A stretch of DNA of 64,000 nt from Gloeobacter morelensis MG652769 (GTDB lineage: Bacteria; Cyanobacteriota; Cyanobacteriia; Gloeobacterales; Gloeobacteraceae): assembly GCF_021018745.1 (NCBI RefSeq), contig NZ_CP063845.1:3100001-3164000 (forward strand), written 5' to 3'. This document shows, in pieces, positions 1 through 64,000 of the stretch. Every line of letters starts with the position of its first letter. The stretch's first letter is position 1. The translations under genes were made by a program, and so were the position numbers. Below the pieces are notes generated by a model. The model ran no database searches. It had not been told where the DNA came from and saw only the letters and a list, made by a program, of their open reading frames with translations.

Positions 1-2
1 CG

Positions 3-392
3 GCATTTTTGCAGGAGGCGGGTTTCGCCCTCGAGGTTCTCACCGCACCGCCGCAGGCGGCGACCGCCGTGGGTCTGGTGCGGGTGGCCCCGGAGGCGAT
101 GCTACAGGATTTTGGCGAACTGGGTTGTGCTGTGGTGGCCTGTGAGTACGGCGACAAACCAGTTTTGGATCGGGAATTGGGCGAGCAGGTGGCCCAGATG
201 CGCAGGCGGGGTTACCACTGGCACATCGTGCTGTATTCCACCGGCACCGACGGCGAAACTTCTTTTTATTGCAACCGGCACCTGGCGATCGAAAAGGCGC
301 GCGGAGCGGTGCTGTTCTTTCGGGAGCACCCGCTGTTCGCGCAAGCTCACGATTGGTGTCGGGCGGTACTGCCTGCCACTTACTTGCGCTGA
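3..392 (+). CDS. Hypothetical protein, 5' end cut by window edge
   Basis: The reading frame is open from the first bases of the window to a TGA at 390-392, so the true start probably lies outside. The visible 130 residues form a compact mixed protein with several Cys, Trp and His residues near the C-terminus (YHWHIVLYSTGTDGE, then FYCNRH). I do not recognise the family. It is convergent with the remnant and small genes that follow on the opposite strand. A TTG at 9 could serve as a start but no convincing ribosome site is visible. Confidence 0.6.
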   Translation, partial: AFLQEAGFALEVLTAPPQAATAVGLVRVAPEAMLQDFGELGCAVVACEYGDKPVLDRELGEQVAQMRRRGYHWHIVLYSTGTDGETSFYCNRHLAIEKARGAVLFFREHPLFAQAHDWCRAVLPATYLR

Positions 393-590
393 GTTGTCAA
401 GTGCCTCAAGGTCAGTAACCCTCTGTAAAGCCGCCGAGACCGCTTCCGGCAGGGGGCCGAATTGTGCTCCAGCAGACGCAGCAGAGCCTGCAGCTTGGCT
501 TCTACTACACGCTCGTGCGTCAATGTCTGAAAAAACGGCGTCTCCGACAACAGACGCACTGGTCATCGGTGGCTGCTGGGTTTGGTTCAG
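393..590 (-). pseudogene. Possible C-terminal remnant of an Rpn/DUF4351-type protein
   Basis: Reading the minus strand, one frame gives a helical stretch (HERVVEAKLQALLRLLEHN) and a second frame continues it with PLPEAVSAALQRVTDLEAL. Together they resemble the helical C-terminal end of cyanobacterial Rpn-type transposase/nuclease proteins with DUF4351. One frameshift separates the two parts and no full-length gene is present. The assignment is by resemblance only. Confidence 0.35.
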
Positions 591-880
591 TTTGGGGAGC
601 CATTGCCGTCGCCGCGTTCGCGTTCGCGACGGATGAGGTAGTCGTTGATGGCCTCCTGGCGCTGATTGGAGGCCCGCAGCTCTTCGACGGCTTGGTCCAG
701 TCTGGTGATGTTCTGATCAAGTCGGACAATGGTGTCAGTGGCCACCGTGATGAAACGCTCACTAATGTCCGTCAGCCGGTCGATGTTGCGGGTGTTGGCG
801 AGGGTGGCCGTGCGCAGCTCAACTATCAACTCGCCGTGCTGGTCGAGGCGCTGCTCGGCGCGATCTATACGTTCTTCCAT
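587..880 (-). CDS. Small coiled-coil hypothetical protein
   Basis: A 97-residue protein, nearly all predictable helix with heptad-like spacing of Leu, Ile and Val (TLANTRNIDRLTDISERF, then IVRLDQNITRLDQAVEEL). It is highly charged with no signal peptide or catalytic motif. Short coiled-coil proteins of this kind are common and uncharacterised in cyanobacteria. It lies between the remnant downstream and the putative DNA-binding gene upstream, all on the minus strand. No function can be assigned. Confidence 0.6.
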   Translation of the reverse strand: MEERIDRAEQRLDQHGELIVELRTATLANTRNIDRLTDISERFITVATDTIVRLDQNITRLDQAVEELRASNQRQEAINDYLIRRERERGDGNGSPN

Positions 881-925
881 CGGGCTTTCTCCTGCAGGTT
901 TTTGCGTCCTGCTTCAGTTACCGGA

Positions 926-1261
926 TCACCCGCAGGCATCGGGGTCTACCGCAGCGCTTTTTGAGTTGGAGGGACTATTTGCAAAAACAAGGCCGTTGTT
1001 GGATGCAGCCGAAGCGGAGATCGCGATTTTTTCGAGCGCTTCGACCTTCTTTTCCAAGCTGGAGATTCTGTTGAGAATCTCGTCGGGGAGCATCGAAGAA
1101 ACAACAGTTTTCGCCGGTGAAAGGGGCAGTTCAAAATACTTGGCCAGCACATTGGCCACAGCCTGAGACATGGAGAGGCTATTCTCCTTCTCATACAGCT
1201 TGAAACGATCAAAAATGTGCTGGGGAACGTAGGCCGAAATCTTCGGATTGCTTGTGGCCAT
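926..1261 (-). CDS. Small putative ribbon-helix-helix DNA-binding protein
   Basis: A 111-residue protein. The first 50 residues (KISAYVPQHIFDRFKLYEKE then SMSQAVANVLAKYF) have the strand-helix-helix pattern of RHH/CopG-like proteins: a short basic strand followed by two helices with a serine-capped second helix. The rest is a short coiled coil (ILNRISSLEKKVEALEKI) and a polar tail. No toxin partner is adjacent. A 17-bp inverted repeat lies 30 bp upstream of the start and could be its own operator. The family assignment is moderate. Confidence 0.6.
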   Translation of the reverse strand: MATSNPKISAYVPQHIFDRFKLYEKENSLSMSQAVANVLAKYFELPLSPAKTVVSSMLPDEILNRISSLEKKVEALEKIAISASAASNNGLVFANSPSNSKSAAVDPDACG

Positions 1262-1290
1262 CGAGTAAACTACCGGTGGATTGCTATAAG

Positions 1291-1307
1291 TCTACTTCAA
1301 AAGTAGA
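1291..1307. promoter_or_regulatory. 17-bp inverted repeat, candidate operator
   Basis: TCTACTTCAAAAGTAGA has two perfect 7-bp arms and a 3-bp centre. It lies 30 bp upstream of the ATG of the divergent RHH-like gene, in the right place for autoregulation by a dimeric repressor. Binding is inferred. Confidence 0.45.
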
Positions 1308-1721
1308 TCGCCGCTGAAGCGCCATGGACACTGGCTTGGCGGAACGAGCAGCCCTCCCTGGCTGGCAGTCGAAGCTTCGGTGCGCTTGCATATCAGCTTG
1401 ATACGAGCGGTGAACTCGATGGGCTTCGGTACGCAGCCGGAAGATAAAAAATTGCATAAACGCCCATGCAAGTTCTGATAAATCTACGACTTCCTATTCC
1501 ACAAAACGTTCATCCCCCAACTAATTCTTTACCTGCTTCCCGGTCCGCTGCCAGCGGAGCAAGTCGGCGTGTCAGCGTTCCCTGATTTTATTGAGGAATG
1601 CCCCACGTCCGGCTGAGCCGGTTTCGCAAAAAATCCGCTTATTCCCTTGGGGGCTCCCTTGCGACCGGCAAAGCGAGCCCCGGTAGTTCCTGCGCCGATA
1701 TTCTTCCCACCTGGAGTCACC
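1308..1721. other. Intergenic region upstream of the RTX-repeat gene
   Basis: About 400 bases with mixed composition and no supportable gene. It presumably holds the promoter of the RTX-repeat gene. The final bases contain GGAG at 1713-1716, well spaced for the ATG at 1722. Confidence 0.4.
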
Positions 1722-2798
1722 ATGAACAAGCCCGTCAAGGCCGCCCCGTTCTCCGACCGTCCTGCAACACCCGTGGACGATCTCACTTCCGGGGATCTCG
1801 CCGGGGATCTTCTCGCTATGGCCTCCCGAGAGACCCGGTTGAGAAAGGTGGCTTCCGATACCTCCGGCGCAGACTACACACTCGGTACCGCCGGGACAAC
1901 GGCCATGAACGCAGCATTCGGCGCTGGAGAGCAGAGGCCCGCAACTGACTCTCTTGGTTTGCTTGCCAGTTCGTCCGGCCCGGTCACAGAGGTATCCCTA
2001 ACGGGCACTTCGCTGAATGACACGCTTCTCGGCAGCGATAGCGCCGATTACCTGTATGGCAAAGATGGTAATGACAGCCTGGTCGGTTATGCCGGTAACG
2101 ACTATCTGTACGGCGACAAGGGCAATGACACCCTCAACGGCGGCGACGGCAATGACTACCTGAGCCTCGACGACGGCGACGATAGGCTCGATGCCGGGTT
2201 GGGCGATGACGACGTTCGAGGAGACGCGGGCGACGACGCGATGATCGTCAACTATGCCAGCGGTACGGGCGCCATCAGCCACAGCTTCGGCATCAACAGT
2301 AGCCTCCTGACGGGCAACAACATCGAGAATCTGACGCTCGTGGGCAACGACGCCGTCAACAACCTCGTGGGAGCGGCGGGCAACGACAGCCTGAGCGGAG
2401 CCGGGGGCAACGATACGCTCACGGGCGTCAGCGCCAGTGCAACCACACCGAGCATCAACGAAATCGATACACTCACCGGCGGTACCGGGGTGGACCGCTT
2501 CATCCTGGGCGATAGTGCCAAGTGCTTCTACGAGGACGGCAACACCGGCAGCGGCGGTCTGGGCGATTACGCGCTGATTACCGACTTCAACAGCGCAAAC
2601 GGAGACCTCATTCAGCTCAACGGCACGTCGAGCCAGTATCTGCTGGGTTCCTCACCCGTCTCCGGAGTGAGCGGCACGGCGGTCTACTTCGACACCGACG
2701 GCAGCGGGGCCGTCAATTCGGCCGACGAACTAATAGCCGTCGTGCAGTCGACGAGCACGGTGAGCCTCAGTTCCGGCTTCGTGTTCGTGGGTGGTTGA
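1722..2798 (+). CDS. RTX-type calcium-binding repeat protein
   Basis: A 358-residue acidic protein. After a 100-residue N-terminal region without a Sec signal, several nonapeptide repeats of the GGxGxDxLx type follow (for example YAGNDYLYGDKGNDTLNGGD), then a second small group and a C-terminal domain rich in Asp, Gly and Ser that ends in hydrophobic residues. This is the architecture of type I secreted RTX proteins, where the repeats form a calcium-bound beta-roll. The ATG at 1722 was chosen because GGAG precedes it. The next gene starts two bases after the stop. The substrate and role are unknown. Confidence 0.85.
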   Translation: MNKPVKAAPFSDRPATPVDDLTSGDLAGDLLAMASRETRLRKVASDTSGADYTLGTAGTTAMNAAFGAGEQRPATDSLGLLASSSGPVTEVSLTGTSLNDTLLGSDSADYLYGKDGNDSLVGYAGNDYLYGDKGNDTLNGGDGNDYLSLDDGDDRLDAGLGDDDVRGDAGDDAMIVNYASGTGAISHSFGINSSLLTGNNIENLTLVGNDAVNNLVGAAGNDSLSGAGGNDTLTGVSASATTPSINEIDTLTGGTGVDRFILGDSAKCFYEDGNTGSGGLGDYALITDFNSANGDLIQLNGTSSQYLLGSSPVSGVSGTAVYFDTDGSGAVNSADELIAVVQSTSTVSLSSGFVFVGG

Positions 2799-2799
2799 G

Positions 2800-3567
2800 A
2801 TGAACACAGACAGAAGAACGGAGGGAGATCGGCAAGTTCCTTTGCCGTTGAAATCGCGTCTGAACACCACCTTCGAAGCGCAGTACCTGCTGGGGCTTTT
2901 GGCTCGCCATGGGCTGCTTCCCCGGTTGCAGCGGGAGGTGGTTATCGACGAGGCGATTGCCCCCTACGCCTGGACACCGGCGGAGGAAGCCTCGGCCCTC
3001 AAACAATTTCTCGCCTCCCAGCAACTCGCGGACGAGGCGGAGTGCGAGCGGTGGCTCGCGCGCAACGGCATGAGCCGCGAAGCACTCGTGGAGCGCGCCG
3101 TGCGCCCCCTGCGCATCGAGAAATTTTGCGAGGCCACCTGGGGGAGCGGGCTGAAGGAGTACTTTCAGAGCCGCAAATCCAGCCTCGATCAGGTCGTCTA
3201 TTCGCTCATCCGCACCCAGGATGCCGGAGTGGCCCAGGAAGTCTACTTCCGCATCCGCGAGGGCGAACAGAGCTTTGCAGACCTGGCCCGCCTCTACTCC
3301 CAGGGTCCGGAGGCCCAGAGCGGCGGGTTGCTCGGTCCGTTCCCCCTTAGCGTCCCCCACCCCGAACTGGCCAGGCTGCTCGCCGCGAGCCGCCCCGGCA
3401 AGCTCTGGCCCCCCACCCGCCTCGGCGAGTGGCTGGTGATCGTCAGGCTCGAACGGTTCATCCCGGCTCGCTTCGACGAAGCCATGCGCCGACAGTTGCT
3501 GGGCAAACTGTTCGAAAACTGGGTGCGCGAGCGCCTCGAAAGCGGCGATTTTGGAGGGCAACGATGA
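2800..3567 (+). CDS. Parvulin-type (PPIC) peptidyl-prolyl isomerase
   Basis: A 255-residue protein. The N-terminal 130 residues are helical and SurA-like. The rotamase core lies near residues 130-220 (VVYSLIRTQDAGVAQEVYFR, FADLARLYSQGPEAQSGGLLG). It has no signal peptide. In cyanobacteria such isomerases sit next to RTX or bacteriocin-like substrates and type I secretion ABC transporters, where they probably assist export. Here the gene follows the RTX gene by one base and its stop overlaps the ATG of the truncated transporter. It appears intact. Confidence 0.8.
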   Translation: MNTDRRTEGDRQVPLPLKSRLNTTFEAQYLLGLLARHGLLPRLQREVVIDEAIAPYAWTPAEEASALKQFLASQQLADEAECERWLARNGMSREALVERAVRPLRIEKFCEATWGSGLKEYFQSRKSSLDQVVYSLIRTQDAGVAQEVYFRIREGEQSFADLARLYSQGPEAQSGGLLGPFPLSVPHPELARLLAASRPGKLWPPTRLGEWLVIVRLERFIPARFDEAMRRQLLGKLFENWVRERLESGDFGGQR

Positions 3568-3686
3568 CGGCGGCTGTCGTCCAGGCGCGGCAAGTGCTCT
3601 CAGAGATGGCCCCCTTCGACCGGCTGGACCCCGCGGTCCTCGAACGCTTCGTCGCCCGGGGCCAACTGCGCCGCTACCGCATGGGG
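3564..3686 (+). pseudogene. N-terminal fragment of a type I secretion ABC transporter
   Basis: The ATG at 3564 overlaps the isomerase stop and is preceded by GGAGG. The first 41 codons (VLSEMAPFDRLDPAVLERF then LRRYRMG) look like the start of a cyclic-nucleotide-binding-like domain, the usual N-terminus of cyanobacterial bacteriocin/RTX-type ABC exporters. Sense then stops abruptly at about 3684, and the frame runs on as unrelated sequence to a stop at 3881. The peptidase, membrane and ATPase domains are missing, so the local export cassette is broken. Confidence 0.6.
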
Positions 3687-3801
3687 TGCCGTTCGGGGAG
3701 GCCGTGCCGAAGACGACCCGATACTTGCGCTCCTGGGCCAGGGCGGTCGCCAGATAGAGAAACTGTCCCGGGAAGGTGCGGTGCAGCAGCAGGATGCGCA
3801 C
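3682..3801 (-). pseudogene. N-terminal fragment of a GT4-type glycosyltransferase
   Basis: From a GTG at 3801 the minus strand encodes RILLLHRTFPGQFLYLATAL and about 20 more residues, the typical first beta-alpha unit of family 4 glycosyltransferases. Sense ends at about 3684, the same point at which the opposing transporter fragment ends. The remainder of the long open frame (to 2767) is antisense of the isomerase gene and is not real. The two genes are thus joined tail to tail with both 3' parts lost. Confidence 0.6.
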
Positions 3802-4000
3802 TGACAATCTCGTCTCGCGTGGTTCAACAATCATCCTACCGCCCGCATCCCGGGGTCAGCCTGAGCCGATGGATCAAATGACTCCCGGCCCATCAGGTTT
3901 CGTACAGCTTTGCTTCTCAGCCCCCAATCAACCCGCATCGCTATTGCCAACTATCCTCTTCGCCGCAGTCGACACGCATCGTGCAGGCCCTAGAAGAATA

Positions 4001-4148
4001 AACCCATCCCACCCGCCGAGTCTCCCGCCCATCTTGTCCTGAAGTCCGGGGTGTCGGGGTGGCACGCCCCCGACGCGGGGGGGGGAGAGCGCGAGAGGGG
4101 AACCCGAAGGGGGTTCCGCCTCTCGCCCACCCGCTCTCGTGCCAAGCC
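4001..4148 (+). repeat. GC-rich dispersed repeat, copy A
   Basis: Matches in reverse orientation the sequence at 38516-38665, and part of it matches the split copy at 30342-31725. The core is a long hairpin with arms GCGAGAGGGGAACCC and GGGTTCCGCCTCTCGC. In copy B the corresponding inner arms read GGCACCC and GGGTGCC, so paired positions changed together. Short open frames through the repeat are not credible genes. Confidence 0.8.
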
Positions 4149-4600
4149 AAAAAACCAGCAGATCTCAAAACGGGAGCGCCCGATCGGGTCGGCAGATGGG
4201 CGACAGTTCCAGGCATGGATAGGGTTGAAGGTCAAATCCGAAGCACCCAGCCATCCGGGCTGTAGCGAGAACTTGCAAGTCCAGCCATGTTTGGCAGTTC
4301 AAAACCGGCATCTGCAGCCTGCAATCGATCCAATGGTTTGCAGCGGCAGACGGATTTGCAGCTTTTAGGACCGCACTGAACTTCGCAGACCCAAACACAC
4401 TGAAATATCATCAAAGAATAACTCAGCGTCACCATCGAAAGAACGCCAGAAAGGGAAGTATGCATGGTTCGCTCCAAAAGGGTTTATAGTTACCTATTGC
4501 TGTCGCAGGAAAGCCCAAGTGCCTTCCAATAGAAGTAACGAAAAAACATTCGTCTCTGGCTCAGAACACTGCAATTAAAACAACGATCCCAACCCGATGC
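4149..4600. other. Decayed intergenic sequence
   Basis: No gene can be supported here. The stretch follows repeat copy A and precedes transposon remnants. The 13-mer CTTCCAATAGAAG near 4526 recurs near 6330 upstream of ndhK, but I cannot attach a function to it. Confidence 0.4.
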
Positions 4601-4601
4601 T

Positions 4602-4679
4602 GACCTCTTGCATGAACCGGATTGCGGCGCGAGCTTCCAATGGTTTGAGCTGTTTATCTTGGCATTCGCGCAAGAGGTC
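4602..4679. repeat. Small inverted-repeat-bounded element (MITE-like or fused IS ends)
   Basis: GACCTCTTGC begins at 4602 and its exact complement GCAAGAGGTC ends at 4679, with weaker pairing continuing inward. The unit is about 78 bp. It directly abuts the IS3-type transposase remnant, so it may be the two ends of a deleted IS rather than an independent element. Confidence 0.45.
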
Positions 4680-4805
4680 TATTGAGAGATCTCCGCGGGA
4701 TGCAACTGATGTCGTGCCGCCAACTCTGCGATGGCCTGTTCACCTCGCACCGCCTCGATGGCGACTTTAGCTTTAAAGTCTGCGCTATACCTTCGTGATC
4801 ACGGC
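4679..4805 (-). pseudogene. Remnant of an IS3-family OrfA transposase
   Basis: The minus strand encodes about 38 residues, including RRYSADFKAKVAIEAVRGEQ and AIAELAARHQLHP. This matches the start of the helix-turn-helix region of IS3-family OrfA proteins (xFKAKVALEAL...ELAxxHxVHPxQI). It ends at a TAG at the edge of the inverted-repeat element. No OrfB is present, so this is a dead fragment. Confidence 0.6.
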
Positions 4806-4939
4806 TGCTCAAGCCAGCCCTGGAACGAAGACGAGATAGACATCGGCGACGACCTCGCCGAACTCATCGAAGCGCTCGACCAGGCATAGGGACGGCTACC
4901 GCGCTCTACAGCTGCAGTTTCAATTGCTGATGGCAAGCA
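4806..4939. other. Short gene-tail-like fragment and spacer
   Basis: A plus-strand frame to a TAG at about 4889 reads SSQPWNEDEIDIGDDLAELI and then EALDQA, which resembles the end of a real acidic protein. No upstream part exists, so it is probably another relic. It lies downstream of ndhJ on the opposite strand. Confidence 0.3.
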
Positions 4940-5450
<511 letters not shown>

Positions 5451-5479
<29 letters not shown>

Positions 5480-6200
5480 CGCGGATCTGCTCCTCCAGTT
5501 GGGGCGTGCGCTGCAAGTCGAAAGGAATGCCCATCTCGATGGCGGCGGCCAGGGCGGGCGGGGCGGCCTGGCGGCTCTCCATGCGGACGTATTCGCTGGT
5601 AAGCGGGTCGGCCACCGCCTTCATGCGGTGTTGGGCAGTGTAGTAGCGGTGGGTCTGGGAAATCGTCTCGTAGCGCTCGCGAAAATCCTCGGTGGCCATC
5701 TTCTTGCGCAGCTTGACGATCGCATCAAAGATCGCCTCCGGTCGGGGCGGGCACCCCGGAATGTAGACATCGACGGGTACGAGCTTATCGACGCCGCGCA
5801 CGGTGGTGGGCGAGTCGGTGGAGAACATGCCGCCGGTGATCGTGCAGGCTCCCATGGCGATCACGTACTTGGGCTCGGGCATCTGCTGGTAAAGGGTGAC
5901 CAGGGCCGGGGCGAACTTCATCGTGATCGTGCCCGCAGTAATGATGAGATCCGCCTGGCGCGGCGTGGCACGCGGCACCAGCCCGAAGCGATCGAAGTCG
6001 AAGCGCGAGCCGATAAGCCCGGCAAATTCGATAAAGCAGCAGGCCGTGCCGTACATCAAAGGCCAGACGCTCGACAAGCGCGCCCAGTTGTAGAGGTCGT
6101 TGAGCGTGGTGAGAATCACGTTGTTGCTCAATTCGCTGGTGACCTGCGGGCGCTCGGGCGGAAAAAAGAGCCGGTCGCTCTGCAGTTGTTCGTGAGACAT
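5451..6200 (-). CDS. ndhK: NAD(P)H-quinone oxidoreductase subunit K
   Basis: A 249-residue NuoB/20-kDa family subunit of NDH-1 that holds iron-sulfur cluster N2. The cluster ligands are visible in [19 protein letters not shown] and PGCPPRPEA. The gene leads a two-gene unit with ndhJ. The usual cyanobacterial order is ndhC-ndhK-ndhJ, but the 430 bases upstream of the ATG encode no NdhC. The C-terminus carries an extra 30-residue acidic tail that overlaps ndhJ. Confidence 0.95.
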
Positions 6201-6630
6201 GGCATTTGTGTGGTGGTGGGCTTGAAGTTCACTTTAGGCGCCATCCGTTCCATTATCGTCCAGCCGTGGACAGAGACGCCTGGAGCACCGGTGCTCCAAT
6301 GGCGAGGTCTGTCTCAATCGAGCGCGGTCTATCTTCCAATAGAAGAGGGTGAAGGTGAGCATTAATACATTTGTACTTAACAATTCAATAGACTTTGTAA
6401 GTAAAGGTTGGTTATGGAAAAGCACTGCTAAGAACCGGTGCAAGATGTCAGTCTGAAAACCGCCCTCCAGGGAGGTTTTGAGGGGCAAGCCGACGCAAAC
6501 CACTCTCAATGGAATATGCCAGTCAAAGTGCACACATTCACGCATGAAACCTGAAGTTCAATGCAGCAGTAGCCTTGGAAAACCACTGCCGCATCAGGAA
6601 GCAAAATATCGATTTTATGAGAGCAGAAAT
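6201..6630. other. Intergenic region upstream of ndhK
   Basis: About 430 bases without a credible gene. It contains the 18-bp perfect palindrome described separately and a moderately AT-rich stretch around 6360-6420. It must include the ndhK-ndhJ promoter. Confidence 0.4.
6281..6298. promoter_or_regulatory. 18-bp perfect palindrome upstream of ndhK
   Basis: TGGAGCACCGGTGCTCCA is perfectly self-complementary with no spacer and lies 81 bp upstream of the ndhK start. It could be an operator for a dimeric regulator or part of an mRNA hairpin. No known cyanobacterial consensus is claimed. Confidence 0.4.
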
Positions 6631-6975
6631 CTATCGATTCTTCGAAGATTTCACCGGCTGCTTGAGCGTATATGCGTACGAATTAACAGGGCTCGAATCT
6701 CGAATGATTGCTTCATAGGTTTTGCCAGTGAAGATAGATGAGGTTTCAGGTATGTTTGGATAAGGCTTGTGCTTCTCCGAGAAATAGAGAATCTCAAGAA
6801 GCTTCCCGTCTTTATCAAAGAGTTCAAGAGTCTCTTCCGGTACCAAATTCATTGATCCTATTTGCAGGTCATTGCGCACAAAATCTCTGATAACAACTGG
6901 TATTTGTCCTTCAGCAAGTGCCGGTGCAGAATTGACCAGACACAGGAAAATCATACCAAACATCCGCTTTTTCAT
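6631..6975 (-). CDS. Small secreted hypothetical protein
   Basis: A 114-residue protein starting MKKRMFGMIFLCLVNSAPALA, a clear Sec signal peptide with an ALA cleavage site. The ATG at 6975 was preferred because GGAGAG lies a few bases upstream. The mature part is about 90 residues with alternating charged and hydrophobic stretches and no cysteine, so it is probably a small periplasmic or exported beta protein. It follows the next secreted gene by about 60 bp and the two may be one unit. I do not recognise the family. Confidence 0.6.
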   Translation of the reverse strand: MKKRMFGMIFLCLVNSAPALAEGQIPVVIRDFVRNDLQIGSMNLVPEETLELFDKDGKLLEILYFSEKHKPYPNIPETSSIFTGKTYEAIIRDSSPVNSYAYTLKQPVKSSKNR

Positions 6976-7034
6976 TTTTCTCTCCAGAGTGAAGTAGTCC
7001 ATTTTTTGCCCCCAGACGCTAGCGAGATACCGGG

Positions 7035-7391
7035 TTAATGCAGCTTTTCTTGAAGACTCTTGAGTCCAGGTGCGCTCAATGTACCTCCAGAGCTTACATT
7101 GCCGTACACAAAATTGGGATCTGACCCTTCATAGTAGCTGCTTGTTCCCGAGTTATATATCGATGAGTACGGTTGGCCGTTGTTGTTATTGAGGAATACA
7201 TCGTACCCACCAGTTGGAATGGTCTCTAGAAAAGCATTTTGAGAATACCCGCTGCCTGGGTCGCGTAACCTAACGGGAATTGCCTGGCCACTCGGCAGTA
7301 CAGGAATCGCCCAGGCTGGAAGCGCAGGTGACAAAATGGAGCAAGCAGCCATGCCGGTTAGCGCCATAAGTATAAGCTTTCGCCTCAACAT
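7035..7391 (-). CDS. Small secreted hypothetical protein
   Basis: A 118-residue protein with an N-terminal signal peptide (LRRKLILMALTGMAACSIL, cleavage probably after PAWA). The mature part is rich in Gly, Ser, Asn and Tyr (SSIYNSGTSSYYEGSDP), as in exposed or disordered surface proteins. GAGG precedes the ATG at 7391. It lies upstream of the other small secreted gene on the same strand. Both have short mature domains of similar size and share a motif-like IPV-R-D segment near the mature N-terminus, so they may be distant paralogues. Confidence 0.6.
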   Translation of the reverse strand: MLRRKLILMALTGMAACSILSPALPAWAIPVLPSGQAIPVRLRDPGSGYSQNAFLETIPTGGYDVFLNNNNGQPYSSIYNSGTSSYYEGSDPNFVYGNVSSGGTLSAPGLKSLQEKLH

Positions 7392-7623
7392 TTGTGCCTC
7401 ATGCAAATGCGACTCTCAGAGGTTAGTATTTTTTTTTTGCTCATTTTGTGTTTTATGCTACATATCCGGCGTTCGTTAAAAAAGTTCGGTGGGGGGAAAT
7501 ACCCTTGCAGGCGTTTGGTTTTGCGACATGATTGCCACATTCTTTAAGTGAGCTCCTATCGAGCCGACTGCCGCTGCGGGCCAGGCGTATAAAATGTGAC
7601 AATGCCAAACCTTCGAGGGGCCG

Positions 7624-9216
7624 ATGGATTTTGAGCAGTACGAATCAGCCTACCCACCCCGGGAGTTGCTCCCGGACGCACTGGTGACCCGCATCGGGCC
7701 GAGCCCGACGGGCAAGGCCCACATCGGCACGGCTTTGCAGGCGGTGATCAACCGGTCTTTGGCCGACGGCAGCGGTGGTGCCTTTTTATTGCGCATCGAA
7801 GATACCGACCGCGAGCGCTTTGTCGAAGGAGCAATTGAGGATCTGCTTGCAGCCCTCGACTGGCTGGAGATTCGACCCGACGAAAGTATCGAGCACGGTG
7901 GCAACTACGGCCCCTACGTCCAGAGCGAGCGGCTGCCTATCTACCAGGCGGCGGCGCGCCGGTTGGTGGAAGCAGGAAACGCCTACTATTGCTTTTGCAC
8001 GCCGGAAAGGCTCGAATCGGTGCGTCTGGCCCAGCAGGCGGCGGGCAAGCCGACTATGTACGATCGCCACTGCCGCAATCTAGGTTTTGAGGAAGTCGAG
8101 AAGCGGCGCGCGGCCGGTGAAAAAGCGGTCGTGCGCCTGAAGGTGCCTGACGACACCGAAATTGCCTTTGACGATCTGGTGCGCGGCCGGATCGCCTTCG
8201 AGGCCCACACGATCGACGATGGCGTGCTGCTCAAGTCCGACGGCTTTCCTACCTATCACCTGGCGGTGGTCGTGGACGATCACCTGATGCGGGTAAGCCA
8301 GATTATCCGCGGCGAGGAGTGGATTCCTTCGACCCCCAAGCACGTGCTTCTGTACCAGTACTTTGGCTGGCCGATGCCGCGCATCGCCCACACGCCCATC
8401 CTGCGCGACATGAGCCGCCGCAAACTCTCCAAGCGCAGCGGCGACACATCGATCACCGGTTATCGGGTACAGGGGTACTTGCCTGAAGGTCTGCGCAATT
8501 TCCTCACCCGAATCATCTGGCCCCACCCGGAGGGCAAGGACGTCTACGACCACGAAGAATTCGTGCGGCTATTCAAGGCGGCAGATCTGCCCAACACCGG
8601 TCCCATCGTCGATCCACAGCTGCTCGATTTCATCAACGGCCAGTATCTGCGCCGACTCTCGCCTGCAGAACTTTACACCGCGACGGTGGAATATCTGAAA
8701 TTCTTGCTGGGCTTGCATCAGGACATCATCTTCGAGACTTACCATCCTTCGGCTCCCATCAGACAGACCCTGACGCGCGCCGAACTGGGATCGTTCTATG
8801 CGGCTTTCACGACCAACCCGACTTACACCGAGCGGGTACTGACATTGGAGCCGGAGCGCTACAAGCGCCTGAGCGACATTGTCGTCAGCACCGGCTTTTT
8901 CTTCCCAGCGTTGTTTACCCCGGCGGACCCGAAACTCCTCGCCAAACCTTTGGGAAGCCCCGAGAAGGCAGGAGCATTGCTGGGTGAGTACCTCAAACTC
9001 TACCGACCGGAGGCCGCGCAGGCCGAGTGGGAGCAGAGCGTGCGCGAACTGGCCCGCGAAGCCGGGGTCAAAGACGGCAAGCTCTTCATGACCCTCCGCG
9101 TCGCCGTCACCGGCCGCGAGCAGACGCCGCCCCTGTTCGAGGTGATCACAATCCTGGGAGGAGACGAGGTGCGCCGCCGCCTGGAACGGGCTGCCGCGCT
9201 GCCGGTGTCTCTGTAG
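7624..9216 (+). CDS. gltX: Glutamyl-tRNA synthetase
   Basis: A 530-residue class I synthetase. The HIGH-type motif is AHIGT near residue 33, preceded by RIGPSPTGK, and the KMSKS-type motif is KLSKRSG near residue 275. The RIEDTDRERF and SDGFPTYHLAVVVDDH segments are typical of bacterial GluRS. It charges tRNA-Glu, which also feeds tetrapyrrole synthesis in cyanobacteria. At 530 residues it is about 45 longer than usual, and the C-terminal anticodon domain looks divergent. Whether a second gltX exists elsewhere cannot be told from this window. Confidence 0.9.
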   Translation: MDFEQYESAYPPRELLPDALVTRIGPSPTGKAHIGTALQAVINRSLADGSGGAFLLRIEDTDRERFVEGAIEDLLAALDWLEIRPDESIEHGGNYGPYVQSERLPIYQAAARRLVEAGNAYYCFCTPERLESVRLAQQAAGKPTMYDRHCRNLGFEEVEKRRAAGEKAVVRLKVPDDTEIAFDDLVRGRIAFEAHTIDDGVLLKSDGFPTYHLAVVVDDHLMRVSQIIRGEEWIPSTPKHVLLYQYFGWPMPRIAHTPILRDMSRRKLSKRSGDTSITGYRVQGYLPEGLRNFLTRIIWPHPEGKDVYDHEEFVRLFKAADLPNTGPIVDPQLLDFINGQYLRRLSPAELYTATVEYLKFLLGLHQDIIFETYHPSAPIRQTLTRAELGSFYAAFTTNPTYTERVLTLEPERYKRLSDIVVSTGFFFPALFTPADPKLLAKPLGSPEKAGALLGEYLKLYRPEAAQAEWEQSVRELAREAGVKDGKLFMTLRVAVTGREQTPPLFEVITILGGDEVRRRLERAAALPVSL

Positions 9217-9233
9217 AAAGCGCCGGTGTTTCG

Positions 9234-9989
9234 CTACCTTCCCTTGCCCAGATAAAATGTCTCGATGCTGCGCTTGTCGCCCACGTAGCGCCAGTGCCAG
9301 GGCTCGTAGCTCACCCGTTGGGGATTGTCCTTGGGAAAGGACATCTCGAAGCCGAACTTGCGGGCGTTGGCGGTCAGCCAGCGAAAGGCGGGGGTCTGCT
9401 CGAAGCGCGCTCTCAGATTCGCCCCCGGCACAGTGCCGTCACCAAAGTCGATGGCGTAGCCGGTGTGATGCTCGGAGTAGCCCGGCGGGGCGTTGATGAG
9501 CGTGGCGGTGCTGGTGGTGCCGGCTTTGCCCAACTGGCGCGCGTAAACTTCCTGCTGATAGCGTTCGGAGCGGAATCCCGAGAGCGTCACCAAAATCACC
9601 CCCTGCGCGCGGGCTGCCTGCACCAGCTGTCGATAACGCTCCACCGCCCCTTTGTGCAGCAAGATGGGCCGGTCGGTGTCCCGCCAGAAGTCGATCTGTA
9701 CCAGATCGCCCTTGAAAGCTTCTTTGTAGCGGTAATGACCGAGCAGCGTGCCTGCGGGCGCGCCCGCCGACTTTGCACTGCTCGCAGCGGCACTCGCCTG
9801 GGCCGCCTTGGGCGAATCTTCCCCGGGCTTGGGCAACAGCAAAAATAACCCCAGACCCACGACAAAAAGCACTCCAAGCGCCGCGACGAACACCGGGGGC
9901 CTGGGGAAACTGGTCTGCGCCGCCGGGGCGGGCATCGGCGCAGCGGTAGCGGCGCGCTGGATTACCGGGATGTCATCAAAATCAGTCAT
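9234..9989 (-). CDS. M15-family D-alanyl-D-alanine carboxypeptidase, membrane anchored
   Basis: A 251-residue protein with a cytoplasmic N-terminus, one membrane segment near residues 33-53 (VFVAALGVLFVVGLGLFLLL), an Ala/Ser-rich linker, and a VanY/LdcB-like domain. Zinc-binding and catalytic motifs are present: SGFRS, SEHHTGYAIDFGD and EPWHWRYVG. It should trim peptidoglycan stem peptides in the periplasm. It ends 18 bp from the convergent gltX. A paralogue lies at 38742-39593 with the same motifs but a cleaved signal and a proline-rich linker. Confidence 0.88.
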   Translation of the reverse strand: MTDFDDIPVIQRAATAAPMPAPAAQTSFPRPPVFVAALGVLFVVGLGLFLLLPKPGEDSPKAAQASAAASSAKSAGAPAGTLLGHYRYKEAFKGDLVQIDFWRDTDRPILLHKGAVERYRQLVQAARAQGVILVTLSGFRSERYQQEVYARQLGKAGTTSTATLINAPPGYSEHHTGYAIDFGDGTVPGANLRARFEQTPAFRWLTANARKFGFEMSFPKDNPQRVSYEPWHWRYVGDKRSIETFYLGKGR

Positions 9990-10197
9990 TGTATAGCGGG
10001 TGTTGCGTTTCCCAGAGCGACCCGGGGCAAAGTCTCAAAATTGGACGCCATTTTTCGTAAGACCATACCTTATTCTCTCCCTGGCAGTCAACAACTCAGC
10101 CATGGGAAATGTATAAGCCGTGAGAAATCGCGGCGGGCATCAGCGAGCCTCCCCGGCGCCATGCCCGCGGGAGGCTGGAGATTGCGGACAGCCTCCT

Positions 10198-10677
10198 TCA
10201 GGCCCCAGAAGCAATCCCCAGATCCCGCAGAATTTGATCGGCGTGCTCCTCGGGTTTGACCTTCCTGTAGATGTAGGCGATGCGGCCCGCTTCGTCGATG
10301 ACGACGGTGTGGCGCAAGATCCCGATTGCAGTGCGGCCCATGAACTTCTTTTCGCCCCACGCGCCGTAGGCTCGGGCGATGGCGCCCTCGGTGTCGGCTA
10401 GTAGCGCAAAGGGCAGGGCGAACTTTTCGGTGAACTTCTGGTGGGAACGCACGCTGTCGGTGCTCACCCCGACTACGGCCACACCCGCCGCCTGCAGTTG
10501 GGTGTAACGGTCGCGCAGGCCGCAGGCCTCCTTGGTGCAGCCGGGGGTGTTGTCGCGCGGATAGAAGTAGAGCACGACTTTTTTGCCGCGCAGATCGGCG
10601 AGCGACAGCCGCTCGCCGCTGGTCTGCTCAGCAGTAAAATCCGGCGCCGGATCGCCTACCTGCAACGGTTCGCTCAT
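10198..10677 (-). CDS. bcp: Peroxiredoxin, Bcp/PrxQ type (copy 2)
   Basis: A 159-residue thiol peroxidase. The active site TPGCTKEACGLRD has the peroxidatic Cys and the resolving Cys five residues later, as in alpha-type PrxQ. It reduces hydrogen peroxide and alkyl peroxides using thioredoxin. It starts 3 bp after the stop of the neighbouring paralogue, so the pair is probably one operon and a tandem duplication. It has a C-terminal extension (RKVKPEEHADQILRDLG) lacking in the other copy. Confidence 0.92.
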   Translation of the reverse strand: MSEPLQVGDPAPDFTAEQTSGERLSLADLRGKKVVLYFYPRDNTPGCTKEACGLRDRYTQLQAAGVAVVGVSTDSVRSHQKFTEKFALPFALLADTEGAIARAYGAWGEKKFMGRTAIGILRHTVVIDEAGRIAYIYRKVKPEEHADQILRDLGIASGA

Positions 10678-10680
10678 CGC

Positions 10681-11118
10681 CTAGACACCGACGGCGGCGA
10701 GCACATCGCTCGCGTGGGAGGCGGTATTGACGGAGGTGAAGACCTGGGAAATCTTGCCCGCTTCGTCGATGACATAGGTGATGCGCTTGGCGTAGTTGCC
10801 GGCGTCGGCGTCGTAGGCTCTGGTCAGCGCACCGTCGGTGTCGGCCAATAGGGCAAAGGGCAGGGCGTACTTGCTGGTAAAGGCTTGGTGGGACGCTTCG
10901 TCGTCCATGCTCACGCCGTAGACACCAATACCCTGGGCCTGATAAGTCGACCAGTTGTCGCGGAAGGAGCAGGCTTCTTTAGTGCAGCCGGGGGTGTCGT
11001 CTTTGGGATAAAAGTAGAGGACAAACTTCTTGCCCGCCAGACTGGCGAGCGACACGGTGTTGCCGTGGGTGTCCTTGGCGGTGAAGTCGGGGGCTTTGTC
11101 TCCGACGTTGAGGGCCAT
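10681..11118 (-). CDS. bcp: Peroxiredoxin, Bcp/PrxQ type (copy 1)
   Basis: A 145-residue PrxQ/Bcp peroxiredoxin with active site TPGCTKEACSFRD and the Bcp start DKAPDFTAKDTHG. It is the promoter-proximal member of the tandem pair. The two proteins keep the same active site but differ in surface loops, which suggests an old duplication. It has no signal peptide and so acts in the cytoplasm. Confidence 0.92.
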   Translation of the reverse strand: MALNVGDKAPDFTAKDTHGNTVSLASLAGKKFVLYFYPKDDTPGCTKEACSFRDNWSTYQAQGIGVYGVSMDDEASHQAFTSKYALPFALLADTDGALTRAYDADAGNYAKRITYVIDEAGKISQVFTSVNTASHASDVLAAVGV

Positions 11119-11234
11119 GGCGTCTTCTCCCGAATAAACAGCAATAGAGTGGGTTGCCTCATTTGAAAACCCACCCCATGATACTGCCAGGCACAGGTGC
11201 GCTAGTCTGGTAGTCCGCAGGGGTCCGCCGGCAT

Positions 11235-12164
11235 ATGCCCATCTGGATGTCGCTCAAAAGTCAGCACTATTCCTGGAATTTCCCAGCCATTGCACTGCCT
11301 TCATTTGCTCCGGCAAGAGCATGGAGGCAGCTTTTGGCGCTGTGCAGCTTGTTGCTGGTCACCTGTTCGGCTCCCGGCTACGTCGATACGGTCCTGTTTC
11401 TGGTCACCCAGGACCGCGAGCATGGCGGGGTGACGATCGAGCCGGTGGTCAAAATCGAGAAGGGCCACTTCTACGAGCCGACCGGCGACACGAAATTCAT
11501 GGAGCGCCATACCGGTGAGCGGGTGCTGCCCCTTTACCGCCAGGGACAGCTAGTAGGTAGGGTGCAGGCCACCGGGGCGGCCGAATACAGCTGCTATCCG
11601 GCCCAGTACAACGCCCGGCTGCAGTTGAGCGTCCCGGCGGGACCAGAAACCTTCAGTGCCCAGGGGCTCACCTACTGGCTTGCGAGCACGGCGCTCCTCC
11701 TCGATTCGCCCCAACCGGCGGCGGCACTCACCGCTCAGGAGCGCACCCTCGTCGAGCGGACGGCCCGCGAACGGCTCGGCCAGTTGGGCCTGACCCCGTC
11801 CTATTTGCAAGCCGCCCAGTTGACCGACGCCGCCCGGATCACCGTGGCGGGCAAACCGGCCCTGGTGGGCACCGTGAGCGCCCTGGCCGATTCGGTGGGG
11901 CGGGCGGGGGCGACGGCCTTTGTGCTGCTCGAATCCACCGCGGCAGGCTGGCAGGTGGTCTACGCCGAGCAAAAGCGCTTTTCTGACATCTACGGCCAGG
12001 ACTTTATCGGTCAGGTGTTCCGCGATACTATCGATCTCGACCGCGACGGCACCCCGGAGTTGATTGTCGAGCAGACAGGAAACGAAGTCTACCGCTACCA
12101 GATCCTCAAGCGTCGGGGCAGAACCTGGGAAGTCATCTATACCGGCGGGGGCGGCGGATGCTGA
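11235..12164 (+). CDS. Putative exported hypothetical protein
   Basis: A 309-residue protein with a hydrophobic N-terminal segment (RQLLALCSLLLVTCSAPGYV). The TCSAPG context could be a lipoprotein-like cleavage site, although the signal begins unusually late, near residue 30. An internal start closer to the signal is possible. The C-terminal region contains DTIDLDRDGTPELIVEQTG, an FG-GAP-like calcium-binding loop. The gene overlaps the downstream membrane-protein gene by 7 bp. No enzymatic motif was recognised. Confidence 0.65.
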   Translation: MPIWMSLKSQHYSWNFPAIALPSFAPARAWRQLLALCSLLLVTCSAPGYVDTVLFLVTQDREHGGVTIEPVVKIEKGHFYEPTGDTKFMERHTGERVLPLYRQGQLVGRVQATGAAEYSCYPAQYNARLQLSVPAGPETFSAQGLTYWLASTALLLDSPQPAAALTAQERTLVERTARERLGQLGLTPSYLQAAQLTDAARITVAGKPALVGTVSALADSVGRAGATAFVLLESTAAGWQVVYAEQKRFSDIYGQDFIGQVFRDTIDLDRDGTPELIVEQTGNEVYRYQILKRRGRTWEVIYTGGGGGC

Positions 12165-12502
12165 ACCGGGCGCTTTACCTGGGCGGGGTGGCCCTCGCCT
12201 GCGCGCTTCTGGGTTGGCGGCTGTGGCGGCAGAGCACGCCCGGCATCGACTGGCTAACCCTCGCCTGGTACAGCTTTTACCGGCAGGATTCGGGCGGCGT
12301 GGTCGTGGGCGGCTTGCTGCTGCTCGCTCTTTGCTGGCTGAGCGGCCGGATTTTGCGCCAGGCCGCCGAGATGGGCTGGTTCGCCCCGGAGGAAACCGTG
12401 CTGCTGGACCGGCCCCTGCAGTTTTGGTACGGTCTGTCGATCGGGATGGTGGCGATCTTCGCCGCCACGAGCGTCCTGTACTGGTTACAGCCGGGGCGCT
12501 AG
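12158..12502 (+). CDS. Small membrane protein
   Basis: A 114-residue protein with three hydrophobic segments: [19 protein letters not shown] at the N-terminus, [16 protein letters not shown] in the middle and [18 protein letters not shown] at the C-terminus. It overlaps the preceding exported-protein gene by 7 bp, so the two are likely translationally coupled. The stop at 12502 overlaps the convergent ndhH stop by 4 bp. The family is unknown. Confidence 0.65.
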
Positions 12503-13680
12503 CGGTCGACCTCGCCCATGATGATGTCCACCGACCCGAGAATCGCCATCAAGTCGGCAAGCTTCGTCCCCTGCACCAGCTTGGGCAGGACCGCCAGGTT
12601 AATAAACCCGGGCGGCCGAATCTTCCAGCGCCACGGGAAGGTACTGTCGTCGCCGATCAGATATACCCCTAGCTCACCCTTGGGCGCTTCGACGCGCACG
12701 TAGTGCTCGCCCCTGGGCATCTTAAAAGTTGGAGAGGACTTCTTGCCGATGAACTGGTAGTCGAAGCCGTTCCATTCGGATTTGGGGCCACCGGACAGCC
12801 GCTGGGCCTCCAGATTCTCGTAGGGGCCGCCGGGCAACTGATCGAGGGCCTGGCGAATCATTTTGACCGATTCGCGCATCTCCTGGACGCGCACGACGTA
12901 GCGCGCCAGGGTGTCGCCGCCGGTGTCCCAGGCGACATTCCAGTCCAGTTCGTCGTAAATTTCGTAGTGATCAACCTTGCGCAGATCCCAGTTGACCCCC
13001 GAGGCGCGCAGCATCGGCCCGGAAAGCCCCCAGTTGATCGCATCCTCGCGGCCGATGTAGCCGAGGCCTTCGACGCGGCCTCGGAAAATCGGGTTGTTGG
13101 TGATTAGCCGTTCGTACTCGTCGATTTTGGGCGGCAGGTAATTGCAAAAGTCTCTTGTCTTGTCCACCCAGCCGTAGGGCAAATCCACCGCCACTCCGCC
13201 GACGCGAAAGTAATTGTGCATCATCCGCATGCCGGTAGCCGCCTCAAAGAGGTCGTAGATCATCTCCCGCTCGCGGAAGATATAGAAGAACGGCGAGGTG
13301 GCGCCGATGTCGGCCATAAACGGTCCGAGCCACAATAGATGGCTGGCAATCCGTGACAGTTCGAGCATGATTACACGGATGTAACGCGCCCGGCGCGGTA
13401 CCTGCACCCCAGCCAGCTGCTCCGGCGCGTTGACGGTAATCGCCTCGGTGAACATCGTCGCCAGGTAATCCCAGCGCGTCACGTAGGGCAGGTACTGGAT
13501 AATTGTGCGGCTCTCGGCAATCTTCTCCATCGAGCGGTGCAGATAGCCAAGCACCGGCACGCAATCGACCACATTCTCGCCGTCGAGGGTCACAATCAGG
13601 CGCAGCACACCGTGCATCGAGGGATGGTGTGGCCCGAGGTTGATGACCATGCGCTCCGCGCGGGTCTCAAGCATCGACAT
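12499..13680 (-). CDS. ndhH: NAD(P)H-quinone oxidoreductase subunit H
   Basis: A 393-residue NuoD/49-kDa subunit of cyanobacterial NDH-1. It starts with the expected [15 protein letters not shown] segment and keeps [13 protein letters not shown] and [17 protein letters not shown]. The length matches cyanobacterial NdhH. It forms part of the quinone site together with NdhK. It stands alone here, 6.3 kb from ndhK-ndhJ on the same strand. No other ndh gene lies between. Confidence 0.95.
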
Positions 13681-13730
13681 GGCAATGTCTCTTTACGGGT
13701 GGGGCTCTACTTCAGGATAGCCTCGGTTGG

Positions 13731-14036
13731 TCAGCCGACTTTCTGCTCGCCCGCATTGGCCTGCTGGTGCACGATCGCCACCAGCGACGGAAACAGAAAA
13801 TAGTGCTCCTCGGCGTAGCGCGCCCCAAATAGTCCCCGCGTCGACCAGAAAAAGCGCTCGGCCGCCTGCTGGTTGCGCTGCACTGCGATCACCGCCGGCG
13901 GCACGATGTTGTTTTCTTGAACGAATCGGCGGGCGGCGGTGACCGGCTTGTCCTCAGAGCAGCAAATGCGAAACTGGGGAATCTGTTTGAGCAGCTGGCG
14001 ACCGCGCCGGTCTGCCGGGATGGCGCTTCTGGACAC
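13731..14036 (-). CDS. Conserved cyanobacterial small protein, DUF3155-like
   Basis: A 101-residue basic protein. It resembles the DUF3155 family of cyanobacteria: GRQLLKQIPQF near the start, SEDKPVTAARRFV, IVPPAVIAVQRN and RYAEEHYFLFPSL. No function is known for the family. It is divergent from chlL, and the 200-base gap between them must contain both promoters. The family name is from memory of the motif pattern. Confidence 0.7.
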   Translation of the reverse strand: MSRSAIPADRRGRQLLKQIPQFRICCSEDKPVTAARRFVQENNIVPPAVIAVQRNQQAAERFFWSTRGLFGARYAEEHYFLFPSLVAIVHQQANAGEQKVG

Positions 14037-14233
14037 GACCAGAACCTCCTCACGAGTACGGCGGTTAAAACTTCACGGATTGTAACAGACTGTCCCGACA
14101 TGTCAATCCGGGCAGCCCCGCTCTTCATATAACGTTGCAATGAGCCGCATTTTCTTGGGCATTTGCGGTTGTAGTGTAGAGTGAAACCCAGCAACGGCCA
14201 AGATCTCCGTTGTTTGCGCAAAGGAGTATCGTC

Positions 14234-15061
14234 GTGAAGCTAGCAGTTTATGGCAAGGGCGGCATCGGAAAATCGACGACCAGTTGCAACATTTCGGTGG
14301 CTTTGGCCAGGCGTGGCCGACGGGTGTTGCAAATCGGTTGCGATCCGAAGCACGACAGCACATTTACCCTGACTGGGTTTCTCATCCCGACGATCATTGA
14401 CACGCTCGAAGAGAAAGATTATCACTACGAAGATGTCTACGCCGAGGATGTGATTTACGAAGGTTATGGCGGCGTGCACTGCGTGGAGGCGGGCGGTCCG
14501 CCGGCGGGGGCCGGCTGCGGCGGCTACGTGGTGGGGGAGACGATGAAGCTGCTTAAAGAGTTGCGCGCCTTTGAAGATCACGACGTGATTCTGTTCGATG
14601 TCCTGGGCGATGTCGTCTGCGGCGGGTTCGCTGCCCCGCTCAATTACGCCGATTACTGCGTGATTATTACCGACAACGGATTTGACGCCCTATTTGCCGC
14701 CAACCGCATCGCCGCATCGTGCCGCGAGAAAGCCCGCACCCATCCGCTGAAACTGGCGGGTCTGGTGGGCAACCGCACCAATAAACGCGACCTCATCGAC
14801 AAGTACGTCGAGGCGGTGCCGATGCCGGTACTAGAAATTTTGCCCCTCATCGAAGACATTCGCGTTTCGCGCGTCAAGGGCAAGACGATCTTCGAGATGG
14901 CTGAGACCGACCCTTCCCTCGAACCGGTCTGCCAGTACTACCTCAATATTGCCGATCATTTACTCGCCTGCCCCGAAGGCGTGGTGCCCCAGGAATCTCC
15001 CGACCGCGCGCTCTTTGAGCTGTTGTCGGACTTCTACAGCCGCACTCCCGTTCCCGCTTAA
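14234..15061 (+). CDS. chlL: Light-independent protochlorophyllide reductase, iron protein ChlL
   Basis: A 275-residue NifH-like ATPase. It has the P-loop GKGGIGKST at residues 7-15, the cluster-ligand segments PPAGAGCGG and [10 protein letters not shown], and the switch DVLGD. ChlL feeds electrons to the ChlN-ChlB complex so that chlorophyll can be made in the dark. The start is the GTG at 14234, giving the usual [10 protein letters not shown]-terminus, with AAGGAG eight bases upstream. chlN follows after 21 bp. ChlB is not in this window. Confidence 0.95.
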
Positions 15062-16495
<1,434 letters not shown>

Positions 16496-16562
16496 GTGCG
16501 TGGTGCACCTTCAGCTGTAAGTAAGGGCCCGGTTGGGTAGCTTGCACGTCAAAATAGGCTTG

Positions 16563-17594
16563 ATGTCAACGTCGGCTGCAACACTACGCCAATGTATGCG
16601 CGAGTCTGTCACTCCCGAGCCCTGCGGGCGATCTGCCTGCCTCATCTACAACCCCGTGGCCGGACAGGGCGATGCGGAAGCCGATCTCCGGCTCATCCGT
16701 TCGTTTTTAGAACCGGTCTTTGATCTCGATATCCGCTTTACCACCCCGGAGGTTGGCGCGAACGCCCTGGCCTGCGCAGCGGTGGAGCGGGGCACACAGT
16801 TGGTGATCGCCTCGGGGGGCGATGGCACCCTCTCGGCGGCGGCCGAGGCGCTGGTCGGGACGGGCATCCCCTTTGGGGTGATCTCGCGCGGTACGGCCAA
16901 CGCCTTCGCCAACGCCCTCGGCCTGCCGCTCACCCTCGAGCTGGCCTGCGAGGCGATTATCGACGGGGCGACACGGGCGGTGGATGTAGCAACCTGCAAC
17001 GGACTACCGATGGTGCTGCTTGCGGGCATCGGCTTCGAGGCGGAGGCGGTGGCGCGCACCAGCCGGGAGGCCAAAAACTGGTTCGGCACCCTCGCCTACG
17101 TCTGGTCGGGATTGCAGCAGTTGGCCGAGATGCAGTCTTTTTGGGTGGCCATCGAGACACCGGATCTGCACATCCAAACCACCGCCACGGCCATCACGAT
17201 CGCCAACGCCGCACCGCCCACCTCGGTGCTTGCCCAGGGCTGCGGCGCGTGCGTGTTCGACGACGGCCTGCTCGATATCACCGTGGTCGCCCCCAACAGC
17301 GCCATGGAAGCCCTCGCCGCTGCCTTCGACCTCTTCTCCTCGGCGGTGCGCGCCGCCGCCCTCGACCGTCCCGACGTCGGTCACCTGCTTGCTCCCTGGG
17401 TGCGCGTCGTCACCGACCCGCCCCAGGTGGTGGCCATCGATGGTGAAGTGGTGGCCCGGACGCCCTTGGAAGTGGTCTGCGTGCCGGGGGGACTGCGGGT
17501 GATCGTGCCCGTCGACGATTTGCTCGAACCGCACCTGGCGGTGGAGTACCTAGACCTCGAATCGGCGGCCGAAGTAGAGCCGCTCGCCGAGTAG
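16563..17594 (+). CDS. Diacylglycerol/lipid kinase family protein
   Basis: A 343-residue protein of the DAGK catalytic (YegS/BmrU-like) family. The start is marked by CLIYNPVAGQGDAEADL, the nucleotide loop is IASGGDGTLSAAAEAL, and ISRGTANAFANALGLP follows. Such enzymes phosphorylate diacylglycerol or related lipids at the membrane face. It may continue the chlL-chlN transcript 67 bp downstream, but no coupling is evident. The ATG at 16563 is preferred over a TTG ten codons upstream. The stop region overlaps the convergent amidohydrolase by 45 bp. Confidence 0.85.
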   Translation: MSTSAATLRQCMRESVTPEPCGRSACLIYNPVAGQGDAEADLRLIRSFLEPVFDLDIRFTTPEVGANALACAAVERGTQLVIASGGDGTLSAAAEALVGTGIPFGVISRGTANAFANALGLPLTLELACEAIIDGATRAVDVATCNGLPMVLLAGIGFEAEAVARTSREAKNWFGTLAYVWSGLQQLAEMQSFWVAIETPDLHIQTTATAITIANAAPPTSVLAQGCGACVFDDGLLDITVVAPNSAMEALAAAFDLFSSAVRAAALDRPDVGHLLAPWVRVVTDPPQVVAIDGEVVARTPLEVVCVPGGLRVIVPVDDLLEPHLAVEYLDLESAAEVEPLAE

Positions 17595-18680
17595 CGCCCG
17601 GGCGCGTCCGAGCAGCCGGCGGATGGGTCCGGCCAGCCACGTCGTCTCACCATCCACACCGAGCGGCTGCAATCGGCCGCGCAGCCGCTCAAAAGGAGCG
17701 CGCACCAGGCGCGCTTCGCCACCTACCAGTACCAGCCGGATCTGCTCGGGACGGGCGGTGAGCACCGCCTCGGCGACAGTCCGGGCGCGTGGGTTGTCGA
17801 TAAGCACCAGATCCGCCGGGGCGCCCGCAACCAGCCGCCCCAACTGCGGCACCCCCAGCAGGCAGGCGGCGGCGGCGGTGACTAGATCCAGCAATTCGGC
17901 CTCCCCGAACCAATCTCTGGCACCGCGCAGTTCGGCGAGCAGATCCAGGCTGCCGCTCGCTGTCGAGTCGGTGCCGATGGCGAGCGGCACCCCGGCGGCC
18001 TTGAGGGCGCGTACCGGAGCGGTGCGGCCGTACAAAAAGCGGTTGCTCGTCAGGCAGAGTACCACGCCGGTGCCGGTGGCGGCGAGCCGGGCGATATCCG
18101 CCTCGTCCAGGGCAATGGCGTGGATGACGGTACTGGCAGGCCCCAATAGTCCGAGTTCATCGAGCCTGCGGATCTCGGCATGGCTTTGGGCGTCGGTGCC
18201 CTCGGCGGCGTGCACAAACAGCCGCCCGCCCCGGCCGTAGCTGCCGCCCAGGTGACTGTCGGGGCGGTGTTGCCAGCGATAGGGAGGGACGCGCACCGGC
18301 AGGTACCGCAGGCACCAGTGGCCGCGGTCGTGGTGCTGCACGGTGGTCACCCCGGCCAGCAAGTTGCGGTACGCCCCCCACCAGAGCCGCTCGCCGTAGC
18401 GCAACCGCAGCACCTCGCGCAGGGGAGAACGCTCCGGACGGAAGACGGCTTCGCCCCAGGCGGCGCTGTTGGGGTAGGGCGGCTCGCCCAGGGGCGGCAA
18501 CAGATCGAGGCCCAGGTGGTCGTGGGCGTTGATGAGCCCCGGCACCAGCCAGCAGCCGGCCCCATCTATGTGCAGCCGGTGGCGGCGGCGCACCGCGCCG
18601 AGGTCGCTTACCTCCATCCCGGCAATCGCGAGCGCACCGATGCCCGCTGCGGTGCGCAGGTTCTCGATGCACAGATCCAC
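17550..18680 (-). CDS. Amidohydrolase-superfamily protein
   Basis: A protein of about 376 residues with an amidohydrolase TIM barrel. Metal-site motifs are visible: GLINAHDHLGLDLLPP (HxH-like, with Asp in the middle), a second-site histidine in RLFVHAAEG and VIHAIAL, and GTDSTASG for the final Asp. It resembles cytosine deaminase/chlorohydrolase-type enzymes, but the substrate is unknown. The GTG at 18680 is preferred because it falls 11 bp after the upstream amidohydrolase stop. An earlier in-frame start at 18746 would overlap it. The 3' end overlaps the lipid kinase on the other strand. Confidence 0.75.
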   Translation of the reverse strand: MDLCIENLRTAAGIGALAIAGMEVSDLGAVRRRHRLHIDGAGCWLVPGLINAHDHLGLDLLPPLGEPPYPNSAAWGEAVFRPERSPLREVLRLRYGERLWWGAYRNLLAGVTTVQHHDRGHWCLRYLPVRVPPYRWQHRPDSHLGGSYGRGGRLFVHAAEGTDAQSHAEIRRLDELGLLGPASTVIHAIALDEADIARLAATGTGVVLCLTSNRFLYGRTAPVRALKAAGVPLAIGTDSTASGSLDLLAELRGARDWFGEAELLDLVTAAAACLLGVPQLGRLVAGAPADLVLIDNPRARTVAEAVLTARPEQIRLVLVGGEARLVRAPFERLRGRLQPLGVDGETTWLAGPIRRLLGRARALLGERLYFGRRFEV

Positions 18681-18690
18681 GAATCCGCCC

Positions 18691-20043
18691 TCAGCGCGCC
18701 TGCCCGACCGGTGCGGACGGCGCGGCGGATTTGACGACCCGGCCACCTTTCATCACAAAACTGACCCGGGTGAGGGCGCTCACGTCCTTGAGCGGATCGG
18801 TCTCCACGGCGATCAGATCGGCGTACTTGCCCGGGGTGATCGAGCCAACTTTGTCCTGCCAGCCCAACAACTCGGCGGCGTTCACCGTGGCCGCCTGGAT
18901 CGCCTGCATCGGCGTCATGCCGTACTGGATCATGTAGGCGAACTGTTTGGCGTTGGTGCCGTGGGGATAGACCCCGGCGTCGGTGCCAAAGACGATGCGG
19001 TCGCCCGCGGCGAGGGCGCGCCGGAAGTTATCGCGCTGCAGTTGACCGACTTTGCGCTCCTTTTCGAGCGACTCGGGCAGGATACCTGCCCGCTCACCTT
19101 CGGCAAGAATAAATTCGTCGACATAAATATCCATCACCAGGGCGGTGCCTTTTTGGCGGGCCAGGCGCATGCCCTCCGCGTCGATCAGGCTCGCGTGCTC
19201 GATCGAATCGACGCCCGCCCGGATAGCCTGCTTGATACCCTCGGTGCCGTGGGCGTGGGCGGCGACTTTGCGGCCCAGCTTGTGGGCTTCTTCGACGATG
19301 GCCTGCATCTCCTCGAAGGTGTACTGCTGCACGCCCGGGTCGGTGTTCTTGGAGAGCACCCCGCCGGTGGCGCAGAGCTTGATCAGATCCGCCCCGTACT
19401 TGACCACCTCGCGCACTTTGGCGCGGGCCGCCCAGGGGCCGTCGGCCACCCCCTCGGCGGTGTAGTTGAAATCGGGGGCGAGCAAATTGTTGTCGCAGTG
19501 GCCGCCTTTGATGCCCAAGGCCGGGCCTGAAACCAGCAGGCGCGGCCCCGGAATGTCCCCGTCGTTGATGGCGTCGCGCAGGGCGACATCGCCGTAAGCC
19601 CCCGCACCGACGTTGCGCACCGTGGTGAAACCCGCCTCCAGCGTGTCGCGCGCCGCCTTCGCCCCGTAGAGCGCGTCGCGGATCGCCGAGACCCCAAGCC
19701 CCTGGTAGCCGGCCCGAAACGGGTCACTCGTCAGATGCGCGTGCGCTTCGATCAGCCCCGGCAGCACCGTGGCGCGGCCGAGGTCAATAATCTGGGCACC
19801 GGGCGGAATACCCACCGTCCCGCTCGGCCCCACCGCCCGCACGCGCTCGCCCTCGATCAGAATGGTCTGATCGTTCAACACCCGGCCTGCCGCCGTATCC
19901 ACCAGCGCCCCGGCCCGCACCGCCACCACCGCCTCGGCCGCAGGCTCCGCCGCCTGGGCCGCCATCGCGAGGCCCATCCCCGCCGCCAGACCCCCCAGCC
20001 ACCGCCATCTGTGCACCCGCAACCTCACCCTGGACACGGCCAT
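18691..20043 (-). CDS. Exported amidohydrolase (imidazolonepropionase-like)
   Basis: A 450-residue protein with an N-terminal signal (WLGGLAAGMGLAMAAQAAEP). The catalytic domain has PGLIEAHAHLTSDP, a metal-bridging Lys in YGADLIKLCATGG, His ligands in KVAAHAHGTEG and SIEHASLID, and the Asp in GTDAGVYPHG. This matches the Xaa-Pro dipeptidase/imidazolonepropionase-like group, many of which are periplasmic dipeptidases. The next gene on the strand is another amidohydrolase, so the two may act on related substrates. Confidence 0.85.
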   Translation of the reverse strand: MAVSRVRLRVHRWRWLGGLAAGMGLAMAAQAAEPAAEAVVAVRAGALVDTAAGRVLNDQTILIEGERVRAVGPSGTVGIPPGAQIIDLGRATVLPGLIEAHAHLTSDPFRAGYQGLGVSAIRDALYGAKAARDTLEAGFTTVRNVGAGAYGDVALRDAINDGDIPGPRLLVSGPALGIKGGHCDNNLLAPDFNYTAEGVADGPWAARAKVREVVKYGADLIKLCATGGVLSKNTDPGVQQYTFEEMQAIVEEAHKLGRKVAAHAHGTEGIKQAIRAGVDSIEHASLIDAEGMRLARQKGTALVMDIYVDEFILAEGERAGILPESLEKERKVGQLQRDNFRRALAAGDRIVFGTDAGVYPHGTNAKQFAYMIQYGMTPMQAIQAATVNAAELLGWQDKVGSITPGKYADLIAVETDPLKDVSALTRVSFVMKGGRVVKSAAPSAPVGQAR

Positions 20044-20158
20044 AAACTTCGGACACTATACACCCCAGCGGTAATTCCACTCGATCGGGGATGGCGAATT
20101 GTCAGACACTATCCTAGACTAGCCTGCGGACCACCCCTTTCGACAAGGTGCGAAAAGC

Positions 20159-21073
20159 ATGGTTCAGGCTGAACACTCCCTTGTTTTTTTACACATTCCC
20201 AAAACCGGTGGAACGACGCTCGAAAGTGTGTTGCTCGACCAGTACGGTCAGGAACATAGTCTTCGCCTGGATTTGGCCGCCGTCAACGATGCGGAAGGGG
20301 CACGGCGCGCCCGCGCACTGCTCGAAGACGGTCGCCGTTACAAGCTGATTTCGGGCCATTTCACGATGGGTTTGGGCGTGCACGAACTGCTGAATGTTCC
20401 GTGCACCTACGTCACCATGCTGCGCGATCCGATCGAGCGGGTGATCTCGGATTTTTACTTCATCCTGCACACCCCCGAGCACATTTTTCATGAGCGGATC
20501 GTCCGTGAGCGGATGAGCCTGGAGGATTATTTGAACAGCGACTTGTCGGACGGCACGGACAACTATCAGGTGCGCTGTCTGTGCAGCCGCCCCCCCGATG
20601 CCCAGGACGGCAACTGGGACTGCACCGAGCAGACCTTGACGAGCGCCAAGGACAACCTAAAAAAGTATTTCAAAGTCGTTGGCTTTCTGGAGCATTTCGA
20701 CGAATCGCTGCTGTTGATGCGTTTGCACTTTGGCTGGAAATTACCGCTCTATGTGCGGGAAAATACAACAAAAAATCGACCGCGCACCCCGCAGGTAACC
20801 GAGCAGATCAAAAGCAAAATTCGCAACCGAAACCGATACGATCTCGAACTGTACGATCACGCCCTTCTTTTGTACAAACAACAACTGCGCACGCTGCGAT
20901 CCGGCCGCTTCGAAAGACAGCTTAATCAATACAAATTTCTCAATCGCTGGTACGGTCGCACCATCGACAAAAACTACCATCACCGTTCGCGGGCCAGCCG
21001 GTTGCGGGCTTTTTTGCTGAGCCGGGCCTGGGTCGCTCTGCTCGGTGTGGAGCGGCTGGTCTACAGGCTTTAA
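20159..21073 (+). CDS. Sulfotransferase-family protein (copy 1)
   Basis: A 304-residue protein of the Sulfotransfer_2 type. The PAPS 5'-phosphosulfate loop is FLHIPKTGGTTLES near residue 10, and the 3'-phosphate motif is LRDPIERVISDFYF near residue 93. Its neighbour at 21942-22895 shares both motifs and many blocks (VNDAEGARRAR, SRPPDAQDGNWDC against NQAPDARDADWAC). Such enzymes sulfate carbohydrates or lipids. The pair flanks a methyltransferase, which suggests a small cell-surface or metabolite modification cluster. Confidence 0.85.
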   Translation: MVQAEHSLVFLHIPKTGGTTLESVLLDQYGQEHSLRLDLAAVNDAEGARRARALLEDGRRYKLISGHFTMGLGVHELLNVPCTYVTMLRDPIERVISDFYFILHTPEHIFHERIVRERMSLEDYLNSDLSDGTDNYQVRCLCSRPPDAQDGNWDCTEQTLTSAKDNLKKYFKVVGFLEHFDESLLLMRLHFGWKLPLYVRENTTKNRPRTPQVTEQIKSKIRNRNRYDLELYDHALLLYKQQLRTLRSGRFERQLNQYKFLNRWYGRTIDKNYHHRSRASRLRAFLLSRAWVALLGVERLVYRL

Positions 21074-21186
21074 GAAGTGGTCCGGGCCACACCTTGCACG
21101 GTGGTGGGGGCGTGCCAAACCCGCCGCCGGCCATTACAGTGAAAGCGTTCTGTGTAAACTTCCGTTGCGGCCGAGAGGGGGGGTCC

Positions 21187-22005
21187 ATGCTGTCAGCACC
21201 CTGGAACCTGGGCGGTTCTGATGATCCGATCTGCGCCATCGATGCCGTCGTGGGCGAGGCGGCCCAGTTCGAGCGGATGGCCCAGCTGTGGGATGCAAAT
21301 TGTCGCCATAACGCGCTGGTCAGTTGTGATTTTTACTGTGGCGGCTTCGCCGAGCAGTTCGAGCGCAACGGCGAACGCATCGCCGGTTTTTTGCGCCGCA
21401 AACTGGCGCTGGGTCCGGATAGCCGGCTACTCGACCTTGGCTGCGGCGTTGGCCGCGTTGCCCGCTATTTGCAGGGTGCCGCAGCCGGTATGGCACTGGC
21501 GGACGTCTCGGGCTGCATGCTTGCTCAGGCCCGCCTGCGGCTTGGGGAGGCGGCAAACTGCACCTTCACGCCGGTGAACGCCAACCGGCTGCCCTGGCCG
21601 GACGGCAGTTTTACGCACGCCATCGCCATCGATCTGGTACAGCACCTGCCGGAGGCTTCGTTGCGCGCCTACTTCGCGGAGGTGGCGCGGGTACTGGTAC
21701 CGGGGGGGCTGTTTTTGCTCACCACCGGCACGGGCGGCGCCACCGACAAACCGCCCGATCCCTGGCTGAGCCGCCAACTGTTGCGGCTGTTGGGTCTGCG
21801 GCCCCTGCCCATAGGTTCGCGCACCGGGGCGGTGCTTGCCGAACTCACCCGTGGGCCGGGGCCGCTGCAGTTGCGCGAGGGCGGCGACGACTTTCCCAAC
21901 CAGTTGCCGGCTTTGCCGGTGGCGGTTCCCTTTGCCGGGCGCTACTTGCTATTGAGCAAACCGAGCACCGCGCGCTTGACGGTCGAGCGCACTTTGCCCT
22001 CGTAA
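21187..22005 (+). CDS. SAM-dependent methyltransferase
   Basis: A 272-residue class I methyltransferase. Motif I is SRLLDLGCGVGRVARYL near residue 80, followed by an acidic turn and NRLPWPDGSFTHAIAIDLVQ, then the post-motif ARVLVPGGLFLLTTG. The fold is like ubiquinone/menaquinone or small-molecule methyltransferases, and the substrate cannot be deduced. The ATG at 21187 is preceded by a purine-rich AGAGGGGGGG site. The 3' end overlaps the convergent second sulfotransferase by 64 bp. Confidence 0.85.
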   Translation: MLSAPWNLGGSDDPICAIDAVVGEAAQFERMAQLWDANCRHNALVSCDFYCGGFAEQFERNGERIAGFLRRKLALGPDSRLLDLGCGVGRVARYLQGAAAGMALADVSGCMLAQARLRLGEAANCTFTPVNANRLPWPDGSFTHAIAIDLVQHLPEASLRAYFAEVARVLVPGGLFLLTTGTGGATDKPPDPWLSRQLLRLLGLRPLPIGSRTGAVLAELTRGPGPLQLREGGDDFPNQLPALPVAVPFAGRYLLLSKPSTARLTVERTLPS

Positions 22006-22895
22006 GCACGGTAGCGGTTTAGCGATCGGTGCCAGCGCTCCGCCAATTCCCGGTAGAGCTGCTCTCCCGTGCGCACCCGGCCGTAGGTGCGGTTGAGCAG
22101 GCGAAAGCCCCGCAGGCGCCTGTCGAAGGCGTCCCGGTCGAGGGCACCGAGTTGTCCTGCGAAGCGCCCGCAGGCGTGGGCGTACAGGCTTAGATCGTAG
22201 CGGTTGAGATCCTGGAGGATCTGGAGGGTCGGTCCCGGCAGGTCCGCGAGCGGCGGCCGGTTGTGGGTGACGTTTTCTTTGACGTACAGAGGCAACCGCC
22301 AGCCAAAATGCGACTGCAACAACAGCAGCGACTCGTCGAAATGCTCCATCAGCGCCACGACCGGAAAGAATCTGTCCAGGTTGGCGCGGGCGCTTGCCAG
22401 CATCGCCGGCGAGCAGGCCCAGTCGGCGTCCCGGGCGTCGGGAGCCTGGTTGCACAAAAAGCGGGTCATGTAGTTGTCGGTGCCTGCGGCCCATTCGCTG
22501 AGCAGATAGTCCTTGAGGGTCATCTTGTCGCGATGAACAGGCGCGTGGGCCGGGTGGGGCGGGTAGCGCAGGATAAAGTGGTACTCCGAGATCATCCGCT
22601 CGATCGGATCGCGCAACCAGGTGATGTAGGTGCAGGGTCGCGCTATCGACTCGTGCAGGCGCAGGCCCATCGGGAAGTGGCCGCGGATGAAGCTGCAGCG
22701 GCGGGCGGCCCTTGCCGCCTGCCGGGCGCGCCTGGCCCCCTCGGCGTCGTTGATGGCGGCGAGGTCGAATGCAAGTACATTGTCTTCGCCGTACGCTCTT
22801 TTGAGAATGGCCTCAAAGGTGGTGCCCCCGGTCTTCGGGATGTGCAAAAAGATGACAAGTGGCCGCTGGGGTTGGTTATTTGATCGACGGGCCAC
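21942..22895 (-). CDS. Sulfotransferase-family protein (copy 2)
   Basis: A protein of about 317 residues, paralogous to the gene at 20159-21073. It has the PAPS loop FLHIPKTGGTTFEAIL and the 3'-phosphate motif LRDPIERMISEYHFIL. Homology starts just after the GTG at 22895, which has GAGGTGG upstream. Longer open frame upstream runs into tRNA-Leu and is not coding. The convergent arrangement around the methyltransferase suggests duplication and inversion of one sulfotransferase gene. Confidence 0.83.
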   Translation of the reverse strand: MARRSNNQPQRPLVIFLHIPKTGGTTFEAILKRAYGEDNVLAFDLAAINDAEGARRARQAARAARRCSFIRGHFPMGLRLHESIARPCTYITWLRDPIERMISEYHFILRYPPHPAHAPVHRDKMTLKDYLLSEWAAGTDNYMTRFLCNQAPDARDADWACSPAMLASARANLDRFFPVVALMEHFDESLLLLQSHFGWRLPLYVKENVTHNRPPLADLPGPTLQILQDLNRYDLSLYAHACGRFAGQLGALDRDAFDRRLRGFRLLNRTYGRVRTGEQLYRELAERWHRSLNRYRAYEGKVRSTVKRAVLGLLNSK

Positions 22896-22957
22896 CGGGC
22901 CACCTCGCGCTGAAATCCGGTCGCCGGGCGAAGCGCCGGTCAACCGGTGGTCGGCTG

Positions 22958-22990
22958 AAAAAAAATCGGACAAACCCTGGGGGCTTGCCC
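22958..22990 (-). terminator. Rho-independent terminator of tRNA-Leu
   Basis: On the minus strand GGGCAAGCCC and GGGTTTGTCC form a 10-bp stem (two G-U pairs) around a CCA loop, followed by GA and eight T residues. It begins nine bases after the tRNA 3' end, so it should end the tRNA transcript before the sulfotransferase gene. Confidence 0.85.
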
Positions 22991-22998
22991 GGTCATAG

Positions 22999-23080
22999 TG
23001 CGGAACAGAGGACTTGAACCTCCACGCCTTGCGGCACATGAACCTGAATCATGCGCGTCTACCAATTCCGCCAGTTCCGC
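22999..23080 (-). tRNA. tRNA-Leu (anticodon CAG)
   Basis: The minus strand folds as an 82-nt class II tRNA. The acceptor stem is GCGGAAC with GTTCCGC, and the T-arm contains GGTTCAAGTCC. The anticodon stem CATGA/TCATG encloses the loop TTCAGGT, giving anticodon CAG, which reads CUG leucine codons. A variable arm is present, as expected for leucine. CCA is not encoded. CUG is abundant in this GC-rich sequence. Confidence 0.95.
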
Positions 23081-23122
23081 ATCAAGGCAGACAACACTAT
23101 AGCAAACCGGCACCGCTACTGG

Positions 23123-23410
23123 CTAGGTAGCCTTCTCCGGCGGCTCGAAGGAAAACACCGCCTGCTCGACATCCCGGCGCGAGAGCGAATAGGGAAAGGA
23201 GAGGGTCTTGGTCTGGTTGGGCGGATAGGCGTAATCGACCTTGAGCACCGTCTCCTCCAGTTGCAGCGTCGCCGACCACCGGGAGCGGTGCAGATGCCAG
23301 CGGTGCTGCTCCTCGGTGTCGCGCTCGCACTGATGCTCGCGCAGCCAGATCTCGATCTTGTGCAGCGGGTGGTTGTACAGGGGCGTGTCGGCGGTGGGCA
23401 AAGAGTTCAT
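23123..23410 (-). CDS. DUF3143-family protein
   Basis: A 95-residue cytoplasmic protein. The pattern LYNHPLHKIEIWLREHQCE, a central beta-rich part and the C-terminal YSLSRRDVEQAVFSF match the cyanobacterial DUF3143 family, whose function is unknown. The ATG at 23410 follows the stop of the J-domain gene by 26 bp on the same strand. DUF3143 genes are often next to J-domain genes in cyanobacteria, which supports both identifications. Confidence 0.75.
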   Translation of the reverse strand: MNSLPTADTPLYNHPLHKIEIWLREHQCERDTEEQHRWHLHRSRWSATLQLEETVLKVDYAYPPNQTKTLSFPYSLSRRDVEQAVFSFEPPEKAT

Positions 23411-23435
23411 GGCAAAGGAGCTCAGAAGGTGACCA

Positions 23436-23843
23436 TCAGCCGTTGATCCAATCGATGAAGGCAACGAGCAGTAGCGAAGCGGCAAAGGCGATCCCCAAAA
23501 TAAAGAGCGCAAAAATCTCCGTAGGGGACAAAGGGCGCTCGCTGATGTCGAACCGGCCGCTCGGGCGGCGGCGCGGCGGCACCGGCCGCTGCTGTTGTTG
23601 TTGCTGCAAAACGGCGGTGCGGGTCAGTCCCAGGGTCTGATCGTAGTGGGAGCGCTTGGTGGGGTGGGAGAGGGTAGCGTAGGCCTCGTTAAGTAATTTG
23701 AACTTTTCGAGGGCCTCCTCCGGCGCCAGTGGGGAAATGTCCGGGTGGTACTGCTTAGAAAGCAAACGATACGCCTGGCGAATGTCCCGTTCACTCGCTC
23801 CAGGCGGCACACCCAACACCCGATAGTAGTCTGGCCTTTTCAT
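23436..23843 (-). CDS. J-domain (DnaJ-like) membrane protein
   Basis: A 135-residue protein. Residues 4-70 are a J domain (DYYRVLGVPPGASERDIRQA) with the HPD motif in QYHPDISPL, which stimulates Hsp70 ATPase activity. A Gln-rich linker follows, then a C-terminal membrane helix (EIFALFILGIAFAASLLLVA). It is thus a tail-anchored co-chaperone. An alternative start three codons upstream is possible. Sequence upstream of 23852 in the same open frame is antisense of the next gene and is not coding. Confidence 0.85.
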   Translation of the reverse strand: MKRPDYYRVLGVPPGASERDIRQAYRLLSKQYHPDISPLAPEEALEKFKLLNEAYATLSHPTKRSHYDQTLGLTRTAVLQQQQQQRPVPPRRRPSGRFDISERPLSPTEIFALFILGIAFAASLLLVAFIDWING

Positions 23844-23979
23844 CTCCCACATTTTAGCGCCAGCTTGCCGCGGCGCCGCATCCGGCTTCGAGGGCGCCGT
23901 CCCGGCGCGGACGGCTTGACTACCTACCGCATCTAGTGTTTTATAGCCACAGAACACCACACAGATGGAGTCCGCTCGA

Positions 23980-24522
23980 ATGGTAGCGCAAGTGGATGCA
24001 TCGAACCCCACCTCCAAGGCCGTCGCTCCGTCGCTGGCTCTGCAGGGCACCCTCCAGATTGTCACCGGTCCCGACCGGGCCTTCAGCGCCGGGGTGATCG
24101 CCCACGCGCTGCGGGCCGCGGGCCAGGGTGTGCCGGTGCTTGTGGTGCAATTTCTCAAAGGCGGCATCGGCCAGGGTCCGGACAGCCCGATGTATCTGTG
24201 CCAGGGTCTGCGCTGGGTGCGCTGCAACCTGCAGCGCTGCCTGGACACGCCGCATCTGGAAATCGAAGAACAAAAAGCGATGTACGAACTGTGGAAGTAC
24301 ACCCGCCGGGCAGTCCACAGCGGCCGGTTCGGTCTGGCGGTGCTCGACGAATTGAGCCTGGCGATCCAATTTGGCCTGATTCCTGAGACAGAAGTGGTCG
24401 AACTATTGGAGCAGCGGCCTTCGTATATGGACGTCATCCTGACCGGCCCCGAGATGCCCATCGCCCTGAGCGCCATGGCCGATCAGGTGACCGAACTGCG
24501 CAAAAGCGCCGTCCAGCCCTAA
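23980..24522 (+). CDS. CobO-like P-loop-family protein with degenerate nucleotide loop
   Basis: A 180-residue protein with the fold pattern of cob(I)alamin adenosyltransferase (CobO/BtuR). It has VLVVQFLKGG near residue 52, YELWKYTRRAV, and the DEL motif in GLAVLDELSLAIQFGLI. The expected Walker A (GxGKGKTTxA) is replaced by TGPDRAFSAGVIAHAL, so normal ATP binding looks unlikely. GGAG nine bases upstream supports the ATG at 23980. It precedes dcd by 27 bp on the same strand. Confidence 0.7.
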   Translation: MVAQVDASNPTSKAVAPSLALQGTLQIVTGPDRAFSAGVIAHALRAAGQGVPVLVVQFLKGGIGQGPDSPMYLCQGLRWVRCNLQRCLDTPHLEIEEQKAMYELWKYTRRAVHSGRFGLAVLDELSLAIQFGLIPETEVVELLEQRPSYMDVILTGPEMPIALSAMADQVTELRKSAVQP

Positions 24523-24549
24523 GATCGCAGCAGGACTTGCGGGGGGCGG

Positions 24550-25161
24550 ATGCTCAACAGTGACAGCTGGATCAAACAACGCGCCGCCGAGGGGATGATC
24601 GCCCCGTTCGAGGCCGAACTGGTGCGCCGGGTGGACGACGGGGCGGGGCACCGGCACCGGGTTCTGAGCTATGGGCTTTCTTCGGCCGGTTACGACATTC
24701 GCCTCGCCGACGACGAATTTAAGGTCTTCCGGCGCGTACCCGGGGCGCGGCCCATCGATCCCAAGCGCTTCGACAACACTTGTTTGGAGAACATGGCGCT
24801 GATGAGCGGTCCGGAGGGGGATTATTTTATCTTGCCCGCCAACTCCCTGGCCCTCGCCCACTCAGTCGAGCACTTCAAGATGCCCGACAACGTGGTCGGG
24901 GTGACCACCTGCAAAAGTACGTATATCCGCTCGGGCGTCAATATCCCGATTACGATCCTGGAGCCGGGCTGGACGGGGGTGCTCACCCTGGAGATCGCCA
25001 ATCCCACCCCCTGCGACGTGATGGTTTATCCGAACGAGGGAATCGCCCAGGTGCTGTTTTTTACCACCGACCAGGTGCCCGAGGTGACCTACGCGACGCG
25101 CAAGGACGGCCCCGGCAAGTACCAGTCGCAGGAACAGCGCATCGTGCTGCCACGGGTCTGA
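24550..25161 (+). CDS. dcd: dCTP deaminase
   Basis: A 203-residue trimeric deaminase that converts dCTP to dUTP on the route to dTTP. The family hallmarks are LSYGLSSAGYDIRLADDEF, PANSLALAHSVEHFKMP and the catalytic region ILEPGWTGVLTLEIAN. The stop TGA overlaps the first base of the bioD ATG, so translation of the two is likely coupled. Confidence 0.92.
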   Translation: MLNSDSWIKQRAAEGMIAPFEAELVRRVDDGAGHRHRVLSYGLSSAGYDIRLADDEFKVFRRVPGARPIDPKRFDNTCLENMALMSGPEGDYFILPANSLALAHSVEHFKMPDNVVGVTTCKSTYIRSGVNIPITILEPGWTGVLTLEIANPTPCDVMVYPNEGIAQVLFFTTDQVPEVTYATRKDGPGKYQSQEQRIVLPRV

Positions 25162-25850
25162 TGGCGAGTGTACTGGTAAGCGGCACCGACACCGGGGCCG
25201 GCAAGACGATCTTGTGCGCGGCGCTCGCTGCCTGGTGGCTCGCCCATCGCCGCACGCCGGTAGCGATTCTCAAGCCCGTCCAGTGCGGCCCGGGGGATCG
25301 CGAGTACTACCGCACGGTCTTCGGTGGCGCACTTTCGGTGCTGAACCCGCTCTATTTCGAAGCCCCCCTCGCCCCGCCGCTGGCGGCGGCCCGCGAAGGA
25401 CAGACGGTCGATATCGGTCTGCTCTGGAAAAGCTACTGCGAGGCGGCAGCCAACCACGCGCTGGTCTTAGTCGAGGGGATAGGCGGTCTCGGTTGTCCAC
25501 TCGGTTGGGATTACACCGTGGCGGATCTGGCGCGCGACTGGCGGTTGCCGGTGCTGCTCGCCGCTCCCCTGCGGCTTGGAGTGGTCGGCCAACTGGTGGC
25601 CCACACCAATTTTGCCCGTGCTCAGAATCTGGATCTGCGCGCGTTGGTCCTATCGGAGATCGAACCGGTGAGCGCAGAGCAGCGCGCCGATTGGGCAGAT
25701 ATTCAGCTGATTGAAAATCTATGCCACCTGCCGGTGCTCGGGGTGCTTCCCCATCTGGAAGCGGCTGCCGACCGCACAGCCCTCGCGGCGGCGGGAAGCG
25801 GCCTGTGGCTGGAGGCTGCAGGAGCTTTGCTTACAGCAGGGCGCGGATAA
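25161..25850 (+). CDS. bioD: Dethiobiotin synthetase
   Basis: A 229-residue P-loop protein. Walker A is SGTDTGAGKTILCAAL at residues 7-22, the substrate Lys is in ILKPVQCGPGD, and VEGIGGLGCPLGWDY corresponds to the usual EGAGG loop. BioD closes the ureido ring of dethiobiotin in biotin synthesis. Only bioD is present here, without other bio genes. The Ile in EGIGG is a mild departure. The 3' end overlaps the convergent serine hydrolase by 20 bp. Confidence 0.87.
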   Translation: MASVLVSGTDTGAGKTILCAALAAWWLAHRRTPVAILKPVQCGPGDREYYRTVFGGALSVLNPLYFEAPLAPPLAAAREGQTVDIGLLWKSYCEAAANHALVLVEGIGGLGCPLGWDYTVADLARDWRLPVLLAAPLRLGVVGQLVAHTNFARAQNLDLRALVLSEIEPVSAEQRADWADIQLIENLCHLPVLGVLPHLEAAADRTALAAAGSGLWLEAAGALLTAGRG

Positions 25851-26856
25851 ATTCGTCGTCGCGAAAACGCCCTCCCCCCCGGCTGCGGGCGGAGCGCAGG
25901 TCGCCCTGGCGGACCACCACCAGATCCAGCGACGGGATGACGTAGAGCCGCTGGCCCCCTGCCCCGGCCGCCATGATCAGATCCGCAGGACCGGCGCCGC
26001 CCACCGGATTGTTCCGCTCGGGGCGCGCGCTGCGGGAGGGGGCGTTCAGCCAGAAGGTAAGCCCGTAGGCGGGGTTGGCGGCGCTGGGTGCGAAGCACTG
26101 GGCGAGGGTTGCTTTGGAGACGATCTGCCGCCCTTGCCAGGTGCCGCCGTTTTTGAGGAACAGTCCGAATTTGGCCCAATCGCGCGCCGTGGCAATGGCC
26201 CCGCCAGGCAGGTCCGGGTCGCCGTCTGTGGTGGTGCGCCAGCGCGCTATGCGCATGCCGATCGGCTCCAGGACGCGCCGAGAGAGATAGGCGAGTGGTT
26301 CCTCGCGGCGGGGGGCAAGTTTGCGCCGCATCAGTTCGCCGAAGGCCTGGAAGTTGACGGGGTTGTAATCGAAGGCCCGGCCGGGCGGCAAGACCGCCGA
26401 CACCTGTATTGCCTGGGCGAAGGACACGGGGCTGCCGCCCCGCCCCGCCTTATCCAGGCCGCTGGCGAGGCCGAGCAAGTGCCGCACGGTGATCTGGGCT
26501 TTGAGCGGGTCGGACTTCCACTCGGTAATCGTCTCGGAGACGCGTTCGTCGAAAGTGAGCAGGCCATCCTGGACCGCCGCCGCCGCCATTGCCCCGGCAA
26601 AACTCTTGGTGCCGCTGGCCAGCAGATGCGGCGTATCGAGGCTGCGTCCGGGAGCGAATTGCTCATAGACGATTCGCTCGCCTCGAATGACCAGGAGCCC
26701 GACGCCACCGTAGGCGGCGGCATAATCGGCAGCCCGCCGGTAGTCGGTCTGCACAGCCTGGGCGAGGGCCGGCGGCGGGGCCTGCCAGAGAAACGCCGGA
26801 ATCAAACAGGTGACTGCGAGCAACAGCAGCGCCGTCCAACACTTCGCAATTTGCAT
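25831..26856 (-). CDS. Exported serine hydrolase, beta-lactamase class C family
   Basis: A 341-residue protein with an N-terminal signal (WTALLLLAVTCLIPAFLW) and a class C penicillin-binding-protein-like domain. The nucleophile motif SxxK is SGTKSF near residue 82, and the YxN-like motif is FDYNPVN. The third triad is less clear (GAGGQ). These enzymes are often esterases or peptidases rather than beta-lactamases. It converges with bioD. Confidence 0.82.
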   Translation of the reverse strand: MQIAKCWTALLLLAVTCLIPAFLWQAPPPALAQAVQTDYRRAADYAAAYGGVGLLVIRGERIVYEQFAPGRSLDTPHLLASGTKSFAGAMAAAAVQDGLLTFDERVSETITEWKSDPLKAQITVRHLLGLASGLDKAGRGGSPVSFAQAIQVSAVLPPGRAFDYNPVNFQAFGELMRRKLAPRREEPLAYLSRRVLEPIGMRIARWRTTTDGDPDLPGGAIATARDWAKFGLFLKNGGTWQGRQIVSKATLAQCFAPSAANPAYGLTFWLNAPSRSARPERNNPVGGAGPADLIMAAGAGGQRLYVIPSLDLVVVRQGDLRSARSRGGGRFRDDEFIRALL

Positions 26857-27008
26857 ATCCCATAGGACCGCGCCGGATGCCTTCGGGTTCAGCCGCCTTA
26901 CAAATTACCCCCCGGCGAGTGAACCAGCACAATTGCACATTGCGTACAAAAGAAGGACAGGGGGGACGGGCCACAACCCGGCAACTGCACAAACTCAAAG
27001 GAGTTTTC

Positions 27009-27503
27009 ATGATGCGCCGCAACTTCGCAATCGCCCTGGCGCTCGCCTGCGCCTTTGCAGCGATGGGTACCGCCCAGGCTCAAACCACAACCTCCACCCC
27101 GGGCGGCGGCACCGTCGTCGAAGGGGAGCGCGGCGGCAAAGCCTACGTCGGCCCCAACGACGGCAAGGTGCTCGTCGCTCCGGACGGCCGCAAGTATGTG
27201 AGCGGTCCGGATGGCGGCAGGCTCTATGTCGACGCGGACGGCCGCAAGTATGCCGAAGGTCCGAATGGGGCCAAGGTCTACGTGGACGACGACGTCAAGG
27301 TCTACAAAGGTCCCCAGGGCGGCACGGCCGTCGAAGGGCCGGACGGCGGTCGGGTCTATCGGGGTCCGCGCGGCGGCGAAGCGGCCGTCGGTCCCGAGGG
27401 CCGCAAACGCTACGAAGGCCCCGAGGGTACCAAAGTCTACTCCGGTCCCCGCGGCACCGTCGTCAAGGACAAAGACGGCCAGGTGATCCGCCAGCCACGC
27501 TAG
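27009..27503 (+). CDS. Secreted GP-rich repeat protein
   Basis: A 164-residue protein with signal peptide MMRRNFAIALALACAFAAMG (cleavage after AQA). The mature part is built of short repeats with a GP core and alternating charged turns (EGPDGGRVYRGPRGGEAAVG), spaced about 9-12 residues. It is likely an extracellular or periplasmic fibrous or beta-solenoid protein. AAAGGAG precedes the two adjacent ATGs at 27009 and 27012. No family is recognised. Confidence 0.75.
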   Translation: MMRRNFAIALALACAFAAMGTAQAQTTTSTPGGGTVVEGERGGKAYVGPNDGKVLVAPDGRKYVSGPDGGRLYVDADGRKYAEGPNGAKVYVDDDVKVYKGPQGGTAVEGPDGGRVYRGPRGGEAAVGPEGRKRYEGPEGTKVYSGPRGTVVKDKDGQVIRQPR

Positions 27504-27509
27504 CGGCCC

Positions 27510-28256
27510 TCAAGCCGTCACCATGCCGCCGTCGATCGTAATCACCTGGCCTGTGATGTAGGCGGCGGCCGGGTCGGCGCACAAAAACCGCACCAGCCCG
27601 GCTACTTCCTCAGGTTGACCGACGCGCCTGAGCGGCACCTGAGCGAGGATCGGTTCCAGTTCCAGGGCACTGGTCATATCGGTGGCAATGAAGCCGGGGG
27701 CTACCGCGTTGACGGTGATTCCCCGCGATCCTAGTTCGCGGGCGGCGGAGCGGGTGAGGCCCAACACCCCGGCCTTAGCGGCGCTGTAGTTGGCCTGACC
27801 GGCGTTGCCGGCCACTCCCGACGTTGAGGAGATATTGACCACCCGTCCGGAGCGCTGTTTGAGCATAATCCGGCTCGCTGCTTTCAGGCACAAGAAGGTG
27901 CCGGTGAGGTTGAGGGAGACCACATCGTTCCAGTCTTCGAGCGACATGCGCAGTATTAGACCGTCGCGGGTAATCCCGGCGTTATTAACCAGGGCGTCGA
28001 GCCGTCCGTACTTGGCGAGCAAGTCTGTAAACAGGCGCTCCACCTGCTCGGGGTCGGCCACATCCGCCTTGAGGGCAACAGCCAGCCCCCCGGCCGCTTC
28101 AATTGCCGCCACCACTTGCTGGGCAGCCTCTTCGGAGCGGCTGTAGTTGACCGCCACGGCGGCCCCCTCCAAGGCGAGGGCAAGGGCGCAGGCGCGGCCG
28201 ATGCCGCGGCCGGCGCCGGTGACCAGGGCAACTTTGCCCGTGAGCAATCCCGTCAT
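27510..28256 (-). CDS. fabG: 3-oxoacyl-[acyl-carrier-protein] reductase
   Basis: A 248-residue short-chain dehydrogenase. The NADP motif is [16 protein letters not shown], followed by [12 protein letters not shown], and the catalytic Tyr-Lys is in [16 protein letters not shown]. The C-terminal PGFIATDMT segment is typical of FabG. It catalyses the first reduction step in each fatty-acid elongation cycle. It converges with the repeat protein and lies 46 bp downstream of the NADH dehydrogenase gene. Confidence 0.9.
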
Positions 28257-28302
28257 GGGCGTCCGCCATCGGTGCGCCGCCTATTTTCGCACGAATTGCC
28301 CG

Positions 28303-29493
28303 CTAGGACGCCGTCCCGCCCAGCCAGCGCACAACAGGCCGACTTGCCCAGTGCAGGGCCACTTTCAGCCGGTGGGTATCGGTGGGCATCCGGTAAAGAT
28401 ACGCCAGCCGACGGATGAGATAGGCGGGCGGACCGCCGACGGCCGTGCCCAGAAGCGAGGCGACGCCGCTGTCGATCCCCAGGCCCAACAGCTTGCCCAG
28501 CGCGTTGTAGCGAAAGGCAAGCAACGGCCGGTCGCTCAGGCTTGCCCAGAGATTCCACGCGCAGTAGCCCGCCTGTTGAAAGGCCAACTGGGCACTGGGA
28601 CCGAGCGGCTTGCCACCGCCATCGAGGCTCGCTGCCAGATCGCCTAAGGCGAAGATTTCGGTATGCCCCTGCACCTGCAGGGTGGGCTCGACCGCAAGCC
28701 GTCCGCCCGGCCCCTTGGGCAGATCGAGATCTTTGATGAGCCCCGGCACCGCCGTCCCCACCGTCCAGAGCACCGCCTCGGCGGGGATCGCCTCGGCGCC
28801 GCGCCCGGCGGTCTCGACTTGCAGGCCCGCATCGCTCACCCACAGAATTTTCGTGGATAATCCCAGCCGCACTCTGCGCTTTTCGAGTTCGGCACGGGCC
28901 ATTTTGCGCTCCGGCACGTCGAACTCGGCCAGGATGTCCGCTGCGCGGTCGAACAAAACGATGCTGCCTTTGTCGCCCAGGGTGTCGGCAAGTTTGCAGG
29001 CGAGTTCGACGCCGCTTGCTCCCGCCCCCACCAGGGCCACGCGCACAGGGTCGGCCCCGGCATCGAGAGCGGCCTTGAGCCGGGCGATGAGCGCTTGGGC
29101 GTCTTCGAGGGTGCGAAAGGGCAAGGCGTGCTCGCGCGCCCCCGGCACGACGTCCACGGGTGTGCTGCCGCCCACGGTAAGGGCCAGCCGGTCATAACTT
29201 TCAGCACCGCCGCCCGCGAGCTTGACGATGCGGTTTTCGAAGTCGAAACCCATTGCCTCGGCCTGCACGAAGCGCACCCGCGTCCCTTCGAGCAATTCGT
29301 CGAAGCGCGGGGCTACTTCCCAGGTGGCAAGCTCCCCCGAAACCAGTTCGTAAAGTAGCGGCGAGAAAACAAACCGCTCCGAGCGATCGATGAGCAAAAT
29401 TTCTGGGCGCTCGTCTTTGAAGGGATACGCTTCGAGGCCAAGGGCAGTAAACAACCCCGCAAATCCGCCGCCGACAATGACAATACGCGCCAT
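28303..29493 (-). CDS. ndbB: Type II NADH dehydrogenase-like flavoprotein
   Basis: A 396-residue FAD protein. The FAD motif IVIVGGGFAGLFTAL is at the N-terminus of the chosen start (ATG 29493), and the NADH motif VALVGAGASGVELACKLAD is near residue 165. FALGDLAAS marks the second FAD contact, followed by an aromatic C-terminal membrane-association region. It matches cyanobacterial NdbB-type enzymes that oxidise NADH without pumping protons. The gene symbol is the best guess within the Ndb group. Confidence 0.8.
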   Translation of the reverse strand: MARIVIVGGGFAGLFTALGLEAYPFKDERPEILLIDRSERFVFSPLLYELVSGELATWEVAPRFDELLEGTRVRFVQAEAMGFDFENRIVKLAGGGAESYDRLALTVGGSTPVDVVPGAREHALPFRTLEDAQALIARLKAALDAGADPVRVALVGAGASGVELACKLADTLGDKGSIVLFDRAADILAEFDVPERKMARAELEKRRVRLGLSTKILWVSDAGLQVETAGRGAEAIPAEAVLWTVGTAVPGLIKDLDLPKGPGGRLAVEPTLQVQGHTEIFALGDLAASLDGGGKPLGPSAQLAFQQAGYCAWNLWASLSDRPLLAFRYNALGKLLGLGIDSGVASLLGTAVGGPPAYLIRRLAYLYRMPTDTHRLKVALHWASRPVVRWLGGTAS

Positions 29494-29537
29494 AGCTGAT
29501 GCTGTGAAAGACCCTTCCAGCATAGCCGCGCCCATCG

Positions 29538-30104
29538 TTAGCGGACGCGGGCCGCCGAGGCGTCGGTGTCTTCGAGATCCAGCCTGGCCAGGTCCAGGCC
29601 GCGCAAGTCGGTCTGTTGCAGCAGGGTGTCGTTGAGCTGGGCGCCCTGCAGGTCGGCGCCCCGCAGGTCGGCGTGGGTAAGGTTGGCGGCACTCAAATCG
29701 GCGCGCACCAACCGGGAGGCGCTGAGGTTGGCCCCCGCCAGATCCGCCGCCCGCAACAGAGCCCCCACGAGGTTCGCGCCGCGTAGATCGGCGTTTTCGA
29801 GAATGGCGGTGCTCAGGTCGGCCCCTTCGAGATTGGACCCCTGAAAGTTGGCGCCGCTCAGGTGCGCCCCGCGCAGGTTGGTGCCGCGCAGATCCGCCGA
29901 GCGCAGATCGGCGCCTTCAAGGTCCTGTCCGCGCAGATCCTGGCCGGCCAGTTTGGCACCCCGATAGTTTTTGGGGGTCTGCCGCGAGCCGGAGGCGTCC
30001 GTCACCAGCACAAAATCCTGCAAAAAGGTGCGCGTCATCGGTGTCCATCCCACCAGAACGAGAACAGCTCCGATCACAATCCCGGCAATCCAGCCTCTGC
30101 GCAT
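29538..30104 (-). CDS. Membrane-anchored pentapeptide-repeat protein
   Basis: A 188-residue protein with one N-terminal membrane segment ([17 protein letters not shown]). About 25 tandem A(D/N)LxX pentapeptides follow ([40 protein letters not shown]). These fold as a right-handed quadrilateral beta helix. The repeat part should be periplasmic or exported and its partner is unknown. The ATG at 30104 was chosen because the anchor starts directly after it. It is 44 bp upstream of ndbB on the same strand. Confidence 0.82.
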
Positions 30105-30341
30105 CACTTTTTCCCCAGCACCACTACATCTAGATAGCTCCGGCACCTGTGCTTTAAGCACCCGTCGCAGCCGCCCCCTGCCGGGAGTATAGGGGCGAGA
30201 CCTGTGGGCGGGCACGCGATTTCACTGACATGGGGGGCTTATGTTTGATCATCGCTTCGGATAGCTGCAGGTTGATGAGAAACCCTGGTGGCCAGCGGTT
30301 TTTTCTCCTGCGACCTGAGGCGTGAGACCTGGCGGTTGGTG

Positions 30342-30395
30342 TGGCACGACAGTCTGGGTCGCGAGGGGGGGAAGCACGAAGGGGTTGCCCTCTCG
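30342..30395 (-). repeat. GC-rich dispersed repeat, copy C, left part
   Basis: The sequence up to CCCTCTCG matches copy B at 38516-38565 at diverged but alignable positions. Copy C is cut here by the IS3 element, and the rest continues at 31677. Joining the parts and removing one CTCG restores a B-like CCCTCTCGCGCTCTCC. Confidence 0.7.
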
Positions 30396-30451
30396 TGACT
30401 TGACCCCGAATAATGAGCCGCTGAAAAAGTGAGCTTCCAGTCTGGCTGTCA

Positions 30452-31358
30452 TCATCGTACAGGTTGATGCCCGAGGGGCGACAACGGAGCCCCGACGGCA
30501 GCGAGCTGTTGCAGGAACTCCATCGGGCTTGCCCCTCCCAAAGCACTGTGCGGCCGGTAGGTGTTGTAATCTAGCCGCCATGCCTCAATGGTCCGCCGTG
30601 CGTCCGGTACGTTCAGGAAATAGTGCGCGTTGAGGCATTCATCCCGGAATTTGCCGTTGAAACTTTCGATGTGCGGCTTGTCGGTCGGCTTGCCCGGACG
30701 GGTGAAGGCGATGCGCACGCCACGTCGGGCGGCCCACTCGGCCAGCGTTCGGCAGACGAACTCCGGTCCGTTGTCCACCAGCAATTGCTCGGGCAACTGC
30801 CGCCGGGTGGCCAGACTCTCCAGCACCCGCACGACCCGCGCTGAAGGCAAAGAGGTATCCACTTCTATCTGTGGGCACTCCCGGCTGTAGATATCCACGA
30901 TTGTCAGGGTCCGCAGTTTGCGTCCGTCCGCTAAGGCATCCTCGACAAAGTCCAGGCTCCATACCTGATTGGGACGTTCCAAGCCAGGCACCTCCGGCCG
31001 CTCGCACGGCCGGGTGCGGGGCTTACGCTTTTTTGGGCGCACCAGGGTCGTTGGGGCAACGACCCACCAGCAGTCCCTCCCTGGTGCACAGCCGGTAGAT
31101 TTTTTTGGCGTTGACGAGCGTGCCTTCGCGCCTCAGCAGCAGCGTCAGCCGTCGATAGCCGTAACGTGGGCGCTCGGCGGCCAACTGCTTCAATCGCTCG
31201 ACAAGCACCGGGTCGTCCTTACGGCGCAGGAGAAGACGGGCGGTGGAACGATGCAAGCCCAGCAGCCGACAGGCCCGCCTCTGGGAGAACTGCAGGTCGG
31301 TCTGCAGGAAGGCGACGGCCTGACGTTTGGCCGCTGGGCTCAGAATTTTTTTGACAGC
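30452..31358 (-). pseudogene. IS3 OrfB transposase, frame-disrupted by a 25-bp palindromic insertion
   Basis: Two frames together encode an IS3 integrase-type transposase. The upstream part (RRACRLLGLHRSTARLLLRR, YGYRRLTLLLRREG) runs to a stop near 31023. The downstream part has the DDE core (SLDFVEDALADGR with the first Asp, LLVDNGPEF with the second, HIESFNGKFRDECLNAHYF with the Glu). Removing 25 bp at 31040-31064 rejoins them as REGLLVRPKKRKPRTRP. Expression normally needs a -1 shift at seven A residues at the end of orfA. The copy should be inactive unless supplied with transposase in trans. Confidence 0.85.
31045..31065. repeat. Perfect hairpin inserted in IS3 orfB, flanked by CACCA
   Basis: GGGTCGTTG, GGG, CAACGACCC form a 9-bp perfect stem with a 3-nt loop. 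CACCA occurs immediately before (31040-31044) and as the right flank (31065-31069). The insert plus one CACCA is 25 bp and its removal restores the reading frame. It looks like a small insertion with a 5-bp duplication or the scar of an excised element. Confidence 0.75.
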
Positions 31359-31606
31359 ACCGCCTTGAGGGCATGGATGTCGAGGGCCTGGTCGGCAACG
31401 ATTTGTTTGAGCTTGCGGTTTTCTTCCTCCAGGTCTTTGAGGCGTTGGGCTTCGGAGATTTCCATGCCGCCGTACTTGGCTTTCCAGCGGTAGTAGGTCT
31501 GCTCGCTGATACCATGCCTGCGGCAAAGTTCTGCCACGTTCGCTCCAGCCAGCCCCTCGTTGAGGATGGCAATCATCTGCTCGGTGGTGAACCGACTTTT
31601 CTTCAT
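31340..31606 (-). CDS. IS3 OrfA transposase subunit
   Basis: An 88-residue DNA-binding protein. The helix-turn-helix is IAILNEGLAGANVAELCRRH followed by GISEQTYYRWKAKYGG, and a leucine-zipper-like helix (RLKDLEEENRKLKQIVADQA) follows. It ends SKKF at a TGA just after an A7 run, the expected -1 frameshift site that makes the OrfAB fusion. It appears intact. Confidence 0.88.
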   Translation of the reverse strand: MKKSRFTTEQMIAILNEGLAGANVAELCRRHGISEQTYYRWKAKYGGMEISEAQRLKDLEEENRKLKQIVADQALDIHALKAVLSKKF

Positions 31607-31676
31607 GGTCGTCCTCGCGGTGTGGTTCGCCGGAAGACTCACATTCTAAGCGGTTCACTTTTGCGGTCGCACGTCA

Positions 31677-31725
31677 CTCGCGCTCTCCAACCTCCCCGAC
31701 ACCCCCCGGACTTGTGGGATGGGCT
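31677..31725 (-). repeat. GC-rich dispersed repeat, copy C, right part
   Basis: CTCGCGCTCTCC, CCCCGACACCCCCCGGACTT and GTGGGATGGGC match copy B in the same order, but segments between them are missing. The first CTCG is the IS3 target duplication. Copy C is the most degraded of the three copies. Confidence 0.7.
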
Positions 31726-32183
31726 TATGCTTAATTACGCCCAGGATTGAAGGGCGTAGGGTGTCACGGCGGCTTCAAAAGACTTGAGAACTTCGTCATG
31801 GAGGGCTGACAAGCGGGAGGCAAGTCTGTTTAGACTAAATGTCTCTCGCTTTTCGTAGAACGCATCTGTAGCGACGACAGCATGACGGCCGTCGATCCGC
31901 GTAAATCTCGGGCGCACCCTGGGTGCGGAACCCACCAGCTCAAGCGGCAAGCCCACGCGACCATCCTGGATAAGCACCCGAGAAATCAGTTGGCCGACCG
32001 GAGTGCTCGTCAGGGTCTCGCTCAACAAAAAAGCGAGATCCCCGGTGAGCTTTTGTGATAGACCAAGCACTTCAGGTTCGAGGTGATTTGCCAGGGATTC
32101 ATCATCTTTCGGTAGCACCGTGTCTAGGTAGCGCAACCCGATGCACTCGGTGAAGTCGAGTTTCAAGGGTTCATGAACGATAG

Positions 32184-33463
32184 TTCAAGGGGTGACAGAG
32201 TAGCTCACAAACCGGACTGGACAAGCATTCCAGGCATCGCTACATAGGAAAATGGACTTGGGATGTCGCCCAAGTCCATCCAAAAAAACAATGATGCCTG
32301 CATTCTACCAGACCTTCTTCGCACACCTGCTCACTGCGCGACAGTCTCTGTTTTTGCATTTGCTTGTCGCCACTTTGCAAACCCACAAACAGCTCGCCTT
32401 GGGCAAACTCTCCCAGGCACTGCCGCTGCCGATCACTGCCGACAGTCGCAAGCGCGCTCTCCAACGCTTTCTCACCCTCGACAAACTCAATATTTTCGAG
32501 GCTTGGTTCCCATTGGTTTTGTACCTGGTACTGACCCACTTTTCCAAGACAACCACACTCAAACTGGCGATCGACCGCACCGACTGGTGGCACTACAACG
32601 TGCTGACAGTGGCCCTGGTGTGGCATAGACATGCCTTGCCACTCAATTGGACCTTGCTCGACCATCCTGGCAACAGTAACCTCGAAGACCAACAACTGTT
32701 ACTCTCACCGGTTCTGTCTCTACTTTCTGCCTATCGCGTCGTGGTGTTGGGGGACAGAGAGTTTTGCAGTGTCAAGCTGGCCAATTGGTTGCGCAGTCGA
32801 AAGGCCGGCTTTTGCTTGAGATTAAAAATCAGTGAATATATTCGACAACAAGGTGCAGACTTTCGCTCGCTAAAGTCTTTGGAACTACAACCTGGAATGT
32901 CGATGTTTCTTGGCGGAGTGCGCGTCACCAAAAATCGTAAAAACAAGGGATTCGAGCCGTTCAATATTGCTTGTATCTGGAAACGAAAAATCCGGAATAT
33001 GCAACCGGGTGAAGGCTGGTATATTTTGACAGACCGGCCAAAGTTACACGAAGCACTTGAGCTGTATGCTGACCGTTGGGGAATCGAAGTTTGGCACAAA
33101 GACGTCAAATCCTGTGGCTACCATCTTGAAGAAGTACGCGTCAGTCAGGAACGGATGATGCGGGTACTGTTGTTAGCATCGATTGCCTGGAGTGCAGCGA
33201 TGCTCAACGGTCTGCAACTGGAGCGAATAGGGGTGGACAAGTACACCGGCAGGGTTCAAGAAAAGCAGCGACGCTTGCGGCGTCACAGCCCTTTTCGGGT
33301 TGGCCAGTACGCTTGGCACTGGGCACAGGCGGTGCTGGGTTTGGGTGACTGGCTCGACAATTTGATAGACACCTGTAGGAACAAAGCCCGGGACTATCGA
33401 CGCGGGTTGCGGGCTGCAAGGTTGATGCTGAGCGTCACGTAGCCTTGTCTGTCACCCCTTGAA
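32184..33463 (+). mobile_element. IS4-type insertion sequence with 9-bp target duplication
   Basis: A 1,280-bp element with perfect inverted ends TTCAAGGGGTGACAG (32184-32198) and CTGTCACCCCTTGAA (33449-33463). It is flanked by GAACGATAG at 32175-32183 and 33464-33472. It carries one intact transposase gene. It splits a TIGR04255-type gene. The exact duplication and intact gene suggest a recent insertion. Confidence 0.93.
32291..33442 (+). CDS. IS4-family transposase
   Basis: A 383-residue DDE transposase. The first Asp is in LKLAIDRTDWWHYN, the second in VVVLGDREFCSVKL, and the Glu lies in ADRWGIEVWHKDVKSCGYH, a YREK-like segment. An N-terminal helical region and a C-terminal basic tail are present. 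The frame is uninterrupted from the ATG at 32291 to a TAG at 33440-33442, so it is probably active. Confidence 0.9.
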   Translation: MMPAFYQTFFAHLLTARQSLFLHLLVATLQTHKQLALGKLSQALPLPITADSRKRALQRFLTLDKLNIFEAWFPLVLYLVLTHFSKTTTLKLAIDRTDWWHYNVLTVALVWHRHALPLNWTLLDHPGNSNLEDQQLLLSPVLSLLSAYRVVVLGDREFCSVKLANWLRSRKAGFCLRLKISEYIRQQGADFRSLKSLELQPGMSMFLGGVRVTKNRKNKGFEPFNIACIWKRKIRNMQPGEGWYILTDRPKLHEALELYADRWGIEVWHKDVKSCGYHLEEVRVSQERMMRVLLLASIAWSAAMLNGLQLERIGVDKYTGRVQEKQRRLRRHSPFRVGQYAWHWAQAVLGLGDWLDNLIDTCRNKARDYRRGLRAARLMLSVT

Positions 33464-34798
33464 GAACGATAGTCAATCCATCCAACAGCAGCTTGCAAAA
33501 AGTTTCGAATGTGTCACAGGAAGTTGTTTGCAGTTCCGGGGAGTTGTTCTCCAAAACAAATACAAACTCGCCTTTGATATCGGCGAAGATGCAACGGACC
33601 TGCGGCAGAAAGGATGGCTTCGGCGCCTGTCTTTTTTCTTGCCCATGAGGGTCTCCTGAAACGAGTGTGTAGAATGTGTGCAGCTATACATTCTGCCAAT
33701 GGGCCTCGAAATCACCGAACTCCTCGAACTACCGAACATCTACGTCGAATCCTACTCCAAGACCGACAAGGGGTGGCTGTTGCAGTTGCGCCCTCTCAGT
33801 GACGGCATGCGTTGCCCTGGTTGTGGACGGTTCATTGACCGTGTCCATCAAGCACCAAAAGTAATCATTCGCGACTTGGCTATTCTCAAACGACCCGTCC
33901 ATCTACAAATCCCCCGCCGTCAATTTCACTGTCCAGATTGCCAACGCTACGCCACCGAGCAATTGGAGTTTGTCGATTGGCGGCGGCGACATACTCGACG
34001 TTTTGAGCAGGATGTTTATGAACGGGTACAACACTCAAGCCTCGAACAGATTGCCCGCGAAGAAGGGATCAGCCCGGAGGAAGTGCGCGGCATATTTGAG
34101 CATGTGGCGGCACAGTCAAAAAAAAGACTGGGACGCAGTGGTACGCATAAGCATCGATGAGTTCGGCATGCGGCGAGGTCACGATTTCAAGACGGTCGTC
34201 AGCAATATTGAGACGGGCGAACTGCTGGAAGTGGTGGACAGCCATAAACAGAAGGAGATCATCGAAAACCTGTCAAGGCAAGCATCCTCGGTGCGTGAAG
34301 CGGTCGAGGAAGTGAGCATAGACATGTGGGGAGGATTTACGAAGGTTGTGCAGCAAGTGTTTCCGAATGCCGTGATTGTCTACGACCGATTTCACGTGAT
34401 GCGGATGGTTGTGTCCGAGGTCAAAAAGATTGCCCGTCAGTGTGGCATTGGCAAACGCAAGGAGCAGTGCTGTTTGCTGAAGAATGGCAAGGACTTGAGT
34501 GTCGAGGAGAGTGAGAAGTTGGAGGCCGCTCTGCAGCGGGACAAGCGTTTGCGTCAGGCCTACGAATACAAAGAAGAATTTCGGTTAATTTATGAAGAGA
34601 GTCAGACAGTGGAAGAAGGACAGCGGAACTTGGAAGCATGGCTGCTGAAAGTTCGCAAGGTCTATGGGAAGGTGGTGCAGACGATTAGTGAGCATTTCGA
34701 GGGGGTCTGCAACTATTTTATCAGTCGTTCGAGTAGCGGTGTAATGGAGGGAATCAACAATCGAAGGATCTGTCAAGAATTTTGTGTAAGTGATTTTG

Positions 34799-36036
34799 TC
34801 ATACCTTTAGCCTTCCTTCGAACTCAATCATCAGCCGGTTCAAGGCAGGACGCCAGGCCCGAATCGGCATCGTCCACTTCTTCATCTGGTTTTGAACTGC
34901 CAAGTACACCATCTTTATCACCGACTCGTCATTCGGCATAATCCGGTGATTGCGACTGACTTTGCGGATAGTCATGTTCAGTGATTCTATCGCATTCGTC
35001 GTGTAGATTACCTTGCGAATGTCCTCACCAAATCGAAAAATTGGAATCACCCGTACCCAGTTCTCTCGCCACATGCGACTGACACTCGGATACTGCTTAT
35101 CCCACTTCTCGCTCAACAGTTCTAGATGTGATTCTGCTTCGTCTTCCGTCGCTGCACTGTAGATTGCTCGCAAGTCTGCACACAACGCTTTGCGGTCTTT
35201 CCATGACACATATTTGCACGAGTTCCTGACCATGTGCACCATGCATAATTGCACCAAACAACCGGGGTACACTGATTCAATCGCTTCCGGTAAACCAGTC
35301 AAACCATCCACACAGGCAATCAAAATATCCCTCAAACCCCGATTGTTCAACTCCGTCAGTAAACCCAACCAAAACTTTGCTCCTTCATGGGCCGAAAGCC
35401 AGATACCCAATAGCTCCTTCTGGCCCTCCATGTCTACACCCAGTGCCAGGTACACCGCCTTGTTCACCACCCGACCGTTGTCGCGCACTTTTACCTGCAA
35501 ACAGTCAAAATAGACGATCGGATAGACCGCTTCGAGCGGGCGGTTTTGCCATTGGCGCACCACATCCATCACCGCATCGGTGACATTCGAGATCAACGTC
35601 GGCGAGACCTCGACCCCATACATTTCCATCAGCTGCGCCTGGATATCTCGGGTGGTCATCCCGCGCGCATACAGCGCCAGGATCTTCTCATCGAGCCCCG
35701 CCAGACGGGTCTGACCTTTGCGCACCACGACCGGCTCGAACTCGGCATTGCGGTCGCGCGGCACGTTCAGTTCAACGGCACCGCATTCCGCTTGAATCGT
35801 CTTCTGGCTTTTGCCATTTCTGGAGTTGCCAGTGCCTTTGCCGGCGGCTTCGTGCTTTTTGTAACCGAGGTGGGTTTCCATCTCGGCTTCGAGAGCCCGT
35901 TCAATCACCGCCTTGGTTAATTGTTTGAGCAAACCGCCTTCACCGACAATGGTTTGCGGGTCGACCTGCCCCCCGAATGGGGGGTGCCGTCATAATCTTT
36001 GAGTAGTTCATCGAGGATCTCTTTGCGGATGGTCAT
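34799..36036 (-). pseudogene. IS256-family transposase, start codons out of frame at a palindrome
   Basis: The body (about 378 residues) is a mutator-type DDE transposase. It has YFDCLQVKVRDNGRVVNKA with the first Asp, IACVDGLTGLPEAIESVYPG with the second, and YTTNAIESLNMTIRK with the Glu. The expected N-terminus MTIRKEILDELLKDY begins at 36036 but is in another frame. The shift occurs at CCCCCCGAATGGGGGG (35969-35984). The body lacks a strong start of its own, so the copy is probably impaired. Confidence 0.82.
35969..35984. repeat. 16-bp palindrome at the IS256 transposase frame break
   Basis: CCCCCCGAATGGGGGG has a perfect 6-bp GC stem and 4-nt loop and marks the point where the first 15 codons lose frame with the rest. 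An insertion of 17, 20 or 23 bp would explain the shift. A clear flanking duplication is not visible. Confidence 0.55.
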
Positions 36037-36238
36037 CAGCTTCTCCTGTCTGAGAGAGTATTGTACTTTCTTTGCTGAGACCACTTACACAATTTACTTT
36101 ACAGACCCCAATCGAATCAAGTTGATTAAGCGTCAAGGTTACGGCTTTACAAACTTTGAGAACCTGCGTCTGCGTCTGCTGGCCTGCTTTACGGGAAAAG
36201 GCTCCCCTTCACACTGAAGTCAGGAGAGCCGCCCATGA

Positions 36239-36453
36239 TGTCCCCGCACCCAATAGTTTACATGATGGTTTACATCTCATCTCTACCTGGTGGGACCAGC
36301 AGTTCAAGCGGGTGTGCTTTGGCGGAAAATTGCTCAAGCTTGAGCTGCGTTTTGGGAATAGAGCGCCGTTCTTGGCACCGGCTGTCAAGGCTGCAATGCC
36401 CATATCGGTTCTACCAATAGGCAAACCAGAGGCTAGACTGTTCACGGCCGACC
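36239..36453. other. Spacer between IS island and transglutaminase-like gene
   Basis: Once joined to 33640, the left part is the region upstream of the disrupted TIGR04255-type gene. No supportable gene is present. GGAGG at 36462-36466 just beyond it may serve the next gene. Confidence 0.4.
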
Positions 36454-38097
36454 TTGACCCTGGGAGGTGATCGTGCTCACTTGCCGGGCAGGGCGGTTGT
36501 TGCTGTCAAAATACTTCCCGTGCTTCACCTGATTCGTCCAATTTGTGCATCGAGCGTCTTCGGCCTCGCCTGGGTCGAAGAGCGACTGCTCGCGGTCGAT
36601 CCCCACACCGGCTATCTGCTCGCCATCGATCCGTGCAGCGGCCTGGAGGTGATTGCCAATCCCCGGGCGATTGGCGACTGGCTCGATGTCACCGGCATTG
36701 CCGCCCACAATGGCGAACTGTGGGCTCTGCGCCAGGATGAATTGATGCGGGTTGACCGCGAGACCATGCGCCTTGAGATCGTCATGGATCTGCGCTACCG
36801 CGGCGAAGGGCTGGCCGTGAGTGCTGAGGAATGGTTCGTGAGTGTGCGCTCCGTGCAGCAAATCCGGGTTTACAGCCGCCTCACGGGCGATTGCGTGCGC
36901 ACTTTCGAAGCCCCCGGTACCGGCGAACAGAGCCTCGTCTACGAGGACGGCCATTTGTGGGTGTCTGACTGCGCCGAGCAAACGGTCTACTGCCTCGACC
37001 CTCAAAGCGGACAGATGCACTTCAGTGCCCTGACGCCCTACGAGCAACCCACCGGCCTGGCCTTTGCCGCCGGATCGCTCTATGTCGCCTACTCCCAGGT
37101 CGAAGACTTTATCAAGCAAGAGCCCAACCGCAACAACCGCCTGGTGATTGACAGCCGCAGCAAGACCCTCATCCACCAGCTGCACATTGTTACTGAACCA
37201 CAAGGCCGCTATACCCTCTCCAACGGCTACCTGGTGGAAGTCATCTATTGCGAAGAGACAGCCGCCCTTGAACCGGCGGATCTCGAAAACGTCGTCTGGA
37301 AAATTGCCCTGCCCGCCGAATCAGACCGACAAAAGCTCATCCGCGTCGAAGCCATCGGTCGGCCTTTTCGCGAGGAGCTCGAAGATGGTCAGCGCATCGC
37401 CGTCTTCGAGTTCGACAAGCTCGCCGCGGGGGAAGTGCAACTGTTCGGCTGGCGGGCACTCTTGGAAGTGCGCGGCATCCGCTACCACGCCCCCAAATCC
37501 TTGGATAACCCGTTTCCCGAAGAGTTCAAGGACCGCTACCTGGTGGACGACGATTTTTTGACCATGGACGCGCGTCGGGTGCAGGAAGCCGCCCGCGAGG
37601 CGGTGGGAGATCGCACCGGGCCGCTTGCCAAGATGCTCGCCATCCGCGATTACGTCTACGACCGGCTCGACTACCGCATCCAACGGGTCTCCGATACCCC
37701 CGACGCGGTGCTCGCCCGGGGCAAAGGTTCCTGCGGCGAGTACGTGGGGGTGCTCCTGGCCCTCGCCCGCCTCAACGGCATTCCCTGCCGGACGGTAGGT
37801 CGCTACAAGTGCCCGCCTTTGCCCGACTGCCGCCACTACCCACTGATGCCCGAGTACAACCACGTCTGGCTGGAATTTTATCTAGACGGCTTGGGCTGGG
37901 TGCCATGCGAATCGAACGTGGATGACACCGGCAGCCGCCCTTACCCGCGGCGCTACTTCATGGCCCTTCCGTGGTACCACATTGAACTGGGCAAAGGTGT
38001 CACCTTCGAAACCACCAACGTGCGGGGCTATTCGCTGGCGGACCTCTCACTCAACCACGTCCAGTGCACCATCGTTGAAGAGCTGCCCACACCGTAG
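36454..38097 (+). CDS. Transglutaminase-like protein with N-terminal propeller-like region
   Basis: A protein of up to 547 residues. Residues 35-240 contain repeated strand units (GLAWVEERLLAVDPHTGYLL, GTGEQSLVYEDGHLWVSDC) resembling a beta propeller. The C-terminal half has a transglutaminase/protease core: Cys in GKGSCGEYVGVLLALARLNG, His in EYNHVWLEFYLDG, and an acidic residue in PCESNVDD. Such domains often act as peptidases. The start is uncertain, with TTG codons at 36454 and 36481 and a GTG at 36520 all possible. It has no clear signal peptide. Confidence 0.75.
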   Translation: MTLGGDRAHLPGRAVVAVKILPVLHLIRPICASSVFGLAWVEERLLAVDPHTGYLLAIDPCSGLEVIANPRAIGDWLDVTGIAAHNGELWALRQDELMRVDRETMRLEIVMDLRYRGEGLAVSAEEWFVSVRSVQQIRVYSRLTGDCVRTFEAPGTGEQSLVYEDGHLWVSDCAEQTVYCLDPQSGQMHFSALTPYEQPTGLAFAAGSLYVAYSQVEDFIKQEPNRNNRLVIDSRSKTLIHQLHIVTEPQGRYTLSNGYLVEVIYCEETAALEPADLENVVWKIALPAESDRQKLIRVEAIGRPFREELEDGQRIAVFEFDKLAAGEVQLFGWRALLEVRGIRYHAPKSLDNPFPEEFKDRYLVDDDFLTMDARRVQEAAREAVGDRTGPLAKMLAIRDYVYDRLDYRIQRVSDTPDAVLARGKGSCGEYVGVLLALARLNGIPCRTVGRYKCPPLPDCRHYPLMPEYNHVWLEFYLDGLGWVPCESNVDDTGSRPYPRRYFMALPWYHIELGKGVTFETTNVRGYSLADLSLNHVQCTIVEELPTP

Positions 38098-38203
38098 GGT
38101 TCAGGGGTCAGCTGACGATGCCGCCGTCTTTGTAGAACGATCCCCGTCCGCTGCGGCGATCCGTACAATTAGGTGCAAAGGCAAGTGACTAGCGGACGGC
38201 GGC

Positions 38204-38416
38204 ATGGGCGGCAAGACCGATCTCGACAGGGTGGTGGCCTACGTACCCACCGAGTTGAAAAAAGAACTGGAGCAGTGGGCGGAGGCGGAGGAGCGCTCGG
38301 TCTCCTGGCTGGTCGCCAAGCTCATCGACAGAGCCCTGCAGCAGCGCCGGGAGCGCGACACGCCGGGTGAGGACGGGTTTTTGCTGGCCTTTGCCAATAT
38401 CGAGAAGACCGGGTAA
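38204..38416 (+). CDS. Small CopG/RHH-type protein
   Basis: A 70-residue protein. LDRVVAYVPTELKKELEQWA followed by EERSVSWLVAKLIDRALQQ has the strand-helix-helix pattern of ribbon-helix-helix repressors. No toxin gene is adjacent. A TACAAT hexamer at 38163-38168 could be its -10 box. Its target is unknown. Confidence 0.65.
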   Translation: MGGKTDLDRVVAYVPTELKKELEQWAEAEERSVSWLVAKLIDRALQQRRERDTPGEDGFLLAFANIEKTG

Positions 38417-38515
38417 AGTCGCCCACAGACTCCTATCGAATCCGGGTGAAGGGGTGTGGTTCTCATCGGATACTGCCCTTGTGGCCGTTTTTTCATTGGG
38501 TCTTGGGGGATTCGC

Positions 38516-38665
38516 TTGGCCCGACAGCGGGTGGGCGAGAGGCGGCACCCCCTTCGGGTGCCCCTCTCGCGCTCTCCCCCTCCCCGCCTCGCGGGGGTGC
38601 CACCCCCCCGACACCCCCCGGACTGGATGGCGCGGTAGGCGGGAGACTTTGTGGGTGGGATGGGC
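38516..38665 (-). repeat. GC-rich dispersed repeat, copy B
   Basis: The reverse complement matches copy A at 4001-4148 across the whole unit, including the outer segments CATCCCACCC and GTCTCCCGCC. The hairpin arms here are GGCACCC/GGGTGCC where copy A has GGAACCC/GGGTTCC. The unit lies between the RHH-type gene and the M15 peptidase gene. Open frames through it are artefacts of its GC content. Confidence 0.85.
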
Positions 38666-38741
38666 AGAGCTTTCCAGTGCGTGCACGCTTTGCGTGGCGA
38701 CTGCGCCGAGGCGGGTTCAAAGATATCAGAGGTTGTGCCGG

Positions 38742-39593
38742 ATGATGCAGCGGCTCGCCACAGTCACAGGACACACGGATGCGTGCGGCGGGCCTGCGCG
38801 CAAACGGTGCTGCCAGTTTGCTGCGATAGTCGCCTTTCAAGCCATCTTGGGTCTTTTGGCGCCAGGTCCGTCCCAAGCGCAGCCGGAGCCGCCGCCGCCG
38901 ATTCTGCCTGTGCCTGTGTCGACCCCGACTGAAGCCGAATTGCCGCCGGTGGATTTGTTGCCGGCTCCTGAACCGCTCTTACAACCTGAGCTGGAAGCGG
39001 AAATTCCGCTTTTACGCCCACCTGAACCTGAGCCCCCGCCAGCCCCCGAGCGCCTCCAACCGGACAAACCGGTCCCCAGCATCGCCTACCCGCCCTACAA
39101 AGAGGCAGCGCGCCGCGATTTGCGTCTGGTGGCAGGCAACAGTACGGTTCGCGGACGCAAAGAATATCTGAGCAACGAAGCTGCGTGGGCGTTTGCGCGG
39201 ATGCGGGAAGCCGCCATTAAAGCGGGAGTGAGGCTCCTTTTGATCTCCGGTTTTCGCGACCGCACCAGGCAAGCGCGGATTTTTGCAAAACAAATAGCCA
39301 GAAAAGGCTCCCTGGGCGCCGCACTCCAACTGGTGGCCCCACCCGGCTTCAGCGAGCACCACACGGGCTACGCCATGGATCTGGGCGACGCGCTCTATCC
39401 GAAAACACATCTGGAGACCACCTTTGAGAACACCCCTGCCTTCCGCTGGCTCAGCCGCAGCGCCGCCCGCTTCGGGTTTGAACTTTCTTACCCGCCGGGC
39501 AACGCCGTAGGCGTCAGCTACGAACCCTGGCACTGGCGGTATGTTGGGTCCAAAAAGGGAAAGACACTTTTTTCGGCGGCCAAGGGTAGATAG
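38742..39593 (+). CDS. Exported M15-family D-Ala-D-Ala carboxypeptidase
   Basis: A 283-residue protein with a hydrophobic N-terminal signal (FAAIVAFQAILGLLAPG), a Pro/Glu-rich linker of about 80 residues (PPPPILPVPVSTPTEAELPP), and a VanY-type domain. Motifs are SGFRDRTRQ, FSEHHTGYAMDLGD and SYEPWHWRYVGS. It is a paralogue of the gene at 9234-9989. The linker could span the peptidoglycan. The ATG at 38742 was chosen because the frame upstream is repeat copy B. It stops 3 bp before the convergent trmL. Confidence 0.85.
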   Translation: MMQRLATVTGHTDACGGPARKRCCQFAAIVAFQAILGLLAPGPSQAQPEPPPPILPVPVSTPTEAELPPVDLLPAPEPLLQPELEAEIPLLRPPEPEPPPAPERLQPDKPVPSIAYPPYKEAARRDLRLVAGNSTVRGRKEYLSNEAAWAFARMREAAIKAGVRLLLISGFRDRTRQARIFAKQIARKGSLGAALQLVAPPGFSEHHTGYAMDLGDALYPKTHLETTFENTPAFRWLSRSAARFGFELSYPPGNAVGVSYEPWHWRYVGSKKGKTLFSAAKGR

Positions 39594-39596
39594 GCT

Positions 39597-40070
39597 TTAG
39601 CCTGAAGGCAGGCCCAACTGGCGAAGCGCTTCAAAAAGGACCACGGCCACGGCATTGGAGAGATTCAAGCTGCGAACCGCCGGTTCGGCAAGGGGAATGG
39701 TTACTGCCGGATAGCGTTCGTCCGCAAATAGCCCATCGGGCAGTCCACGGCTTTCGGAGCCGAAAAGCAGCCAGTCGCCGGGCTGAAAAGCAAAGTCCCA
39801 CAGGCACACTCCCCGGCGGGCGCTGGTGAGTACAAAGCGCTGCTCAGATTGTTGTGCCAGTAATGTTTCAAGCTCGGGATGGTAGTGCAAATCGACATGG
39901 TCCCAGTAGTCGAGCCCGGCGCGCTTGAGGTATTTGTCGCTCAATTGAAAGCCCAAAGTCCCTACCAGATGCAGACTGGTGCCGGTGGCGGCACAGGTGC
40001 GCGCCACATTGCCGGTGTTGGGAGGGATCTCCGGGTCCACCAGCACGACATGGAGAGCTTCACGGCCCAT
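39597..40070 (-). CDS. trmL: tRNA (cytidine/uridine-34-2'-O)-methyltransferase
   Basis: A 157-residue SPOUT enzyme. PEIPPNTGNVARTCAATGTS near the start, LLFGSESRGLPDG in the middle, and the C-terminal VTIPLAEPAVRSLNLSNAVA are the three SpoU motifs in the TrmL arrangement. It methylates the wobble ribose of tRNA-Leu. Its ATG lies 11 bp inside the 3' end of the glycosyltransferase gene upstream, so the two are coupled. Confidence 0.9.
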   Translation of the reverse strand: MGREALHVVLVDPEIPPNTGNVARTCAATGTSLHLVGTLGFQLSDKYLKRAGLDYWDHVDLHYHPELETLLAQQSEQRFVLTSARRGVCLWDFAFQPGDWLLFGSESRGLPDGLFADERYPAVTIPLAEPAVRSLNLSNAVAVVLFEALRQLGLPSG

Positions 40071-41040
40071 TGCTGAACGGAGCCTTGCCCACCCGCCCCG
40101 GCACCGGGCGCTCGAAACCCTGGGCGTCTTTGAGGATGTAGAGCGGCCGGTTTTTGATTTCTTCGTAGATGCGGCCCACGTACTCGCCCAGGATACCGAC
40201 GGTAATGAGCTGCACCGCCCCGATAAAAAACACCGCCGCCGCGAGGGCACCGAAGCCGTTGAGGGGGGAAGCCGTAAAAAAGCGCCAGTAGATGACCAAT
40301 CCCACCATCACCAGGGCCAAAAAACCCGTGAAAAACCCGAGCCAGGTGGCCAGACGCAACGGCAGCCGCGAGAAGGAAACCAACCCATCGAGGGCGAGGG
40401 CGAGGGATTTGGTGAAGGTGTACTTGGGTTCGCCCGCGAGGCGCGCGGGCCGCTCGAAGGTCACCTCCGCCTGGTCAAAACCCACCCACGAGCGCAGACC
40501 CCGCAAGTAGCGGTTGCGCTCGGGCATGGCGTTGAGCAAGTCCACGATCTGGCGGTCGAGCAGGCAAAAATCGCCGCTGTCCACCGGCATCTGCACCTCC
40601 GCCAGCCGCTGCAACAGCCGATAGTACAGAAAAGCAAACAACCGCTTGGAGGCAGGTTCGCGGCCGCGCTGGGTACGCCTGGCAAAGACCACCTTGAAGC
40701 CCGCTCGCCATTTGTCCAATAGTTGCGGCAGCAGTTCGGGCGGATCTTGCAGGTCGCCGTCCATGATCACGACCGCTTCGCTGCCGGTGAAGTTGAGCCC
40801 GGCGGTGACCGCCACCTGATGGCCGAAGTTGCGCGAAAAACTCAACAGCCGCACGCGCGGATCGGCCTGGATGAACTGGCGAACGAGGTGGGGCGTGCGG
40901 TCGCTGCTCGCATCGTCGACAAAAATAATTTCGTAAGAACTCCCCAGGCCGCCCAGCACCGCCGTAAGTCGCCGGTACAGCTCGGGCAGATTGTCTTGTT
41001 CGTTGAAGACAGGAACGACAACAGAAATCGACTGAGGCAT
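40060..41040 (-). CDS. Family 2 glycosyltransferase, polyprenyl-phosphate type
   Basis: A 326-residue membrane protein. The GT2 domain starts SISVVVPVFNEQDNLPELY. The nucleotide-binding Asp is in IIFVDDASSD and the DxD-like motif is in VVIMDGDLQDPPELLP. Two C-terminal membrane helices follow (ATWLGFFTGFLALVMVGLVI, ALAAAVFFIGAVQLITVGIL). This is the DPM1/GtrB/ArnC layout, moving a sugar from a nucleotide to a polyprenyl phosphate. Donor sugar unknown. Confidence 0.88.
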   Translation of the reverse strand: MPQSISVVVPVFNEQDNLPELYRRLTAVLGGLGSSYEIIFVDDASSDRTPHLVRQFIQADPRVRLLSFSRNFGHQVAVTAGLNFTGSEAVVIMDGDLQDPPELLPQLLDKWRAGFKVVFARRTQRGREPASKRLFAFLYYRLLQRLAEVQMPVDSGDFCLLDRQIVDLLNAMPERNRYLRGLRSWVGFDQAEVTFERPARLAGEPKYTFTKSLALALDGLVSFSRLPLRLATWLGFFTGFLALVMVGLVIYWRFFTASPLNGFGALAAAVFFIGAVQLITVGILGEYVGRIYEEIKNRPLYILKDAQGFERPVPGRVGKAPFSNGP

Positions 41041-41168
41041 CGCTCTATCTTGATTGGAGAGCGCCGTCGGGGCCGCTCACAAAGCTTTCATCAGCTTACA
41101 ACGGCGCATAGGCGCAATACCCGGATCGAACGAGGGAAGCTTCCTGCCTGGCGGGTTACACTGACGCC

Positions 41169-42281
41169 ATGAGCAAAGTGGCCATTGTCCTGGGAACCCG
41201 GCCGGAGGCGGTGAAGCTGGCCCCGGTGATCCTGGGCTTTCGAAGCTGTCCGCACCTGCGGACGCGGGTGATCCTCACCGGTCAACACCGGGAGATGCTC
41301 TATCAGACCCTCGGTTGGTTCGAAATCGAGGCGGACGCCGATTTGCAGATTATGACGCCGCGCCAGAGCCTGGCCGACATTACCTGCAGGGCGCTGGTGG
41401 GCCTCGAAGCCGTCCTCACCGACGAGCGCCCCGACCTGGTGCTGGTGCAGGGAGACACCACGACCACCTTTGCCGCGGCCCTCGCCGCCTTCTACCAAAA
41501 AATTCCCCTGGGCCACGTCGAAGCGGGCCTGCGCACAGGAGTCGCAGACGACCCGTACCCCGAGGAGATGAACCGTCGCCTCACCTCGCGCCTGGCAGCG
41601 CTGCACTTTGCCCCGACGATGCGCGCGGCGGAGAACCTCAAGCGCGAAGGCATCCTCGATCACGTCTACCTCACCGGCAACACCGTCATCGACGCGCTGC
41701 ACACCATCGCCAGCCGCAAGCCCGAGTGCCCGGTGGCGGGTCTCGACTGGGAAAAGTCGCGGGTGATGCTGGTCACCGCCCACCGCCGCGAGAACTGGGG
41801 TCAACCGCTCGAAAACATCGCCCACGCCCTGGTCGATATTCTCGAAGCGCACCCGGACACCGCCCTGGTGCTGCCTTTGCATAAAAATCCGACCGTGCGC
41901 GAACCGCTCCAGCGCATCCTCGGTGCGCACCCACGCGCCTTTTTGGACGAACCTTTCGACTACCCACAGCTGGTGGGTGCCCTGCAGCGCTCCACGCTGG
42001 TGCTCACCGACTCAGGCGGACTGCAGGAGGAAGCGCCCGCCTTCGGTAAACCGGTGCTGGTGCTGCGCGAGACCACCGAGCGGCCCGAGGCGATCGAGGC
42101 GGGGGTGGCCCTCAAAGTCGGTACCGACCGCACCGCCATCGCCCGTACCGCCCACGCACTGCTCACCGACGCTGCCCTCTACGGGCAGATGGCCCGGGCG
42201 GTCAACCCCTTCGGCGATGGCCACGCGACCGGGCGTATTTTGCGCCCGACCCTGGCCTATCTGGGGTTGCCCTCAGATTGA
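41169..42281 (+). CDS. wecB: UDP-N-acetylglucosamine 2-epimerase, non-hydrolysing
   Basis: A 370-residue protein. VAIVLGTRPEAVKLAPVI at the N-terminus, VLVQGDTTTTFAAALAAFY, and GHVEAGLRTG are WecB signatures, as is LTDSGGLQEEAPAFGKPVLV near the C-terminus. It makes UDP-ManNAc for surface polysaccharides. It is divergent from the glycosyltransferase gene with a 128-bp shared upstream region, which suggests related roles in glycan synthesis. Confidence 0.93.
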   Translation: MSKVAIVLGTRPEAVKLAPVILGFRSCPHLRTRVILTGQHREMLYQTLGWFEIEADADLQIMTPRQSLADITCRALVGLEAVLTDERPDLVLVQGDTTTTFAAALAAFYQKIPLGHVEAGLRTGVADDPYPEEMNRRLTSRLAALHFAPTMRAAENLKREGILDHVYLTGNTVIDALHTIASRKPECPVAGLDWEKSRVMLVTAHRRENWGQPLENIAHALVDILEAHPDTALVLPLHKNPTVREPLQRILGAHPRAFLDEPFDYPQLVGALQRSTLVLTDSGGLQEEAPAFGKPVLVLRETTERPEAIEAGVALKVGTDRTAIARTAHALLTDAALYGQMARAVNPFGDGHATGRILRPTLAYLGLPSD

Positions 42282-42498
42282 TGGGCCGCCAATCGACGCG
42301 CGCCGACGCGATGGTCAGTCCAGATATGTGGTGTCTCAGCGGGCAAATAGCCGCTTTTCTGAAGTGGCCCCCCCAGATATAGAGTTTTTTTGCTCAAACC
42401 CACCACTATTCGATTATTTTTTGGTACAGTTTGACTGACCCAAATTCTCGTTTTACGGGAGTTTATCGAACCGACCATGTTCATTTCGCCCGAACATT
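42282..42498. other. Intergenic region before yggS
   Basis: No gene is seen. It is AT-richer than its surroundings, with TTTTTTGGTACAGTTTGAC near 42416-42434 containing a TACAGT hexamer that could be a -10 box for the yggS-sepF-proC unit. Confidence 0.35.
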
Positions 42499-43197
42499 GT
42501 GGGAGTTGCTGAGCGGATCGAATGGCTGCGGTCACAACTGCCCGCCGCAGTGCGGTTGGTGGCTGTGACCAAACAGGTGCCTGTCGAGCACATTCGTGAG
42601 GCTTATGCTTGCGGCCTTCGGGATTTTGGTGAAAGCCGGATCCAGGAAGTCCAACAAAAAATTCCGCAATTGACGGACCTTCAAGGAGTGTCCTGGCACT
42701 TGATTGGCAGTCTGCAGCGCAACAAAGCCCGCCCGGCCCTGGAAGTCTTCGACTGGATCCACTCCGTCGATAGCTTTCCGCTTGCCGAGCGGCTGGCGTC
42801 GCTGATGGACAGCGTTGGCCGCCGACCGCGGCTGCTCCTGCAGGTCAAGCTTGCCGCCGATCCGAGCAAATCGGGTTGGTCGCAGGCCGAACTGGAGGCG
42901 GCGCTGCCGCGGCTTGCCGCTTTGCCGCAGCTCGATATTCGGGGGTTGACGGCGATTGCGCCGTTGGGGCTCGGCGAGCAGGGCAACTTGACGCTCTTTG
43001 GCCGGGTCGCCGCCCTCGCCCGCGACCTCGGCCGCCGCGCCGGGGAAGCCGGTTGGCAGCATATCCGTATGGAGGAATTGTCGATGGGCATGTCCGGCGA
43101 CTATCCGCAGGCGATTGCGGCCGGGGCGACGATGGTGCGCCTGGGTCAAGTCCTGTTCGGTTCACGTCTACCGCTACGGAGGAATGGTGATGAGTAG
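42499..43197 (+). CDS. yggS: PLP-homeostasis protein, YggS/PLPBP family
   Basis: A 232-residue protein with the PLP-binding Lys in [41 protein letters not shown], and the C-terminal [21 protein letters not shown]. It binds pyridoxal phosphate and buffers PLP levels. No ATG is available in frame, so the GTG at 42499 is used. The last 8 bases overlap sepF, and the order yggS-sepF-proC is conserved in cyanobacteria. Confidence 0.92.
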
Positions 43198-43768
43198 CTT
43201 CTGGTCGAAGGTCAAGGACTTCGTCGGCTTCGGCGATCCCCTTGAGTATGAAGAGGACGGCGAAGAGTACGAGCAGGTCTACCGCGAAGAAAATAAGCGC
43301 GAGGAAGCGCGCCGGGCCGCCGCCGCCGGGACCGCCGCTGCCGCTACTCCCACCGCCGCCCAGACGTCCGACGCTTCCCCAATGGGTAGCGGGCCGGCGC
43401 GCAAGCGGGTGCGCGCGGGCAACGTGATCGGCATGCCCAACAGTGGCGTCAACGAGGTGCTCGTCATCGAGCCGCGCTCGTTTGAAGAGGCCCCCCAGAT
43501 CGTCCAGCACCTGCGCGATCGCAAGTCGGTCATCTTGAATCTGACCTTGATGGACAGCGACCAGGCCCAGCGCAGCGTCGATTTTGTGGCCGGGGCCACC
43601 TTCGCCATCGACGGCCATCAGGAGCGCGTGGGGGACGGGATCTTCCTGTTTACGCCCAGTAGCGTCATGATCAGCACCGAAATGCCTTCGCAGCTGCGTC
43701 AGGCCAACCAGGCCTTCGGCGGCAATTTCCGGCTCAACCCGGAAGCCCCCCGCCGCGCCCAGGGCTAG
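43190..43768 (+). CDS. sepF: Cell division protein SepF
   Basis: A 192-residue FtsZ-ring protein (cyanobacterial Cdv2). It has an N-terminal amphipathic, membrane-binding helix ([16 protein letters not shown]), an acidic stretch, an Ala-rich linker, and the SepF core ([50 protein letters not shown]). The ATG at 43190 has CGGAGGA seven bases upstream. An ATG two codons earlier is also possible. It overlaps yggS. Confidence 0.93.
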
Positions 43769-43798
43769 AATAAGCGGGCACTCGCGTCCCCCTTGCCC

Positions 43799-44590
43799 AT
43801 GAACTTAGGCATCGTCGGCGGCGGTGCGATGGCCGAAGCTTTGATCGCCGGCCTGCTCGCCGGCGCGGTTTATGCACCTTCAGAAATTGTCGTGAGCGAC
43901 CCGACGGCCGAGCGCGGCGAGTGGCTCCATCGCCGCTACGGCGTGGTGGCCGTCACCGACAACCTGGTTCCCGCCGCTGCTCCGATGCTGCTTTTGGCCG
44001 TCAAGCCCCAGGTTTTTGCCGTGGTGAGCAACCAGGTTGCGCCCCATGTGCGCTCCGAACTGGTGGTGTCGATCCTGGCGGGCGTTCCGCTGGCCCGCCT
44101 GCAGGCGGCCTTTGCCGGGCGGGCTGTGGTGCGGGCGATGCCCAATACCCCGGCACTGGTGCGCTCCGGGATCACTGCCCTCAGCCGCTCGGAGCGCGTC
44201 ACCCCGGAGCAGTTTGCCGTTGTGCGGACGCTCTTCGCCTGCGTGGGCGAAGTGGTCGAGGTGCCCGAGTCCGCCATGGATGCGGTGACGGGCCTGTCGG
44301 GCTCCGGTCCCGGCTATCTGGCGCTCGTGGTCGAGGCGCTCATCGACGGCGGCGTGGCTGCCGGTCTGCCGCGGGCCACCGCCAGCCAGCTGGTGCTTGC
44401 TACCTTGCGCGGCAGCGCGGAGCTGTTGATCCAGGAGAAGCTGCACCCGGCGGTGCTCAAAGACCGCGTCACCAGCCCCGGCGGCACTACCATCGCCGGC
44501 ATCGAGCAGCTGGAAGCACGCTCGGTGCGCGGGGCATTTATCGCGGCGGTCCAGGCCGCCACCCGCCGCGCCCGGGAACTGTCCAGGTAG
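43799..44590 (+). CDS. proC: Pyrroline-5-carboxylate reductase
   Basis: A 263-residue enzyme of proline synthesis. NAD(P) is bound by LGIVGGGAMAEALIAGLL, followed by LLLAVKPQVF. VVRAMPNTPALVRSGITALS and the C-terminal DRVTSPGGTTIAGIEQLE are ProC signatures. It starts 30 bp after sepF and is the last gene of the conserved yggS-sepF-proC unit. It converges with the aspartic-protease-like gene. Confidence 0.93.
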   Translation: MNLGIVGGGAMAEALIAGLLAGAVYAPSEIVVSDPTAERGEWLHRRYGVVAVTDNLVPAAAPMLLLAVKPQVFAVVSNQVAPHVRSELVVSILAGVPLARLQAAFAGRAVVRAMPNTPALVRSGITALSRSERVTPEQFAVVRTLFACVGEVVEVPESAMDAVTGLSGSGPGYLALVVEALIDGGVAAGLPRATASQLVLATLRGSAELLIQEKLHPAVLKDRVTSPGGTTIAGIEQLEARSVRGAFIAAVQAATRRARELSR

Positions 44591-44593
44591 CGG

Positions 44594-45124
44594 CTAGTTG
44601 GGTTCCGTCGGCACCGCTCCCTGTTCCAGCCAGAGCGAGCGCCGGTCATAATCGATAGTCAGGCGGTAATGTTTCAAGAATGTGTAACCCAGCACTCCCG
44701 CCAGGGGACGCTTGAGAATCGCCTCGAAGGTGCCCAGATTCTGAACGATGGCCGCCTGACGGCGGGCGACGACCGGACCGATCTGAATGGTGTCGAGGTC
44801 CATGGTGGCGGCGCTCTGGGAGCGCGCCGAACCGATCCCCGACAGTTGCACCCGCTGAGCGCGCACCGGCAATCGGCGCTCGCGCACGAAGCGGTCGCTG
44901 AGCAAACTGACGCTCGCACCGGTATCGACGATAAAGGCGGCGGGAGGCCCTTGATTGATGCGCGCCTGGATGACGATGAGCCCGGCAATGCTCTCAAAGG
45001 GCACCTGGGCGGTCTGGGCACAGGCGGGAGCGGCGACCAAAACCCAACAGCAAGTCAGAAGCGGCCACCCTTGCCGCCTTACCATAGAAAAAATCCAGCC
45101 CACCCGGTTGCGCATCGCTCCCAT
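44594..45124 (-). CDS. Exported retropepsin-like aspartic protease
   Basis: A 176-residue protein with a Sec signal (GWPLLTCCWVLVAAPACAQT). The catalytic motif AAFIVDTGASVSLLS is a single retroviral-type D-T/S-G triad, so the active enzyme should be a dimer. VLGYTFLKHYRLTIDYDRRS near the C-terminus matches the second conserved block of this family. It is likely periplasmic. The ATG at 45115, three codons inside, is an alternative start. Confidence 0.82.
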   Translation of the reverse strand: MGAMRNRVGWIFSMVRRQGWPLLTCCWVLVAAPACAQTAQVPFESIAGLIVIQARINQGPPAAFIVDTGASVSLLSDRFVRERRLPVRAQRVQLSGIGSARSQSAATMDLDTIQIGPVVARRQAAIVQNLGTFEAILKRPLAGVLGYTFLKHYRLTIDYDRRSLWLEQGAVPTEPN

Positions 45125-45189
45125 TTAACATTAGTTTTCGGGGATTGCTGCGGGCCGGGACAACGGCCAATAATGTGAGCCGTGATGCT

Positions 45190-45209
45190 CCGTCAGCTAA
45201 AGCAGACGG
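45190..45209. repeat. Right-end hairpin of IS200/IS605 element
   Basis: CCGTCAGCTAAAGCAGACGG folds with outer arms CCGTC and GACGG. The tnpB stop codon lies inside it. In related elements this region, with the tnpB 3' end, encodes the guide (omega/reRNA) scaffold. Confidence 0.8.
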
Positions 45210-46348
45210 CTTCTGGAACAAAGCCGAGTATCCCCAGCCTTGACGTTCCCTGGCCGCATCCCGGCCAGCAGACCACGGTTCAGAATATTCCGAGCCGCGT
45301 TCTGGTCTCTGTGCAACGAACACCCGCAGGAACACTCATGCCAGCGAACCGAAAGCATTTTCTTCACTTCCAGCCCGCAGGCAGAGCACTCTTGCGAGGT
45401 GCCTCGCGCATTGACTCCCACCACCTGCACACCAGCTTTTTCAGCTTTGTGCGTCAGGATGAGCCGAAACTGGTACCAACCGGCATCGGCTATCGCTCGG
45501 GCCAGACAGTGGTTCCTGAGCATCCCTGCGATGTTCAAGTTCTCCACGGCTATCGCTCCGTAGCGCCGGGTCAATTCTCTCGAAACTTTGTGGTGGACAT
45601 CACGCCGGGTATTGGCCACCCTGGCGTGGACTCTCGCCACCTTGCGCCGCTGCTTAAGACGGCTTTTGCTGCCTCGCTTTTTGCGACTCAGGGAACGCTG
45701 CTCACGACGCAACCGCTTCAATTGGTGCTTGAGCGGCCGGACGGTTGGGACCGAAAAACCGTCCGCCGTGGTCAAAAAGCTCTCGATGCCGACATCAATG
45801 CCGGTGGCGGGCAAGGGGCTATCCGGGGCGTTCCAGCCCTCCACTTCGCAGGTGATGACGACGTACCACTTGCCGCCCTTGGTGAGAACGGTAACTGTCT
45901 TTGCCTCGCCCTCAGTCGGTCGATGCAAGTTGATGCGTACCAGGCCGATGCGCTGCAGCCGAAGCTTGCGACCCATCACCCGCACCCCGTCACCGAGGCT
46001 CGGATAGGTGAAACTGTCGAACCTGCTTCTGCTCCTGAAGCGGGGATATCCAGGCGTCTGTCCTGCCTTGATGCGTTGGAAGAACGCCGCAAAGGCTTTG
46101 TCCAGTCGCCGCATCGTCGCCTGGGCGCTGGAGAAGTTAAGAGCGGCAAACCAGGGATTGTCGGTCCGCTGGCTCTTGAACCAGGCGGACTGCTCGGTGT
46201 ACTTGAGTGTGCGCTTTTCGCTTTCATAGGCGGTCTTGCGCTGTTCGAGACAGTCGTTGTACAGACGACGGTGAGTTTCCAGGACAATCTCAAGCTCCCG
46301 CTCTTGACTCTTGTTGGGTTCGAGCCTGTACTTGAACGCCTGATACAC
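45197..46348 (-). CDS. tnpB: TnpB RNA-guided nuclease
   Basis: A 383-residue TnpB. The RuvC residues are all present: D185 in ATGIDVGIESF, E269 in AIAVENLNIAG and D348 in LHRDQNAARNI. The zinc finger CSACG with CSCGC lies between the second and third. The N-terminal OB-like/REC part (AFKYRLEPNKSQERELEIVL) is intact. TnpB cuts DNA next to the transposon-adjacent motif using an RNA from the element's right end. No stop or frameshift is seen, so it should be functional. Confidence 0.92.
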   Translation of the reverse strand: MYQAFKYRLEPNKSQERELEIVLETHRRLYNDCLEQRKTAYESEKRTLKYTEQSAWFKSQRTDNPWFAALNFSSAQATMRRLDKAFAAFFQRIKAGQTPGYPRFRSRSRFDSFTYPSLGDGVRVMGRKLRLQRIGLVRINLHRPTEGEAKTVTVLTKGGKWYVVITCEVEGWNAPDSPLPATGIDVGIESFLTTADGFSVPTVRPLKHQLKRLRREQRSLSRKKRGSKSRLKQRRKVARVHARVANTRRDVHHKVSRELTRRYGAIAVENLNIAGMLRNHCLARAIADAGWYQFRLILTHKAEKAGVQVVGVNARGTSQECSACGLEVKKMLSVRWHECSCGCSLHRDQNAARNILNRGLLAGMRPGNVKAGDTRLCSRSRLL

Positions 46349-46744
46349 TTACTTGCCCTTCTGTTGTTCGATGTACTTCTGAATCGTCTTTTCGCTCACG
46401 GCTCCAACGGTCGCAGCAAAGTACGACCTGGACCACGGCGTGGGCAGCCAGGTGGTAAGAGAGGCAAACTCTTTCCTGAGTACGCGGCTGGTGTAGCCTT
46501 TGATGCGATTGACGATCTCTGCTACGCCCCACCGAGGGTCAAATTCAACAAAGATGTGAACGCGGTCGGGCATTACCTTCAGGATGTGAATTGTCATTTC
46601 AAGCTCGGCTGCTTTTTGGTAAAGAAGCTCTTTGAGCCTGAGTTCAACAGGCCCGACAAGAACCCCGCGCCGGTACTTCGGACACCAGACCAGATGCAAC
46701 TTGAGACTGAAAACTGCCCCGGCGTTTCTTGCGTATCGCTCCAT
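46349..46744 (-). CDS. tnpA: IS200-type Y1 transposase TnpA with altered HUH motif
   Basis: A 131-residue single-strand transposase. The fold markers LHLVWCPKYRRGVL and the catalytic Tyr in TIQKYIEQQ are present. The HUH metal motif, normally HVH in this segment, reads R61-V62-H63 (MPDRVHIFVEF), so the first His is replaced by Arg through a CAC to CGC type change. This could abolish activity. tnpB starts one base after the tnpA stop. Confidence 0.88.
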   Translation of the reverse strand: MERYARNAGAVFSLKLHLVWCPKYRRGVLVGPVELRLKELLYQKAAELEMTIHILKVMPDRVHIFVEFDPRWGVAEIVNRIKGYTSRVLRKEFASLTTWLPTPWSRSYFAATVGAVSEKTIQKYIEQQKGK

Positions 46745-46808
46745 GCAAACATTATGCCCGTGACAGGAGGTTATTGTTATGCGTTGTAGACATTGCCCTC
46801 CAATTCCC

Positions 46809-46828
46809 CTGCCAGCTAAAGCAGGCAG
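46809..46828. repeat. Left-end hairpin of IS200/IS605 element
   Basis: CTGCCAGCTAAAGCAGGCAG folds with arms CTGCC and GGCAG around AGCTAAAGCA. It lies only 18 bp from the hisA start codon and pairs in sequence with the right-end hairpin. Confidence 0.8.
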
Positions 46829-46846
46829 TTCCCTTAGAGGTCACTG

Positions 46847-47614
46847 ATGGATATTATTCCTGCGATTGACATACTCGACGGCCGCTGCGTGCGCCTCTAC
46901 CAGGGCAACTACCAGCTTGCTGAGACCTACGGGGAGGACCCGGTAGCCGTTGCCTGCAACTGGGCGAAACTGGGGGCGCCGCGGCTGCACGTGGTCGACC
47001 TGGACGGTGCGCGCCAGGGGATGCCCGTGCACCTTGACGCCCTCGAAGCGATCGTCACCCAGGTGCCCTGCCCGGTGCAGTTCGGGGGTGGCCTGCGCAG
47101 CATCGAGGCGGTCAGCGCCGTGCTCGATCGCGGCGTAGACCGGGTGATCCTGGGCACCGCCGCGGTCGAAAATCCCGCGCTTATCCGCGAGTGCTGCGAG
47201 CGCTTCGGCGGCAGAATCGCCGTCGGCCTCGACGCGCGCGGCGGGCAGGTGGCGGTGCGCGGCTGGCGGGAAACCTCGGAAGTGGAGGTGACCGAACTGG
47301 CCGGCGAGATGGAAAAGCTCGGCGTCAGCGCCATCGTCTACACCGACATCCTCAAAGACGGTACCCTCACCGGTCCGAACCTGGTGGAGCTGCAGCGGCT
47401 CACCGACGCGGTCAAAGTGCCGATCATCGCCTCCGGCGGCGTGGGCACCCTGGCGGATGTGCTCTACCTGCTGGCGCTGGAGCCGCGCGGATTGCAGGGA
47501 GTGATTATCGGCCGGGCCCTCTACACGGGCGATGTCGATCTGGCCGAGGCGCTCAGGGCGGCCGGGCCGAGCCGCTGGCAGGATGTTCCCCCGGACGATG
47601 TGGCCTTCGCCTGA
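46847..47614 (+). CDS. hisA: Phosphoribosylformimino-5-aminoimidazole carboxamide ribotide isomerase
   Basis: A 255-residue TIM-barrel enzyme of histidine synthesis. The catalytic Asp pair is D8 in IIPAIDILDGRCVRL and the Asp in IVYTDILKDGTLTGPN. VQFGGGLRSIE and IIASGGVGTLAD bind phosphate. GAGGT at 46836-46840 serves as ribosome site. The IS200/IS605 left end lies just upstream, so the promoter must be inside or beyond the IS. The stop overlaps the next ATG. Confidence 0.94.
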   Translation: MDIIPAIDILDGRCVRLYQGNYQLAETYGEDPVAVACNWAKLGAPRLHVVDLDGARQGMPVHLDALEAIVTQVPCPVQFGGGLRSIEAVSAVLDRGVDRVILGTAAVENPALIRECCERFGGRIAVGLDARGGQVAVRGWRETSEVEVTELAGEMEKLGVSAIVYTDILKDGTLTGPNLVELQRLTDAVKVPIIASGGVGTLADVLYLLALEPRGLQGVIIGRALYTGDVDLAEALRAAGPSRWQDVPPDDVAFA

Positions 47615-48573
47615 TGGTGGGTGATACCCTAGAGCAGCTTTTGCCGCATTGGATGCTCTCTATGGTCCGGTTGCTCTTTTGTTCGATGCTTGCTTTGTCC
47701 CTTGCGGGTCCTTTGGCGGCGCCGCTCTTGGCCCAGGAGCCGAAGGCGGCTTCCAACCCCGAATTGAAGGCTTATCAAGTCAAAGTGCGCGACCGGGTGT
47801 TGGAGTACTGGCAGCCGCCCGATATCGACAGCGACACCCGTCTGCAAGTGCTCGTGCGGGTCGACCGCGACGGCAAGGTCAGCAAACGCGAGGTCAAGAC
47901 CCTGGGGGATGCTCCCCCCGCCAAGGCGGCCGAAGAAGCGGTGCTCGACGCCATCGGTCGCGCCCAGCCGTTTCCGACGGTACCGCCGAACGTGGCACCC
48001 TTCTATGTCGAGGTGCGCTTCAACCTCAAAGTGGCCGCCAAGACCCTGCCCACCCCCAAGTGCTACCCGGTGGCGACGTTCATCGATCTGCCCGCCGACC
48101 AGCAACCCGCCGTCAAATCGGCCATCACCAACCTCACCGGGTTACTGCGCGACAGCGTCGGCGAGAAAGAAATTTTTAGCGTCGTCGACGATCGCGCCAA
48201 GGCGGACTTGCTGATCGAAGCGTCGAGCGACCCGACGCTGGCGCGCAACGACAAGACCAGCTTCATCGGCAGCTACACCGTCAACGAAGCCCTCACCACC
48301 GGCACCGCGCGCCTTGGCCTCAAAAATAGAGCGGGCGCGGATCTGAGCTCCGAGCAACTCAGCCTCAATGCGATGCAGCTGTTGGGCCGCAGTCTGGGAT
48401 TGCCCAGCGCCGGAGGTACTGCCGATTCGATCATGTCGGAGGCGCGGCTGGCGCCGCGGCTGACCCCGGAGCAATTGCGCATCGCCTCCGACACGGTCAA
48501 AGGGGCGAGTTGCACCGCCCAGACCGCCCAGCGCGGCTTCCAGGTAAAAACCGCCGACGCGGGCACCAAGTAG
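47614..48573 (+). CDS. Exported TonB-C-like domain protein
   Basis: A protein of up to 319 residues with a signal peptide beginning at an internal Met (VRLLFCSMLALSLAGPLAA). Residues 50-130 resemble a TonB C-terminal domain (RVLEYWQPPDIDSDTRLQVL, VRVDRDGKVSKREVKTLG, PFYVEVRFNL). No TonB membrane anchor with a Pro-rich linker is present. The ATG at 47614 overlaps the hisA stop; starts at 47653 or 47662 would fit the signal peptide better. The C-terminal half is unrecognised. Confidence 0.7.
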   Translation: MVGDTLEQLLPHWMLSMVRLLFCSMLALSLAGPLAAPLLAQEPKAASNPELKAYQVKVRDRVLEYWQPPDIDSDTRLQVLVRVDRDGKVSKREVKTLGDAPPAKAAEEAVLDAIGRAQPFPTVPPNVAPFYVEVRFNLKVAAKTLPTPKCYPVATFIDLPADQQPAVKSAITNLTGLLRDSVGEKEIFSVVDDRAKADLLIEASSDPTLARNDKTSFIGSYTVNEALTTGTARLGLKNRAGADLSSEQLSLNAMQLLGRSLGLPSAGGTADSIMSEARLAPRLTPEQLRIASDTVKGASCTAQTAQRGFQVKTADAGTK

Positions 48574-48579
48574 GCTCCC

Positions 48580-49335
48580 ATGGACCCTGGGGCGCTCTGG
48601 CAGGATCTGGGCTGGCAGCCGGATACACTCCAGGCCCGCAGCTTTGAGCGGCTCTACGAACTGGTACTCGCGGGCAACGCCCGGCTCAACCTCACCCGCA
48701 TCACAGGACGCGAGGAATTCTGGGAGAAGCACCTGTTCGACTCCCTGCGCGGGCTTGCTGAATTTCAAGATCAAAAAGAACTGAGCCTCATCGACATCGG
48801 CACCGGCGCGGGTTTTCCGGGGCTGCCTGTCGCTATCGCCCACCCCGACTGGTATGTGGTGCTCGTCGATTCGGTGCGCAAAAAAATTGCCTTCGTGCTC
48901 TCCACCATCCAGGCTCTGGGACTCACCAACGCCCAGGCCCTGACCGGTCGGGCGGAGGATCTGGCCCATCGCCGCGAGCACCGCGAAAGCTACGATCTGG
49001 CGGTGCTCAGGGCCGTGGCCCAGGCCAACGTGTGTGCGGAGTACGCTCTGCCCTTTGTCAAGCTGGGCGGTGCGGCGGTGCTTTACCGGGGCAACTGGGA
49101 GGTGCAGGAGGAGGTGGAACTGGCCCGGGCCTGCCGGGCGCTGGGCGGGGAGATTGTCGAAGTGGACGCCTTTGAGCTGCCGGTGAGCCGGGCGGTGCGC
49201 CACTGCGTCGTGATTCGCAAAATCGGGTTGGGGCTCAGGGTATTCCCGCGCCCGGCGGGCTTGCCCACACAACATCCCCTCGGAGCCATCGAAGGGGCCC
49301 CGAGGGTCGAATCGGTGGAGCCGGAGGAGCCTTAG
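48580..49335 (+). CDS. rsmG: 16S rRNA (guanine-527-N7)-methyltransferase
   Basis: A 251-residue GidB protein. NLTRITGREEFWEKHLFDSL at residues 32-51 and the SAM loop SLIDIGTGAGFPGLPVAIAH are family signatures, followed by VDSVRKKIAF. It modifies the 530 loop of 16S rRNA. It begins 6 bp after the preceding gene and ends 4 bp inside the convergent repressor gene. Confidence 0.93.
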   Translation: MDPGALWQDLGWQPDTLQARSFERLYELVLAGNARLNLTRITGREEFWEKHLFDSLRGLAEFQDQKELSLIDIGTGAGFPGLPVAIAHPDWYVVLVDSVRKKIAFVLSTIQALGLTNAQALTGRAEDLAHRREHRESYDLAVLRAVAQANVCAEYALPFVKLGGAAVLYRGNWEVQEEVELARACRALGGEIVEVDAFELPVSRAVRHCVVIRKIGLGLRVFPRPAGLPTQHPLGAIEGAPRVESVEPEEP

Positions 49336-49907
49336 TACTTGCGCACCAGGCCGACGACCACCCCCAACACCTCCAGGCCGCTGGCCGGGTGGATGGGGGA
49401 GTAGCGGCTGTTGGCGGGCTCCAGCCAGGTCTGCTGGTTGCGGCGGCGCAGGGTTTTGAGGGTCATCTCGCCGTCGACCCGGGCGATGACCACATCGCCG
49501 TCGGCCGCCCGCCGGTTCTGATTGACCACGACGATGTCGCCCTCGAAGATGCCCGCTTCGATCATCGAGTCGCCCTTGACCCGCAGCAAAAAGGTGCCGG
49601 TGCGCTCTTCGACCAGATATTCGTCGAGGGACATGCGGCTGTTGAGCAGGTCCTCTTCGACGGTCACCGGCGAACCGGCAGGAACCCGGTTTTCGAGCAG
49701 TGGAATTCCCAACAGGTCGGGGTCGATGTAGTAGCGATTGCCCTGGGCCTTGAGATAACCCATCTGTTCGAGCAACTGCAACCAGCGGTAGACCGTGGTG
49801 CGGTGCTGGTCAAGCTCTTGGGCGAGGGTGCGAATTGGGGGCAGCGGCGTCGAGCCGTAGGTTTCGATCAGTTGCTGCAGAAATTCTTTCTGGCGAAGCG
49901 TAATCAT
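49332..49907 (-). CDS. lexA: LexA-like S24 repressor
   Basis: A 191-residue protein. The C-terminal S24 domain has the Ser nucleophile in LLRVKGDSMIEAGIFEGD and the Lys in ARVDGEMTLKTLRRR, and an Ala-Gly cleavage site occurs in NRVPAGSPVTVEE. The N-terminal 70 residues carry a helix-turn-helix (RTLAQELDQHRTTVYRWLQL) unlike the standard cyanobacterial LexA N-terminus. It may control DNA damage or another stress response. The ATG at 49907 is at the homology boundary. Confidence 0.8.
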   Translation of the reverse strand: MITLRQKEFLQQLIETYGSTPLPPIRTLAQELDQHRTTVYRWLQLLEQMGYLKAQGNRYYIDPDLLGIPLLENRVPAGSPVTVEEDLLNSRMSLDEYLVEERTGTFLLRVKGDSMIEAGIFEGDIVVVNQNRRAADGDVVIARVDGEMTLKTLRRRNQQTWLEPANSRYSPIHPASGLEVLGVVVGLVRKY

Positions 49908-49910
49908 GGT

Positions 49911-49923
49911 TGTACGATGAACA
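49911..49923. promoter_or_regulatory. Candidate operator upstream of the LexA-like gene
   Basis: TGTACGATGAACA is a near-perfect inverted repeat (TGTAC and GAACA about a 3-bp centre), 3 bp before the start codon of the LexA-like gene. It resembles GTAC/GAAC-type LexA boxes. Autoregulation is an inference. Confidence 0.35.
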
Positions 49924-50074
49924 CCTGTCCACAGTTTGGCATTGTCCGGGCACAGGCGCAAGTGTTCACCCGAACTTCGCCTCTTTATCCGTTCTTCGAG
50001 TCGGGATCGCCGCCTGCGCGGGCCGGTCAAACCCCTAAAATGGCCCTTGGCCTATTACACATCGGAGAGCCCAA

Positions 50075-50524
50075 GTGGAACGGACATTCATTGCCATCAA
50101 ACCCGACGGGGTCCAGCGCGGTCTGGTGGGAGAAATTTTGCAGCGCTTCGAGCGGCGCGGTTTCAAACTGGTCGGACTCAAATTCATGCAGGTGAGCGAA
50201 GCGTTGGCCCAAAAACACTACGCCGAACACAAAGAACGCCCCTTTTTTGGGGGTCTGGTGGCGTTTATCACGTCCTCGCCGGTGGTGGCGGTGGTGCTCG
50301 AAGGCAAAGGGGTGGTGGCAACGGCCCGCGCGATGATGGGTGTCACCAACCCGCTCAATTCTCCCCTGGGCACTATCCGGGGCGACTACGGCATCGACAT
50401 CGGCCGCAATATCATCCATGGCTCCGACAGCCTCGAATCGGCCGAGCGCGAAATCGCCCTCTGGTTTGCCCCCGCAGAATTGCTCGAATGGCAGGCCACC
50501 CTCGGAAGCTGGATCTACGAATAG
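50075..50524 (+). CDS. ndk: Nucleoside diphosphate kinase
   Basis: A 149-residue enzyme that balances nucleoside triphosphates. It begins [20 protein letters not shown] and has the phospho-histidine in the conserved [20 protein letters not shown]. Start is GTG with GGAGAG upstream. It stops 6 bp before the convergent tatA-like gene. Confidence 0.95.
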
Positions 50525-50529
50525 CGCCC

Positions 50530-50748
50530 CTACGAGTCCTTGCCGGAGGGCAGGCTCTGGGGAGGATTGGGGGTGGTTTCTTTGGAGGCGCTCTGTTGTG
50601 GGGCCGGCTCGTCGCTTACGCCGCTTTTGAAGCCGCGGATCGCCTTGCCCAGAGCGCTCCCCATCTCCGGCAGCTTCTTGGGGCCAAAAATCAACAGGGC
50701 AATCACGCCAATCACCAGAATTTCCGGCAGACCGAGACCAAAAGGCAT
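50530..50748 (-). CDS. tatA: Twin-arginine translocation protein TatA/E
   Basis: A 72-residue protein. An N-terminal membrane helix (LPEILVIGVIALLIFGPKKL), the FGPKKLPE hinge and an amphipathic helix (EMGSALGKAIRGFKSG) are the TatA/E pattern. It forms the pore that exports folded proteins. The short polar tail is unremarkable. Confidence 0.9.
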   Translation of the reverse strand: MPFGLGLPEILVIGVIALLIFGPKKLPEMGSALGKAIRGFKSGVSDEPAPQQSASKETTPNPPQSLPSGKDS

Positions 50749-50843
50749 AAAACACTCTTTGATTCGACGCCCTTATTCTGGCATGTCCCCCCGACGTCGC
50801 GATCCGTCGCCAGGTTGCACAAGCGTCCTCAAGGCGCTACAAT

Positions 50844-51638
50844 ATGGACAAGCGAACACAAGACGATCCTATGGAACGCGAAATTGCCAGTCTTGCTTTG
50901 GTCGAACCGTTGATCGACAAGGTGCAAATCAAAGCCCAGGCCCTCAGCAGCGACCAGAGCCGGGCAATGGCCGTAGCTTACCTCGAAGCGCGCGATGTCG
51001 CCCAGCGCCTCGACGATGTGTGCGGTCCGCAAAGTTGGTCGGACACTTATCAGTTGTTGCAGGCGGGGCCGTCGGAGTGGGTGGTGGAGTGCCGCCTGAG
51101 CGTCCACCCGCCGGTCGAGGGCGCCCGTCCGGTGACCAAGTGCGACGTGGGTCTGGGCGAAGATGCCAAGGCCGCCTACTCCGACGCCTTCAAGCGGGCG
51201 GCGGTCAAATTCGGTCTCGGCCGATTTCTCTACACTCTGCCCAAAGTCTGGGGCGATTACGACAGCGCCAAGCGCCGCTTCAGCGAGCCCGCGGCGGTGC
51301 GCGCCCAGATGCTTGCCGCTTTTAGCGGTCGGCTGCAAGGGGGGGCTTCTCCCGGTACCGTCGCCAAAGAATCCCCCCACCTGAGCGAGAAGCAACTCCA
51401 CTGGCTCAGCGAGGATCTGCTGCGTCGTCCGGGCGTTGAGGCGTTGTTTGTCGAGCACTTCGAGAAGATCGAAAGCCTCTCCAAGGCAAAGCGCGCCCTG
51501 GGCTACTTGCTCAGCGAGACCACAGGCGACCTGCGCCCGCGCTTTGAGCGGGTCGGCACCACCGAGGAGTGGCGCAAATACATCGACGCGGCCAAGCAGC
51601 TACCCATAGCACTACCGGTAGCGGCTACCGGCGTGTGA
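50844..51638 (+). CDS. Rad52/Rad22-family DNA repair protein
   Basis: A 264-residue protein whose first 165 residues match the Rad52/22 single-strand annealing domain: AVAYLEARDVAQRLDDVCG, WSDTYQLLQ, and the SYSDAFKRAAVKFGLGRFLY-type segment (AYSDAFKRAAVKFGLGRFLY). Proteins of this family anneal complementary single strands in recombination. The C-terminal 90 residues look specific. An ATG at 50871 is an alternative start. Such genes occur in phages and in some cyanobacteria; no phage genes surround it. Confidence 0.82.
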   Translation: MDKRTQDDPMEREIASLALVEPLIDKVQIKAQALSSDQSRAMAVAYLEARDVAQRLDDVCGPQSWSDTYQLLQAGPSEWVVECRLSVHPPVEGARPVTKCDVGLGEDAKAAYSDAFKRAAVKFGLGRFLYTLPKVWGDYDSAKRRFSEPAAVRAQMLAAFSGRLQGGASPGTVAKESPHLSEKQLHWLSEDLLRRPGVEALFVEHFEKIESLSKAKRALGYLLSETTGDLRPRFERVGTTEEWRKYIDAAKQLPIALPVAATGV

Positions 51639-51674
51639 GATCTCGTCCTCTTACACCTTTATGAGGTCAATGCC

Positions 51675-52085
51675 ATGTTCAAAAAACTCAGTCCCAACCT
51701 GTTCGTCGAGGATGTGGGCCGTGCGCTCGATTTTTACGAGACGGTGCTTGGCTTCAAGCGCCTGATGACACTTCCTGATCGGGCTCCCTTCGCCTGGGGG
51801 CTGGTGCAGGCAGGCGGCGTCGAGCTGATGTTCCAGTCCTTTGAGAGCCTAAAAGACGATCCGCTACCCATCGAAGGCCGACAGTCAGGCGGGACGCTCA
51901 ATCTCTATATCGAGGTCGACGATGTTGAAGCGCTCTACGAGAAATTGCGCACCCAGGTCTCGGTCGTGCGCGAACCGAACACGACCTTCTACGGCATGCG
52001 CGAATTTTTGATGCTCGACCCCGACGGTTATTTGCTCACCTTCGCCCAGCCGGTCGAACCAGCTAGCGCCCCGGCCGGGGGGTAA
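51675..52085 (+). CDS. VOC-family (glyoxalase-like) protein
   Basis: A 136-residue protein with the paired beta-alpha-beta-beta-beta modules of the vicinal oxygen chelate fold: NLFVEDVGRALDFYETVLGF at the start and FYGMREFLMLDPDGYLLTFA at the end. The family includes glyoxalase I, dioxygenases and resistance proteins. The activity cannot be assigned. It stands alone and converges with the FG-GAP gene. Confidence 0.82.
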   Translation: MFKKLSPNLFVEDVGRALDFYETVLGFKRLMTLPDRAPFAWGLVQAGGVELMFQSFESLKDDPLPIEGRQSGGTLNLYIEVDDVEALYEKLRTQVSVVREPNTTFYGMREFLMLDPDGYLLTFAQPVEPASAPAGG

Positions 52086-53427
52086 CCGTAAAGTTGCCCG
52101 CGCTGGTGGCATTGCCCGCCGGGGTGGTGACCACGATCTTGCCGGTGGTTGCCCCCCGGGGTACACGCACCTGGATCTGCGTGGCGGAGAGCACCGCAAA
52201 GGAGCGGGCGCCCGCACCGCCAAAAGTCACAGCGCTGGCGCCGGTGAAGTTGGTGCCGGTGATCGTGACGAGCGTGCCCACCGGGCCGGAGGTGGGGCTA
52301 AAGCCGGCGATAGTCGGCAGGGCGACCTCCGTGTTGATCAGCACCGAGACATTGTCGGAGTCGCTGTTGGCGGTGAGCAACTCCAGGTCGCCGTCGCCGT
52401 CGAGATCCCCGGCGGCGATCGAGCGCGGCTCGCTGCCGACGGCGAAGTTGATCGCCGGGCTCAAAACGGCGCTGCCGTTGTTGAGGAGTACTGAGACGGT
52501 GCCAGATTCCTGGTTGGCCGTCGCCACGTCCAGGTCGCCGTCGCCGTCGAGATCCCCGGCAACGACCGCGCGCGGGTTGACATCGACCGTCACGTTCTGG
52601 CTGACGGCAAAGGTGCCGTTCCCGGCGTTCTTGAGCACGGAGAGGTTGGTGGCAAAGCGGTTGGCCACCGCCAGATCCAGATCGCCGTCGCCGTCGAGGT
52701 CGGCGGGAGTCAGGGCTCTGGCCCCCTCGCCGGTGGCGATGGTCTGATTGAGGGTGAAGCTTGCCGCCCCGTTGTTGAGAAGCACCGATACGTCGTTCGA
52801 GAAGCGGTTGGCAGTGGCCAAGTCGAGATCGCCGTCGCCGTCAAAATCGCCGCTGGTGAGGCCGAAGGGGCCGTCTCCGACGCCAAATTCACTCCCGACT
52901 GTGAAGTTGGCGTTGCCGTTGTTGGGCAAAAGGGTGACGCTGTCGTCGAAGCGGTTGGCGATGGCCAGGTCCAGATCGCCGTCGTCGTCGAAGTCGCCTG
53001 CCACCATAAAAAACGGATCCTCGCGCAGGCGCACGACCTGAGAAACGGTAAAAGTGGCGCTGCCGTTGTTTTTGAGGATGGTCAGGTCGTCGGAGAGGCG
53101 GTTGGCCGCGGCGATATCCAGATCGCCGTCGCCGTCTAGATCGCCCACGGCGATGGTCTCCGGCGAATCGCCCACCGCCACGAAGCGGGCCGGGGCAAAA
53201 GTGGCATCGCCATTATTGATGAGAATCGAGACGTCGTCGGAATCCTGGGTGGCCGCCACTACGTCAAGATCGCCGTCGCCATCGAGATCCCCCGTCAAGA
53301 CGGTCCCCGGGTACAGCCCCACCGGAATGTTGCGGGCCGGGGCAAAATTCACCTGCGCGCGCAAGGCCGGGGCGTAGATTGCCAGCGAAGCTGCGAGTCC
53401 CAGTCCCATCCACCAGAGGTTTCTCAT
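52063..53427 (-). CDS. Secreted FG-GAP/VCBS repeat protein with IPT domain
   Basis: A 454-residue protein with signal peptide (GLGLAASLAIYAPALRAQ). Seven tandem repeats of about 48 residues follow, each with a calcium-binding D(L/F)DGDGDLDxA loop and ending in INNG or similar. They form an integrin-like beta propeller. A C-terminal IPT/TIG domain follows (TIAGFSPTSGPVGTLVTITG). It is probably a cell-surface protein. DNA-level repetition here explains apparent repeat signals. Confidence 0.9.
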   Translation of the reverse strand: MRNLWWMGLGLAASLAIYAPALRAQVNFAPARNIPVGLYPGTVLTGDLDGDGDLDVVAATQDSDDVSILINNGDATFAPARFVAVGDSPETIAVGDLDGDGDLDIAAANRLSDDLTILKNNGSATFTVSQVVRLREDPFFMVAGDFDDDGDLDLAIANRFDDSVTLLPNNGNANFTVGSEFGVGDGPFGLTSGDFDGDGDLDLATANRFSNDVSVLLNNGAASFTLNQTIATGEGARALTPADLDGDGDLDLAVANRFATNLSVLKNAGNGTFAVSQNVTVDVNPRAVVAGDLDGDGDLDVATANQESGTVSVLLNNGSAVLSPAINFAVGSEPRSIAAGDLDGDGDLELLTANSDSDNVSVLINTEVALPTIAGFSPTSGPVGTLVTITGTNFTGASAVTFGGAGARSFAVLSATQIQVRVPRGATTGKIVVTTPAGNATSAGNFTVTPRPGR

Positions 53428-53705
53428 AACGGTATCTCCAGGAAGCGAATAGCTATAGACAGTACAGGCAACGTTTTCGCTTACCGTGTATCATTGAGCA
53501 CATAAATCCGGTCGGTCGACGGTATGCCCACGGCCTGCGGCGCGGATATTAAGGCCGCCGCAAAGCCGCATCCGTGCACTGGTCTTAGGCTGTCAAATAA
53601 AGGACATCGATTCGGGTGTTTCCCGATTACCAGCCCGCCACCCTGGACTGAATAGCGGCCGGCGGCGGGTGCTATCTTGAAGGCAAGCCGTTCAAGCGAC
53701 CCGCG
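53428..53705. other. Divergent promoter region between FG-GAP gene and ycf3
   Basis: No gene is seen in these 278 bases. TATAGACAGTACAGG on the minus strand upstream of the FG-GAP gene could include its -10 region. No clear ycf3 promoter is identifiable by eye. Confidence 0.3.
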
Positions 53706-54221
53706 ATGCCCAGAAATCAGCGCAACGACAACTTTATCGACAAGAGCTTTACGGTCATGGCCGACATGATCTTGCAGATGATGCCGGTCAAGCGTCAGGC
53801 CAAAGAGGCGTTCGCCTACTACCGCGACGGGATGGCGGCCCAGGCCGACGGCGACTACGCCGAGGCGCTCGAGTATTACAACGAAGCGCTCAAGCTCGAA
53901 GAGGACGCCTACGACCGCTCGTTCATCCACTACAACATCGGGCTCATCCACGCCGCCAATGGCGCCCACGACGAGGCGCTGGGCTACTACGACAGAGCCC
54001 TTGAAGAGAACCCGCGCCTGCCGCAGGCGCTCAACAATATCGCGGTCATCCACCATTTTCGCGGCGCCAAGGCCGAAGAAGAGGGTCAGCCCGAGCAGGC
54101 GGAGGGGCACTACGCCAAAGCCGCCGCCGCCTGGATCCGCGCGGTGCGCCTCGCTCCCGACAATTACATCGAAGCGCAGAACTGGCTGAAGACCACCGGC
54201 CGCTTCGAGCTGCTCTACTAG
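53706..54221 (+). CDS. ycf3: Photosystem I assembly protein Ycf3
   Basis: A 171-residue protein with three TPR units: [40 protein letters not shown] and [15 protein letters not shown]. The N-terminal [20 protein letters not shown] is the Ycf3 signature. It is needed to assemble photosystem I. If the host is Gloeobacter, assembly occurs on the cytoplasmic membrane since thylakoids are absent. serS starts 13 bp downstream. Confidence 0.95.
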
Positions 54222-54234
54222 ACGGATCTGCGCG

Positions 54235-55524
54235 GTGCTCGACCCCAAACTGTTGCGCGACGATCCCGCCAAGCTCATCGAACGGCTCAACGCCCGCGGC
54301 GGCGACTTTGCTGAGGTGATCGAACAACTGGTGAGTCTGGATGCCCAGCGGCGGGCCAGCCAGACCGAATTCAACCGTGCCCAGGCCGAGGGCAACCAGA
54401 TCGGCAAGCAGGTGGGCGACCTGTTGCGCCGGGGTACTGACGCCGCCGACCCCGAGGTACTTGCCCTCAAGCAGCGGGGCATCGATCTCAAAGCCACCCT
54501 TGCCCAACTGCAAGATCAAGAGCGCGAGCTCGCGGAGCGCTTCGCGGCCCTACTGCCGACTTTGCCCAACGTGCCCCGCCCCGAGGTGCCGATCGGCAAA
54601 GACGAAAACGAAAACCGCGAAATGTGCCGATGGGGTACCCCCCCTGTCTTCGATTTTGAGCCGGTGGCCCACTGGGATCTGGGCGAACGGTTGGGACTGA
54701 TGAATTTTGCGCGGGCGACCCTGGTGGCCCAGGCCCGCTTTGTGACCCTGGTGGGCGACGGGGCGCTACTGGAGCGCGCTTTGATCGCTTTTATGCTCGA
54801 TCGCCACCGCGCCCACGGCTATATCGAAATTCTGCCCCCTTACCTGGTCAATACCGCTTCGATGACCGGGACCGGACAGTTGCCCAAATTTGCCGAGGAC
54901 AGCTTCCGCTGCCGCGACGACGATCTGTGGCTGATTCCCACGGCGGAGGTGCCAGTCACCAACCTCTACCGAGACGAAATCCTCACAGACACGCAGTTGC
55001 CCATTTACCACTGCGCCTTTACCCCCTGCTTCCGGCGCGAGGCGGGCAGTTACGGCCGCGACACCCGTGGCCTCATCCGCCTGCACCAGTTTCACAAAGT
55101 CGAACTGGTCAAATTCTGCCGCCCGGAGCACTCGAGCGCCGAGCACGAAAAACTGGTGGCCGACGCCGAGGATGTGTTGCAGCAACTGGAACTGCCCTAC
55201 CGGGTCATCGAGCTGTGTACCGGGGATCTGGGCTTCGCCGCCGCCCGTTGCTTCGATCTGGAGGTGTGGCTACCCAGCCAGAACCGCTACCGCGAAATTT
55301 CTTCTTGCTCGAACTTCGAAGAGTTTCAGGCCCGCCGCGCCAATCTGCGCTTCAAAGCGCCCGAGAAAAAAGGCACCGAGTTCGTCCACACCCTGAACGG
55401 CTCGGGATTGGCCGTCGGGCGTACCTTCGCCGCCATTCTCGAAAACTACCAGAACCGCGACGGCACAGTGCGCGTGCCCGAAGCCCTGAAACCTTACGTG
55501 CGCAAGGACGTGCTCAGCCGGTAG
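54235..55524 (+). CDS. serS: Seryl-tRNA synthetase
   Basis: A 429-residue class II synthetase. The N-terminal coiled-coil arm spans residues 30-105. Motif 2 is [20 protein letters not shown] and motif 3 is [19 protein letters not shown]. It charges tRNA-Ser. The GTG start follows ycf3 closely on the same strand, so cotranscription is likely. The length is normal. Confidence 0.95.
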
Positions 55525-55597
55525 CCGGATCCTTGACCGCAGAGCACGCGCTTGATATTCTTATATTACGCATGCTAAGTATCTACGGAATTTTGCC

Positions 55598-56071
55598 ATG
55601 ACCGCGCCCACCCAGCCTTCCCGGCAGGCTTTTTTTGAGCAGTGGCAGGACGTATTAGCCCCGACGGCGGTGGGCTACCGGCTGCGGATTCTCTCGCAGT
55701 TGATGGGCAGGCGTTTTCAAGAGCAGCTTGAGCCCTTTGGTCTGACGCCTTTTCACTGGGTGGTGCTGTGCTGCCTCTGGAAAGAAGACGGCCTGCCCAC
55801 CTCCACCATCTGCGACCGGCTCCAGCAGGTGGGAGGCACCCTCACCGGCGTACTCGACCGCATGGAGGAGCGCGCTCTGGTGCGCCGCGAGCGCGATAGC
55901 CGCGACCGGCGCGTCTGGCGGGTCTACCTGACCCCCCAGGGCGAAGAGTTGATGGAGGTGCTGCCGCCCAGGGTCCGCACCGTCAAGGAGCAGGCCCTCG
56001 CCGGTATGTCCCCTCCCGAGCGCGCCACCCTCAGCGATTTGCTCGACCGGGCGATCGCCAACCTCAGTTAA
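55598..56071 (+). CDS. MarR-family transcriptional regulator
   Basis: A 157-residue winged-helix protein. The recognition helix region is GLPTSTICDRLQQVGGTLTG, and the wing is ALVRRERDSRDRRVWRVYLT. MarR proteins usually repress genes next to them and respond to small phenolic or oxidising ligands. A strong promoter and an inverted repeat lie directly downstream. AT-rich sequence with CATGCTAAGTATCTACGG upstream could be its operator. Confidence 0.88.
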   Translation: MTAPTQPSRQAFFEQWQDVLAPTAVGYRLRILSQLMGRRFQEQLEPFGLTPFHWVVLCCLWKEDGLPTSTICDRLQQVGGTLTGVLDRMEERALVRRERDSRDRRVWRVYLTPQGEELMEVLPPRVRTVKEQALAGMSPPERATLSDLLDRAIANLS

Positions 56072-56072
56072 C

Positions 56073-56101
56073 TTGACAGTTATTTTGAATGCCGTTATTC
56101 T
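56073..56101 (+). promoter_or_regulatory. Strong sigma-70-type promoter after marR
   Basis: TTGACA at 56073-56078 and TATTCT at 56096-56101 are separated by exactly 17 bp. It starts 2 bp after the marR stop and points to the small open frame at 56167. TTTAG and CTAAA flank the start region (56101-56127) and could bind the MarR protein. Confidence 0.6.
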
Positions 56102-56166
56102 TTAGACAGTTGTTACGAACGCTAAATAATAGACCACAAAAGACAGGCAGCAAAAAGGGAACGGTC

Positions 56167-56274
56167 ATGGAAGCGAGCGAAATCAGCACCTGGATGAAGC
56201 ACCTGCCCGACGTGGTGATGCCCTTATTTTTCGCCTGTTTACTTAGTATTCTAAATAAACGCCCACTTAACTAG
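56167..56274 (+). CDS. Possible 35-residue small protein
   Basis: From the ATG at 56167 the frame encodes MEASEISTWMKHLPDVVMPL then FFACLLSILNKRPLN. The middle (VVMPLFFACLLSIL) is hydrophobic and could span a membrane. GGGA lies about eight bases upstream and a consensus promoter precedes it. The coding sequence contains a 24-bp inverted repeat near its end. It may equally be the fragment of a lost gene. Confidence 0.4.
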   Translation: MEASEISTWMKHLPDVVMPLFFACLLSILNKRPLN

Positions 56275-56279
56275 TGGGC
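56237..56279. promoter_or_regulatory. Two adjacent inverted repeats
   Basis: GTTTACTTAGTA pairs with TTCTAAATAAAC (56237-56260) at 10 of 12 positions. Next to it GCCCACT and AGTGGGC enclose TAACT (56261-56279) as a perfect 7-bp stem. The first looks like an operator or AT-rich hairpin, the second like an attenuator stem without a T run. Confidence 0.45.
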
Positions 56280-56311
56280 AGTTGCGCCGGTGGCGGAGGT
56301 GGCCATTGAAG

Positions 56312-56494
56312 ATGTTGCAGGAACTGCTGAGCAAGGAGCAATACGCGACGGTACTCAAAGCCGCAGGCCGCGCCCAAGACGAGCAGCAGTTGCCGCTGGT
56401 TGCCTGGGCACTGGGCTTTGTCGATCTCGGACAACTGGCCCAACTGCTCGATCGCCCCGGCCATCGCCGCACTCTAGAATCCAGCCCCACCTGA
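56312..56494 (+). CDS. Small hypothetical protein
   Basis: A 60-residue protein from the ATG at 56312: LQELLSKEQYATVLKAAGRA then LPLVAWALGFVDLGQLAQLL. It is largely helical, acidic to neutral and without a signal. GGAGG at 56296-56300 is a fair ribosome site. It is followed 38 bp later by the HAD gene on the same strand. The family is unknown. Confidence 0.55.
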   Translation: MLQELLSKEQYATVLKAAGRAQDEQQLPLVAWALGFVDLGQLAQLLDRPGHRRTLESSPT

Positions 56495-56531
56495 TCGATA
56501 CAATCGTCGGTGTTGTCCGGGAGGGATCTCT

Positions 56532-57128
56532 TTGTCAATGCCGTTGCTGGTCTTCGACTTGATGGATACGGTGATTGTCGATCCGTTCTACCGGGAGGTG
56601 CCGGTTTATCTGGGCACGAGCCTCGAGGAACTCATCCAGGTCAAACACCCCACCAGTTGGATCGAGTTTGAGACGGGGCTGACTGATGAAATGAGCTTCC
56701 TGACGCGCTTCTACCGGGAGGATACGGGCTTGAAATTGGCCTATCCGGAGGAATTTAAGCAAATCTTCTTCTCTGCCTACCGGTTTGTGGACGGCATCGA
56801 AACGTTGTTGGCCACCCTGAGAGCAAACGACCAAAAGCTCTGGGTGCTCTCCAATTACAGCAACTGGGTTTTGCAGGCGCGCGAACTGCTGCAACTGGAC
56901 CGCTTCTTCGAGGGCTACTGCGTCTCCTGTGACACCGGTCACCGCAAACCCAGCCCGGGGGCGTATCGGGCTTTGATGGCGAGCACCGGCGCTGCGCAGC
57001 ATCTGCTCATCGACGACCGGCCCGCCAACGTCGAGGGTGCCCTCCAGGCGGGCATGGATGCCATCTTGTTCACCGACACTGACGCTTTGCGCCGCCAGTT
57101 GCACTCCCGCGGCATCCTGGAGGGATAA
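56532..57128 (+). CDS. HAD-superfamily hydrolase-like protein
   Basis: A 198-residue HAD-fold protein. Motif I is VFDLMDTVIVDPFYR, motif II is WVLSNYSNW, motif III uses Lys in GHRKPSPGAY, and motif IV is LLIDDRPANVEGALQAG. In motif I the second Asp of the usual DxDxT is Met, so the general acid is missing. This DxMDT form with DPFY also occurs in plant and algal homologues as I recall. An ATG at 56538 is an alternative start. Confidence 0.8.
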   Translation: MSMPLLVFDLMDTVIVDPFYREVPVYLGTSLEELIQVKHPTSWIEFETGLTDEMSFLTRFYREDTGLKLAYPEEFKQIFFSAYRFVDGIETLLATLRANDQKLWVLSNYSNWVLQARELLQLDRFFEGYCVSCDTGHRKPSPGAYRALMASTGAAQHLLIDDRPANVEGALQAGMDAILFTDTDALRRQLHSRGILEG

Positions 57129-57245
57129 ATTACTGCTTGACGGTGCGCTTCTCCGGCCGCTCCCGGCATTGCAGGGTAAGCTGAAGAGTCGATAGACAGT
57201 CTCTTCCCCACCGCCGTCTTTTGTGCCGCTCGCGTTCTAGATAGC

Positions 57246-59813
57246 ATGGCTGTCGGTTTTTCCCTGCGTGTATTGGTTGTGGCGGCGAAGGAGCCGCTAG
57301 TCTACGATCTCAAAAAAACGCTTCTGTCGGGAGGCTACGACCTGGCCCTGCAGTGGGCCGATGGTGCTGCGTCACTGCACCAGGCGCTCATGTCCGAGCG
57401 GCCGGAGATCATCCTGGCAGCGGACGGGCCGGAGGAGATCGATGCCTTTTTGCTCCTGCGCTCGCTGACGATCCACAACTGCTGCGAACTGCCCCTGGTC
57501 TGGATTGGCGATGCCCCTTCGACGCCGGAGCGCAGCTATCTCAGTGGGGCGGATCTGCACCTGCTGGTACTCACGGTGGAGCGGGCATTGCACCAGGCCC
57601 AGCAGCGGCGCGAAACCGGAGTGGCCCGCGCCGCCCTGCGGCGCAGCGAGCAACGATTGGATCTGTTTTTTTCCCAATCTCTAGACGGTTTTTTTTTCAT
57701 GATGCTCGACCAGCCGGTGCGCTGGGATGCCACCGTCGATAAGGAGCGCACACTCGATTATGTCTTTGCCCACCAGCGGCTCACCCGGGTCAACGACGCG
57801 CTGCTTGCTCAGTACCGCGCCAGCGGCGAGCAACTTCTCGGGCGGACACCCGCGGATCTGTTTGCCCACGACCTGGAACTTGGCCGACGCCTCTGGCGGG
57901 AATTTTTCGACCGGGGCAAGTTGCACGTCGAGACCGACGAGCGCCGCTTCGACGGTGCGCCGATGTGGGTAGAGGGAGATTATATCTGCCTATACGACGA
58001 GCAGGGGCGCATCACCGGTCACTTTGGCATCCAGCGCGATGTGACGGTGCGCAAATTGGCGCAAGAAGCTCTCAGAACCAGCGAAGCGGCTTTGCAGGAG
58101 CAGTTGCAGCGCACGCTGCTGTTGCAGCGCATCTGCGAACAGATTCGCTCCAGCCTCGACAGCCGCCAGATTTTTCAGGCCACGGTCGATCAGGTAGGTC
58201 GGGCGTTGGGGGTCAACTGCGTGCGCATCCTGGTCTATTCGCCCACCCCCAGGCCCGAGCTGCACTTTGCCGCAGAGTATTTGGAGGAAGGCTACCCACC
58301 GGTGCACCACGGCAGCGTGCCGGTGGCGGGCGACCCCCACGCCCAGCGGGTGCTCGAGTGCGATCGAGCGGTCTGCTCGCCCGATGTCTACGCCGATCCG
58401 CTCTTGGCCCCGGTGCACGAGCTGTGCCGCAGCGTCGGCCTCAAGTCGCTGTTGGCGGTGCGCACGTCCTACCAGGGCAAACCGAACGGGGTGATCACCG
58501 TCCAACAGCGCGACCGCTTTCGCCGGTGGACCGCGGAGGAGATTGCTCTGCTGGAGGCTGTGGCTGCCCAGGTGGGTATCGCCCTCAACCAGGCGAAGCT
58601 GCTGGAGCAAGAAAAAGCCCAGAGTCTGCTGCTTGCCGAACAAAACGCCGCCCTGGCGCGGGCACAACAGGCGGCGGAGGCCGCAAGCCGCACCAAGAAC
58701 GAATTTTTGGCCACGATGAGTCACGAAATCCGCACGCCCATGAACGGCGTGATCGGGCTTGCGGATGTGTTGCTCGCGGACGGGGGGCTTACCCACCGGC
58801 AGCGCGACTCCATCGAGACCATCCGTGCCAGCGGCGAGACGCTGCTGACGATCATCAACGACATTCTTGATTTTTCGAAGGCCGAATCGGGGTGCATCGA
58901 ACTGGAGACCAAGCGCTTCGACCTGCATGCTTTGCTTGCCGGCTGCGTCGATTTGCTGAGGCCCGAGGCCACGCAAAAACACCTGCAGCTCTGCTGTACC
59001 CTCCAGCCGCAGGTGCCCCAGGCGGTAGCCGGCGACGCGGCCCGGCTGCGGCAGATTCTGGTCAACTTGATCGGCAATGCCGTCAAGTTCACTACAAGCG
59101 GTGCGGTATCGGTGAACGTGACAGTTGAGCAGCCGGCCGATAACCCGCCTGCAAAGTGGCAGTTGCGCTTTGCTGTCCGCGACACCGGCATCGGCATCCC
59201 GGCTGAGCGGATGGACCGTCTTTTCAAACCCTTCAGCCAGGTGGACGCCTCGACCACCCGCCGCTACGGCGGTACCGGCCTGGGATTGGCAATCTGCAAG
59301 CGCCTGGTGGAGCTGATGGGCGGACGCATCTGGGTGGAGAGCGAACCCGGCCGGGGTTCGACTTTCTCCTTTACGATCGTGGCGGCGGCAACCGATGCCC
59401 CGGCGCCTGCCTCGCCGGTGGAAGCACCCTGGGTAAAGCCGCTGCCGCTGCGCATCTTGCTGGCCGAGGACAACCCCCTGAACCAGAAGGTGGCCCTACA
59501 GTTGCTGCGGCGATTGGGCTATCGGGCCCATGTCGCCACCGACGGTGAGGAAGTGCTGCGTGCCCTGCGCCGCCAGCGCTACGATCTGGTGCTGATGGAC
59601 GTGCAGATGCCCATGATCGACGGGCTGGAAGCCACCCGGCGCATCGCGCGCGAGTTCGCCGCCGCCGAGCGGCCCCGGATCATCGCCCTGACGGCCGGGG
59701 CGACCCTGCAGGATGAGCAGGCCTGCCTGCGCGCCGGCATGGACGGCTTTATCAGCAAACCGATTCGCATCGGCGAACTGCGCCGCGCCCTCGAACGCTG
59801 GGGAGCCGGCTGA
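57246..59813 (+). CDS. Hybrid sensor histidine kinase
   Basis: An 855-residue soluble kinase. Order: pseudo-receiver (1-120, lacking the acidic pair), PAS (135-275, ending [13 protein letters not shown]), GAF (290-450), coiled coil, HisKA with the phospho-His in [19 protein letters not shown], HATPase ([35 protein letters not shown]), then a receiver with the Asp in [14 protein letters not shown]. The receiver would accept phosphate internally or pass it on. No cognate output regulator is adjacent. The GAF domain lacks an obvious bilin Cys context. Confidence 0.92.
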
Positions 59814-59916
59814 GCGCCTGGGGCTTCTCGGCGCCGGCAAGTACGCATTTTGACTGCGATCCATTTGAGAACTAACCTGAGGGGTAGGCCAACAGGCCAG
59901 TCGGGAGGGAGCGGCG

Positions 59917-60870
59917 ATGGAACAGTTCGATTTTGACGTAGTGATCGTAGGCGGTGGTCCGGCCGGTTGTACGTGTGCGCTGTACACTGCCCGCTCCGAA
60001 CTCAAGACGGTCATTCTGGATAAGAACCCGGCGGCCGGCGCCCTCGCCATCACCCACAAGATTGCCAACTACCCCGGGGTGCCCGGGGAGATGAGCGGCG
60101 ATCACCTGCTTGAAGTGATGCGCGATCAGGCCGTCGAATTCGGAACCGTTTACCGGCGCGCCCAGGTCTACGGCCTCGACCTTAGCGAGCCGGTCAAAAA
60201 AGTCTATACTCCAGAAGGAGTCTTCACCGGCCGTGCCCTGGTGCTCGCCACCGGGGCGATGGGCCGTATCGCGTCGATTCCTGGCGAGGCGGAGTACCTG
60301 GGGCGGGGGGTGAGCTACTGCGCCACCTGCGACGGGGCATTTTACCGCAACCGCGAGGTGGTGGTGGTCGGCCTCAACCCCGAGGCCGTCGAAGAGGCCC
60401 AGGTGCTCACCAAGTTTGCTTCGACGGTGCACTGGATCACTCCCAAAGACCCCCACACCCTGGACGGCCACGCCGACGATCTGCTGGCCCACCCGTCGGT
60501 CAAGCTCTGGGAGAAGACGCGCCTGATTCGCATCAAGGGCGAGGAGGCGGGGGTGACCGCCGTCGAGGTGCGCCACCCGGGTGAATCCGATAGTCAGGAG
60601 TTAGCGGCGGAAGGGGTGTTTGTCTACCTGCAGGGCTCGAAGCCGATCACCGACTTTGTGGCGGGCCAGGTCGAGATGAAACCCGACGGCGGCGTCTGGG
60701 TCGACGAGATGATGCAGACTTCGGTACCCGGCGTCTGGGCGATCGGTGACATCCGCAACACGCCCTTTAAGCAGGCGGTGGTGGCGGCGGGGGACGGCTG
60801 CATCGCGGCGATGGCCATCGACCGCTTCCTCAACAGCCGCAAAGCGATCAAGCCCGACTGGGCGCATTAG
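59917..60870 (+). CDS. Thioredoxin-reductase-like flavoprotein without NADPH motifs
   Basis: A 317-residue protein with the low-molecular-weight thioredoxin reductase layout. The FAD loop is VVIVGGGPAGCTCALYTAR, the redox CxxC is SYCATCDGAF (C135, C138), and the second FAD contact is VWAIGDIRNTPFKQAVVAAG. The NADPH loop GxGxxA reads VVVVGLNPEAVEEAQV, and the HRR-type 2'-phosphate site is absent (WITPKDPHTLDG). It therefore resembles ferredoxin-dependent or NADPH-independent relatives (FFTR, DDOR or DTR types) known from Gloeobacter and Clostridium. Confidence 0.85.
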   Translation: MEQFDFDVVIVGGGPAGCTCALYTARSELKTVILDKNPAAGALAITHKIANYPGVPGEMSGDHLLEVMRDQAVEFGTVYRRAQVYGLDLSEPVKKVYTPEGVFTGRALVLATGAMGRIASIPGEAEYLGRGVSYCATCDGAFYRNREVVVVGLNPEAVEEAQVLTKFASTVHWITPKDPHTLDGHADDLLAHPSVKLWEKTRLIRIKGEEAGVTAVEVRHPGESDSQELAAEGVFVYLQGSKPITDFVAGQVEMKPDGGVWVDEMMQTSVPGVWAIGDIRNTPFKQAVVAAGDGCIAAMAIDRFLNSRKAIKPDWAH

Positions 60871-60938
60871 AGCAGGTGTCAGGCTAGATGACTGAAAAAA
60901 CGCTAAAGAACGACCAGGGCCGGCTCGCGGGCGATGCT

Positions 60939-61337
60939 TCACTCAAGTAGATTGTTCTGCAGTAATAATTCATGTCCATAAGAGTTATCGATTTTGCAAC
61001 GCCACTCACCCTTTGAATCTTTCGTGAAAACATAGGTGGCGTTCCTCTCGATTGCCGGCAGATTGGCGGCTGAAACTAGGGTCTTGGCGAGGACAAGAGC
61101 CGTATCCCCAGCTTCCAGTACCTTCATTCCAGCTTGCCGGACACGCAGGGTGTGATCAAAATGTGCAGCTATCGCTTCCATTGCCTTTCTGATTTCTGTC
61201 TTCCCGGCAGCATTTTTGCCAGGCTTGATGACAAGAATTCCGTCTTCTGCATAGATTTCTAATAATCTATCGAAATCTTCTTGCATGATTGCTTTGTCAG
61301 CTGCTTCGATGAGCAGCTCTAACGCATGTTTCGTCAT
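60939..61337 (-). CDS. SnoaL/DUF4440-like protein
   Basis: A 132-residue protein with the NTF2-like cone fold of SnoaL/ketosteroid isomerase relatives: ALELLIEAADKAIMQEDFDRLLEIY at the start, DGILVIKPGKNAAGKTEIRK, and WRCKIDNSYGHE at the end. Function unknown, possibly binding a small ligand. The ATG at 61337 fits the family start, and sequence upstream in the frame is not homologous. Base composition is lower in GC than its neighbours, hinting at transfer. Confidence 0.7.
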   Translation of the reverse strand: MTKHALELLIEAADKAIMQEDFDRLLEIYAEDGILVIKPGKNAAGKTEIRKAMEAIAAHFDHTLRVRQAGMKVLEAGDTALVLAKTLVSAANLPAIERNATYVFTKDSKGEWRCKIDNSYGHELLLQNNLLE

Positions 61338-61512
61338 TTCAGGATGCGATCCTTTTGGGTTGAAACGCAGAGCGGGCCGATCCTCCTGTGGCAAGCAGTG
61401 CGCAGGCTGGAGGATGTCCCACCTGTCCATAAATTCTATAGCCTCGCGGGTTCACGTGTCCGCTCGAAAAGCTGCCAGGTTTCAGGCAGCTTACTGGCAG
61501 CTGAGACCTGGC

Positions 61513-62526
61513 TCAAACGAACACCACCCCAGCAGCTTCGCCGACGGTCCCGATCGGAAACACCGCTTCATTGCACTCGGCAAAGAACGCCTGCAGCGCT
61601 TCCGCCTGATCCGGCGGGCACGCCAGGACAAGTCCCAGCCCGAGATTGAACGTCATTTGCATATCCACTTCGCCAACAGCGCCGGTCCGGGCCAGCCAGT
61701 CGAATATCCGGGGCACCGGCCAACTGGCCCGCTCCAGCCGGGCACCGAGCCCACCCAGGGCGCGCGGCACATTCTCGACAAGGCCGCCCCCGGTAATGTG
61801 GGCGATTCCGCGGATGTCAAAACCGGCCTGCAAAGCTGCGCGCACCGGTTTGACATAGATGCGGGTGGGGGTGAGTAGGATTTCGCCCAGGGAAGCGCAG
61901 AGCGCTTCCGGTCGGTGGTGCCAGTCCAGACCCGACAGCTCGACAATGCGCCGCACCAGACTGAAGCCGTTGCTGTGCACGCCGCTGCTTGCCAGCCCCA
62001 ACAGCACATCGCCCACCTGCACGCGGCTGCCGTCGATAATTTGGCTTTTCTCGACAATCCCGACACAGAACCCGGCCACGTCGTACTCGCCCGCCGCGTA
62101 AAATCCGGGCATCTCCGCCGTTTCACCGCCTAGCAGTGTGCAGCCCGCCTCCAGGCAGCCTGCTGCGATCCCTTCGACCACCCCGGCCAGTTGCGCCGGG
62201 GAGAGTTTGCCCGTGGCCAGGTAATCAAGAAAAAACAGCGGCTCCGCCCCCTGGGCGAGCACGTCGTTGGCGCACATCGCCACGCAGTCGATGCCGATCG
62301 TATCGTGGCGATCGAGGGCGAAGGCGAGTTTGAGCTTGGTACCCACCCCATCGGTACCCGCCACCAGCACCGGCTCGCGGTAGCCCGCGGGCAAGGCGAA
62401 CAGCCCACCGAAGCCGCCCAGCCCACCCAGTTGCTCCGGCCTGCGGGTGCGCTCCACCGCCCCCCGGATGCGGGCCACAAATTCATACCCCGCCTCGACA
62501 TCTACCCCCGCTGATTTGTAATCCAT
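61513..62526 (-). CDS. purM: Phosphoribosylformylglycinamidine cyclo-ligase
   Basis: A 337-residue AIR synthetase of purine synthesis. It has [66 protein letters not shown] and [14 protein letters not shown]. The ATG at 62526 gives the usual MDYKSAGVD start. It stands alone with no other pur gene nearby. Confidence 0.94.
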
Positions 62527-62571
62527 GCGCTTTTTGGGCCTCTGTAGGTAACCCCCATTCTGAAGCAAGCT

Positions 62572-63003
62572 TCATTGCTGCGAATAGTTGCCCAGATATC
62601 GCACAAACTCCAACATCGGATGGACCGCATTGCACAGCCGCAGATCGGCGGTCACAAACTCTGCTTCCATCTGTTCTGCCAGAGCCAGGTAAAGAGCGTC
62701 GTACACTGTCCGCTGAAAAATACCAGCCAGTTGATAGGCTCTTGGCAACAAGTTCTGCACCTTCACCAGAGGCAGTTCAAGCGCCAGCAGATGGGAGACG
62801 ATCTGTGCACCCTCTTCATAGGTCACCAATGCATTGCGTTGCTTCTTCCAGACGACATTGCCGACTTCAGTCAGCAGGAGTGTCGGTGCGATCAGTTCTA
62901 CATTCGAGCTTTCCCAGGCCCGGCGAAGGGCCAGAGCCTGCCCGGTCAGAACCTCCGGGAAAAACCACTTCACCACAGTGCTGCTGTCGACGACCAGCCA
63001 CAT
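62572..63003 (-). CDS. vapC: PIN-domain toxin VapC
   Basis: A 143-residue PIN-domain ribonuclease. The first Asp is in WLVVDSSTVVKWFFPE, and further acids occur in LLLTEVGNVVWKKQ, VYDALYLALAEQ and AEFVTADLRLCNAV, in the usual four-acid pattern. VapC toxins cut tRNA or rRNA. It starts on the last base of the antitoxin stop codon, as typical for type II modules. Confidence 0.9.
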   Translation of the reverse strand: MWLVVDSSTVVKWFFPEVLTGQALALRRAWESSNVELIAPTLLLTEVGNVVWKKQRNALVTYEEGAQIVSHLLALELPLVKVQNLLPRAYQLAGIFQRTVYDALYLALAEQMEAEFVTADLRLCNAVHPMLEFVRYLGNYSQQ

Positions 63004-63248
63004 CAGCGCTCTCGATCTTCAGCGATATCTTCAGTGGAATCAGGCAACAAGCCAATGCGGGCGACAATCGCTTCGCGCTGACGGTCAATTTGCTCCAGCA
63101 CACTGGCGGCCGGTCGACGATGCCGACGGGTGGCTTGCTCCAGCAACACCAGGATTTGCTGGTTGATCGAGCGGCGCTCGCGACCGGCCATCTGTTTGAT
63201 CTGCTCGTAGACATCGTCGGGTATGTCGCGCAGGCTGATATTGACCAT
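63003..63248 (-). CDS. vapB: Ribbon-helix-helix antitoxin VapB
   Basis: An 81-residue antitoxin. The N-terminus VNISLRDIPDDVYEQIKQMA followed by RRSINQQILVLLEQA is a FitA/VapB-type ribbon-helix-helix. The C-terminal tail should wrap the VapC active site. It overlaps vapC by one base. The pair probably represses its own promoter upstream of 63248. Confidence 0.88.
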   Translation of the reverse strand: MVNISLRDIPDDVYEQIKQMAGRERRSINQQILVLLEQATRRHRRPAASVLEQIDRQREAIVARIGLLPDSTEDIAEDRER

Positions 63249-63283
63249 CGGGGCCAATCCAAAGGCATTTCACTGCAATAATA

Positions 63284-63445
63284 CTAGCAATACACCAAAA
63301 TGCTACCGCAGATCATCGAGGCGTCCAGGTGCAAGAAGTTAAGCGCGCCGGTCTTCGCCCCATGCTCGGCCAGCAGCAAGGCGCTTGCTCTCCCGATGCC
63401 CAAAGCTGCGCCGGTGATAAGCGCTACTTTCCCTGCCAGTTGCAT
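63284..63445 (-). pseudogene. N-terminal fragment of a short-chain dehydrogenase
   Basis: From the ATG at 63445, with AGGA upstream, the minus strand encodes MQLAGKVALITGAALGIGRA then SALLLAEHGAKTGALNF. The first 30 residues are a clear SDR Rossmann start. After KTG the sequence loses the fold and ends at residue 53, where a normal SDR has about 250. It is upstream of vapBC and looks like a relic left by deletion. Confidence 0.65.
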
Positions 63446-63623
63446 CGATCCTGCCGGTCGGTTTTCCCTCCACTATGTCAGGAAAACAACACACTGCGGT
63501 GAAGAGATCCTCGATACAAAGCGATCCCCTGTCGGCGAATTTGACAGAGCTTGAATTTGTGCAATGGATCAACCATTTTCCAGTAAAGTGTCACTCAACC
63601 CCTTACCTCGCAGTCGAAGGTCC

Positions 63624-64000
63624 ATGCCGCCATCGCATCCCCCGAAAAGGCAAGACGTTCTGAGCGTATTTTCAACTTTTTTAGATATTTCTCCCGAAGC
63701 CGCCGCTTTGTGGGTACCGGACCACCGGTTGCGCCGCAGTGCCCAAATACTGCTGGCCGGAGATGTGACGGGGCGCGCGGGTGCCGACGGCCGCGCGCGC
63801 GGTTTGCTTTCCCAGTGGCAGCGGCAGCCTTGTCCGGGACTGGCGCGCCTGCATCTGATCGCCTACCTGCAAGAATCGTGCTACTGGGCGGCCTGGAAAG
63901 TCTGCGAAAATCGACCGGCGGCGCGCTCCCAGCTGACGGATTTGTTTCAGGCGGGAATTGTCAAAGTCGATGTCATCCTCACCAAGTTCAACGTCGAACT
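63624..64000 (+). CDS. Putative cyanobacterial sigma-factor-like protein, 3' end beyond window
   Basis: The frame opens at the ATG at 63624 and runs to the window end (125 residues visible). VLSVFSTFLDISPEAAALWV, HLIAYLQESCYWAAWKV and LTDLFQAGIVKVDVILTKFN resemble the N-terminal region of a cyanobacterial protein family annotated as sigma-70-related. The sigma-core regions would lie outside the window. The assignment is tentative. Confidence 0.5.
   Translation, partial: MPPSHPPKRQDVLSVFSTFLDISPEAAALWVPDHRLRRSAQILLAGDVTGRAGADGRARGLLSQWQRQPCPGLARLHLIAYLQESCYWAAWKVCENRPAARSQLTDLFQAGIVKVDVILTKFNVE

Follow-up and report, generated by a model that had tools for sequence, protein, structure and literature searches.

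Several families of small repeats offer points of comparison for the Gloeobacter repeat analyzed here. The bacterial TA-target MITEs RUP, Correia/NEMIS and ERIC are short, have TA termini and inverted terminal sequences, are rich in hairpins, and occur in tens of copies that are mostly intergenic, and our element is like them in each of these properties (tabulated in PMC2229807). One of them, RUP, is mobilized by IS630-Spn1. The Nezha MITE and the small dispersed repeats of other cyanobacteria, as cited in PMC3733652, are likewise small, mobile and intergenic, and none is reported for Gloeobacter in the literature searched. REP, REPIN and BIME palindromes resemble our repeat as extragenic hairpins at gene ends, some of which stand in inverted pairs. 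When both arms of a repeat change together, the change is commonly taken to prove a functional RNA, and the family described here is a worked warning about that reading. We consider it likely that this repeat forms the conserved core of a non-autonomous, MITE-like family confined to a group of Gloeobacter species and shaped by insertion at stop codons, conversion between copies, and maintenance of the stems.

Copies of the repeat in the window

The window is a stretch of 64,000 nucleotides from the chromosome of Gloeobacter morelensis MG652769 (4,921,229 bp; genome G000 below), in which a first-pass annotation had marked a hairpin repeat at positions 4001-4148, an inverted copy at 38.5 kb, and a third copy at 30.3/31.7 kb. 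The repeat at the first site (copy A) outruns 4001-4148 and starts at least as far left as 3961. Its core spans 3961-4154 on the forward strand, with left end CGCCGCAGTCGACACGC and right end GTGCCAAGCC, and is matched by a profile built from 28 genomic copies (E 1e-52) and by a covariance model at 4010-4152. Copy B, on the reverse strand, was delimited as a whole element at 38434-38731 by alignment of the filled site with the empty site in genome G001. Its core lies at 38510-38708 (reverse strand; profile E 8.8e-52; covariance model 38509-38657), and its type-2 end, TATCGAATCCGGGTGAAG, matches the end pattern with 0 mismatches at 38434-38451, while its other end is approximate. As had been claimed, A and B stand in inverted orientation to each other, with 92% complementarity across the best ungapped 74 nt; their alignment runs to about 200 nt, longer than the 150 first proposed, and their arms read as previously given, GGAACCC/GGGTTCC in A and GGCACCC/GGGTGCC in B.

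In copy A, hairpin H2 occupies 4053-4074 (forward strand; GTCGGGG-TGGCA-C-G-CCCCCGAC). Hairpin H3 of copy A, at 4091-4126 (forward strand), is in the state AA/TT and has a DNA fold of -17.3 kcal/mol (z -4.5), and that of copy B, at 38535-38570 (reverse strand), is in the state CA/TG and has a DNA fold of -18.7 kcal/mol (z -4.7), so that both fold as DNA far better than shuffles (z about -4.5). Folded as RNA, the whole of copy A is unexceptional (z -1.6 and -1.3), and it is H3 alone that is exceptional.

The proposed third copy does contain family sequence, but it is not intact, being degraded and split by an IS3-type insertion sequence. Its right piece (30270-30413, reverse strand) and its left piece (GCCCATCCCACAAGTCCGGGGGGTGTCGGGGAGG; 31658-31730, reverse strand) reach local alignment scores of 36 and 31, respectively, against a shuffle maximum of 23, and the half that contains the H3 part fits the opposite orientation slightly better (33 on the forward strand versus 25 on the reverse). 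The insertion sequence between them (30414-31657, reverse strand; 1.24 kb) has imperfect ends, TGAGCCGCTGAAAAAGTGAG / TGAACCGCTTAGAATGTGAG, and encodes the Pfam domains HTH_Tnp_1 and rve/rve_3.

Three other features of the window were recorded along the way. Upstream of a PPIC-type rotamase and copy A, ORF 1959-2798 (forward strand) encodes RTX calcium-binding nonapeptide repeats. Within ORF 52063-53427 (reverse strand), seven 147-bp direct repeats stand in register (49 codons each) at 52332-53331 and are 61-73% alike to the reference copy; the product is probably a protein with internal repeats. At 10361-11094, two blocks recur at a spacing of 447 bp and are 70-71% alike, apparently a duplicated gene.

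Anatomy of the core and of the element ends

Read in order, the core consists of a short left hairpin (CACGC..GCGTG/CGTGC), spacer 1, H2 (GTCGGGG..TGGCA..CCCCGAC), H3 (CGAGAGGGGAACCC-GAAGG-GGGTTCC-G-CCTCTCG), spacer 2, and the right end GTGCCAAGCC. This core of about 200 bp is nested in a longer element of about 250-450 bp, whose ends are, in short form, TA-GAGCGGTTTTCAGTTG and TA-TCGAATCCGCGT. Type-1 ends read TA-GAGCaGGTGTCAGG and CAACTGAAAACCGCTC-TA, type-2 ends read TA-TCGAATCCGCGT and CTTCACCCGGATTCGA-TA, and individual copies are mosaics of the two. Core-less short elements with type-1 ends are also present (about 50-110 bp), and the alignment contains frame-breaking indels between copies. 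Terminal inverted repeats take the form TCCTATCGAATCCG(C/G)GTG at both ends of the copy at G000:4452296 and TAGAGC..GCTCTA in type-1 and short solo elements; they are clear in few copies and weak or absent in many decayed ones.

Hairpin repeats that lie between genes, close to gene ends, in tens of copies and sometimes as inverted pairs could also be palindromes of the REP/REPIN type moved by a Y1 (RAYT) transposase. The foot of H3, however, carries no GTAG or CGTC tag, its flanks reading GGAGAGCG and, mostly, CCCAC in 28 aligned copies, and the TA ends and inverted repeats point instead to a DDE transposase; we consider a REP-type origin very unlikely.

Family size and distribution

The suggestion that the genome holds many copies was borne out by a genome-wide search with the covariance model, which finds 52 in G000, along with 48 in G001 (4,659,019 bp) and 39 in G002. 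The same model finds 0 copies in G003, the fourth genome of the genus, and 0 in G004, and a scan under stricter filters found 0 in 291 other cyanobacteria. A DNA-match search of G000 gave at least 40 copies, and a profile search of the regions fetched around copies gave 56 matches including fragments. Within one genome, the mean identity of the repeat is 82-86% over about 200 bp. We found no description of the repeat in Gloeobacter in the open literature searched, coverage of which is incomplete. A phage or virus origin was considered and rejected, the H3 pattern being without a match in viral contigs.

Some loci show rearrangement beyond the repeat itself. Copy B and the copy at G000:4452296 (L138), 1.3 Mb apart, have identical cores and similar right flanks, and the locus was therefore probably duplicated as a larger segment. 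Two short remnants with type-2 right ends and neither H2 nor H3 (L177, G000:3578063; L178, G001:3886962) are followed by similar sequence in both genomes, L178 keeping the left hairpin of the core, and they look like deletion remnants. At G000:3415223 (L145), the sequence beside the copy has the right end (CAGACTGTCGTGCAAAACCAGCTGCCAGGATTAAAAGC) twice in about 100 bp.

Stop codons at the element ends

At 37 of the 41 recognizable type-1 ends, the TAG (or TAA) of the element serves as the stop for the gene that runs into it, and some elements supply stop codons on both sides. As a baseline, stop codons contain 2.2% of all TA dinucleotides found in that DNA, with genes predicted by a simple codon-usage caller written for this analysis rather than taken from curated annotation. 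One such end without a core, TAGAGCAGGTGTCAGG, lies in the window at 60868-60883 (forward strand), where ORF 59917-60870 stops at its TAG. In an open-frame test, 29 of 32 type-1 ends with a core fell on a stop codon. With up to 3 mismatches allowed, 23 of 52 core-less matches did so too, and a large share of the weaker ones among these matches probably arose by chance. Proteins whose genes are ended by a type-1 TAG/TAA can have natural C-termini, as seen for pyruvate kinase, in which PK_C is matched as far as profile position 114/114, and for an OprB porin, matched as far as 372/372; for the two genes tested the homologs in G003 and G004, genomes without the element, align to the last residues. 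Type-2 ends do not share this pattern, a predicted stop codon immediately preceding 3 of 16.

An element that enters the TA of a stop codon restores TAG there, since its type-1 end begins TA-GAGC. Targeting of TA together with the terminal G would thus make insertions in stop codons harmless, and such insertions would be retained. We found no description of stop-codon-supplying ends in the open literature searched, within its incomplete coverage. The copies are also distributed unevenly with respect to gene orientation, with 71 of 114 (62%) between convergent genes, compared to 202 of 1326 background gaps; tandem genes flank 34 of the 114 (798 of 1326 background gaps), and divergent genes flank 9 (326 of 1326).

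Copies at 3' ends, mostly between convergent genes, would also be expected if the hairpin core were a functional RNA-level element kept by selection at gene ends, with the mobile ends as its vehicle. Such an element could act as an mRNA 3' stabilizer or as a processing or termination signal, and the paired changes in its arms would be compensatory. We regard this as possible though not probable. The 3' position is explained by ends landing on stop codons, no terminator-like or promoter-like site occurs at A or B, and no Rfam family (Rfam 15) reaches its gathering score, the only hit in the window being a tRNA and nothing at copy A coming near threshold. The search for intrinsic terminators, defined as a G+C-rich hairpin with a T run, returned 0 at A and B on either strand, and that for promoters at the two copies found none.

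Filled and empty sites and the search for a partner

Comparison of G000 with G001 revealed five sites at which one species has the element and the other lacks it, the site of copy B among them; the count is too low, since only regions around copies were compared. These empty sites agree with the earlier proposal of a non-autonomous element. About half of the full-length copies in G000 occupy sites that are also filled in a sister genome. At the cleanest junction, G001 reads GTT-TA-[GGTGAGG..CGCTAA]-TA-AACC and G000 reads GTT-TG-AACC. Many copies have TA at both ends, but this cleanest empty site has TG where TA is expected; a TA duplication is therefore likely rather than proven, and few sites bear on it.

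The first-pass annotation had also raised the prospect of a partner transposase with matching ends, and none was found among the families checked. Elements of the IS630 type (PF13358) and with DUF4096 (PF13340) have other ends than the repeat, and a direct search of G000 and G001 found no IS-sized inverted pair of either end pattern. Since the transposase families tested were IS630-type and DUF4096 only, we call the element MITE-like in its mode of working only and do not claim the IS630 label. A composite transposon with long inverted repeats was rejected as well, as inverted copy pairs 1.3-6 kb apart enclose different genes; matches between inverted copy pairs are orthologous loci in sister genomes.

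Pairing and covariation in the hairpins

Across 117 distinct rows, 10 of the 14 H3 pairs never vary and one has changed on both sides, while the top pair is broken in 26 sequences, mostly by an inner-stem insertion variant that is present in 14 of 20 copies in G002 and 1 of 41 in G001. An identical 40-mer is common to 40 of the 106 copies with a readable H3, and divergence is below 1% in the most constant stretches of H3, compared to about 20-33% between paralogs and 13-22% between orthologs in spacers 1 and 2. The idea that folding is preserved therefore holds with respect to the invariant pairs of H3 among diverging spacers, but covariation in H3 is limited to one pair. The inner pair of H2 is a better paired variable than that of H3: next to TGGCA, it is C.G in 55 copies, G.C in 48 and G.T in 1 (unread in 3), and at nine sites the orthologs carry different states of it. 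Comparison with shuffled controls favors pairing overall, although related sequences beat such shuffles easily and the alignment used for pairing was fitted to the structure. Selection on an RNA would suit a nearly invariant H3 among varying spacers, an unpaired bulge that is among the commonest variable sites, and an inner H2 pair that flips between C-G and G-C with one break in 104.

The paired change of H3 from AA/TT to CA/TG is seen in 13 of 45 copies in G000 and in none of the 61 from G001 and G002 (Fisher p 5e-6), and five of the CA/TG copies have orthologs in sister genomes, all of which are AA/TT. The half-changed state AA/TG occurs only in G000, in two full-length copies and one partial copy (L015). 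Compensation that arose repeatedly, as the paired arms of A and B had seemed to imply, does not fit a change whose copies all lie in one genome while the sisters keep AA/TT at five sites, nor did the arms prove free of uncompensated change, given AA/TG in three copies and a broken top pair in 26; this is an outcome that the first-pass annotation had itself named as one that would refute its inference. Because CA/TG is confined to G000 and its orthologs are AA/TT, the change probably spread between copies instead of being compensated again and again. It is best read as one event that was then copied within one species, which also counts against a compensatory role in RNA.

The stems might alternatively be preserved by mutation alone, with template switching copying arm onto arm and conversion spreading the result, so that no function would be needed; quasi-palindrome switching would then make an apparent compensation in one step. 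The half-changed AA/TG state, restricted to the genome that has CA/TG, fits this explanation, and it is documented that hairpins can arise and persist through template switching (PMC8794818). Switching, however, matches the arms but lets the pair drift, yet most H3 pairs never vary, and constraint and conversion are not separable within H3. As a full account of the stems, we find mutation alone doubtful.

Concerted evolution of the core

Hairpin haplotypes are species-specific even at sites that are filled in sister genomes. Of the orthologous pairs, 29 keep a conserved left flank. Over the 100 bases lying just beyond the core on that side, these pairs are on average 92% identical, but the mean for spacer 1 is 81%, with about half of the pairs at 60-78% and some at 92-98%; the level for spacer 1 of unrelated copies is 72%. 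This broad spread of identities is as occasional replacement would give. The species-specific haplotypes at orthologous sites, and the spacers at paralog level inside conserved flanks, are direct observations. Best matches are more often in the same genome than in the other, most strongly for H2-H3, and the excess is mostly absent in the first 30 nt of the core. Mean identity by itself groups the cores weakly by species, so the argument rests on the orthologous sites.

Taken alone, faster mutation of the spacers would not produce species-specific H3 haplotypes at shared sites, and recent transposition cannot change old sites. Both considerations favor ectopic gene conversion, which probably spread the paired change, a step that we infer rather than observe. 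Conversion alone does not slow substitution, so the near-invariance of H3 also needs selection or template switching, and the data do not separate selection on the hairpin from arm-to-arm template switching.

Haplotypes could instead have come from recent transposition bursts of different master copies in each species. Elements were still being gained or lost once the species had separated, as the empty sites show, the excess similarity within genomes is moderate, and recent species-specific transposition would also make paralogs alike, which counts against conversion, though it does not do so at sites filled in all species. However, where two or three species share a filled site, with flanks mostly 90-97% identical, the haplotypes are not the same, and a burst into new sites cannot alter old ones; we judge bursts quite unlikely as the source.

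Discussion

Our preferred reading, a MITE-like family with a conserved core, can be stated as a series of steps. A transposase acting in trans, and perhaps lost since, would have inserted elements at TA dinucleotides. Insertions in the TA of stop codons would have been harmless and would have been retained, for the most part where genes converge. Once in place, the core would not simply have decayed, as ectopic conversion between dispersed copies would spread variants within each genome, and the H2 and H3 stems would stay paired because broken variants are either removed by selection or repaired arm to arm by template switching. Copy number, empty and filled sites, the position of ends at stop codons, and the invariance of the stems are the observations from which this account sets out.

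A stronger form of copying may also be imagined, in which the H2-H3 block is an actively self-copying unit and the ends of its host element carry stops in both directions. The hairpin or a cruciform might promote breaks or strand invasion, allowing a variant to convert paralogs across the chromosome and to spread at a rate above that of ordinary recombination, in the manner of a gene drive acting inside a single genome, and the two-way stop-codon ends would let the element enter between convergent genes at little cost. We think this unlikely. Under the preferred reading of a MITE-like family, one paired change copied in one species provides a natural system in which to test how short repeats evolve in concert in a bacterial chromosome. 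The stop-codon ends illustrate one way for a mobile element to enter a gene-dense genome at little cost, and they give a prediction that is checkable in any genome with TA-target elements.

Comparison with known systems

In contrast to REP, REPIN and BIME palindromes, the Gloeobacter repeat has TA ends, no GTAG/CGTC tag at H3, a far longer conserved unit, and a lower copy number. Nezha and the small repeats of other cyanobacteria are set beside it here by general description, as cited in PMC3733652. Compared to the TA-target MITEs, the Gloeobacter element is longer (250-450 bp with the core), has two kinds of ends, occurs as mosaic copies, and yielded no partner insertion sequence among the families checked; its ends supply stop codons and its core evolves in concert. 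The family is thus MITE-like and of a known kind, and two of its properties are unusual, the stop-codon-supplying ends and the hairpin core that evolves in concert.

What the first reader, a model, noticed from the sequence alone, without database searches (positions are those of the whole stretch)
46555..46570. TnpA with HUH motif changed to RVH next to an intact TnpB
The first metal-binding His of the HUH motif is Arg, which should stop single-strand transposition. TnpB keeps D185, E269, D348 and its zinc finger. This may be an element fixed in place whose TnpB continues to cut DNA or has been put to another use.
Basis: partly seen in the sequence, partly recalled or inferred. Interest (0 to 1): 0.55.

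Follow-up and report, generated by a model that had tools for sequence, protein, structure and literature searches.

The report
Jumping gene with a broken transposase
A small mobile DNA element sitting just in front of a histidine-synthesis gene of a cyanobacterium carries a transposase that has lost a metal-binding residue and looks broken, beside an RNA-guided DNA-cutting protein that looks intact; this is a clear snapshot of a known kind of element losing its ability to move, not a new system.

Summary
TnpA (46349-46744, minus) reads RVH where homologues read HVH/HIH: Arg61 (CGC, 46562-46564) sits at IS608 His64. The first His is near absolute: 113 of 114 stop-free homologues, 60 of 61 in a census not chosen on this motif. 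TnpB keeps D185, E269, D348 and four zinc cysteines.

The element is 45182-46846 (1665 bp), in front of the hisA start codon, 3' of CCAT. Two sister species have the uninterrupted site, so the insertion is recent. TnpA has more residues unseen at conserved positions (E56K, L103P). The other two near relatives that lost a HUH histidine (YVH, HVS) are also burdened (p = 0.0016, 3 against 24), with the TnpB triad intact. Best reading: a decaying transposase in a recently inserted IS605-type element that keeps a probably active TnpB, on the way to a TnpB-only (IS1341-type) element. Repurposing is unsupported.

One thing remains odd: the nearest relative in the TnpA trees has YVH, and none of its four-member TnpB clade has an intact HUH TnpA. 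A shared, older loss cannot be excluded.

The parts
45182..46846 (-). whole element, 1665 bp, IS605 type (tnpA then tnpB in one direction)
   Evidence: uninterrupted site in G389 and G390: GTGAGCC joined directly to ATGGATATT in G390
46847..46850 (-). target CCAT (read on the element's coding strand), here the reverse complement of the hisA start ATGG; insertion is 3' of it
   Evidence: empty site; same CCAT at left ends of relatives
46809..46828 (-). left-end hairpin CTGCC..GGCAG, with guide GGAA just 5' of it (46829-46832), which predicts CCAT by the IS608 pairing rule (rule recalled)
   Evidence: pairing worked out by hand
46349..46744 (-). tnpA, 131 aa, Y1_Tnp; R61 instead of His; H63, Y124, Q128 kept; E56K and L103P unseen in relatives
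46556..46564 (-). RVH in place of HUH (Arg61 codon 46562-46564)
45197..46348 (-). tnpB, 383 aa, GTG start directly after the tnpA stop; D185, E269, D348, Cys 321/324/339/341
45250..45268 (-). conserved hairpin over the tnpB 3' end, taken as part of the guide-RNA (omega RNA) scaffold by analogy with ISDra2
   Evidence: 3 of its 7 pairs change on both sides in 10 relatives, 98.6% of cells paired; RNA fold z = -3.43 for the last 150 nt
45190..45209 (-). right-end hairpin, guide GAAG 5' of it and cleavage motif TCAC (45182-45185) 3' of it
   Evidence: 4 of 7 pairs change on both sides
45162..45181 (-). host sequence next to the right end that would serve as TnpB guide (GGCTCACATT...), matching the empty site
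   Evidence: role by analogy with ISDra2

Best explanation
An ordinary IS605-type element inserted recently, 3' of CCAT directly in front of hisA. Its transposase is decaying, probably since then: H61R removes a metal ligand of the HUH site, and E56K and L103P hit other conserved positions, so the element very probably can no longer excise or insert with its own TnpA. TnpB and its guide RNA, read from the right end into the flank, are intact by sequence and probably still cut empty copies of the site (CCAT as TAM, then GGCTCACATT...), which would favour cells and replicons that carry the element. It is on the way to a TnpB-only (IS1341-like) element. Shown: sequence, ends, empty site, conservation, pattern of unusual residues. 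Inferred: loss of transposition, its timing, TnpB cleavage, the direction of change.
For: First His in 113/114 and 60/61 homologues. Structural role of that His (PMC5934647 passage). AF2 model keeps the IS608 TnpA fold (mean pLDDT 84; best chain 2vju_B, Z 18.3, 112 aligned, rmsd 2.3, tied with other IS608 and ISDra2 chains), so this looks like damage to the active site, not a different protein. In 27 near-clade TnpAs, the three that lost a HUH His carry 3, 3 and 2 otherwise unseen residues at conserved non-catalytic positions, against 3, 2, five times 1 and seventeen times 0 in the other 24 (p = 0.0016). TnpB has 0 unseen residues at 46 conserved columns; the DED triad is present in all three lesioned elements. 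Empty site with 95-99% identical flanks in two sister genomes. Two relatives in other genomes show the same split: L009 tnpA in two frames and L016 tnpA Tyr to Phe, each beside a TnpB open frame. In another IS, inactivating TnpA did not remove the TnpB-driven advantage (PMC11870625 passage).
Against: The sister in the TnpA trees (L268/L396, 64% identical) also lost the first His, to Tyr (UFBoot 97; SH 0.88 in FastTree; 86.1/89 in a second tree), and the TnpB clade of four has no intact HUH TnpA in the stretches fetched: more than independent decay easily predicts (about 1 in 61 by my count). TnpA of that pair is no faster relative to TnpB than in His-bearing pairs, so there was no long decay. 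In the wider set, 11 of 114 TnpAs also have 3 or more unseen residues (3 of 98 in the closer part), so the load alone is not diagnostic. R99W, one of the three counted, is not unseen in the set. The clean TnpB is no proof of selection: 25 of 62 TnpBs are as clean, and few changes are expected since the insertion; two TnpB columns of 85% or more do deviate, with residues seen once elsewhere. TnpB breaks too: of 24 near-clade relatives with TnpB in reach, L405 has it in two frames and L385 shows a stop in the alignment, against 2 of 26 with a HUH loss, so 'TnpA goes first' is not shown by counts.
Confidence: 0.72

Rival explanations
1. The first His was lost once, in the ancestor of the RVH (window) and YVH (viral-contig) elements, and TnpA has since been kept for a job that needs no HUH metal site (end binding, regulation) or works with altered metal binding.
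For: Sister position in the TnpA trees, a shared TnpB clade with two members without TnpA, pS 0.92 against pN 0.26 between the two TnpAs, a TnpA/TnpB rate ratio like that of His-bearing pairs.
Against: Residues differ (CGC Arg, TAT Tyr: at least two steps apart, each one step from a His codon). Both carry other, different unseen residues at conserved positions, which a kept function does not predict. Only two sequences.
Confidence: 0.13
2. Arg is tolerated and the transposase still works.
For: The element moved here recently, no other close TnpA is in the genome, Y124, Q128 and the second His are intact.
Against: No Arg in any other stop-free homologue examined; no second copy of the element in the genome; the one other RVH found (L034) is in a gene with a stop codon right behind the motif.
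Confidence: 0.06
3. Sequencing or assembly error at the codon.
For: One assembly; single-base difference from His.
Against: Further unusual residues in the same gene; chromosome-sized contig.
Confidence: 0.04
4. TnpB has been repurposed by the host (for example as a regulator).
For: Transposase damaged, TnpB kept.
Against: Recent, absent from sister species; intact RuvC triad, unlike nuclease-dead regulators such as TldR (recalled); right end preserved.
Confidence: 0.04

Closest known systems
IS608 (Helicobacter pylori), IS200/IS605 family
   Same: TnpA fold and sequence (phmmer 4.9e-34; Z 18.3), subterminal hairpins with short guides, insertion 3' of a tetranucleotide
   Different: target CCAT instead of TTAC; first metal His is Arg
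ISDra2 (Deinococcus radiodurans)
   Same: tnpA followed by tnpB; TnpB homologous over most of its length (1.6e-52) with the RuvC triad
   Different: TTGAT target (PMC8612924 passage); intact HUH TnpA (recalled)
IS1341-type (TnpB-only) elements
   Same: TnpB with element ends; many near relatives here have no TnpA beside TnpB (37 of 48 distinct)
   Different: the window element still carries a full-length tnpA frame
YVH element on eight IMG/VR contigs (L268-L274, L376)
   Same: sister in the TnpA trees and in the same TnpB clade: TnpA 64%, TnpB 55%; first His lost; TnpB DED intact
   Different: Tyr not Arg; on viral contigs; one genomic site

Membership tests
IS200/IS605 family, IS605 type | Y1 transposase of the TnpA_IS200 kind | tested here: met
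   PF01797 1.3e-37, NF033573 3.2e-39, above cut-off
IS200/IS605 family, IS605 type | HUH motif in TnpA | tested here: not met
   RVH; so it is an IS605-type element with a defective active site, not a canonical active one
IS200/IS605 family, IS605 type | single catalytic Tyr and the Gln four residues on | tested here: met
   Y124, Q128
IS200/IS605 family, IS605 type | TnpB with RuvC triad and zinc ribbon | tested here: met
   NF040570 1.8e-89; D185/E269/D348, Cys
IS200/IS605 family, IS605 type | subterminal hairpins; insertion 3' of a fixed short target, no target duplication | tested here: met
IS200/IS605 family, IS605 type | transposition by single-strand excision and insertion | not testable with these tools
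   needs a bench assay; the recent insertion only shows that it moved once, by whatever TnpA
IS1341 type (TnpB only) | no transposase gene | tested here: not met
   full-length tnpA frame present
domesticated TnpB (TldR-like regulator) | loss of RuvC catalytic residues (definition recalled) | tested here: not met
   triad intact

The most novel reading that the evidence does not exclude
A lineage of IS605-type elements (window RVH, viral-contig YVH, and two TnpB-only relatives) gave up the HUH metal site of TnpA before its members diverged, yet kept the TnpA frame under purifying selection and still spread between a cyanobacterium and viruses: TnpA would act without its canonical metal ligand, or only as an end-binding partner of TnpB, with TnpB or a foreign TnpA doing the moving.
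Probability: 0.1. Interest if true: 0.7.

Novelty: new member of a known kind. Interest (0 to 1): 0.33.

Why it matters
Whether TnpB-only elements are autonomous or decayed IS605/IS607 copies is called unclear in PMC9956272 (passages; the authors lean towards independent evolution of theirs). This element and its relatives show the intermediate states in one small group: intact TnpA, TnpA with one HUH His lost, and no TnpA, each beside a TnpB with its catalytic triad. That makes the route directly testable. For the single locus it is a modest, orderly result.

Tried and rejected
Rejected: RVH as a common tolerated form (no other stop-free homologue has it). Rejected: long neutral decay of TnpA in the RVH/YVH pair. 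Dropped: that the whole TnpB neighbourhood lacks intact TnpA; L472, L474 and L483, TnpBs of 54-57% identity, have HVH partners. Rfam found no family at 44900-47000, E up to 1. No further member of the RVH/YVH pair was found in viral contigs (8 loci, all this element; best 80 of 110 kept; 67 loci). In plasmids the best hits to the YVH TnpA and TnpB lie below 60% identity (1372 and 3613 records, 15 listed each); their motifs were not read, nor those. Genome contigs gave one relative, L009; metagenome contigs were not available. Literature: the listings showed no title on a natural TnpA without its HUH His, and one search found no paper; only open-licence papers are searched; of five papers I saw passages, of none the whole text.

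Idea that the element seeks start codons: the target CCAT is the complement of ATGG, and several insertions abut a gene start, but a simple test (open frame of 60 aa or more from ATGG) gave 16 of 32 left ends (a few of them duplicates) against 363 of 902 control sites, so no clear enrichment. A stricter hand reading (also an in-frame stop within 20 codons upstream at the empty site) counts 5 of 11 against 78 of 902; it was made after seeing the data and not pursued.

Counts not used: one search took the natural stop for a stop and was replaced; L298 (chimeric-looking) and L284/L285 (right end not found) were left out of the hand reading. The set includes loci chosen on MPDHVHL (108 stretches, 80 of them listed), so the census is the fairer one.

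Full report
What is there. On the minus strand at 46744-45197 lie tnpA (131 aa) and tnpB (383 aa, GTG start directly after the tnpA stop). tnpA matches Y1_Tnp (1.3e-37) and the IS200/IS605 model NF033573; tnpB matches the guided-TnpB model (1.8e-89). The motif reads MPDRVHIF: Arg61 = CGC at 46562-46564. In the alignment with solved IS608 TnpA, Arg61 takes the place of the first His of the HUH motif, Tyr124 and Gln128 that of the Tyr-Gln pair. In the IS608 complex the metal is held by H64, H66, D61 and Q131 (PMC5934647, passages seen). The genome carries PsaA/PsaB (2 matches; among 14 control genomes only Synechococcus has a match), so it is a cyanobacterium; the genus, perhaps Gloeobacter, is recalled and not established. 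The gene right of the element is hisA (TIGR00007 above cut-off).

How unusual. Of 118 distinct homologue rows, 114 have no stop; at position 61 they read 113 His and 1 Pro. Because part of that set had been fetched with a pattern containing MPDHVHL, I made a second census with N-terminal patterns only (110 relatives, best 80 kept): 61 distinct TnpAs, 60 His and 1 Tyr at position 61; at position 63, 60 His and 1 Ser. In 386 genomes of the same phylum, 70 pattern matches gave 68 His and 2 Arg, one of which is this gene and the other not a TnpA. The only other RVH seen in a TnpA, L034, is in a gene with a stop right behind the motif.

The element and its age. In two same-genus genomes (G389, G390) the flanks run together without the element, at 95-99% identity: GTGAGCC|ATGGATATT in G390. 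The element is therefore 45182-46846, 1665 bp, inserted 3' of CCAT on its coding strand, which is the reverse complement of the ATGG that begins hisA. Hairpins lie 18 nt inside the left end and 8 nt inside the right end. The four bases before each hairpin, GGAA and GAAG, predict CCAT and TCAC by the pairing rule of IS608 (rule recalled), and these are the bases found; relatives with GGGGA before the hairpin also sit at CCAT, though CCAT was part of the pattern used. This genome has one copy of the element and three other TnpAs of 33-36% identity, all HVH. Two further left ends exist, one on a 330-bp element without tnpA or tnpB (which also has the right end) and one on the 172-kb contig before a different TnpB.

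State of the two genes. AlphaFold2 gives TnpA the IS608 fold (mean pLDDT 84; 2vju_B Z 18.3, rmsd 2.3, 112 aligned, tied with other IS608/ISDra2 chains). Besides H61R it has E56K and L103P, unseen in both homologue sets, and R99W, unseen in the second set only. Among 27 near-clade TnpAs (59% identity or more, this one included), three have lost a HUH His: this one, L396 (the L268 element, YVH) and L406 (HVS). Leaving out the catalytic columns, they carry 3, 3 and 2 unseen residues at conserved positions; the other 24 carry 3, 2, five times 1 and seventeen times 0 (Mann-Whitney p = 0.0016). The one with 3 (L405) also has its TnpB in two frames. In the wider set the load is less distinctive: 11 of 114 have 3 or more (3 of 98 at 38% identity or more). 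TnpB of the window has no unseen residue at 46 conserved columns, as have 25 of 62 relatives; D185, E269, D348 and four zinc Cys are present. In 10 relatives (the window and the 330-bp element included) the scaffold hairpin has 3 of 7 and the right-end hairpin 4 of 7 pairs changed on both sides; 97.9% of cells pair, against 79.2% in shuffles (the structure was drawn from the window).

Relatives. Selecting on TnpB, 37 of 48 distinct relatives have no TnpA beside them. The sister TnpA belongs to one element seen in eight viral contigs of identical sequence, thus one site: TnpA 64%, TnpB 55%, motif YVH, codon TAT. RVH and YVH are sisters in the TnpA trees (UFBoot 97; SH-aLRT 86.1/UFBoot 89), although His-bearing TnpAs reach 71% raw identity to the window. 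In the TnpB tree the window, YVH and two TnpB-only elements (L265/L461, L266/L463) form a clade (99.9/100; 100/100); none has an intact HUH TnpA. Outside it, L472, L474 and L483 have HVH partners while others have none. Two relatives outside the viral set, L009 (a Solirubrobacterales MAG, tnpA in two frames) and L016 (tnpA Tyr to Phe), also pair a damaged tnpA with an open TnpB frame. Of 24 near-clade relatives with TnpB in reach, L405 and perhaps L385 have a broken TnpB, so counts do not show that TnpA breaks first.

Interpretation. Independent decay explains the extra unusual residues, the one-step codon changes and the normal TnpA/TnpB rate ratio of the pair (0.72; 0.42-1.00 over all 36 pairs). 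One shared, older loss explains why the sister is also without the first His; by my count the chance that the one non-His TnpA of 61 would be the sister is about 1 in 61. But a shared loss needs a kept function, since long neutral decay is excluded by the same rate ratio, and it does not predict the other lesions. I put 0.72 on decay and 0.13 on a shared loss (moved slightly from 0.74 and 0.12 when the wider set and the TnpB breaks were counted in). TnpB cleavage of the empty site is inferred from ISDra2 (PMC8612924, passages). That TnpB can help an element even with TnpA inactivated is reported for plasmids (PMC11870625, passage). PMC9956272 (passages) calls it unclear whether TnpB-only elements are decayed IS605 copies; this group is a place to test that.

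Limits. One assembly is held for the window's species. No copy close enough for a dN/dS on the R61 branch was found. The lack of damage in TnpB is expected anyway for so recent an insertion. The statistic rests on three copies, and the thresholds (59% identity, 80% columns) were mine.

Noticed in passing
window 46765-46849: Read outward, the left end carries AGGAGG, a 22-codon frame (MRCRHCPPIPLPAKAGSSLRGH) and a TGA that overlaps the hisA ATG (TGATG), as if to couple translation of hisA to the element. The same frame ending in TGATG is at the other two left ends of this genome, though one of those ATGs opens only 37 codons.
   Followed up: partly
left ends of relatives: L089, L275, L280, L283, L293: Several insertions 3' of CCAT abut what looks like a gene start (ATGG). 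Enrichment over other CCAT sites is unclear.
   Followed up: partly
G000 C1:3056480-3056812 (L092:981-1313): A 330-bp element with the same left and right ends and part of the scaffold but no tnpA or tnpB; it could lend TnpB another guide.
   Followed up: partly
G000 C2:100409 (L089:609 onward): A different, TnpB-only element on the 172-kb contig with the same left end, in front of a gene that looks like an HlyD-type protein (by eye).
   Followed up: partly
L406:2501-2893: A near TnpA with HVS (second HUH His lost) beside a TnpB with intact triad.
   Followed up: partly
L092:225-284: A 60-bp repeat with 14 further copies at 95% identity listed in this chromosome.
   Followed up: no
window 34802-35881, minus: An IS256-family transposase (NF033543, 1.1e-126).
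   Followed up: no
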